Shown: in pieces, positions 1 to 38,127 of the stretch
Layout of the letters: each line of letters starts with the position of its first letter
How positions within the stretch are numbered: position 1 is the first letter of the stretch
Source of the DNA: Guptibacillus hwajinpoensis
GTDB taxonomy: Bacteria > Bacillota > Bacilli > Bacillales > Bacillaceae_J
Direction: 5' to 3'
NCBI GenBank assembly: GCA_016841285.1
Contig: JAENZK010000004.1
Span: 1 to 38,127 of the forward strand
DNA length: 38,127 bases
Translations under genes and position numbers: made by a program
Notes under the pieces: generated by a model
Database searches by the model: none
What the model was told of the DNA's origin: nothing
The model's input: the letters and a program-made list of their open reading frames with translations, nothing else

Positions 1-732
1 TTCTCTTGAAGCAATAATAATCTCTAACCATTGACCAAAGAGATTGGCCCCCATTTTTTTGTTGTTTTGATTGGGATGCAGTCGAAAATAGCTTAAAGCT
101 TCCGGAATATAAACTGCTTTTCCTTTGGACAGCAAGGATAGCCAAGCAGCCATATCATTGATTAACGAGTATTGTTTTCCTTGATAAATACCAAACTTAT
201 CAGTTAAATCTTTTTTTCTAAATAAAACGGTTGTAGGTTCACCGATGATATTAAGACATCGGGTTAAAGCAATATTACCAAATAGTCTCCCGTCTAGGAT
301 TCTTGTTTCATTAAATACTTTTGCCGTAGCACGGAGGGGTGACAAAAATTCACCTGATTCATTAATCGTTTGCCGGTAGGAAGTAACAAGAGTGATATTA
401 TCAAATTCGTCAAAGAAATACATCATTTTTTTGATTTTATCTTTATGAAATAAATCATCATCCATTAAGTAATTAATAAATTCACCAGTTGCTAGGTCAT
501 AGCATTTATGCCAATTTTCAAGAAATAAGTTTCTTTCATTTTTATAATATTTCAAAATTGAGGAATCAAAAGATGTTTGAATCATGTCTTTTACGCGATC
601 ATCGGAACTATCATCACAGATGATGATTTCGATATTAGGGTAGGACTGTTCTAAAACACTTTCAATAGCAAGTTTTAGCGTGTCAGGACGATTATAAGCA
701 GGTATAACAACACTTACTAATGGTTTTTCCAT
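1..732 (-). CDS. Family 2 glycosyltransferase (3' end truncated by window edge)
   Basis: Reverse-strand translation from ATG at 732: MEKPLVSVVIPAYNRPDTLKLAIESVLEQSYPNIEIIICDDSSDD...; GT-A fold motifs VVIPAYNRPDTL and DDSSDD. Open to window start; not in ORF track. Confidence 0.9.
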   Translation of the reverse strand, partial: MEKPLVSVVIPAYNRPDTLKLAIESVLEQSYPNIEIIICDDSSDDRVKDMIQTSFDSSILKYYKNERNLFLENWHKCYDLATGEFINYLMDDDLFHKDKIKKMMYFFDEFDNITLVTSYRQTINESGEFLSPLRATAKVFNETRILDGRLFGNIALTRCLNIIGEPTTVLFRKKDLTDKFGIYQGKQYSLINDMAAWLSLLSKGKAVYIPEALSYFRLHPNQNNKKMGANLFGQWLEIIIASRE

Positions 733-750
733 CATGCTCCCCCTAATCTA

Positions 751-1380
751 TCATAATCTTTTCTTTAAGGTTGCAGGGACTCCTGCGTACAATGTTTTCT
801 CTGGTACGTCTTCCTTTACAAAAGCTCCGCCACCAATGACCGACCAGGGCCCAATTGTAATTTTTTCACGAATGGAACTGCCAATTCCGATATAGCTCCC
901 TTCATGAATAGTTACGTTTCCGGCAATATTGGCACCAGGAGAGACGGTTACATAATCTTCAATTCGATCATCATGACTGATGTTTACCCCACGGTTAATA
1001 ATAACGAAATCCTTGATAATGACATTTGTAGTGATGATCGTACCCTCACAAATGACACTTCCGATTCCTATGCTATTTCGTTTTGAGATGAAGACTGAAG
1101 GATGTACCAATGTATCAGCAATTTGAAATCCATGTTTTATTGTTTTATTTGCTAGACGCTTCTTAAGCGCGGGGTCGCCTACACCTGCACATACGATTTT
1201 CACCTTATTTTGCAGTTCAAGTATGTCTTGCAAGTCCCCAAGGACAGGGATATCATCGATTATTTTTCCTTTAAACTCCGAGCGTTCATCTAAAAAACAA
1301 ACGACTTCTATGCCTATTTGTTCACATAGATGAAGTACTTCCCGACCATGACCACCACAGCCCCATATAACTAGTGCCAT
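751..1380 (-). CDS. NeuD-like sugar O-/N-acyltransferase (left-handed beta-helix hexapeptide repeats)
   Basis: N-terminal VIWGCGGHGREVLHLCEQ (PglD/NeuD nucleotide-binding type) followed by hexapeptide repeats and VIGGGAFVKEDVPEKTLYAGVPA. Confidence 0.88.
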   Translation of the reverse strand: MALVIWGCGGHGREVLHLCEQIGIEVVCFLDERSEFKGKIIDDIPVLGDLQDILELQNKVKIVCAGVGDPALKKRLANKTIKHGFQIADTLVHPSVFISKRNSIGIGSVICEGTIITTNVIIKDFVIINRGVNISHDDRIEDYVTVSPGANIAGNVTIHEGSYIGIGSSIREKITIGPWSVIGGGAFVKEDVPEKTLYAGVPATLKKRL

Positions 1381-2513
1381 TATGATGAAACCAGCCCTTC
1401 CACGATCAAGTTAACATCTTCGAGAGTCATTTCTTCCCAAAGGGGCAAACTCAGGATCCGGCTTGATAGTTCTTCTGTTACTGGCAAGGGTGTTCGTGGA
1501 TAGTTCATAAATTGTGGGTGAGTATGGCAAGATGGGGAAAAATAAGTACGTGCTTCAATGTTCCGATTGGCAAGTGAATTTATGATATCATTATTTTTTT
1601 TGCCTTTAGGGCAAGCAATTGGCATAAATTGATGCGGGATAGTTCCTTTATTTTTTTGCAATTTCCAACCTTTAGAAAGTAAGTCTTTTTGGGATAACTC
1701 CTTAAGATACCATGAATAAATTTGTTGCCTTGTTTTTGCTTTTTGGCTGTAAACTTCGAGAGTAGATAAACCGATTGCAGCTGTATACTCAGATATTTTT
1801 CCGTTAAGTCCGATAGTGTCTGTAACCCTATTTAGCGAAAAGCCAAAATTCTCAGCCTGCCGAATTTTCGAAATTTGATCTGAATTTCCACTGTAAATGA
1901 GTCCACCTTCTCCAATTCCGAAAGACTTAGTGGCATGAAAGCTGTAGACCACACACCCTGGGAAGTCTTTTCCAAAGTGACATTTATGATGGGTTGCACC
2001 AAAGCTTGCAGCGGCATCTATAACGACTGGAATCCCAGATTGGTGCCATTGTTGATAAATTTCAAGATTCATATTATTCCCAAATGTAGCATAGGGAACA
2101 ACCACAGCTACTTGATCTCCTAATTTTTGCATTGTTTCGTTTAGAAGTTCCTCATTCATGCACCAATCATCGGCACGTATATCAACAAAATAAGGCTCTA
2201 ACCCACACCATAAGGCAGCCAAAGGAGTTGCAGCGAATGTGAAACTTGGCATCAAAGCATATTTTCCATTTGGACGCTTGCAATGTGATATGGCTAAAAT
2301 TAAGCCGATTGTCGCATTGCTAACGGTTGTTATCTCGCCTGAATTATCAAAGTATTCATGTAGGATTCGTTGTTCAAAGCGCTTATTGAGAGGGCCAAAA
2401 TTACTGTAGATTCGAGAAGTGTCGATCTCAGACAAATAAGGTAGCAATGTTTCTTTCTTTACTAGGTTTGGTCGTAAAAAAGGGATTTTTTTCATGATAG
2501 TACGGCTCTTCAA
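1380..2513 (-). CDS. DegT/DnrJ/EryC1/StrS-family aminotransferase
   Basis: VIDAAASFGATH and SFHATKSFGIGEGG (PLP-lysine region); stop overlaps start of the acyltransferase. Likely start is MKKIPFLRPN (7th codon). Confidence 0.88.
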   Translation of the reverse strand: MKSRTIMKKIPFLRPNLVKKETLLPYLSEIDTSRIYSNFGPLNKRFEQRILHEYFDNSGEITTVSNATIGLILAISHCKRPNGKYALMPSFTFAATPLAALWCGLEPYFVDIRADDWCMNEELLNETMQKLGDQVAVVVPYATFGNNMNLEIYQQWHQSGIPVVIDAAASFGATHHKCHFGKDFPGCVVYSFHATKSFGIGEGGLIYSGNSDQISKIRQAENFGFSLNRVTDTIGLNGKISEYTAAIGLSTLEVYSQKAKTRQQIYSWYLKELSQKDLLSKGWKLQKNKGTIPHQFMPIACPKGKKNNDIINSLANRNIEARTYFSPSCHTHPQFMNYPRTPLPVTEELSSRILSLPLWEEMTLEDVNLIVEGLVSS

Positions 2514-2681
2514 CTCCTTTCCAAATGTGAAATTTCTACCACACTTTAAAACTATGCAACTACATTCTATTCTTGAGTAATAGTTGTTGTTACAGGATGC
2601 CTCTAATGCATTTTATGCAGTAACAACTTTGTTGATTTCTCATATCTATAGAAGGAGTAAATTATTCCGAGGAGGAAAGAA

Positions 2682-4217
2682 ATGGCACTGGAGATGAAAC
2701 ATACACCATTATTAACAGCTCATTTATTTGTTTCACAATTGAATTCAATGGATGGATTTGATGAAATGGTTGATGAACTTGCTGAAGAAGGAATAATTGT
2801 TAGAATATACAGTCCTATTGATAAATTAATGGATGTAAATATTAAAAATCCGAGAGTTTATGTATCGTTAGGAACTGACTGGAAGGAATTTAGAACACTA
2901 AATGAGTTACCGCTTCATGAAAGAAAACGGTGGCTTCATTATGAATCACCTGCAGAGATTCAACCCTACAAATTGTTTCACTGTTGGCTAAAACAGACCG
3001 ACCCACTGCCGGACATTAGAACGATTCCTATGACGAAATTCTCTTCGGACACTCCATTAGTATCCGTATTCACCGCAAGCTACAGGTCCAAAGACAAAAT
3101 TCAGCGTCCGTATCACTCTTTATTAAATCAGACGTATCCTAATTGGGAATGGGTCATTGTTGATGATTCTGGAGATGAGGACGAGACATACAATAAGTCT
3201 TTACTTACACTTGATGATCCCCGCGTAAGGAGATATCGCCAGGATTCACGGAATGGATATATCGGTGCGATTAAGCGCTATGCAGCAGGATTATGTACAG
3301 GTGAGATTTTGGTAGAAGTCGATCATGATGATGATTTAACCCCTGATTGCTTAGAAAAGATTGTGAAAGCATTTTTAGAAAATCCAGATTGTGGGTTTGC
3401 GTTTGGGGATTGTACAGATGTTTACGCTGAGAATAACCATGCTCATTGGTATGGGTGGGATTGTGGCTATGGCTACAGTCTCTATTATCGAGTTTGGGTC
3501 CATAAAATGAATCGTTGGCAAAATGTCCAAAAGCATACAACCATTAATGGGAACACCTTACGACACTTGGTTGGTATGCCAAATCATCCACGTGCTTGGA
3601 CACGGGATTGCTATCATTTAGTTGGGGGGCATCGTGAAGAACTTTTGGTTGCAGATGACTACGATTTGCTGATACGAACATTTCTTTGTACAAAATATGT
3701 CGCCATTCCCGATTTGCTTTATATTCAATATCGAAATAAAGGGGGGGATAATTCTACATTTCTTAGAAATAAGCAAATTCAGATTCTTATAAATGAATTA
3801 AAAAATTATTATTATAATCGGATTTATACAAAAGTAAAAGAACTCGGGATGCCTGAACTTGTTCCCGATAACCGTATATGGCTAAGAGACCCAGACGATC
3901 CCGGTCGAAAAACGGCCCATGTTATTAACGAAGATCGATCGAAGGTTTCCATCTTGTTTCCATTACCATACTCTTGTTCAAATCAAGATCATAGTCAATT
4001 ATATAAGACATTGCAAAAGGGGATCGCAACAAATTTTAAAGATATCGAGGTCGTAGTTGTTGGTAATGTCCCGCAAGAGATTGAGTCCTTTGCGGCGAGA
4101 GCGCCAATGGGAGCTATCCGCTGGTGGCCGATGGAGCAGGAAGATTCTTTAGAAGCCTGCGTTGAATTTGCCAAGATTTGTGCTTCATGTTCGGAGAAAA
4201 TTGTTATTATACCTTAA
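2682..4217 (+). CDS. Family 2 glycosyltransferase with N-terminal extension
   Basis: PLVSVFTASYRSKDKIQRPYHSLLNQTYPNWEWVIVDDSGDEDET and VEVDHDDDLTPDCLEKI; RBS gaggagg upstream. Confidence 0.85.
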   Translation: MALEMKHTPLLTAHLFVSQLNSMDGFDEMVDELAEEGIIVRIYSPIDKLMDVNIKNPRVYVSLGTDWKEFRTLNELPLHERKRWLHYESPAEIQPYKLFHCWLKQTDPLPDIRTIPMTKFSSDTPLVSVFTASYRSKDKIQRPYHSLLNQTYPNWEWVIVDDSGDEDETYNKSLLTLDDPRVRRYRQDSRNGYIGAIKRYAAGLCTGEILVEVDHDDDLTPDCLEKIVKAFLENPDCGFAFGDCTDVYAENNHAHWYGWDCGYGYSLYYRVWVHKMNRWQNVQKHTTINGNTLRHLVGMPNHPRAWTRDCYHLVGGHREELLVADDYDLLIRTFLCTKYVAIPDLLYIQYRNKGGDNSTFLRNKQIQILINELKNYYYNRIYTKVKELGMPELVPDNRIWLRDPDDPGRKTAHVINEDRSKVSILFPLPYSCSNQDHSQLYKTLQKGIATNFKDIEVVVVGNVPQEIESFAARAPMGAIRWWPMEQEDSLEACVEFAKICASCSEKIVIIP

Positions 4218-4330
4218 AAGGCGCTGGTTGAAGCGTCTTATTTTCATTAGGGACAAACAACCATTTTTAATTAAATCCTAAACAGTGTGATACTTGTCTG
4301 AATAGTATAGTAGAAAATAGATTAGGGGTA

Positions 4331-4981
4331 GTGGTAAAAATGATCGATCTAAAAAATAGGCTGATCAATGAAAATGCACATAAGATACCTTTTATTTTCT
4401 ACTTGAAAAAAGGCAATGTATTAAAGAGCGTGGGTGTTGATAAAAGGAAACCATTTGTAACGATGTTTTTTATTCTAGATAACGAGGCGGATGAAGATTC
4501 AAACTGTTTAACGTTAGAGCCTTTGGTTCCAGTAAAGTATTGCAAACAAACATTACTTAAATCATCAGATATTAAAGTTAAAGTTAGAAAGGATTGTATT
4601 TTGGGAACACAATGTTTGCCAAATGCAGAGCTGGCGGATGTAGTGATTGAGCATCATCGTTATAAAGACAAAATATGTGGGAGATTTACTGTTCCGGCAG
4701 GCTTTTCTGAAACAGTCGTGTGGAAATCTAATGATGAAAATTTAATATCCAATTTATTGGAATTAGTCTACGATGAAGGGGATAAAGAATACCTGGAGGC
4801 GATTGTGGATTACGAAAATGGGTCTTCTAATACCTATAGACTATGCAAAAATGTACCGATTGATTTAGATATATCTAACGGACTATCTGTAAAAATAAAT
4901 AAAAAAGATAATTCTGCAAAGGCTTCAGGAAGTTTTTCCATGGAATATATGAGTGATGTTATAAAAAAAGTGATCTTGTAG
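4331..4981 (+). CDS. Hypothetical protein, 216 aa (start could be 4340)
   Basis: Long ORF with plausible RBS followed by a bidirectional hairpin; no family recognised. Confidence 0.6.
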   Translation: MVKMIDLKNRLINENAHKIPFIFYLKKGNVLKSVGVDKRKPFVTMFFILDNEADEDSNCLTLEPLVPVKYCKQTLLKSSDIKVKVRKDCILGTQCLPNAELADVVIEHHRYKDKICGRFTVPAGFSETVVWKSNDENLISNLLELVYDEGDKEYLEAIVDYENGSSNTYRLCKNVPIDLDISNGLSVKINKKDNSAKASGSFSMEYMSDVIKKVIL

Positions 4982-4996
4982 TGAAAATAAGGAATT

Positions 4997-5030
4997 AAAG
5001 CAGCACGGGTTATTCACCGGTGCTGCTTAT
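4997..5030. terminator. Bidirectional hairpin between convergent ORFs
   Basis: aagcagcac-gggttattcacc-ggtgctgctt; overlaps the stop of the 5010..5243 ORF. Confidence 0.6.
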
Positions 5031-5243
5031 TATTTCCTTTTGTTCTTTGATATGGATAAGGGACTTTTTTCTAATCCAATATTGAAAATTATCCAAAGGA
5101 AAGACACCGCGACTGTTGGAATTTTGCATTTGGATAACGACACTTTCTGGTGATACCTCTAATATTTTTAATCTTTCAGAGTTGTGCAGATTAGGCAAAA
5201 AATTTCCTTTAATCTCAAACTCCATGTTGCTTGATAGGTTCAT
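5010..5243 (-). CDS. Hypothetical protein, 77 aa
   Basis: ORF with gaggaag upstream of its ATG on the minus strand; no family recognised. Confidence 0.5.
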   Translation of the reverse strand: MNLSSNMEFEIKGNFLPNLHNSERLKILEVSPESVVIQMQNSNSRGVFPLDNFQYWIRKKSLIHIKEQKEIISSTGE

Positions 5244-5345
5244 GATAACAATCTTCCTCCTGATTTTAATTACATTTCTTATATATAGTATTAAAAATAC
5301 CCAACTTTAACAAATTTATCCGTATTTTAGTGTAACAGATTACCC

Positions 5346-5374
5346 TTGACATATTTTTGTTAGAATAATATATT
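5346..5374 (+). promoter_or_regulatory. Sigma-A-type promoter for nhaC
   Basis: TTGACA (5346-5351), 17-bp spacer, TATATT (5369-5374). Confidence 0.65.
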
Positions 5375-5437
5375 GAGATAGAATTATTTAGCGCGTAAAA
5401 GCGTTTAAGCGATGGCTTATTGGCTAGGAGGGCATAT

Positions 5438-6823
5438 ATGCAGAAAGATACGTCTGTTTTGAATATGAAGTCATTTGAAGCATTAATTATTATTATTTTT
5501 TTATTGGGATTCATTAGCTATTCTATTATTAAACTTGGAGTTGTACCCCATATTCCAATTACCCTCTCCATCATTGGGTTAATCGCATATGGACTAGTAA
5601 GAAAGGTTTCTATAAAAGAATTAGAAAAAGGGATGACAAACGGCGTGCAATCAGGTATAGGGGCCGTTTTTATATTTTTCTTTATTGGAATGTTGATAAG
5701 TAGTTGGATTGCGGGCGGAACAATTCCGACCTTTATTTACGCTGCACTTAACTTAGATAGCAGCCAGTATTTTTATACAATCGTCTTTTTAATTACCTCC
5801 ATTATTGGACTATTTATCGGTAGTTCATTAACAACAGCGGCAACATTAGGTGTTACATTTATAAGTGTAGCATCTGCTTTAGATTTATCTTTGGCTATTA
5901 CAGCAGGAGCTGTTATTTCCGGTGCTTTTTTCGGGGATAAATTATCTCCTTTATCAGATACTACAAATCTTAGTTCGATGGTTGCAGGTGTTGATCTATT
6001 TGAACATATTAAAAATATGCTGTGGACAACCATTCCTGCGTTTATAATTTCATTTGTTTTGTTTATGTTTTTGTCCCCGGGGAAGGGAATATCAAAAATT
6101 GATAAGATGGGTGAACTGAAAGGAATGCTTTTGGATTTGAATTTAGTTCATTGGTATTCTGTAATTCCATTTCTATTGCTCGCTATCTTGGCTGTGAAAA
6201 AGGTATCTGCGATCGTGACTCTTGGAGCTAGTACATTATCAGCACTGATCCTAACTCCGTTTGTACAGACTAATTTTCCGCTAGAAAAGATATTGTCTCT
6301 TCTATACTTTGGTTACAAGTCAGAAACCGGAAATAAAGAGATTGATTCCCTTTTAACAAGGGGCGGAATGGAAAGCATGATGTTTTCAATATCCTTAGTT
6401 TTATTAGCTCTTGCTATGGGTGGTTTGCTATTAAAACTGGGTATCATATCGGCATTATTAGAAGGAATTAAAAAGTATTTAATTAAACCTTCCATTTTAA
6501 TTTTCTCAACAGCGCTTTCTTCAATCGGAGTCAATTTTTTAATGGGGGAGCAATACCTTTCCATTCTATTGCCAGGGAATACATTTGTTCAATCTTATAA
6601 AGAAACCAATCTTCATCCTAAGAATTTGTCACGGGTATTAGAGGATGCGGGAACTGTTGTAAATCCACTAGTTCCATGGAGTGTTTGTGGGATCTTTTTA
6701 ACGGGAGTACTGGGTGTTCCAACAATAGAGTATGCTTTATTTTCATTTTTCTGCCTTCTATCACCACTTTTAACAATTATCGCAGGGATTACTGGGGTAT
6801 CAATTACGAAATTAAAAAAATAA
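5438..6823 (+). CDS. nhaC: Na+/H+ antiporter, NhaC family
   Basis: ATG at 5438 after taggaggg RBS; polytopic; GDKLSPLSDTTNLSSMVAGVDLFEHIKNMLWTT and DAGTVVNPLVPWSVCG are NhaC-type motifs. Confidence 0.85.
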   Translation: MQKDTSVLNMKSFEALIIIIFLLGFISYSIIKLGVVPHIPITLSIIGLIAYGLVRKVSIKELEKGMTNGVQSGIGAVFIFFFIGMLISSWIAGGTIPTFIYAALNLDSSQYFYTIVFLITSIIGLFIGSSLTTAATLGVTFISVASALDLSLAITAGAVISGAFFGDKLSPLSDTTNLSSMVAGVDLFEHIKNMLWTTIPAFIISFVLFMFLSPGKGISKIDKMGELKGMLLDLNLVHWYSVIPFLLLAILAVKKVSAIVTLGASTLSALILTPFVQTNFPLEKILSLLYFGYKSETGNKEIDSLLTRGGMESMMFSISLVLLALAMGGLLLKLGIISALLEGIKKYLIKPSILIFSTALSSIGVNFLMGEQYLSILLPGNTFVQSYKETNLHPKNLSRVLEDAGTVVNPLVPWSVCGIFLTGVLGVPTIEYALFSFFCLLSPLLTIIAGITGVSITKLKK

Positions 6824-6902
6824 AAAGAACTAAAAAAATATTGTGAAATAATAGTATCGGGATTAGAATAATAGAAACAATAAAATAGAGAGAAGGATCA
6901 CC

Positions 6903-7739
6903 TTGTGGATTATAGCCGCATTTATAACAATGATTTGCTTTGGTCTAAATAATCTTATTTTTAAATGGAGTACAGGGAAGGGCTATTCAAAGGTCCATAT
7001 TCAGTTCTACTTTTATTTTGTTGCCTTTCTATTATCGTTAGGCTATGGGATGATCGTCGGATTGACTCAATTTAATCTATTTACGATTGGCCTAGGTGCA
7101 ATTATTGGTATATTAAATGCAAATGGGAATATTCAAATGTCAAAGGCATTTGAAAAAGGCCCAGCCAGTTTAACGTCTCCGTTGATTGGAACGAATGTAC
7201 TTATCCCAATTCTAAGTGCAGCCCTTATTTTCCATGAACATATTACGCCAATTCAATGGGGCGGTATCGTGTTAATGCTTGGATCTGCGATCGTTATTCA
7301 ATATTCGCCAAAGGCAGGAGGAAATGTTCAGTATTCATCATGGATCATACGAATTTTCTTGGCTATTTTCTCGTTCGGAGCCCTAGGAATTTTGATGAAA
7401 ACGTCATCCTATTTGCACTTTGATTCATTAAACACCTTGATTTCCATGTATGGTGGTGGAAGTCTCTATCTTGCTATTAATAGTTTGATAGGAAAAGAAA
7501 AATGGATAGTGCGTGAAGCTAACACTGGGGCACTGGTTGGTGTAATCAGTGTTATTGGCTATGGCAGTTATTTCTTTGCTTTAAATACGGGAACGGCGAG
7601 CATTGTCTTTCCAATTGTAAGTTTAAATTGTTTGATTGTTGTTCTTGGCGGTTGCTGGGTCTTTAAGGAAAAACTTAAAAAATATCAATTGTTAGGCGTT
7701 GCTACGGCAATCCTTGGTATTGTGTTTACAAAATTATAA
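6903..7739 (+). CDS. EamA/DMT-family transporter
   Basis: Polytopic protein; repeated EamA-like halves; TTG start with aagga RBS. Confidence 0.8.
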   Translation: MWIIAAFITMICFGLNNLIFKWSTGKGYSKVHIQFYFYFVAFLLSLGYGMIVGLTQFNLFTIGLGAIIGILNANGNIQMSKAFEKGPASLTSPLIGTNVLIPILSAALIFHEHITPIQWGGIVLMLGSAIVIQYSPKAGGNVQYSSWIIRIFLAIFSFGALGILMKTSSYLHFDSLNTLISMYGGGSLYLAINSLIGKEKWIVREANTGALVGVISVIGYGSYFFALNTGTASIVFPIVSLNCLIVVLGGCWVFKEKLKKYQLLGVATAILGIVFTKL

Positions 7740-7750
7740 TATTAAAAAAC

Positions 7751-7801
7751 AAAAGACAAATTTAAAGAGGCTTTACGTTCCCTCTTTGAAATTGTCTTTT
7801 T
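7751..7801. terminator. Rho-independent terminator after the DMT transporter
   Basis: aaaagacaaatttaaagagg / cctctttgaaattgtctttt stem followed by T-tract. Confidence 0.75.
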
Positions 7802-7804
7802 AAT

Positions 7805-7833
7805 TTGATTCCCGAACGCTTATTCGCTAAAAT
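7805..7833 (+). promoter_or_regulatory. Sigma-A promoter of mrfA with a LexA/DinR-like imperfect palindrome in the spacer
   Basis: TTGATT (7805-7810), 17-bp spacer, TAAAAT (7828-7833); spacer contains CGAACGCTTATTCG (7813-7826). Confidence 0.5.
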
Positions 7834-7860
7834 AGAGATAGAGCAAATGAGGTGAAGATA

Positions 7861-10155
7861 ATGCAATTTCGAAAAAATTTGCAAGAGATCATCGAACAAA
7901 TTCAAACGGATGAACAGTTTTCAAACAATATCATTAACTGGCATACAATACCGGAAAGGGAGGCACAAACGGTTCCTTTCCCTGATTCAATAGATTCTCA
8001 GCTTAAACAAGCTTTGCAAAAAAGAGGTATTAAGGAGCTATATACTCACCAAGGGCACGCTTTTGAAACTACTAGAAAAGAAGAAAATTTTGTTGCGGTT
8101 ACACCGACAGCTTCTGGGAAGACGCTTTGTTATAACCTGCCCGTGTTACAGCAAATAATAGATGATCCGAGCAGCAGGGCCTTATATATTTTTCCCACAA
8201 AAGCCCTTGCCCAGGATCAGAAAAGTGAATTGAATGAATTGATCGAGGAGCTTGGAATAAATATTAATAGTTATACCTATGACGGGGATACCCCCTCAAA
8301 TATTCGTCAAAAGGTCCGCCAAGCTGGTCATATCGTGATTACAAATCCCGATATGCTGCACTCCGCGATCTTGCCGCATCATACAAAATGGGTCGCGTTA
8401 TTTGAAAATCTAAAATATATCGTTATTGATGAACTTCATATTTATAGAGGCGTGTTCGGAAGCCATGTGGCAAATGTGATCAGACGATTAAAGCGGATTT
8501 GTGAATTCTACGGAAGCAAACCAATCTTTATCTGCACATCTGCCACGATTGCCAACCCTAAAGAACTCGCAGAGAAATTAACTGGTGAAAAAGCGACACT
8601 TATTGATAAAAACGGCGCGCCAGCGGGCAAGAAGCACTTTGTTTTTTATAATCCACCAGTGGTTAACAAACCTTTAAATATTAGAAGAAGTGCAACTTTA
8701 GAGGTTAGAAAGATTGCAAGTGAATTTTTGAAAAATAAAATCCAGACAATCGTTTTTGCACGGAGCCGGGTAAGGGTGGAGATTCTCTTAACCTATTTGC
8801 AGGAGCTTGTCCAAAAGGAGTTAGGACCAAAGTCTATTCGTGGTTATCGGGGAGGCTACCTCCCAAAACAACGCCGTGAAATCGAATATGGCCTCCGTAA
8901 TGGTGATATTTACGGTGTAGTTAGTACCAATGCACTTGAATTAGGTGTGGATATCGGTCAACTCCAAGTATGTGTAATGACTGGCTATCCAGGGACAATT
9001 GCCAGCGCTTGGCAACAGGCGGGTCGAGCTGGTCGAAGGCAGGGAGAGGCACTGATATTTATGGTTGCATCCTCGACTCCGCTTGATCAATATGTGATTC
9101 AACACCCAGATTACTTTTTTAATCGTAGTCCGGAAACCGCCCGCATTAATCCTGATAATCTAATCATTTTAGTTGATCATTTAAAATGTGCGGCCTATGA
9201 ACTTCCGTTTAAGAAAGGGGACACTTTTGACGGAGTAGAACTTGAGGACATCCTCGAATTTTTAACAGAAGAACAAGTTCTCCATTTTAATAATGGTAAG
9301 TGGTTTTGGATGAACCAGTCCTTTCCTGCTCATAATATTAGCCTTCGCTCAGCATCTCAGGAAAATGTTGTCATTATTGATACATCTAACGTGGCTCATG
9401 TAAAGGTTATTGGTGAAATGGACCGTTTCAGCGCCATGACCTTATTGCATGATGAAGCGATCTATTTACATGAAGGCGTTCAATTCCAGGTAGAAAAACT
9501 GGACTGGGAAGAAAAGAAAGCATTTGTCAGGGAAGTTGATGTTGATTATTATACTGATGCTAATTTAGCAGTACAGTTACGGGTCCTGGAAGTGGATAAA
9601 GAGAGGGAAATGGAGCTAGCCTCTGTATCGTATGGTGAAGTTACAGTCCAAGCGATGGCGACAATTTTTAAAAAGATTAAGTTTGATACACATGAAAACA
9701 TTGGCTCGGGGCCTATCCATCTTCCTGAAGAGGAACTTCATACAAATGCTGCATGGATCAGCTTAAATGATGGGATTAAAAATAATTTGACCGAAAAGAA
9801 GCTGGAAGAAGGACTTATTGGAATTGCGAATTTACTACGGCATGTAGCACCATTACATGTTATGTGTGATCCCTCTGATCTCCATGTTGTACCGCAAGTG
9901 AAGGCCGTCCATTCCGAAAAACCAACCATCTTCCTGTATGATCGTTACCCCGGCGGGGTCGGATTAAGTGAAAAGGTGTATGAGATTATGGAGGACTTGC
10001 TTGTTGAAGCAGAGCGAATTATCAGCCATTGTGGGTGTGAATCAGGTTGTCCATCCTGTGTGGGAATGGAAGCAACAGGAGAAGACGGAAAACAATTAGC
10101 ATTAAAGCTTATTAAGTTGTTTCGTGATGATAAACAGAAAAAAGTGCTCCTATAA
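7861..10155 (+). CDS. mrfA: DEAD/DEAH-box helicase MrfA (YprA), with DUF1998 C-terminal four-Cys motif
   Basis: TPTASGKTLCYNLPV Walker A, DELH box, QQAGRAGRRQ motif VI, CGCESGCPSCVG; ATG at 7861 has the better RBS (gaggtg). Confidence 0.9.
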   Translation: MQFRKNLQEIIEQIQTDEQFSNNIINWHTIPEREAQTVPFPDSIDSQLKQALQKRGIKELYTHQGHAFETTRKEENFVAVTPTASGKTLCYNLPVLQQIIDDPSSRALYIFPTKALAQDQKSELNELIEELGININSYTYDGDTPSNIRQKVRQAGHIVITNPDMLHSAILPHHTKWVALFENLKYIVIDELHIYRGVFGSHVANVIRRLKRICEFYGSKPIFICTSATIANPKELAEKLTGEKATLIDKNGAPAGKKHFVFYNPPVVNKPLNIRRSATLEVRKIASEFLKNKIQTIVFARSRVRVEILLTYLQELVQKELGPKSIRGYRGGYLPKQRREIEYGLRNGDIYGVVSTNALELGVDIGQLQVCVMTGYPGTIASAWQQAGRAGRRQGEALIFMVASSTPLDQYVIQHPDYFFNRSPETARINPDNLIILVDHLKCAAYELPFKKGDTFDGVELEDILEFLTEEQVLHFNNGKWFWMNQSFPAHNISLRSASQENVVIIDTSNVAHVKVIGEMDRFSAMTLLHDEAIYLHEGVQFQVEKLDWEEKKAFVREVDVDYYTDANLAVQLRVLEVDKEREMELASVSYGEVTVQAMATIFKKIKFDTHENIGSGPIHLPEEELHTNAAWISLNDGIKNNLTEKKLEEGLIGIANLLRHVAPLHVMCDPSDLHVVPQVKAVHSEKPTIFLYDRYPGGVGLSEKVYEIMEDLLVEAERIISHCGCESGCPSCVGMEATGEDGKQLALKLIKLFRDDKQKKVLL

Positions 10156-10180
10156 TTTACTTTATGAATTATAGGAGTTC
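10147..10180 (+). terminator. Rho-independent terminator after mrfA
   Basis: ctcctataatt-tactttatg-aattataggag (11-bp perfect stem) followed by ttctttttc. Confidence 0.75.
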
Positions 10181-10315
10181 TTTTTCTACATGATTCTTTT
10201 TCCAAGGTGAAATTGGTAACGGACTTGTTATCACTTGATGGTTTCAATTGATATTAAGTGGGGTAACTTGGGTAGCGGCACAAACTCTGACATGTGATTT
10301 CTAAGACAGGTATTT

Positions 10316-10435
10316 TTACTCTTCGTCATCTGAATAGGTGAGTACAGTTCTATCTCTGCAATCTAAACATTCACTTCTGTTTTTCTCGATAACGGATAGT
10401 ACCTCACCACAGTTGATGCAACGATCGCGATCCAT
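10316..10435 (-). CDS. 39-aa CxxC...CxxC zinc-ribbon-like microprotein
   Basis: MDRDRCINCGEVLSVIEKNRSECLDCRDRTVLTYSDDEE; aaggagg RBS 8 nt upstream of ATG on the minus strand; below the ORF-track size cut-off. Confidence 0.7.
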   Translation of the reverse strand: MDRDRCINCGEVLSVIEKNRSECLDCRDRTVLTYSDDEE

Positions 10436-10657
10436 ATGCATAACCTCCTTCGGCTGAAATGTAATCGTTTACAAAACATTAAACAATCTAATTTCCCACA
10501 TACTGTATTTATGGGTTAATATTATTTTACACAATAAACTGAAAATTATCAATATAAAAATTATTAAAACTACCAATTTTTTATAAAACAATCTAATTTA
10601 CTCTATTATGTTATAATTCTAGTTGAGTTTGATAGAGTAAAAGTAGGGTGAACGACA

Positions 10658-11947
10658 ATGACATTAAAGAATAAGTTGAATCGCTTTAAAAAACATATAA
10701 TTAACATAGAGGAAAGTAGTAAGGAAACAAATGTCGATATTCTTTCTGAAATAAAGCCACAAGATACTATTGACATTCCATATAGGGAAGAGTGGTCTCA
10801 GTTCCAAGCAAAACCTTTTTATTTTGACAATCAATATTCTATTGTCCGTGAAGTATCTTACCCACTAGATTATCTCCACGGTTCTCATCGTTTTAAAGAA
10901 CTTTACGATGTTGTTGACCTTTGGGAGGAAAAGGACGTTGAACATCCATTATCGTTTTCCAAAGAAGAACCTTCGAAAATGGTGTTTTTTGACACGGAGA
11001 CAACGGGCTTGGGCGGTGGGGTTGGTAATACTATTTTCCTTATTGGTTATGCTCAAGTATTTTCTGATCATGTTGTAGTAAAGCAGCATTTTTTACCGAG
11101 TCCGAGCCATGAAGTTGCTTTGTATCAAGGGTTTTTAACTGATATTGGTGATTATCAGGCGATGAAATTGACAACCTATAATGGCAAGGCCTTTGATTGG
11201 CCACAGATCAAAACAAGGCATACCTTATTAAGGGATACAGTTCCTAAATTACCGGCGTTTGGTCATTTTGATTTGCTACATGCAGCAAGGCGCCTTTGGA
11301 AGAATAATCTTCCATCTGTCCGATTGTCGATTGTGGAAAAAGAAATATTAAATATAAACCGTGATCATGATGTCCCTGGATATTTAGCACCAATGCTGTA
11401 TTTTGACTTTTTAAAGGACCATAACCCCAAAGGGCTTGAAGGTGTATTTATCCATAACGAGATCGATGTCATATCTTTAATAACGTTATACATTCACATC
11501 GCAAAAAAGCTCTTAAATACACCGACCATTCACACCAGTATGGAGGAAAGGTATGAAATTGCTCGCTGGTATGAAGCTATAGGGCAAATAAACATTGCAA
11601 TCAGCCTGTATGAAACCCTTGCCTACAGGCAAGAACAGGTAGCGATAAGTGCAGCGAAAGCTCTGGGAGGACTTTATAAAAAACAAAAGCAATATGAAAA
11701 AGCTACAGAAATTTGGACGAGATTAATAGAAAACAAATCTGCAGTTGATGTTGATGTTGCTACCGAACTTTCTAAATTATATGAACATCAACATAAGGAT
11801 TATGAAAAAGCTTTATATTATGCAACAATCGGTTATAATGCGTGGAAAGAAAAAATGAGAATCATTCGAACTACAGCACAACAAGAAAAAGCAGCATTTT
11901 TAAAAAGAATCCAAAGACTGCAAGAAAAATTAAATTCACAAAAATAG
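10658..11947 (+). CDS. mrfB: RNase H-like DEDDh exonuclease MrfB (YprB) with C-terminal TPR-like region
   Basis: VFFDTETTGLGGGVGNTIFLIG exonuclease motif; HNEIDVISLITLY; helical repeats at C-terminus; synteny with mrfA. Confidence 0.87.
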   Translation: MTLKNKLNRFKKHIINIEESSKETNVDILSEIKPQDTIDIPYREEWSQFQAKPFYFDNQYSIVREVSYPLDYLHGSHRFKELYDVVDLWEEKDVEHPLSFSKEEPSKMVFFDTETTGLGGGVGNTIFLIGYAQVFSDHVVVKQHFLPSPSHEVALYQGFLTDIGDYQAMKLTTYNGKAFDWPQIKTRHTLLRDTVPKLPAFGHFDLLHAARRLWKNNLPSVRLSIVEKEILNINRDHDVPGYLAPMLYFDFLKDHNPKGLEGVFIHNEIDVISLITLYIHIAKKLLNTPTIHTSMEERYEIARWYEAIGQINIAISLYETLAYRQEQVAISAAKALGGLYKKQKQYEKATEIWTRLIENKSAVDVDVATELSKLYEHQHKDYEKALYYATIGYNAWKEKMRIIRTTAQQEKAAFLKRIQRLQEKLNSQK

Positions 11948-11959
11948 GTATTTCAATTA

Positions 11960-11988
11960 GACATGTACCCTTTCGATTTCATAGGTTA
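11960..11988 (+). promoter_or_regulatory. Candidate sigma-K promoter for the CotD-like gene
   Basis: gACA (11960-11963), 16-bp spacer, CATAGGTTA (11980-11988), matching mACm-N16-CATAnnnTA. Confidence 0.5.
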
Positions 11989-12025
11989 TTAGTGAACCTG
12001 ATAAAAAGAAAGGAGATTGGAAGAT

Positions 12026-12436
12026 ATGCAATGTGGACCAAAGATTTTGAGCCCAATCGTACATCCTACAAAATGTTGTGATGTACATGATACAGAGGTG
12101 TACCAAGTACCACATATTCATCCATCACACACAACATTCCATCATCACAAGTTATTTGAACATATACACACTTGCCCGCACACTGTTTCCAACGTTTCTG
12201 ATGTAGCACAACAGCACTTTGACTGCTGTGGAGGTATGGGTATGGAAGGTGTTGGTGTAGCACCAGGCATGGGCATGGCTCCGGGAATGTACCCAGGCAT
12301 AGCACCAGGAATGTCCCCAGGAATGGCACCAGGCATGGGCATGGCACCAGGAATGGCTCCTGGCATGGGAATGTACCCAGGTATGCCGTCAGAAATGATG
12401 GCTGCTCCTCGCCTAAATCCATTTTTTAGACCGTAA
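12026..12436 (+). CDS. cotD: CotD-family spore coat protein with a C-terminal Gly/Met/Pro repeat tail
   Basis: MQCGPKILSPIVHPTKCCDVHDTEVYQVPHIHPSHTTFHHHKLFEHIHTCPHTVSNV is CotD-like; position mrfB-cotD-ypsA matches B. subtilis; tail (GM)xPGM repeats. Confidence 0.85.
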   Translation: MQCGPKILSPIVHPTKCCDVHDTEVYQVPHIHPSHTTFHHHKLFEHIHTCPHTVSNVSDVAQQHFDCCGGMGMEGVGVAPGMGMAPGMYPGIAPGMSPGMAPGMGMAPGMAPGMGMYPGMPSEMMAAPRLNPFFRP

Positions 12437-12449
12437 GTAGTATAACTTA

Positions 12450-12485
12450 ATTCAGCAGGGGTGTAGACCCCTGCTGAATTAAGTT
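12450..12485. terminator. Terminator-type hairpin after cotD
   Basis: ttaattcagcaggggt-gtag-acccctgctgaattaa perfect stem. Confidence 0.7.
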
Positions 12486-12489
12486 AAAG

Positions 12490-12580
12490 CCTCCGGCGGA
12501 TGCCTCGGATTTTCAAAGGTAGTTTTTCGAGCAAAGCTCGAAAAAATCCGGGCGCAAATACGCCAAGGCGCATTTGATTA
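12490..12580. repeat. Compound structured intergenic element (repeat-like)
   Basis: TTTTTCGAGC-aaa-GCTCGAAAAA (12523-12545) plus CAAATaCGCC-aa-GGCGcATTTG (12555-12576), with CGGATTTT/AAAATCCG outer pairing. Confidence 0.45.
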
Positions 12581-12641
12581 ATAGGAATTGGTCGTAGTAT
12601 TGGCCAATTTCTATTTATTTGCGGAAAAAACAAAGGTGGTT

Positions 12642-13214
12642 ATGAATTTGAGTGTTTATACTGTTACAGGCTATAAGCCCCATGAAATAGGAGTATTTAA
12701 TGACAAACACCCTGGATTAGAATATATAAAAAAAGCATTAAAAAAAAACATCATTCAATTAATAGAAAACGAAGCGCTGGAATGGATCCTTATTAGTGGA
12801 CAACTGGGTGTAGAACTATGGGCTGCTGAGGTTACGTTAGAGCTGCAGGAAGACTATCCTGATTTAAAATTAGCCATTATCACTCCTTTTTTAGAACAAG
12901 AAGCAAACTGGAAAGAAGAAAAGCAAGAATATTATCAATTTATCCTTGCTCAAGCAAATTTTGTTGATAGTTTAACAAAGAGACCCTACGAGAACCCATC
13001 ACAGTTCCGAATGAAAAACCAATTCTTTATAAACAAAAGTAATGGGTTATTAATTTTATATGATGAAGATACCCTAGGTTCACCGAAATATATTCTTGAA
13101 ATAGCAAGGAAGAAACAGCTTAAGGATGAAGACTTTCGCATTCAAACGATAACACCGTATGATATACAAGTGCTAGCAGAGGAAGAAAGGATGGAGAATG
13201 CGGAATATTGGTAA
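12642..13214 (+). CDS. ypsA: YpsA, SLOG-superfamily (DUF1273) protein
   Basis: TGYKPHEIGVF...EWILISGQLGVELWAAEVTLELQEDYPDLKLAIITPF; directly upstream of gpsB. Start may be TTG 12648. Confidence 0.9.
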   Translation: MNLSVYTVTGYKPHEIGVFNDKHPGLEYIKKALKKNIIQLIENEALEWILISGQLGVELWAAEVTLELQEDYPDLKLAIITPFLEQEANWKEEKQEYYQFILAQANFVDSLTKRPYENPSQFRMKNQFFINKSNGLLILYDEDTLGSPKYILEIARKKQLKDEDFRIQTITPYDIQVLAEEERMENAEYW

Positions 13215-13307
13215 TGTCAGTGACAACAGTCCCATTGACATTTTACATATATTTTGAAAAAATAGAAGAAAATAATATAGTAGGGGTATAATATAGAGGT
13301 GACTTTC

Positions 13308-13622
13308 ATGCTTTCAGATAAAGTAAAATTAACTGCAAAAGAAATATTAGAAAAGGATTTTAAAAGTGGCATTAAAGGATATAACAAGGATGAAGTTGAC
13401 CAATTCCTTGATTTAATAATTAAAGATTATGAAATCTTCCATCAGGAGATAGAAACTCTTCAACAAGAAAATCTGCGATTAAAAAAGCAGCTTGAGGAAA
13501 ATCCTAGAAAAGCTGCGACGCCACAAACACCTAGTGTTGGTACTGGTAATACAAATTATGATATACTGAAACGTCTTTCGAATTTAGAAAAGCATGTTTT
13601 CGGCAGTAAATTATTCGACTAA
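13308..13622 (+). CDS. gpsB: Cell-cycle protein GpsB
   Basis: [42 protein letters not shown]...[21 protein letters not shown] is diagnostic. Confidence 0.97.
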
Positions 13623-13707
13623 AAAGTTCATATAAAAACATAAAAGGCTCTTTCTAAAAGACTTTTGTTAGAGAGGGCTTTTTTATACTTTAATAGGAGT
13701 AAACAGT

Positions 13708-14847
13708 ATGAGTAAAATTACATTAATAGCAACAGCTGCTATGGGGATTGAAGCACTTGTAGCAAAGGAAGTACGGGATTTGGGCTATGAAAAAGTAACA
13801 GTTGATAATGGAAAAGTGACATTTGAAGCTGATGAATCAGCAATTTGCCGCACAAATCTTTGGCTAAGAACAGCAGACCGCGTCAAGCTAAAAGTTGGTG
13901 AGTTTAAAGCAACGACTTTTGATGAGTTATTTGAAAAAACAAAAGCCTTACCTTGGGGGGACTTTATTCCTGAAAATGGTGAATTTCCGGTAATTGGGAA
14001 GTCGCATAAATCTAAACTTTTTAGTGTTTCGGATTGTCAAGCCATCGTTAAAAAAGCGGTTGTTGAAAAGTTAAAGGATCATTATAAGCGTACAACTTGG
14101 TTTGAGGAAAATGGGCCATTATTCCGAATTGAAGTTGCACTATTAAAGGATATCGTAACTTTAACAATTGATACAAGCGGAATAGGATTACATAAACGAG
14201 GATATCGTGCTGAACAGGGTATAGCACCACTCAAAGAGACTTTAGCAGCTACACTTGTATTATTAACAAATTGGCATCCTGATCGCCCTTTTGTGGACCC
14301 TTTCTGTGGTTCTGGAACAATACCATTAGAAGCAGCGCTTATTGGTCAAAATATTGCACCCGGTTTTAACCGTGAGTTTGTCTCCCAGGATTGGCACTGG
14401 ATCCGTCAGGAAGATTGGGATAAAGCCTTCGAAGAAGCAGAGGATCTAGCTAAATATGATCAACCATTAGATATTTCCGGCTCAGATATTGATCACAAAA
14501 TGATTGAAATCGCAAAAGGGAATGCTTTAGAAGCGGGTCTAGGTGATGTTATTAATTTTAAACAAATGCAGGTTAGAGATTTCACAACAAAGAAAGAATA
14601 CGGGGTCATTGTCGGCAACCCTCCATATGGAGAGCGTCTTGGAGAAAAGGAAGAAGTCGAGCAAATGTACAGAGAAATGGGCAAAGCTTTTGCGCCCTAC
14701 GATACCTGGTCTGTCTATATGTTAACCTCACATCCTGATTTTGAAAAAATATACGGAAAAGAAGCAACCAAAAAAAGAAAGCTGTTTAATGGATTTATTC
14801 AAACAAATTACTATCAATATTGGGGCAAGCGCCCACCAAAGAAATGA
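13708..14847 (+). CDS. ypsC: THUMP-domain class I SAM-dependent RNA methyltransferase (YpsC/RlmL-like)
   Basis: FVDPFCGSGTIPLEAALIG and IVGNPPYGERLGEKEEVEQMYREMG motifs; synteny gpsB-ypsC. Confidence 0.92.
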   Translation: MSKITLIATAAMGIEALVAKEVRDLGYEKVTVDNGKVTFEADESAICRTNLWLRTADRVKLKVGEFKATTFDELFEKTKALPWGDFIPENGEFPVIGKSHKSKLFSVSDCQAIVKKAVVEKLKDHYKRTTWFEENGPLFRIEVALLKDIVTLTIDTSGIGLHKRGYRAEQGIAPLKETLAATLVLLTNWHPDRPFVDPFCGSGTIPLEAALIGQNIAPGFNREFVSQDWHWIRQEDWDKAFEEAEDLAKYDQPLDISGSDIDHKMIEIAKGNALEAGLGDVINFKQMQVRDFTTKKEYGVIVGNPPYGERLGEKEEVEQMYREMGKAFAPYDTWSVYMLTSHPDFEKIYGKEATKKRKLFNGFIQTNYYQYWGKRPPKK

Positions 14848-14870
14848 CCAAATCACAACTGATTTGGTCA
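14845..14870. terminator. Hairpin overlapping the ypsC stop codon
   Basis: TGACCAAATCA-caac-TGATTTGGTCA, 11-bp perfect stem; weak T-tract. Confidence 0.45.
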
Positions 14871-14918
14871 TTCGTTCTAGCACTACTATAAGAATGAACC
14901 TATAATGGAGGAAAAATA

Positions 14919-16853
14919 TTGAACTCGATCGAACGTATTCCATTTGCCTTTTCAAAAACAGAAAATTTCTATCAAAAATTAAGTGATTGGATTGGCGATG
15001 TTTTTTATGAAATTTTGCCTGATGCCGGTTTTGAACTTCGAGATGAGCAAGTATTTATGGCCTTTCAACTTGAACGTGCTTTTAAAGAGAAAAAAGTGAT
15101 GTTTGCGGAGGCTGGAGTAGGTACTGGGAAAACTCTTGTTTACCTGCTGTATGCTATTTGTTATGCACGTTATACCGGAAAACCGGCCATCATTGCTTGT
15201 GCTGATGAAACATTAATCGAACAGCTTGTAAAAGAAGAGGGAGATATCAAAAAACTTGAAAAGCACTTAGGCTTATCAATTGATGTGCGATTAGCTAAAT
15301 CTCCTGACCAGTATTTATGCCTACAAAAATTGGATGAAGCGTTGTTAAACGATTCAGATGGGTTGTATGATCAAATTCATCAACAACTTCCTTCATTTGT
15401 GTTTGATACAAAAGGAATGAAATCTTTTTACCATTATGGTGATCGAAAGGACTATGCGCATTTAAACGATAATGAGTGGGAGCAGGTATCTTGGGATCCG
15501 TTTAAGGATTGTTTCGCATGTGAAAGTCGTCACCGTTGTGGTCAAACATTATCAAGAGATTATTACCGGAAAACGACCGACATTATTGTTTGTTCCCATG
15601 ATTTTTACATGGAGCATATTTGGACCTATGATTCAAGAAAACGTGAAGGGCAACTGCCGTTACTTCCGGAAAGCAGTTCCGTAATTTTCGATGAAGGACA
15701 TCTTTTGGAATTTGCCGCACAAAAGGCTTTAACCTATCGGTTGAAAGAAACGATCATGGAAGATATTTTAACGAGATTACTTGAAAATGACGTGCGAGAA
15801 CAATTTGCTTTATTAATTGAAACGACGATCGAACAAAATGCCGTGTTTTTTGAAGAATTACATAAAAGTATTATTAGTATTGAAGGGTCTATTCGTAAAG
15901 AGATTATTTTTACAGATAAGCTCGAAAAAGAAGCACGGTCTTTAAAAAATCTTCTTGCCAATTTAGCAGATGAGCTTGTTTTTGAAAGTGAAACTTATAC
16001 GATTGATCATTATTTATTACATATTGTAGATGAGCATATTGAAAGAGCAGAATATGCCTTACATTTATTTTTAAATTCAGCTCATGGTATTGCCTGGGTG
16101 CAGGAAGAACATTATCATCTTACACTTGTGATTATGCCAAGAGCTGTAAAAGAAACATTAAAGGAAAATTTATTTTCAAAAAAGCAACCCTATATTTTTT
16201 CATCTGCGACGCTATCGGAAAATGAAAGTTTTCATTATATGGCAGATAGTTTAGGAATTGAGGATTTTTTGTCATTTTCAGTAGCATCGCCATTTGATTA
16301 TGATTGTCTAATGAAGATTTATGTTCCTAACAAAGCAGAAGAGTTGTCTCTAGAAGAGAAATGTCGAATGACAATTGACCAAATTAATCAGACAAGTGGA
16401 CGGGCCATCGTACTTTTTAATTCGAAGGAAGATTTGCAATGGTTTAAAAAGTATCTATCTCATACTAAGGTGGAGTGGCCGGTATTATTTGAAGGAGACC
16501 AAGAAATAAGTGACCTTGTCTCAAAGTTTCAAAACGATGAAGTAGCAGTACTTTGTTCTGTCCATTTATGGGAAGGGCTCGATATTCCTGGTCCATCACT
16601 AAAAAATGTCATCATTTGGTCTTTGCCATTTCCACCCAATGATCCAGTATTTGATTCAAAACGAAAAACAGTGGAAGATCCGTTTTGGGATATGGATGTC
16701 CCGTATATGCTTTTGCGTTTAAGGCAGGGTGTTGGCCGTCTTATTAGGACACATAATGACAGTGGAATGGTAACGATCTATATGCCATTAAAAGACGAAA
16801 AGGTAGTCGAACAAGTACTAGGAGTATTACCAACAAATGTAGAATATATATAG
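14919..16853 (+). CDS. ypvA: DinG-family ATP-dependent helicase (YpvA)
   Basis: AEAGVGTGKTLVYLLYA, DEGH box, LRLRQGVGRLIRTHNDSG; TTG start after ggagg RBS; synteny. Confidence 0.9.
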   Translation: MNSIERIPFAFSKTENFYQKLSDWIGDVFYEILPDAGFELRDEQVFMAFQLERAFKEKKVMFAEAGVGTGKTLVYLLYAICYARYTGKPAIIACADETLIEQLVKEEGDIKKLEKHLGLSIDVRLAKSPDQYLCLQKLDEALLNDSDGLYDQIHQQLPSFVFDTKGMKSFYHYGDRKDYAHLNDNEWEQVSWDPFKDCFACESRHRCGQTLSRDYYRKTTDIIVCSHDFYMEHIWTYDSRKREGQLPLLPESSSVIFDEGHLLEFAAQKALTYRLKETIMEDILTRLLENDVREQFALLIETTIEQNAVFFEELHKSIISIEGSIRKEIIFTDKLEKEARSLKNLLANLADELVFESETYTIDHYLLHIVDEHIERAEYALHLFLNSAHGIAWVQEEHYHLTLVIMPRAVKETLKENLFSKKQPYIFSSATLSENESFHYMADSLGIEDFLSFSVASPFDYDCLMKIYVPNKAEELSLEEKCRMTIDQINQTSGRAIVLFNSKEDLQWFKKYLSHTKVEWPVLFEGDQEISDLVSKFQNDEVAVLCSVHLWEGLDIPGPSLKNVIIWSLPFPPNDPVFDSKRKTVEDPFWDMDVPYMLLRLRQGVGRLIRTHNDSGMVTIYMPLKDEKVVEQVLGVLPTNVEYI

Positions 16854-16894
16854 GTAAACGTGAAGCTTAATTTCAAGAAATAGGGGGATTGTAA

Positions 16895-18412
16895 ATGGAA
16901 CAATCTATACAAAAGGTTGAGGCTGAATTTCTAGACTATGTAAAAAAAATGACTGCTTATAACGAAGCTTTGTCATTAATCTTTTGGGATATGAGGACAG
17001 GAGCCCCGAAAAAAGGGATCGAGCAACGATCAGAAGTAGTTGGTATGATTTCACAAGAAGTATTTCAAATGTCAGTCTCTGAGGAAATGAAGAATTACAT
17101 AGTCGCTTTGGAGAAAGTAGAAGACCTTTCAGAAATTACGAAAAAAACGATTGAAGAGTGTAAAAAGGACTATGAGCTCAACACGAAAATCCCAAAAGAA
17201 GAATACAAGGAATATGTCATTCTTCAATCAAAAGCCGAATCAGTGTGGGAGGAAGCAAAGGAAAAAGCTGATTTTGAAATGTTTCGCCCATATTTAGAAA
17301 AGCTGGTGGAATTTAATAAGAAATTTATTGGTTACTGGGGTACGTCAAAGAAAACTAGGAATAAATACGATGTATTATTGGATCAGTATGAACCTGGTAT
17401 AACTGTTGCGATCTTAGATGAGACATTTGGCAAACTTCGAGAAGAAATTGTACCACTTGTACGTAAAATATCAGATTCCCAAAATCAACCAAAGACGGAT
17501 TTTTTATTTGAGACATTCCCTAAAGAAGATCAAAAAGCCTTCAGTATCGATGTTTTGAAGGGGATGGGTTATGACTTTGAGGCGGGGCGACTTGATGAGA
17601 CCGTTCACCCTGTTGAAATTACTCTCAATCCAGGTGATGTAAGGGTGACAACCAAATATGTTGAAAATGACTTTAGAGTTGCTGTATTTGGAACCATTCA
17701 TGAAGGGGGGCATGCCCTTTATGAGCAAAATATATCTAAGGATCTAATTGGAACACCACTATGCGAAGGAACATCGATGGGAATTCATGAATCTCAATCA
17801 TTGTTCTGGGAGAATTATATAGCCAGGGACTATGATTTTTGGGTTTATTTCTATGAGAAATTAAAAGCTTATTCAAATGGACAATTTGATAATGTAGTGA
17901 TAGATGATTTTTATAAAGGAATTAATGAATCAAAACCATCATTAATAAGAATTGAAGCAGATGAATTGACCTATCCGCTTCATGTCATGGTTCGCTATGA
18001 AATTGAAAAGGGCTTGTTTAATGATGAAATTGAGGTCAAGGACCTGCCAGCAATCTGGAACCAAAAGATGAAAGAATATCTAGGGGTTACACCTAAGGAT
18101 GATGGAGAAGGGGTGTTACAGGATGTTCATTGGGCAGGTGGAAGTTTTGGGTATTTTCCTTCATATGCTTTAGGATATATATACGCAGCACAATTCAGAG
18201 CAGCCATGTTAAAGGATCTGCCAAATTTCAGTGATTTGTTAAAGTCTGGTAATTTAGCACCCATTAAAGAGTGGTTGGGAGAAAATATACACCAGTATGG
18301 AAAATTGAAAAAGCCTTTAGAGATTGTTAAAGATGTAACAGGTGAGGGCTTAAACCCTAATTATTTAATACAATATTTAAAAGAGAAGTATACAAATATA
18401 TATAAGCTGTAG
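16895..18412 (+). CDS. ypwA: Carboxypeptidase M32 (Taq family, YpwA)
   Basis: HEGGHALYEQN zinc motif, HESQSLFWEN, IRIEADELTYPLHVMVRYEIE. Confidence 0.95.
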   Translation: MEQSIQKVEAEFLDYVKKMTAYNEALSLIFWDMRTGAPKKGIEQRSEVVGMISQEVFQMSVSEEMKNYIVALEKVEDLSEITKKTIEECKKDYELNTKIPKEEYKEYVILQSKAESVWEEAKEKADFEMFRPYLEKLVEFNKKFIGYWGTSKKTRNKYDVLLDQYEPGITVAILDETFGKLREEIVPLVRKISDSQNQPKTDFLFETFPKEDQKAFSIDVLKGMGYDFEAGRLDETVHPVEITLNPGDVRVTTKYVENDFRVAVFGTIHEGGHALYEQNISKDLIGTPLCEGTSMGIHESQSLFWENYIARDYDFWVYFYEKLKAYSNGQFDNVVIDDFYKGINESKPSLIRIEADELTYPLHVMVRYEIEKGLFNDEIEVKDLPAIWNQKMKEYLGVTPKDDGEGVLQDVHWAGGSFGYFPSYALGYIYAAQFRAAMLKDLPNFSDLLKSGNLAPIKEWLGENIHQYGKLKKPLEIVKDVTGEGLNPNYLIQYLKEKYTNIYKL

Positions 18413-18559
18413 GAAAAGCGCAAGCGCCCGTTTAGCGACGTATAAACTGGAGCGCATCGACTGAGATAAAGGAAACACGATGAGTAAAGCGAATCGATGT
18501 TGACTTATCGTAGGGAGGTGGGCGAAGTTTACGAGTCGCTGGGCGCTGGAGCTAGACAA
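18413..18559 (+). repeat. Dispersed structured repeat, copy A
   Basis: gaaaagcgcaagcgcccg...gataaagg...ttgacttatcgtagggagg...gggcgctggagctagacaa; three related copies elsewhere in window. Confidence 0.85.
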
Positions 18560-18565
18560 AAAATG

Positions 18566-18600
18566 ATCCCCTTGTACTATAACAAGGGGATTGTATTTTT
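18566..18600. terminator. Bidirectional terminator between ypwA and cbaA
   Basis: ATCCCCTTGT-actata-ACAAGGGGAT followed by tgtattttttt. Confidence 0.8.
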
Positions 18601-18657
18601 TTATCGCATAATATATAATTTTCCATAATTATCTAGTAATCTAGATTTTCGCTATTT

Positions 18658-20316
18658 TTATTGACGTCCAATAACGTTAGTGAAACCAGGAGATCCTGGA
18701 GGTGCGTTTTGGATCATATCAATAAATGGAATTGTGTAAGCGAATAATACTAACACGAATGTAATACCAACCCATAATTTGAAGTTCTCGAATACAGCAG
18801 GAACTTTCTCTGCATTAGCATGAACTTCGCCAACAGGGAATTCTGTTTCGCCTTTAGGTGCAAAGAATGCAAGATTAATGAAGATAATAACCATTAATAC
18901 CGCACCTAGGAATAGAATTGATCCACCTACGGCTTGAGCAATTTGGTAAGGAATCCAAGCTAGAGAATCTTCGTTCCCTGCATATGTTGAGAAAGCGGAA
19001 CGACGTGGTGCTCCAAAAAGACCAGCAGCATGCATGGATCCTGACATGAATAACATACCGATTGTCCATAACCAAGTTTGCACTAGAGCTACTTTATTCA
19101 TTTTAGCTGTTAATTTACGTCCTGTAATAGATGGTACCATCCAGTAAGTAATACCGAAAAATGTCATTGCACAAGCTGATGCAACAGTTAAATGGAAGTG
19201 ACCTGTAATCCAGATTGTATTATGAACAACTTGGTCCAATTGGTGAGAAGCGTTGATGATACCACCTGCACCACCAGGGATAAAGAATAACATACCTATG
19301 AATGGAGCAAGGAATCGTGCATCTTTCCAAGGCATCTTTTTCCACCAGCCGAAGAGACCAGTTGCACCTAATTCACGACCACGCAATTCAAATGTTGCAA
19401 ATAATGAGAATGCTGTCATTAATGACGGAATAACAACAAGGAATGTTAATACTACTTGTAAATACTTCCAGAATGGATCAATACCTGGCTCAAGTAATTG
19501 ATGGTGGAATCCTACTGGAATTGAGAACAAGATAAATAGTACGAATGATAATCGAGCTAAAGCATCACTAAAAATCTTACCACCGATAATTTTTGGTACA
19601 ATTGCATACCAAGCCATGTAAGCCGGTAATAACCAGAAATATACTAATGGGTGACCGAAATACCAGAATAATGTACGGCTAATTAAAATATCAATTGTTG
19701 GAACAAGACCTAAAGACCAAGGAATAATTTGAACTAAAACAGTTGTTGCTAAACCAAGACAAGCAATCAACCAAAGTAACATCGTCATTACACCCATGAA
19801 GCTTAAAAGTGGTGTAGTTTGACCTGGATTTTCTTTCTTCCAACGAGCATGTCGATGGAATACAACGAAACCTTCTACCCAACTACCAACAACGACTAGA
19901 GTAAGACCAATATAGTGCATTGGATGTGCCATTAATGGAGCATACATTGTATAAAGAACGGAACCTTCACCAAGTAAAATAAAAATTGCTGTAATAGTTG
20001 TTCCGATTGTCATCATTGTATAGCCGATCCAACCAAAGCGGCGTTCGCCGTCGGTGTATGTACCAGCTGTTTTACTTTGAGTAGCAACAATAAAACCGAT
20101 AATAAAGAAAGTAGTTAATACGAGTCCTAATAAAACACCATGAACAGTTAAAACTTGATAATAGTTAATGCCAGCTGGTAAAGTTAACTTACCGGAACGA
20201 ACTAAAGTTTGAAGCAAACCTGCTAAGGCTCCTACTAATAATGCAGTGAAGGCTACATAAAAATGGGCCATTGTAAGTTTTGCATCTTTTGGATTGATAC
20301 TAGTGATGCCTTTCAT
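18658..20316 (-). CDS. cbaA: b(o/a)3-type cytochrome c oxidase subunit 1
   Basis: WFLLP/HPLVYFWLLPAYMAWYAIVPK and heme-copper oxidase His motifs (VHGVLLGLV, GFHHQLLEPG, TGHFHLTVA). Confidence 0.92.
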   Translation of the reverse strand: MKGITSINPKDAKLTMAHFYVAFTALLVGALAGLLQTLVRSGKLTLPAGINYYQVLTVHGVLLGLVLTTFFIIGFIVATQSKTAGTYTDGERRFGWIGYTMMTIGTTITAIFILLGEGSVLYTMYAPLMAHPMHYIGLTLVVVGSWVEGFVVFHRHARWKKENPGQTTPLLSFMGVMTMLLWLIACLGLATTVLVQIIPWSLGLVPTIDILISRTLFWYFGHPLVYFWLLPAYMAWYAIVPKIIGGKIFSDALARLSFVLFILFSIPVGFHHQLLEPGIDPFWKYLQVVLTFLVVIPSLMTAFSLFATFELRGRELGATGLFGWWKKMPWKDARFLAPFIGMLFFIPGGAGGIINASHQLDQVVHNTIWITGHFHLTVASACAMTFFGITYWMVPSITGRKLTAKMNKVALVQTWLWTIGMLFMSGSMHAAGLFGAPRRSAFSTYAGNEDSLAWIPYQIAQAVGGSILFLGAVLMVIIFINLAFFAPKGETEFPVGEVHANAEKVPAVFENFKLWVGITFVLVLFAYTIPFIDMIQNAPPGSPGFTNVIGRQ

Positions 20317-20795
20317 TACTCAACCACCTCCAAAGTTGCGAACATTAAGTGGTGACCTAAACCACAATATTCATTACATACGATTGTGTATTTTCCTGGC
20401 TTGTTGAAGGTTGATTCTACAGTGTTGATATAACCAGGCTCTAACATCATGTTTGCGTTTGTACCAGCTACCTCAAAACCGTGAACAACGTCAGTTGTAG
20501 TACCGATGAAATTAACTGTTGATCCAACCGGAACTTGAATCACTTTTTCAGGGCCTACATCATAATTAAATGCCGATGCAACGACAACTAATTCATATTG
20601 TTTTTCGCCAACTTGTTTTAGACCAGGCTGATCAAACGGTGCTGTAGTATTTACCTTTGTTGGATCAACTGTAACTAGACAGCTTGGCGGTTGATTTCCC
20701 ATGTAGAATGCACTGACTCCAATCGTAATCGTGAACACTAGCAAGGAGGCAATACCAAATAGTAGCCAAATTTTTTCATACTTATGAATGTGCAT
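20316..20795 (-). CDS. cbaB: Cytochrome c oxidase subunit II (CuA), ba3 type
   Basis: GFEVAGTNANMMLEPG...IVCNEYCGLGHHLMFATLEV CuA site; single N-terminal TM. Confidence 0.92.
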   Translation of the reverse strand: MHIHKYEKIWLLFGIASLLVFTITIGVSAFYMGNQPPSCLVTVDPTKVNTTAPFDQPGLKQVGEKQYELVVVASAFNYDVGPEKVIQVPVGSTVNFIGTTTDVVHGFEVAGTNANMMLEPGYINTVESTFNKPGKYTIVCNEYCGLGHHLMFATLEVVE

Positions 20796-20825
20796 GGATT
20801 CTTATACTCCTTTCGATTTTCCCAA

Positions 20826-20966
20826 TTAACGTGATAAGAATAAATTAAATGCTCCAACCCATGATAAAATAATAATAAGTCCAAGAATACCTACACAAGC
20901 TAGCGTACCTTTTAGTGAACCGCTATCCTCTACTTGGGTTTGTTGGTGTAATTCTGGTTTTGCCAT
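20826..20966 (-). CDS. Cytochrome c oxidase subunit 2A-like small membrane protein, 46 aa
   Basis: MAKPELHQQTQVEDSGSLKGTLACVGILGLIIILSWVGAFNLFLSR; one TM helix; immediately upstream of cbaB; below ORF-track cut-off. Confidence 0.8.
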   Translation of the reverse strand: MAKPELHQQTQVEDSGSLKGTLACVGILGLIIILSWVGAFNLFLSR

Positions 20967-21329
20967 TTAATCACATCCCTTCAATAGATTTACGTTTTAA
21001 AACATTTTAGTGTAAAAAGTGAAACTTCTGATGCTTTTATATTACAAAAGAAATAAAGCGAATCCATCACATTTTTATACTTTTCACAAAATGTTCATAA
21101 GTCATATAAAAACTATAGAAATAGTGAAAACTACCGAAGCCTTGATACATAAGGATTTGGGTGTGAAAAAATGTGAACATAATGTGAAGTAATTGTTCAA
21201 AAATGTTTATTCCATACTTGGAAAACGACATAAACTGTTGGATTATTGGAAGAAAAAATGTTATTCTCTGGAAGAAATATGTACAAAAATTATAAAATAA
21301 AAATTATAAATAAAATCATCTAGGGGGTC

Positions 21330-21938
21330 ATGATTATGAGTCGCTTACAAGAAGTCCTTTCTCATAATGAACAATTTGTAAATAACAAAGATTATGAACA
21401 GTTTAAGACGACTAAATATCCAGATAAAAATATGGTTATATTGACTTGTATGGATACGAGGTTAAGCGATTTATTACCGAAAGCTATGAATGTGGGCCAT
21501 GGGGACGCAAAAATTATTAAAAATGCCGGGGCTTTAGTATCTCATCCATTTGGAAGTATAATGAGAAGCATTCTAGTTGCTGTATACTCATTAAATGCTA
21601 AGGAAGTTTTTGTTGTTGCACACCATGATTGTGGGATGACAGGATTGTCTGCCAATCAGATTTTAGACAAGGCGATATTAAGCGGTGTTTCGAGAGAGAA
21701 AATTAATATTTTGCGACATGCAGGTATTGACATTGACAATTGGCTTAAAGGTTTTACTAATGGTGCAGAAAGTGTTGAAGAATCTGTTAATAGTATTCGG
21801 AATCACCCACTATTTCCAAAAGATGTACCGGTTCATGGGTTAATTATTGATCCAGAAACAGGTAAGTTGGATGTTGTTGTTGACGGTTATGAACATCTTG
21901 AGAAATCGAATAAAGATGAGATCAAACATTCTATTTGA
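21330..21938 (+). CDS. Beta-class carbonic anhydrase
   Basis: ILTCMDTRLSDLL, IIKNAGA, VAHHDCGMTG zinc-site motifs. Likely start MSRLQE (21336). Confidence 0.9.
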   Translation: MIMSRLQEVLSHNEQFVNNKDYEQFKTTKYPDKNMVILTCMDTRLSDLLPKAMNVGHGDAKIIKNAGALVSHPFGSIMRSILVAVYSLNAKEVFVVAHHDCGMTGLSANQILDKAILSGVSREKINILRHAGIDIDNWLKGFTNGAESVEESVNSIRNHPLFPKDVPVHGLIIDPETGKLDVVVDGYEHLEKSNKDEIKHSI

Positions 21939-21958
21939 TAATAGAATGTTTTTTTTTT
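21924..21958 (+). terminator. Rho-independent terminator after carbonic anhydrase
   Basis: AAACATTCTAT-ttgata-ATAGAATGTTT plus T-tract; overlaps stop codon. Confidence 0.85.
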
Positions 21959-22020
21959 AGACATATTAAGGGTAATGAATGATATTCACATCAAGAATTT
22001 GCATCTGGGAGGTTAGAATT

Positions 22021-22875
22021 ATGCATACGATTTGGAAAGGTTCAATCAGCTTTGGTTTGGTCAATATTCCAATTAATTTATTCGCAGCAACTGAAAATAA
22101 AGATATAAGCTTTCGTTCTATCCACAAGGAATGTAATAGCCCGATTAAGTATGAGAAGGTTTGCCCGGTTTGTGAACGAGAGGTAAATAATGATGAAGTG
22201 ATAAAAGGGTATGAATATGAGCCAGGAAAGTTTGTGGTAGTTTCAAACGAAGAGCTCAAGGAGATAGCCCCGGAAAGTAATCGGACAATTGAGATCATTG
22301 ATTTTGTCAGCCTTGAACAAATTGACCCTATCTATTTTGAAAAATCCTACTTTTTGGGGCCTCAGGATAACGGACTGAAATCATATCATTTATTAAAACA
22401 AGCAATGGAGAAGACTGGAAAGATTGGCCTCGCTAAAATAACCATCCGTTCAAAGGAAAGCTTAGCCGTTGTCAGAGTTTATCAAACAGGACTTTTGCTA
22501 GAAACGATTTTCTATCCAGATGAGGTTCGTAATGTCGGACAAGTTCCTGGAGTTGATACAGAAATTAAAGTGGATCAAAAAGAAATGGATATGGCTACTC
22601 AACTAATTGAACAATTAACAACAGAATTTGAACCTGAAAAGTATACAAATGAATATCGGACATCATTAATGGAATTAATCGAATCAAAAGTAAATGGAGA
22701 AGAATTTACAGTAGCGAAGGAGGCTCCAAAGTCCAATGTTGTTGATTTAATGGCAGCACTTCAAGCGAGTATTGACCAAACAAAACCAACAAATCAACAA
22801 ATGCGAAAAAAGGAACAAGAAGAGCCGCAAAAAAAGAAAAAAACGCTAAATGTACGCAAGAAGAAAACGAGTTAA
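22021..22875 (+). CDS. ykoV: NHEJ protein Ku
   Basis: MHTIWKGSISFGLVNIPINLFAATENKDISFRSIHKECNSPIKYEKVCPVC; gggagg RBS; Lys-rich tail. Confidence 0.96.
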   Translation: MHTIWKGSISFGLVNIPINLFAATENKDISFRSIHKECNSPIKYEKVCPVCEREVNNDEVIKGYEYEPGKFVVVSNEELKEIAPESNRTIEIIDFVSLEQIDPIYFEKSYFLGPQDNGLKSYHLLKQAMEKTGKIGLAKITIRSKESLAVVRVYQTGLLLETIFYPDEVRNVGQVPGVDTEIKVDQKEMDMATQLIEQLTTEFEPEKYTNEYRTSLMELIESKVNGEEFTVAKEAPKSNVVDLMAALQASIDQTKPTNQQMRKKEQEEPQKKKKTLNVRKKKTS

Positions 22876-22893
22876 GGTGTTCAAGGAGTTTAA

Positions 22894-23856
22894 ATGAACA
22901 AGTACTATAAACCTATGCTGCCAACATTAGTAGAGAGCGTACCTAAGGGATCTAACTGGATCTATGAAGCAAAATACGATGGATTTCGCTGTTTATTATA
23001 TATTTTTGAAGAAAGAATAGAGATGATCAGTAGAAATTTAATTAATATTTCAGACTCTTTTCCAGAAATTATTAATGAAATTAAAAGGAATATAAATATT
23101 TTTGAAAAACATAAACCTTTAGTTTTAGATGGGGAAATTGTTATACTAGAATCGGAATTTAGAGCTGATTTTGAAAAAATTCAGATTAGAGGACGAACAA
23201 AAATTGAAAAGAAAATAAACCTATTGGCAAGTGAAACTCCTGCTCATTATATCTCTTTTGACATTTTAATGGATCAAGGTACTTCATTATTAAAAGAGCC
23301 GCTTTTACTTAGGAAAAAATATTTATCCGAACTTTTTAGTGGTTTAAGTATTGACCATTATCAAACATCAAAATTACTTAATATAGAGTTTTTCGAAAAT
23401 AGTGAGGAACTTTTTCCTCGTATTGAAGCGGAATATGGGGAAGGGATTGTTGCCAAAAAGGTAAATAGCACATGGGATGAAGGTGCGAGGACAACTAATT
23501 GGTTGAAAATTAAAAATTGGAAAAAGGCTAATTTTATTATCCTTTCTTATGAAAAACAAAATGGATATTTTCATGTTGGCTTAGTAAAAGAACAACAAAT
23601 TGTGCATGTGGGACTATTTTTACACGGCATTAGTGATGAGGAAAGAATGGCATTATACAAAATAATTAAAGCAAATGCTACGATAGAGGATTCCGACTTT
23701 ATTTTTATTAATCCAAGCATTTGTGTGGAATTACTGTTCCTTGATTGGTATAAGGATGAAATACGCCAACCTCGTTTTTCTCAGTTTCGATTGGATGTTA
23801 CATGGGAGGCTTGTACATGGGAAGAGGCACGGAAACGAACCATGAAGTCGTTATAA
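22894..23856 (+). CDS. ligD: ATP-dependent DNA ligase (ligase domain of LigD)
   Basis: WIYEAKYDGFRCLLYI (KxDG nucleotidyl lysine), LVLDGEIVILE, EGIVAKKVNSTWDEGARTTNWLKIKNWK. Confidence 0.92.
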   Translation: MNKYYKPMLPTLVESVPKGSNWIYEAKYDGFRCLLYIFEERIEMISRNLINISDSFPEIINEIKRNINIFEKHKPLVLDGEIVILESEFRADFEKIQIRGRTKIEKKINLLASETPAHYISFDILMDQGTSLLKEPLLLRKKYLSELFSGLSIDHYQTSKLLNIEFFENSEELFPRIEAEYGEGIVAKKVNSTWDEGARTTNWLKIKNWKKANFIILSYEKQNGYFHVGLVKEQQIVHVGLFLHGISDEERMALYKIIKANATIEDSDFIFINPSICVELLFLDWYKDEIRQPRFSQFRLDVTWEACTWEEARKRTMKSL

Positions 23857-24734
23857 ATGATCAAACAATACAGCTTACGAATATAATGAAATTATTATGG
23901 GAAAAGAAAGGTATTCGTAAAATTGACTATTTAAATTATTTAACAATAGTTTCCCCTTTTATGATTCCGTATTTAAAAGATCGGTTATTAACGACGATTC
24001 GCTTCCCATGTGGCATTCATAAAGAAAAGTTTTATCAAAAAAATTGTCCCGATTATGCTCCAGACTTTATCAAAACAAAATATGAAGATGAAACCGACTT
24101 TATTCTTTGTCAAAATCAAGCGACCCTATTGTGGTTGGGGAATCAATCAGCAATAGAATTTCACATTCCTTTTTCAACAGTTCACACAGCAAAACCAACA
24201 GAAATTGTTTTTGATTTGGATCCCCCTTCTAGAAAAGACTTTTTATTAGCTGTGGAGGCTGCTCTGTTGTTAAAAGAAGCGTTTGACAACTTACATTTAC
24301 AATCGTTTGTGAAAACTTCAGGGAATAAAGGATTGCAAATTTATTTACCGTTGCCTGATCATGTTTTTTCGTATGAAGATACAAGGGTTTTTACTGCCTT
24401 TATGGCACAGTATTTAGTTGAAAAAGAACCGAAGTGGTTCACAACTGAAAGACTTAAATCAAAAAGAGGCAATAGGCTTTATGTGGATTATATTCAGCAT
24501 GCTGAAGGAAAAACGATCATCGCCCCGTACTCTTTAAGAGGGAATGAAGAGGCCTTAGTTGCAACGCCGTTACAATGGAGCGAAGTGAATAGAGACCTTC
24601 ATCCGGAGATGTTTCCGATCGAAACTATTGCGGTTAGATTAAAAGAAAAGGGCTGTCCGTTTAAGGAAGTATTTTTTGTAGCAAAAAAAAATCAACCGTT
24701 TCAGGTTGTTCTCGATCACTTGAGGCTGACTTAG
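23817..24734 (+). CDS. LigD polymerase/primase-domain protein
   Basis: IDYLNYLTIVSPFMIPYLKDRLLTTIRFPCG...EIVFDLDPPS...FVKTSGNKGLQIYLPL; ATG 23817 with gggagg RBS at 23804-23809 inside the upstream ligase ORF. Confidence 0.9.
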   Translation: MGRGTETNHEVVINDQTIQLTNIMKLLWEKKGIRKIDYLNYLTIVSPFMIPYLKDRLLTTIRFPCGIHKEKFYQKNCPDYAPDFIKTKYEDETDFILCQNQATLLWLGNQSAIEFHIPFSTVHTAKPTEIVFDLDPPSRKDFLLAVEAALLLKEAFDNLHLQSFVKTSGNKGLQIYLPLPDHVFSYEDTRVFTAFMAQYLVEKEPKWFTTERLKSKRGNRLYVDYIQHAEGKTIIAPYSLRGNEEALVATPLQWSEVNRDLHPEMFPIETIAVRLKEKGCPFKEVFFVAKKNQPFQVVLDHLRLT

Positions 24735-24745
24735 TTTGTATATAG

Positions 24746-24896
24746 TTGTCCAGCTCCAGCCACCCAGCGCCTAGCGAGACTTCATTCGCCGTCGTACGAT
24801 AAGTTAACATCGACTTGCTATGCTCGTCGTGTTTCCTTTATCTCCTCCGGCTCAGTCCAGTCCGAACGGCACAAATCGGGTGGCCTACGCTTTTCT
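24746..24896 (-). repeat. Dispersed structured repeat, copy B (most divergent arms)
   Basis: Reverse complement agaaaagcgtaggccacccg...gataaaggaaacacgacg...ttaacttatcgtac...gggtggctggagctggacaa. Confidence 0.8.
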
Positions 24897-25359
24897 ATTT
24901 ATTTTCAAGCATTAGGATGATATGTATTTCGCCTTTTCCTTCGATTGCAACTGGTACGCGAAAAGCACGATCAAATCCATATAATTTGGACGAACCAACC
25001 ATCACAGTTGGAGGCGTAATATCTATTTCTACTCCATTTGCGGCAACGATAGTGCAAAGATTGCCAGCTAGCATATTCCCTAACTCACCTGTAAAGGATT
25101 GAAGCATTTCCCCCTCTAAAGGCATTCCGAACATTGCTTCACCAATTGCTCCAAATGTACTGGCCGCACTTTCAAGAACTAAACGACCTCTTACATGGCC
25201 AACCATCCCAATTAAAACCCCAATCTCGGTTTGTTCCAATGGTTCTGTCATAAGTGAAGGTTGTCCAACAACAAGTGGTATTGGGATTACACTTTTAACG
25301 GATTCTAAAGTTCCATTTAATATATGAGTAATATTCTCGCTTAAAGTCAGATTACCCAC
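24895..25359 (-). CDS. CheX/CheC-like chemotaxis phosphatase-family protein
   Basis: LIGMVGHVRGRLVLESAASTFGAIGEAMFG...FTGELGNMLAGNLCTIVAANGVEIDITPPTV (ELxNMxxG-type CheX fold). Confidence 0.82.
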   Translation of the reverse strand: MGNLTLSENITHILNGTLESVKSVIPIPLVVGQPSLMTEPLEQTEIGVLIGMVGHVRGRLVLESAASTFGAIGEAMFGMPLEGEMLQSFTGELGNMLAGNLCTIVAANGVEIDITPPTVMVGSSKLYGFDRAFRVPVAIEGKGEIHIILMLENK

Positions 25360-25561
25360 CTCCCTATATTTCTTTTTATGTAAAATTGATTAGGTACATG
25401 ATACCATAAAATTGATTAACGTAAATTAGGAATCTTGCAAATTCACAAATTTTATAATAATTATGCAATAATTTACAATGTAATGTTGGTCAGAATCGGT
25501 TATAATAAAACTGCACAACAAACCTTCAAAACGTCGGTTTTCTATATGAATTCCGCTTTTC

Positions 25562-25590
25562 AACCTCCCTTTTACAGGGAGGTTTTTTTC
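25562..25590 (+). terminator. Terminator-like hairpin upstream of bpsA
   Basis: AACCTCCCT-tttac-AGGGAGGTT followed by tttttc. Confidence 0.65.
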
Positions 25591-25652
25591 TTGAGTAAAA
25601 TTTTATTAATTGGAAAATATAACAGTAAATGGATAAAGAGAAGAGTGAACTT

Positions 25653-26741
25653 ATGGCTAGAATTGTATCTGTAGGTCTTTGTACACCTCCCTACCGAATT
25701 TCACAAGAAAAAACAGGCGAATTCATTAAAGAGTTATTTCAAAATTCCTTTCATGAAATCGAACGATTGTTAAAAGTATTTGAAAACGGTCAAATAAAAG
25801 AACGTTATTTTTCCGTTCCGTTAGAATGGTTTAGCGAAGATCATACCTTTGCTGAAAAGAATGATATCTTTATTGAAAAAGCAGTACAGTTTGGAATTTC
25901 TGCGATCAAAGAATGTCTAGAGAACTCGACCTTTTTACCAGAACCCATTCCATTTGAAGATATTGATGTTATTTTTTACATATCATCAAGTGGTTTATCC
26001 ACACCAAGTATTGAAGCCAAAATTATGAATCAGTTGCCGTTTAAGAAAACCTGTAAACGAATCCCGATTTGGGGTTTAGGTTGTGCCGGTGGGGCCTCAG
26101 GTTTGTCGAGAGCATTTGAATATTGTAAAGCCTTTCCGAAAGCAAAAGTACTCGTATTAAGTGTGGAGCTTTGCAGCCTGACTTTTCAAAAAAATGATCA
26201 CTCAAAAAGTAATTTGGTCGGGACCTCGCTTTTTGCTGATGGTGTTGCGTGTGCCTTATTATCGGGGCAGGAAGCAGATCTAAGGCTTAACAATGCGGAA
26301 ATAGCTTTACCTAAAATTGTTGCAACACAATCCATGCTAATGCCTGATTCTGAGGATGTCATGGGCTGGAGCATTAGAAATGCAGGATTTTATGTTATTT
26401 TTTCAAAAGATATACCGTCTATTATTCGGACATGGGTTCAAGGTAATGTTCAAAAGTTTTTGGCTGAAGAGCAGGTCACAATGCAGGATATTAAACATTT
26501 TGTTGCCCACCCTGGTGGTAAAAAAGTATTGGATGCCTATGTAGAAACCTTTGGGATTACTAAAGAAAAGATAAATAATTCGCTCGAAATATTAACGAAT
26601 TATGGCAATATGTCATCGGCAACCATTTTATATGTTCTGAAAAAGTTTCTTGAAAACGGAACTAAAAAGGGCGATCTGGGACTGGCAGCAGCTGTAGGAC
26701 CGGGCTTTAGTTCGGAATTATTACTATTACGTTGGGAATAG
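25653..26741 (+). CDS. bpsA: Type III polyketide synthase (chalcone synthase-like, BpsA/BcsA)
   Basis: MARIVSVGLCTPPYRISQEKT..., RIPIWGLGCAGGASGLSRA active-site Cys, FVAHPGGKKVLDAY, YGNMSSATILYVL. Confidence 0.9.
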   Translation: MARIVSVGLCTPPYRISQEKTGEFIKELFQNSFHEIERLLKVFENGQIKERYFSVPLEWFSEDHTFAEKNDIFIEKAVQFGISAIKECLENSTFLPEPIPFEDIDVIFYISSSGLSTPSIEAKIMNQLPFKKTCKRIPIWGLGCAGGASGLSRAFEYCKAFPKAKVLVLSVELCSLTFQKNDHSKSNLVGTSLFADGVACALLSGQEADLRLNNAEIALPKIVATQSMLMPDSEDVMGWSIRNAGFYVIFSKDIPSIIRTWVQGNVQKFLAEEQVTMQDIKHFVAHPGGKKVLDAYVETFGITKEKINNSLEILTNYGNMSSATILYVLKKFLENGTKKGDLGLAAAVGPGFSSELLLLRWE

Positions 26742-26751
26742 AGGGAATAAC

Positions 26752-27312
26752 ATGTTTTTTTCAATCTTCATATCTTTAGTAATTTTACAAAGATTGGCGG
26801 AGCTTGGGATTGCCAGAAAGAACGAAAAGTGGATGAAAGCAAATGGCGGTTTTGAGGTAGGAGGGGAGCATTATAAATTCATTGTTTTAGTCCATGTTTT
26901 GTTTTTTATGTCATTAATTTTAGAAGTATTGTTTTTTAATAAAGAAGTATCTTCGTTATGGACCGTCTTTTTACTATTTTTCACACTAGCTCAGGGCCTT
27001 AGAGTATGGAGTCTTTTATCTTTAGGGAAATTTTGGAACACGAAAATTATTATCATGCCTAATGTCAATATTATTTCAACCGGACCGTATAAATTTATCC
27101 GACACCCAAATTATTTAGTGGTAGTGGTTGAATTATTAGTTATACCGTTGATTTTTAATGCCTATTTTACAGCTGTTATTTTTACCTTCCTAAATATGGT
27201 GGTCTTAGGCATAAGGATACCAATTGAGGAAAATGCGTTAATTAGGGAGACCGATTACAAAGCAGTATTTCACCAGCGTGCTCGATTTGCACCTACTAGG
27301 GAACGGTCATAA
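26752..27312 (+). CDS. bpsB: Isoprenylcysteine carboxyl methyltransferase-family protein BpsB (YpbQ)
   Basis: ISTGPYKFIRHPNYLVVVVELLVIPL and EENALIRETDYKAVF motifs; directly follows bpsA. Confidence 0.88.
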   Translation: MFFSIFISLVILQRLAELGIARKNEKWMKANGGFEVGGEHYKFIVLVHVLFFMSLILEVLFFNKEVSSLWTVFLLFFTLAQGLRVWSLLSLGKFWNTKIIIMPNVNIISTGPYKFIRHPNYLVVVVELLVIPLIFNAYFTAVIFTFLNMVVLGIRIPIEENALIRETDYKAVFHQRARFAPTRERS

Positions 27313-27328
27313 ATTATTTACGTTATCA

Positions 27329-27485
27329 TTGTCCAGCTACAGCACCCAGCGACTCGTAAACTTCGCTCATCTCCCTACGATAAGTCAACATAGGGGAGAA
27401 TCGCTACTCTCGTCGCCGGATATCCTTTATCTCAGTCGATGCGCTCCAGTTTATACGTCGCTAAACGGGGGCTTTCGCTTTTTCG
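27329..27485 (-). repeat. Dispersed structured repeat, copy C
   Basis: Reverse complement cgaaaaagcgaaagcccccgtttagcgacgtataaactggagcgcatcgactgagataaagg...gagtcgctgggtgctgtagctggacaa, close to copy A. Confidence 0.85.
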
Positions 27486-27510
27486 TCTGGAAACGATTTC
27501 AATTTTCTTA

Positions 27511-27539
27511 TTGAAAATGTATCTCAGTCGTATTATAAT
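27511..27539 (+). promoter_or_regulatory. Consensus sigma-A promoter
   Basis: TTGAAA (27511-27516), 17-bp spacer, TATAAT (27534-27539). Confidence 0.8.
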
Positions 27540-27555
27540 AAAGACATAAGTTAAT

Positions 27556-27570
27556 TGATAATAATTATCA
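27556..27570. promoter_or_regulatory. Fur box (perfect 7-1-7)
   Basis: TGATAAT-A-ATTATCA, exact match to the Bacillus Fur 7-1-7 core, about 17 bp downstream of the -10. Confidence 0.8.
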
Positions 27571-27612
27571 CTATCAACATAGTGATAACTAGGGATTGGA
27601 TGGTGTTGGAAA

Positions 27613-27708
27613 ATGGTAATTGCGTTTGTCACAGTTACAGTTGTTACGTATGGTAGTCTAATGTATTATATCCTTCACAAAGTCGACCCACGTACACGGT
27701 CAAATTAA
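27613..27708 (+). CDS. 31-aa single-TM peptide, putatively Fur-regulated
   Basis: MVIAFVTVTVVTYGSLMYYILHKVDPRTRSN; framed by promoter/Fur box and a 12-bp-stem terminator; below ORF-track cut-off. Confidence 0.65.
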   Translation: MVIAFVTVTVVTYGSLMYYILHKVDPRTRSN

Positions 27709-27739
27709 GCCTTGTGAGACTTTGACCGTGTATTTTTCA
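27693..27739 (+). terminator. Rho-independent terminator after the 31-aa ORF
   Basis: TACACGGTCAAA / TTTGACCGTGTA 12-bp stem then tttttc. Confidence 0.85.
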
Positions 27740-27931
27740 GCTACATAATTTTTAATTTGCTAAATGGCATGAGGAATGATCGGTTGATTCCTGATGTCTT
27801 TTTTGTTTTTTTCTGACAAAATTTGATGCTGGATGCGAAAAACAATTGAGCAAAAGCTCAACAATTGATAACATTAGAAAGGGTTAACTTTAAAAAGTTA
27901 AGGCACTATATATGGGGGAAAGATTACAACT

Positions 27932-30900
27932 ATGTTAGAAATTAATCGTTTAGCAGCACTATACTTAGAATTACAAGAAAAAGGGGACAAAGACAACGCT
28001 GAAAAAGTGAAGCAGCTTGTCGAAAAGTTAAAAAACAAAGAATTTATGATTGCTTTCTGCGGGCACTTTTCCGCAGGAAAATCGACAATGATGAACCACT
28101 TTATGGGAAAGGAAGTTTTACCATCCAGTCCCATTCCAACAAGTGCAAATCTTGTTAAAATAAAAAAGGGGACAAGCTACGCAAGGGTTTATTATAAAGA
28201 AGCCGATCCAGTTGAATTTCCGGCTCCTTATGATTTTGAAGTCGTTAAAAATTTTGCAAAAGATGGCGAAAATATCATCTCACTTGAAATCAGTGATGAA
28301 GATATTAGTCTACCAGAAGGTGTTTCCATTATGGATACGCCTGGAATTGATTCAACTGATGACGCCCATCGAATTTCAACTGAATCTGCACTACATTTAG
28401 CAGACATAGTCCTTTACGTAATGGACTACAATCATGTTCAATCAGAATTGAACTTTTCGTTTACGAAAACTTTAAAGGACCGTGAGAAGCCAGTTTATCT
28501 AGTTATTAACATGATCGATAAGCATAATGAGGAAGAATTAAGCTTTGAATCGTATAAGACTAGTGTAATAGAGTCGTTCAAAAGCTGGGGCGTCAACATC
28601 GATGGGTTATTTTTTACATCATTGAAAGACTTGAGTCATCCGTTAAATGAATATAGCAAGCTAGACCAGTTTTTGAAAAACCAAATTAACAATAAAGAAG
28701 AACTTTTACTTAAAAGTGTGATTAATTCTGCAAAACCATTGATAGAAGATCACTTGCAATTTTTTGACAATGAGCATGAAGATGATCTGCATGAATTAGA
28801 AGCCCAACTTGAGGATTTACCTGAAAATGAAAGAAAGCGGGTTCTTCAAGAAGTTATCGATTTAGAAGAAAGACAAACTACATTACAATTTAATAAAAAT
28901 AACTTAAAAGAGCAATTTGAAGAAGGAATTAAGAAAATTCTTGATAATGCTTACTTAATGCCTGCAGCAACAAGGGAGTTAGCTCATTCTTTTATTGAAG
29001 CGAGTCAGCCTGATTTTAAAGTTGGATTTCTTTTTTCGAAAAAGAAAACAGAAGAGGAAAGAACCACGAGATTAAATGCTTTTTACGACAGTTTCAAAAA
29101 GCAAGTAGAGGCCCAGCTTGATTGGCATATAAAAGACTTTTCGGTTAAATTTTTCAAGCAGAATGAAATCGATAATGAGAATTTTATAAACAGTATTTTT
29201 GAGGAAGTAACAGTTCAGTTTGACCCGGATCTTTTGGATGAGTTGGTTAAAAGGGGAGCAGGTTTAACAGGGGAGTACATTTTAAATTATACAAATGATG
29301 TATCCAATGAACTAAAACGACTATATAGAAATCGTGCATTAGAAAAATTTGAAGAGGGTAAAGGCCTCATTTATTCTGTTATTGATCGTGAACTGTCAGA
29401 TGTTGAGGCCAACTTGGCGAACTACACACAATATAAGCATGCTGTAGATGGGTTGAAAAAGCTACAACAAGAAAGAAACAGCGTGGAAAATGAATTATCG
29501 GAATTATTATCATCTGAAACTTTACAGCAAGCGGTTCTAGAAGCTACCAATAACTGGTTAGGACAGTTTAAAGGTAATACGCCATCTATCGAAATTAGGC
29601 AGATGGAAATGGCGGAACAAAAAGAAAATAATGAAGTAAATAATGAGCAAGCAGAACAAAGTGTTGACAATGTTTTAGAGAGTAATCCTGTTCAAGATCT
29701 TGTTCAATCAGTTGATAGCTTTAACGTCAAAGAACGTTTAGGAGAAACCGTTGCAAAATTAAAAACAGCGATTAGTTCATTAAACGGTATTAAAGGTATT
29801 CATGCCCTTGCTAGTGACATGGCAGCAAAGGCAAATAGATTGAATGACAACCGTTTTACTATTGCATTATTTGGAGCCTTTAGTGCAGGTAAATCATCGT
29901 TTGCAAATGCTTTAATCGGTGATAAACTGCTTCCGGTTTCACCAAACCCAACGACAGCGACGATCAACAAAATATTGCCTTCAGACACTAAACACCCACA
30001 TGGGACTGTTTTAGTTAAAGTAAAAACAAAAGAGCAAATTTTTAAAGATGTTGAGCAGTCATTAGCGTTGTTCCAAAAGAAATGTGCTTCAATGGAAGAT
30101 GCTTTGTCAGTTATTAATTCGTTATCGTACGAAGGAAATGACCCGAAGGAAAAGCCGCATTATTCATTTTTAAAGGCTGTTCATATAGGCTATGATTTCA
30201 TCGCCCCACATTTAGGGGAAGTGTTAACCGTTGATTTAAAGGAATTTGAAGACTATGTTGCCAAAGAGGAAAAATCTTGTTTTGTGGAATGGATTGAGCT
30301 TTATTATGATTGTCCATTAACAGAACAAGGAATCACTTTGGTAGATACACCAGGAGCGGATTCTATTAATGCAAGACATACAGGAGTAGCTTTTGAATAT
30401 ATCAAAAATGCAGATGCGATTTTGTTTGTAACCTATTATAACCATGCTTTCTCAAGAGCGGATCGTGAGTTTTTAATTCAACTTGGACGTGTGAAAGAAG
30501 CATTTGAAATGGATAAGATGTTCTTTATCGTCAATGCAGCCGATCTTGCGAAGTCTGAGGAAGAATTAAAACTGGTTGTAGATTATGTAGGTGATGAGCT
30601 TAAGAAATTCGGAATTCGCTTCCCGCGGATTTATCCTTTATCAAGTAAGATGGCATTAGAAGAGAAGCTGCAAACAAGAGAAGGAAAGTCCGTAACAAGT
30701 GAATCAAACATTGCCGCCTTTGAACAAGCATTCTATTCGTTTATTATGAATGATTTAGTTCAAATCTCTATTCAGACGGCACATGAGGACTTAAAACGAT
30801 CTGTAGCTGCGCTTCAAAATATTATTGCGACAGCTAAGGAAAGCGATGAAGTGAAGCAACAAAAACGTCAAAATGCAGAGCAAGCGAAAGGGCAAATTCA

Positions 30901-31609
30901 TGATAAACTAAAGTCAAAGGAATTCAGGGTAGAAGAAAGATCGTTAGCACAGGAAGTCGAAGAATTACTATTTTATGTGGCCCAACGCGTCTTTTTCCGC
31001 TTTAGTGATTTTTATAATGAAGCCTTTAACCCATCATCGTTACGAGATGATGGCCGCGATTTGAAAAAGGCGGTTCAAAGCTGTTTAGATGAATTACTAG
31101 TTAATATTGGTTTCGATTTGTCCCAGGAATTACGTGCTACGTCATTACGTATTGAAAACCATTTGAATAAATTATTGAAAGAAGTACATCAGGGTGTGGA
31201 AGGAATGATTGATGAGCTTCATCCGATTCCTTTATTACCTGTGGGAGCTCGCCAGTTTGAGACAATGGATTTTGATAATGCCCTAGAGAAAATTTCACGG
31301 GATCCATTTAAATCTGCATTATCCCTATTTAAAAGCCCAAAAGCATTTTTTGAACAAGGCGGAAAAGCTAAATTAAAGGAGAGTCTCCAAGAATTGTTGC
31401 AAGAACCTGTTCATTCTTATATTGAAAAACAAACATCACATTTAAAAGATGTTTATCATTCTTATTTGCTATCTTCTCTAGAAGATGTTTTGAAAGAAAT
31501 CGGTGCAGAAGTTGATGACTATTTTGAAGGATATTTTGCAGCTCTATCAGAAACCATTGATATTGAAAAACTTGAAAGCGCAAGATCAAAAATTCAATCT
31601 ATTATATAA
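27932..31609 (+). CDS. dynA: Dynamin-family protein DynA (YpbR), two dynamin modules in one chain
   Basis: Two GTPase P-loops (GHFSAGKSTMMN and GAFSAGKSSFANAL) and two DTPG G3 motifs (MDTPGIDSTDD, VDTPGADSINAR); 1225 aa; follows ypbQ. Confidence 0.95.
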   Translation: MLEINRLAALYLELQEKGDKDNAEKVKQLVEKLKNKEFMIAFCGHFSAGKSTMMNHFMGKEVLPSSPIPTSANLVKIKKGTSYARVYYKEADPVEFPAPYDFEVVKNFAKDGENIISLEISDEDISLPEGVSIMDTPGIDSTDDAHRISTESALHLADIVLYVMDYNHVQSELNFSFTKTLKDREKPVYLVINMIDKHNEEELSFESYKTSVIESFKSWGVNIDGLFFTSLKDLSHPLNEYSKLDQFLKNQINNKEELLLKSVINSAKPLIEDHLQFFDNEHEDDLHELEAQLEDLPENERKRVLQEVIDLEERQTTLQFNKNNLKEQFEEGIKKILDNAYLMPAATRELAHSFIEASQPDFKVGFLFSKKKTEEERTTRLNAFYDSFKKQVEAQLDWHIKDFSVKFFKQNEIDNENFINSIFEEVTVQFDPDLLDELVKRGAGLTGEYILNYTNDVSNELKRLYRNRALEKFEEGKGLIYSVIDRELSDVEANLANYTQYKHAVDGLKKLQQERNSVENELSELLSSETLQQAVLEATNNWLGQFKGNTPSIEIRQMEMAEQKENNEVNNEQAEQSVDNVLESNPVQDLVQSVDSFNVKERLGETVAKLKTAISSLNGIKGIHALASDMAAKANRLNDNRFTIALFGAFSAGKSSFANALIGDKLLPVSPNPTTATINKILPSDTKHPHGTVLVKVKTKEQIFKDVEQSLALFQKKCASMEDALSVINSLSYEGNDPKEKPHYSFLKAVHIGYDFIAPHLGEVLTVDLKEFEDYVAKEEKSCFVEWIELYYDCPLTEQGITLVDTPGADSINARHTGVAFEYIKNADAILFVTYYNHAFSRADREFLIQLGRVKEAFEMDKMFFIVNAADLAKSEEELKLVVDYVGDELKKFGIRFPRIYPLSSKMALEEKLQTREGKSVTSESNIAAFEQAFYSFIMNDLVQISIQTAHEDLKRSVAALQNIIATAKESDEVKQQKRQNAEQAKGQIHDKLKSKEFRVEERSLAQEVEELLFYVAQRVFFRFSDFYNEAFNPSSLRDDGRDLKKAVQSCLDELLVNIGFDLSQELRATSLRIENHLNKLLKEVHQGVEGMIDELHPIPLLPVGARQFETMDFDNALEKISRDPFKSALSLFKSPKAFFEQGGKAKLKESLQELLQEPVHSYIEKQTSHLKDVYHSYLLSSLEDVLKEIGAEVDDYFEGYFAALSETIDIEKLESARSKIQSII

Positions 31610-31762
31610 AGAAAAGCGAAAGCGCCTTGCTCATCGCCGTACAAACTGGAGGGGACAACGACAGCGATAAAGGAAACTTGAATTGCGTTAGCAATTCTTA
31701 GTTGACTTATCGTAGGGAGGAGTCCTGAAGTTTGCTAGGCGATAGGCGCAGGAGCTAGACAA
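31610..31762 (+). repeat. Dispersed structured repeat, copy D
   Basis: agaaaagcgaaagcgcc...gataaaggaaac...ttgacttatcgtagggagg...ggcgcaggagctagacaa. Confidence 0.85.
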
Positions 31763-31823
31763 TAGTAAAAATTGCCATGACAAGTTGAATTCACTATATC
31801 CATTTAGACAAGGGGAACTGAAC

Positions 31824-32561
31824 ATGGAAATTACTAATAGAGAAGATTTAAAAAACTCCGAGCGTTTTCTAAGTGCATTTAATATCATTAATAGTGAAAT
31901 TGAAAAAATGGTCGATGCACGCGGTCATATTCCTTTTTATCGTTTAGTAGATATGGCAAAAAAGAAAAGTGGACTAATCATGACCTATAAAGATGATCTA
32001 AAAGAGTTGTCCGAACTTAGAAATGCGATTGTTCATGGCCGCTACTATCCAGCCTTTACAATTGCAGAACCACATCTTTCGGTCGTTGAATTAGTTGAAA
32101 AGATAGCAGGGGAATTAACAAAGCCAAAAACGATTATTCCGTTTTTTGAACGAAGGGTTAAAACGTTCCAGAAATCAGATCATTTGACAGCTGTATTAAA
32201 AACAATTAAAAGACATGGATATTCGCAATTCCCTGTATACGATAATAACAAATTCGTCGGTCTTTTAACGAATCAAGGAATAACCATGTGGATTTCTCAA
32301 AATATCGAGAAGGCACCTATGGACAGCTGCATAGACGCTTATCTTTCAGATGTAATGTCATTTGAAAAAATTAAAAGAAACTATATTTTTATGAATAAAA
32401 ATCAAAATATTTATGATGTTCGAGAGAAGTTTCTAAATCATTTTGATATTTTTGCAACACGTCTTGAAGCTGTGCTAATAACAGAAAATGGTCATTCGGA
32501 TGAAGAATTATTGGGACTGGCCACACCATTTGATATGGTGCGTATCCCGTTTTTGGCATAA
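31824..32561 (+). CDS. HEPN-like N-terminal domain plus CBS-pair protein
   Basis: ATG 31824 after aggggaac RBS; N-terminal ELSELRNAIVHGRYY (R-N-x3-H), C-terminal CBS repeats (TIKRHGYSQFPVYDNNKFVGLLTNQGI). Confidence 0.75.
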   Translation: MEITNREDLKNSERFLSAFNIINSEIEKMVDARGHIPFYRLVDMAKKKSGLIMTYKDDLKELSELRNAIVHGRYYPAFTIAEPHLSVVELVEKIAGELTKPKTIIPFFERRVKTFQKSDHLTAVLKTIKRHGYSQFPVYDNNKFVGLLTNQGITMWISQNIEKAPMDSCIDAYLSDVMSFEKIKRNYIFMNKNQNIYDVREKFLNHFDIFATRLEAVLITENGHSDEELLGLATPFDMVRIPFLA

Positions 32562-32567
32562 AATTTT

Positions 32568-32608
32568 AAAAGCCAACATTTCTAGAATTAATAGAAATGT
32601 TGGCTTTT
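32568..32608. terminator. Bidirectional terminator
   Basis: AAAAGCCAACATTTCTA-gaattaa-TAGAAATGTTGGCTTTT, 17-bp perfect stem. Confidence 0.9.
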
Positions 32609-32612
32609 GTCA

Positions 32613-33488
32613 TTAATTAGATAATTTTTTATTTAAGAGAACATATAGTGCTGACATATCCTGTTCGCCAAGGTCGTTTTCAATCGCGTCTTTAAGGATA
32701 TTGGTAAGCTGCCCACCGATCGGTAATTCCATATTGGCCCCGCTTGCCATTTCTTCAGCAAGCTTCATATCTTTGTGTAAAAGCTTGATTGCAAATCCGG
32801 CTACAAATTGATCCTTTGAAATAAAACTATTGTAATGACGGTCATAAATCCGGCTTTGTGCGTAGCTGTTGTCTAAAATATTAAATAGAAGGTCCAAGTC
32901 AACACCCATTTTTTTACCTAGTGTTACAGCTTCGCTAACAGCCTGTGTATGGAAGGCAACCATCAAATTATTAATTAATTTAACGACCGAACCGCTTCCT
33001 GTCTCTCCGATGTGGTAGATATTTTTTCCCATTACATTAAATAAAGGATTGACCTTTTCATATATTTCCTTTTTACCGCCAACCATGATTGTTAACGTTC
33101 CATCCTCTGCACCGAAATTACCACCGCTGATTGGAGCATCTAAAAATTCAATTCCCTTCGATTGTGCAGCATCAGCAATTTTATTATTTAATCCAGGTGC
33201 AACTGTGCTGTGGTCAACTAAAATAAGTCCTTCATGTCCATTTTCAATTAGACCCTCTGCCCCGAAATAAACCGCCTCAACATCGGCAGGTAAAGGCAGG
33301 CATGTAAGGATTACGTCCAGCTCCTTTGCCATTTCGGAAACTGACATACCGGTTTTGCCTCCTGCCTCAACGAACAAGTCTTCTTTTCCTTTGCTACGGT
33401 TTTTTCCTACCACCTCAAAATTTGCCTTCACTAAATTTTTTGCCATAGGTAACCCCATATTTCCAAGACCAATAAATCCCACTTTCAT
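32613..33488 (-). CDS. NAD(P)-dependent beta-hydroxyacid dehydrogenase (GarR/HIBADH family)
   Basis: VGFIGLGNMGLPMAKNLVKANFEV, FLDAPISGGNFGAEDGTLTIMVGG, GSGSVVKLINNLM. Confidence 0.92.
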   Translation of the reverse strand: MKVGFIGLGNMGLPMAKNLVKANFEVVGKNRSKGKEDLFVEAGGKTGMSVSEMAKELDVILTCLPLPADVEAVYFGAEGLIENGHEGLILVDHSTVAPGLNNKIADAAQSKGIEFLDAPISGGNFGAEDGTLTIMVGGKKEIYEKVNPLFNVMGKNIYHIGETGSGSVVKLINNLMVAFHTQAVSEAVTLGKKMGVDLDLLFNILDNSYAQSRIYDRHYNSFISKDQFVAGFAIKLLHKDMKLAEEMASGANMELPIGGQLTNILKDAIENDLGEQDMSALYVLLNKKLSN

Positions 33489-33589
33489 AAAGATCGATCT
33501 CCTTTGCTATGTAAAATTAAAAATATAAAATACCCACCCAATATGAAATATTATACTGACATATATTACTTTCGCCTTTCATTTTTATT

Positions 33590-33610
33590 TTCCTCTAAAT
33601 TTTAGAGGAA
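33590..33610. promoter_or_regulatory. 21-bp perfect odd palindrome, candidate operator
   Basis: TTCCTCTAAA-t-TTTAGAGGAA in the divergent intergenic region. Confidence 0.5.
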
Positions 33611-33746
33611 GTTGGACTTCTTTGGTGAATATTAAAAAAAAGGGAACAACTTTATTCGGAAAAAAGTTAAAGTATTTTGTACTTTTTATCATATTCATAT
33701 AAAATAAAAAATAAAAATAGAAATATTAAAAAAGGGGAGACTAGCA

Positions 33747-34016
33747 ATGAGTGTACATCATGAGATAAGTAAGCATTCAGAAAACCAACATTACATAGTG
33801 AAGAGATTTACGGAGTTAGACCAACAAAGAGAAGCTTACATAGAAAAAGCGGTTCAAAAGTGTAAAAATGGTGAGCCATTTACGACTGATGAAATTAATG
33901 CCATTACGAAAGAAATGAATGAACTTGGAAAACAAGGGATTGTAACCTCTCTTCCAGTTAGACAACAGGTTACTGTAGAAATGGTAAAGGAGTATGTTGG
34001 AAAAATATCAAAATAA
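33747..34016 (+). CDS. ypbS: YpbS-like DUF2533 family protein
   Basis: HHEISKHSENQHYIVKRFTELDQQREAYIEKAV...VTVEMVKEYVGK; near dynA as in B. subtilis; RBS ggggag. Confidence 0.7.
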   Translation: MSVHHEISKHSENQHYIVKRFTELDQQREAYIEKAVQKCKNGEPFTTDEINAITKEMNELGKQGIVTSLPVRQQVTVEMVKEYVGKISK

Positions 34017-34049
34017 AAATAGAAAAATTGCTAAGGAGAGTGGAGAAAT

Positions 34050-34889
34050 TTGAAAAATATTGTGAATGTAGACTGGCTTTATGAAAACCTTGATAATCCT
34101 TCCGTACGTATCATTGATTGTCGATTTGTATTAGGAAGCCCAGGAAAAGGCCTTAACTCTTATGTAAAGGAACACATCTCCGGAGCATTATATTTTGATC
34201 TTGAAAAGGATATGTCTAGCAAGGCTACTGAGCACGGTGGAAGACACCCTATGCCGGATTTAGACCGAATTATTGATAAGCTAAGTACAGGAGGAATTGA
34301 TGCTGAAACGAAAGTGATCGCCTATGATGATCAAGGCGGCATGATGGCATCACGCTTTTGGTGGCTGCTAAAATACTTAGGACATGAAGAAGTTTATGTA
34401 TTAGATGGTGGTTTTAGCAAATGGCTTTCAAAAGGATATCCAGTAAATGATGAAATTCCTTCATTTCCACGAAAAGAATTTCAAGCAAACATTCATCACG
34501 ATCTTTTGAGCAATGTAGAAGAAGTTAAGCAAACAATTGAAACAAAAAAAGCATATCTCCTTGATTCGAGAGCAAAGGACAGATATTCAGGGGAAAATGA
34601 AACGATTGATAAAAAGGCGGGCCATATTCCAGGAGCCCTCAATTACTTCTGGAAGGATGTCATCAATGAGCAAAATGAGTGGAAATCCTTAGATGAGCTT
34701 AAAGAACAATTTAAGAAATTAAACAGCGATGATCAAATCATTGTATATTGTGGTTCTGGAGTATCTGCATGTCCGAATATCATTTCGTTGAATGAATTAG
34801 GATTTAATAATGTAAAACTTTATATCGGAAGCTGGAGTGATTGGATTACATATGAAGAAAACCCGATTGCTGTCGGTTCAGAAGCGTAA
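34050..34889 (+). CDS. Sulfurtransferase (tandem rhodanese)
   Basis: GGRHPMPDLD, YDDQGGMMASRFWWLLKYLGH, IVYCGSGVSACPNIISLNELG active site; TTG start with ggagag RBS. Confidence 0.92.
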   Translation: MKNIVNVDWLYENLDNPSVRIIDCRFVLGSPGKGLNSYVKEHISGALYFDLEKDMSSKATEHGGRHPMPDLDRIIDKLSTGGIDAETKVIAYDDQGGMMASRFWWLLKYLGHEEVYVLDGGFSKWLSKGYPVNDEIPSFPRKEFQANIHHDLLSNVEEVKQTIETKKAYLLDSRAKDRYSGENETIDKKAGHIPGALNYFWKDVINEQNEWKSLDELKEQFKKLNSDDQIIVYCGSGVSACPNIISLNELGFNNVKLYIGSWSDWITYEENPIAVGSEA

Positions 34890-34894
34890 CACGT

Positions 34895-34930
34895 AAAACT
34901 CTTATCTGATTATCGGATAAGAGTTTTGTT
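34895..34930 (+). terminator. Rho-independent terminator
   Basis: AAAACTCTTATC / GATAAGAGTTTT stem and T-rich tail. Confidence 0.8.
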
Positions 34931-34997
34931 ATTTTAGAATATTTTCTAAAAGGAGATTTAACCCAAAATGGAAGAAAATTGGCATTGAGATGATTGT

Positions 34998-35242
34998 AGA
35001 AAAGTAGTTTAATATAACTTGTGAGCCACGTTAGTGACTTACGAAAACATGAATCTCTTATTTGAAGTAACTTGTAACCTGTTAAAATGTAAAATAACTG
35101 GAAATGAGTTACTATTGAATATGCGGTTCTGAAAATGTTATATTAATATAGTAAGTTATTAAATAGTTAACCAGATCACTTGCGATAAAAAATAGAATGC
35201 AAGTGAATTTAAAAAAATAATAAAACAACCCATTAGGAGGAA
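34998..35242 (+). repeat. S-layer promoter/leader region, copy 1
   Basis: Aligns almost end to end with 37887..38127; ends in ttaggaggaa RBS. Confidence 0.9.
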
Positions 35243-35251
35243 TACATTTAT

Positions 35252-37756
35252 ATGTCTAAACAACCAAACAAAATCAACAAGTTAATCGCAACAGCAGCAG
35301 GAGCAGCAGTCGTAGTATCTGCAGTCGCACCAGTGGCAGGAGCAGAGTAGACAAACACCCCAAATTGGATGAAAGATTCATTACAAGATCTAATTAATTA
35401 CGGTGTAATTGACGCTGACTCAACAGTAAACGCTGCAGGCGAAGTAACTCGTGGTGAAGTAGCATTATACTTCGCAAAAGCTTTAAAATTAGACATGGAA
35501 AACGTTGAAAACCCAGGATTCGCTGACGTTTCAACTTCTCATAAATATTACAATGCCATTGCAGCTTTAGCGAAAGCTGGTAAAATGAATGGTACAGAAA
35601 AAGGGTTCGAACCTGACCGCGTAATTAACCGTGCTGAAATGGCTTCTTTAATCGTAAAAGCATTCGGTTATGAGTATGGTAACGGTGCTAGCTTAGTATT
35701 CACTGACCTTAAAGGTGCAGATTGGGCAAGAAATGCCATCGCTGGTTTAACAGATGCAGGCATTAAGCTTGGTGTAAGTGATACTCAATTCGCTCCATTA
35801 TCCAAATTAACTCGTCAAGATACAGTTGGTTTCTTATGGAAGGTCATGAAGGATCAAGGCACTGACTTTGCAGCTTATGAAAAAGTACAAGTGGAATCTG
35901 TAAACGAAATTAACGCAAAAACATTCGAAGTAAACTTCAGCTCAGCTATTGATGCAGATACTTTAAAAGATGCTGCTAAAAATAATGTCATTACTGTTAT
36001 TGCAGGTAAAGACGCAAAAGATGCTGGTACGATCACACAAACATTAAGCGAAGATGGTAAAACTCTTACACTTAAAGCACAAAACTTCTTCAAAGGAGAC
36101 TATACTGTAAAAGTTCCTTACGAAGTAGTAAAGGGAACAAATGGAAAGTATTTAGCACCAGCTAACGCAGAAATAACAGTTGACGATACAGCTGCACCTG
36201 TTCTTACATCTGCACGTGCAACAGTAAAATCAACGGAAGATAAAGTTACATCAGTAACGTTAACATTTAATGAAGATGTGAAATCTTTAGACCTTGTAAA
36301 AATTGGTGGTCAAAACTATACAGCAACACCAGTAGGAAATACAGTTGAAATTAATAACCTTAACCTAGATGCTGCAAAGGCCTACGATATTACAGTTGTA
36401 AACGCTAAAGATATCGTTGACAACACTAAAGATGTTCAATCAACAACATTAAATGTAACAGTAGATAGCGAAGCTCCAGCTATTACTAGTGTGGAAGCAA
36501 CTGGTGAAAATACTGTAAAAGTAACAGTAGATAAAGCATTACAAAATAACACATTAGCGATCTCTGGTAAAGTCGGTACATTTGAAACTAATATTGTTCA
36601 AAGTGCCGTAGTAAATGCAGAAAACAAAAAAGAATATATTGTGACTTTGAAGGATAACTATCTATACAAAAACGGCAACTCTGATAATGTAACATTAAAA
36701 ATTGCGAAAGAAGCTCTTGTAGATACACTTGGCAATAAGAATGCTGATGACATTACAAAAACAGTCGTTATTTCTAAAGATGTTGTAGCACCAACTGTAA
36801 CTGATGTTGAAACTACTGTAACTAACGGTAAAGTTACTGCCTTTACGTTAAACTTTAGTGAAGAAGTTCAGACTTTAGATGATTCTAAGGTATACGTGGT
36901 TAACTCTAAGGGTGAGATCAAAACACTATCTTCTATTGCAACACCAGCAGTGGATGATAAGGACAATACAAAGGTAGTATTCACTTTAGCAAATGACGTT
37001 CAAGCAGACAAATACAGCTTTGATTTAAGTGAAGGATTCGTAAAAGACAAGTCATTAGCAGCTAATGAGAACGCAAGCTACTCCTTCACTGTTAATGTAA
37101 CAGATGCAGAGCAGCCTGTGGAAACTTCATTTACAATTAATGATGTTACTGAAGACAATAATGTAGTAACAGTAGATTTTGGTCAAAAGGTGAAAGCAAC
37201 AGGAACAGGATCTGCCTTAAATCCACTTGCCTACTCAGTCAATGGAGTTGTTTTACCAACAGATACAAAAATTGAGTTTGGTACAACTGATGGCGTGTTA
37301 GATCAATCTAAAGTTGTCATTCAATTACCAAAAGGATTTGTAAAAGAAAATGATACTGCCGCAGTATTCCGTGTGACTGGTGTTCAAACTTTAGATAATA
37401 AAGTAAGCAACCCGTTCATCAAGACTATTGATATCACTGACAACACAGCTCCTGAGGTAATCTCTATGATAGCTTCTGATTTAACTAAACTAACAGTAGA
37501 ATACTCTGAGGCTATTCAGTTAAAGACAGATGAAACTGGTGCTAGTGATATTACGGATGAAATTCTTCTTACTGACGATAAAGGTGAAAAAGTTAGATTC
37601 ACTGCAGAAGTGGTAAATGGTAAATTAGTATTAACAACTGAAAGTGATGCAACTCTAGTAAGCAAATTAACAACTATAAAAGTTGAAGATGCAAATGCCA
37701 ATATCGTTGACATCCATGGCGTTGCACAAAAAGCAGAAGTAACTATTACTAAATAA
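35252..37756 (+). pseudogene. S-layer protein (SLH domains plus Ig-like repeats) interrupted by in-frame TAG after the signal peptide
   Basis: ATG 35252: MSKQPNKINKLIATAAGAAVVVSAVAPVAGAE* then, same frame, TNTPNWMKDSLQDLINYGVIDADSTVNAAGEVTRGEVALYFAKAL...; TAG at 35348-35350; ORF track starts only at internal ATG 35369. Confidence 0.85.
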
Positions 37757-37771
37757 TTATCGACATATATC

Positions 37772-37803
37772 AACCCCTGCCCAAATTAGGCAGGGGTTTT
37801 CCT
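37772..37803 (+). terminator. Rho-independent terminator after S-layer gene
   Basis: AACCCCTGCC-caaatta-GGCAGGGGTT plus ttttcc. Confidence 0.85.
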
Positions 37804-37886
37804 GTTGATCCAGCTGGTAGTTCAGTACTTCTTAACAAGTGTAAAAATTACCTTAAGTGGAATAAAAACAGGGTTGAAAATATATT

Positions 37887-38127
37887 GGAAAAATAGTTTA
37901 ATATAACTTGTGAGCCACGACAGTGACTCACGAAAATATGAATCACCCATTAGATTAACTAGTAAACTGTTAAATGTAAATTAACTGGAAAAGAGTTACT
38001 ATTGATTGCGTGATTTGAAAATATTATACTAGAATAGTGAATTACTAAATTGTTAACTAGATCACTTGTGATAAAAATAGAATGCAAGTGAATTTAAAAA
38101 AATAATAAAACAACCCATTAGGAGGAA
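37887..38127 (+). repeat. S-layer promoter/leader region, copy 2 (runs to window end at the RBS)
   Basis: Shared blocks: tagtttaatataacttgtgagccacg, gagttactattga, gaatgcaagtgaatttaaaaaaataataaaacaacccattaggaggaa. Confidence 0.9.

Follow-up and report, generated by a model that had tools for sequence, protein, structure and literature searches.

The window examined in this study is a 38,127-nt stretch of Guptibacillus hwajinpoensis DNA (contig JAENZK010000004.1, assembly GCA_016841285.1; this genome is designated G000). It carries four copies of a repeat, designated A to D. Copy A separates the stop codon of an M32 carboxypeptidase gene from the terminator of that gene. Copy B is found 3' of a LigD-type primase-polymerase gene, copy C 3' of an ICMT-family gene, and copy D directly 3' of the stop codon of a dynamin-family gene. 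The functions of these adjoining genes are unrelated to each other. The original prediction had located the four copies correctly within about 4 bases and in the right orientations (Table 1). At 25629-27312, a type III polyketide synthase (chalcone synthase-like) gene adjoins the ICMT-family methyltransferase gene, and positions 27932-31609 encode a 1225-aa double dynamin-like protein.

Table 1. Repeat copies in the window and the conserved core of copy D
Feature	Position	Strand	Description	Covariance-model match
Copy A	18413..18557	+	AGCGAC/GTCGCT subfamily	160.5 bits
Copy B	24748..24896	-	divergent subfamily, outer stem GCCACCC/GGGTGGC	119.4 bits
Copy C	27331..27485	-	AGCGAC subfamily, longer apical arm	125.2 bits
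Copy D	31610..31760	+	ATCGCC/GGCGAT subfamily	128.8 bits
Conserved core of copy D, GATAAAGGA...GTTGACTTATCGTA	31666..31714	+	invariant columns, 63-copy alignment	

All four copies fold into a single long hairpin. The folding energy of the strand given in Table 1 is -55.7 to -61.9 kcal/mol, and the complementary strands fold more weakly, at -41.4 to -49.3 kcal/mol. The outer, second and third stems, the invariant GATAA/TTATC pair and the variable apical hairpin proposed earlier were all present in the alignment of copies. In copy D, the core consists of an invariant helix and internal loops surrounding the variable apical hairpin. The core pattern GATAWAGGA-N12-42-GTTRACTTATCGTA had exactly 4 matches in the window and none in 100 dinucleotide shuffles. 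No match was obtained for the window in Rfam at the gathering threshold, and copy D gave chance-level matches only.

Spread of the family and covariation of the hairpin arms

A covariance model was built from 63 diverse copies and used to search the whole genome. At least 150 copies were detected in G000, showing that the family is far larger than the four copies first described. When copy D was used as a BLAST-type query, 50 places were found in the same genome, several of them in tandem. Across the order, 93 of the 146 sampled genomes had matches at E<=1e-5. The core was found by a core scan, among the matches listed, in Siminovitchia, Neobacillus, Virgibacillus, Oceanobacillus, Pontibacillus, Halobacillus, Lentibacillus, Cytobacillus, Alkalihalobacillus, Lederbergia, Bhargavaea and others. 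The copies are intergenic, often with a stop codon on one side and a terminator on the other. Three copies searched against a plasmid collection and two searched against a phage collection gave no match, and a single viral contig out of 2.9 million contained the core; coverage of these genera may be sparse in all three sources. Given this near-total lack of matches, plasmids, phages and viral contigs were dropped as carriers. Within open-licence papers, no published description of the repeat family was found, and a search of papers for the sequence of the element returned, among the matches listed, unrelated primers only. The family is very abundant, scattered through Bacillaceae chromosomes and apparently unnamed.

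Some species carry more than 100 of these repeats on a chromosome, and many Bacillaceae genera have them; they shape the intergenic DNA of their hosts. The family, which has no Rfam entry, breaks short-read assemblies and alters gene ends. G000 is a draft of 484 contigs, and many of these end inside a repeat (for example at C346:1, C444:1, C457:1, C59:1 and C140:6447); the repeat is therefore a likely cause of assembly breaks. At the end of contig C140, four copies with equal scores form an array with 153-bp spacing.

The claim that the arms covary had been made from four copies, and it was borne out on the 63 diverse copies by shuffle, slide and tree-aware tests. Paired cells amounted to 92.5% in the 63 copies versus 81.6 +- 0.4% in shuffles. 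When the partners were moved by 1-3 columns, pairing was only 29-44%. Both-sided changes were seen at 28 of the 46 pairs, in 335 cells compared to 103.6 +- 13.4 in shuffles. Since related rows can inflate such counts, a tree-aware test was added, in which G-test scores with APC were set against those of columns evolved anew, each on its own, along a FastTree tree; it gave E<0.05 for 14 of the 46 pairs. When all column pairs of the alignment were ranked, the ten top-scoring pairs were all in the hairpin structure. The structure is the fold of one member, so it is favoured by the slide control and not by the all-column-pair ranking. A lack of significant covariation is excluded by these tests on 63 copies, and random drift of a dead repeat was rejected by the shuffle comparison together with the tree-aware G-test. 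These results support the view of a structured intergenic Bacillaceae repeat, with constraint on, or propagation through, the folded form.

One G.T pair was kept in 62 of the 63 copies. With this fixed pair and three poorly supported pairs excluded, G.T (G.U) outnumbered A.C by 87 to 25. This suggests that the strand as written is the folding strand, as RNA or ssDNA; the asymmetry is suggestive at most, because mutation also differs between strands.

Insertion sites, ends and arrays

The joined flanks, with the element removed, of 20 and then 21 isolated G000 copies were searched in the congeners G001, G002 and G003. Many of them matched straight across the joint (L210, L227, L008, L014, L018, L027 and L007). 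At L221, G000 reads AATTA, the element (AGAAAAG...GGAC) and then AAAAGAACCCC, and the empty site reads AATTAAGAAGAACCCC in G001 and AATTAAAAGGAGCCCC in G002. As for the copies in the window, copy A has an empty site in both G001 (L176) and G002 (L190), and the joined flanks of copy C match sites without the element in both of these congeners (L167 in G001, L184 in G002). Copy D is lacking in G003 and G005, and its position in G001 and G002 holds internally deleted remnants. For copy B, the left flank only was found in G001 and G002. In the orthologues of L163, L416 and L426, the apex is deleted and the base of the hairpin alone is left.

No target duplication was detected among 119 isolated copies, and the identity of their flanks was no greater than that of permuted pairs. 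The 5' flank is merely AT-rich, with A at position -8 at a frequency of 0.68 and, at -6, no C and almost no G. The inserted DNA sometimes also includes an AT-rich tail beyond GAC (L008, L014 and L017). These results indicate that the repeats are mobile DNA elements, which insert precisely and without target duplication. At L227 (C352 of G000; the site in G002 is empty), the copy closely follows a TATAAT box and precedes the start region of the downstream gene, and thus probably lies in the 5' UTR of that gene. At L022 (C461 of G000; the site is empty in the congeners), insertion seems to alter the 3' end of a reading frame, with a new stop codon provided by the element.

The element begins with AGAAAAGCGnAAGCGCC and ends with GGCGCTGGAGCTRGAC, often followed by an AT-rich tail of about 30-50 nt. 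In the alignment, the conserved ends are AGAAAAGCG and GGAGCTRGAC, and the hairpin is 145-150 nt long. The inner hairpins differ greatly between copies with the same ends, and identical termini enclose interiors of ~80 to ~330 nt. A 116-nt form with the same ends and without the GATAAAGGAAAC core was found in G116, and 113-116-nt forms with the same ends and another interior were found in G104. In 2 Mb of loci, the spans from 5' to 3' end fell into classes of about 80, 115, 145-150, 200 and 260-330 nt; some of the ~80-nt spans are apparent matches of the 5' pattern within the core and not true short elements. The long spans contain several inner hairpins. The large members L313-L337 (G037) and L062 have repeated small hairpins with loops of the CACGTCCTGTG and GCACTTCCTGTGC type. 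In these 2 Mb, the spans reached only about 330 nt, and none had a coding interior, that is, a gene between the repeat ends.

The tail differs with the 5' end. Copies starting with GAACAAAAGCG had a tail with the DnaA-box-like TTATCCACA in 17 of 30 cases (0.15 expected), and copies starting with AGAAAAGCG more often carried TATACTTTCTTATC (53 of 264; 2.2 expected). Since the two types of 5' end go with different 3' tails, the tail is part of the element. Tails of the GAACAAAAGCG type (3' of L137, L034, L078, L100, L112 and L345) read AGTTATCCACA, a DnaA-box consensus, followed by AATTTTATAATTTCCTA.

The repeats also form arrays of a unit plus a fraction. The 5' end of a copy recurred within 75 nt downstream in 110 of 336 copies, compared to 1 in the reversed control. 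Some of these downstream 5' ends begin another full unit, often of a different subfamily. Fragments truncated at the 3' side directly followed a unit in 54 cases, versus 6 cases of 5'-truncated fragments directly before a unit (p=1e-10). Some of the fragments repeat private bases of the preceding unit, such as GCGGTAGCGCC at L340, GTGTAAGCGCCTGTTTA at L309 and GGAAGAGCCCGTTAAGCG at L315. The mean length of match was 22.7 nt to the own unit versus 14.7 nt to other units, and the fragment was closer to its own unit in no more than 38 of 52 cases. Copying from a circular template would be expected to leave a fixed start, a variable stop and additional whole units, and it is from the shape of the arrays alone that we infer a circular intermediate. 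The truncated neighbours could alternatively have arisen by nested insertion and subsequent decay.

Orientation relative to the replication fork

The direction of the fork was determined from GC skew on five closed or nearly closed chromosomes, in which 123 copies with flanking DNA were available. The skew was taken from separate samples for G082 and G139 and from the flanks of the copies for G037, G104 and G116. The fork was opposed by 98 of the 123 copies (p = 2e-11), and the copies switched strand between replichores in G082, G139, G116, G040 and G037 (in G037, with the origin elsewhere in the contig). The bias was weaker in G139 (18:13). In C1 of G139, the top-scoring subfamily differs from the other copies in that nearly all of its members occupy the minus strand, whichever the replichore (for example at 469510, 920674, 1764160, 2991600, 3257490 and 3887583).

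The fork-opposing bias was 22:6 between convergent genes and 19:2 between divergent genes. For genes co-directional with the fork the ratio was 48:16, and for genes opposed to it 9:1. Because the bias holds across these classes of gene context, the orientation is not caused by the genes; gene direction as the cause of the strand bias was rejected, as the bias persists where genes run against the fork. The window has a positive GC skew, and copies B and C are therefore in the majority orientation and copies A and D in the minority. The fork-opposed orientation suggests that the repeats move as folded single strands at replication forks. With an orientation set by replication, culturable hosts also allow a direct test of how MITE-like repeats spread when no transposase is visible.

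Mode of spread and comparison with known systems

We consider it fairly probable that these are non-autonomous repeats, mobile in the form of a folded single strand that probably passes through a circular state and is inserted at forks by an enzyme acting in trans. The conserved ends close the long hairpin, and its inner part is exchangeable. The element would most likely move as a folded single strand, with a circular form probably involved, and would insert at replication forks into AT-rich intergenic DNA. An enzyme supplied in trans would mobilise the repeats. The single-stranded state, the circular state and the trans-acting enzyme are what we infer for the repeats. A broader proposal can be made, though it is rather unlikely. 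In this proposal, a host-wide Bacillaceae system would copy circular folded ssDNA into forks with a fixed start and any stop; its enzyme would belong to neither the known Y1 nor the known reverse-transcriptase families, the repeats would be the substrates of the system, and one type of end would bring a DnaA-box-like site.

The repeats might instead be a classical REP/RAYT-like or IS200/IS605-derived element mobilised by a Y1 (HUH) transposase of the host, which we regard as unlikely. The hairpin substrate, the lack of target duplication and the replication-dependent orientation are as reported for IS200/IS605 (PMC5371812). Six Y1_Tnp genes are present in G000, and five of these encode 190-309 aa. 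However, no copy lies within 1.5 kb of these six genes. A REP-associated transposase, suggested by the original prediction, was looked for and none adjoins the copies; the REPtron arrangement and a GTAG-tagged 20-40 nt palindrome are likewise absent. A further 15 Y1 loci, from other genomes, had only two copies and one fragment in their vicinity, with no flanking pattern and not beyond chance spacing. Y1_Tnp is present in most copy-rich genomes; among these genomes, G075 and G134 gave no match, and fragments alone were found in G026, G096 and G118. In transposition of the IS608 type, it is the template of the lagging strand that is active. Here, that template is complementary to the strand with the apparently preferred fold; this conflict, like the failure to find a mobilising enzyme and the weaker bias in G139, weighs against the favoured reading given above.

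Spread through RNA, in which a trans-acting reverse transcriptase would copy the folded transcript and the cDNA would be inserted at forks, is quite improbable. Target-primed copying predicts a fixed 3' end and truncated 5' ends, and the opposite was seen in the arrays. RVT_1 also had no match in seven copy-rich genomes (G044, G040, G080, G037, G134, G024 and G096). Such a route is consistent with a sense strand that folds better and tolerates G.U over A.C, and with multi-branched complex interiors that resemble structured RNA; priming of cDNA from the nascent leading strand would also yield the observed orientation. Since there are copy-rich genomes without matches, neither the Y1 nor the reverse-transcriptase class is needed at present, and a past enzyme may have been lost after the spread.

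It is very doubtful that the repeats are a conserved cis-acting RNA, such as a UTR element or a terminator-like regulator, kept for a local function. The strong covariation and the frequent position between stop codon and terminator agree with this. However, the orientation ignores gene direction, orthologous places in congeners are empty or hold internally deleted remnants, and the genes next to the copies in the window have no common function. The empty sites, the replication-set orientation and the unit-plus-fraction arrays make a mobile DNA element the first choice over RNA. The original prediction of a structured, possibly RNA-level element thus stands for the constraint on the fold, which the covariation tests support; action as RNA would be no more than a possibility. 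Quasi-palindrome correction by template switching in the hairpin, which can homogenise any long DNA hairpin without selection on the fold and would go with the frequent deletions of the hairpin apex, is extremely improbable as the sole source of the covarying arms, as the internal loops and mismatches have been conserved and not mended into perfect pairs, and the one G.T pair is retained.

A classical MITE moved by a DDE transposase was rejected, as isolated copies have no target-site duplication. Helitron and IS91 rolling-circle elements have a fixed start, a variable stop, tandem forms and no target duplication. The repeats share all of these features, but they are far smaller, and no Rep-type protein-coding member was seen. 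The bcr1-bcr3 repeats (PMC6542083, PMC2267715, PMC3446304) resemble them in being about 150 bp, intergenic, foldable, with mobile features and found in Bacillaceae, but are reported to be confined to the B. cereus group and linked to TTTAT motifs; they may be kin. The pneumococcal BOX, RUP and SPRITE are also modular, structured, small intergenic repeats (PMC3049150), but BOX and RUP give rise to target duplications and are distributed over the strands in line with coding bias, which the present repeats oppose.

REP/BIME/REPIN sequences with TnpAREP (RAYT) are similar in their many intergenic chromosomal copies, which are foldable, clustered and without target duplication. They differ in having a palindrome of 20-40 nt, compared to 145-150 nt here, and, at one end, a GTAG or CGTC tag that the repeats lack; no RAYT gene adjoins the repeats, and some copy-rich genomes have no Y1 match. 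IS200/IS605 elements likewise have hairpin ends, no target duplication and an orientation that follows replication (PMC5371812, PMC6006769), as was found here for the fork-opposing majority of copies. Unlike them, the repeats have no adjoining tnpA, their interior is one long covarying hairpin, and they form unit-plus-fraction arrays. IS200/IS605 elements insert 3' to a fixed tetra- or pentanucleotide; no tetranucleotide target was seen at the repeats, whose 5' flank is AT-rich. The best reading is that the repeats are a superfamily of small non-autonomous mobile repeats, which work like IS200/IS605 or REP and fall outside both by the features that define them.
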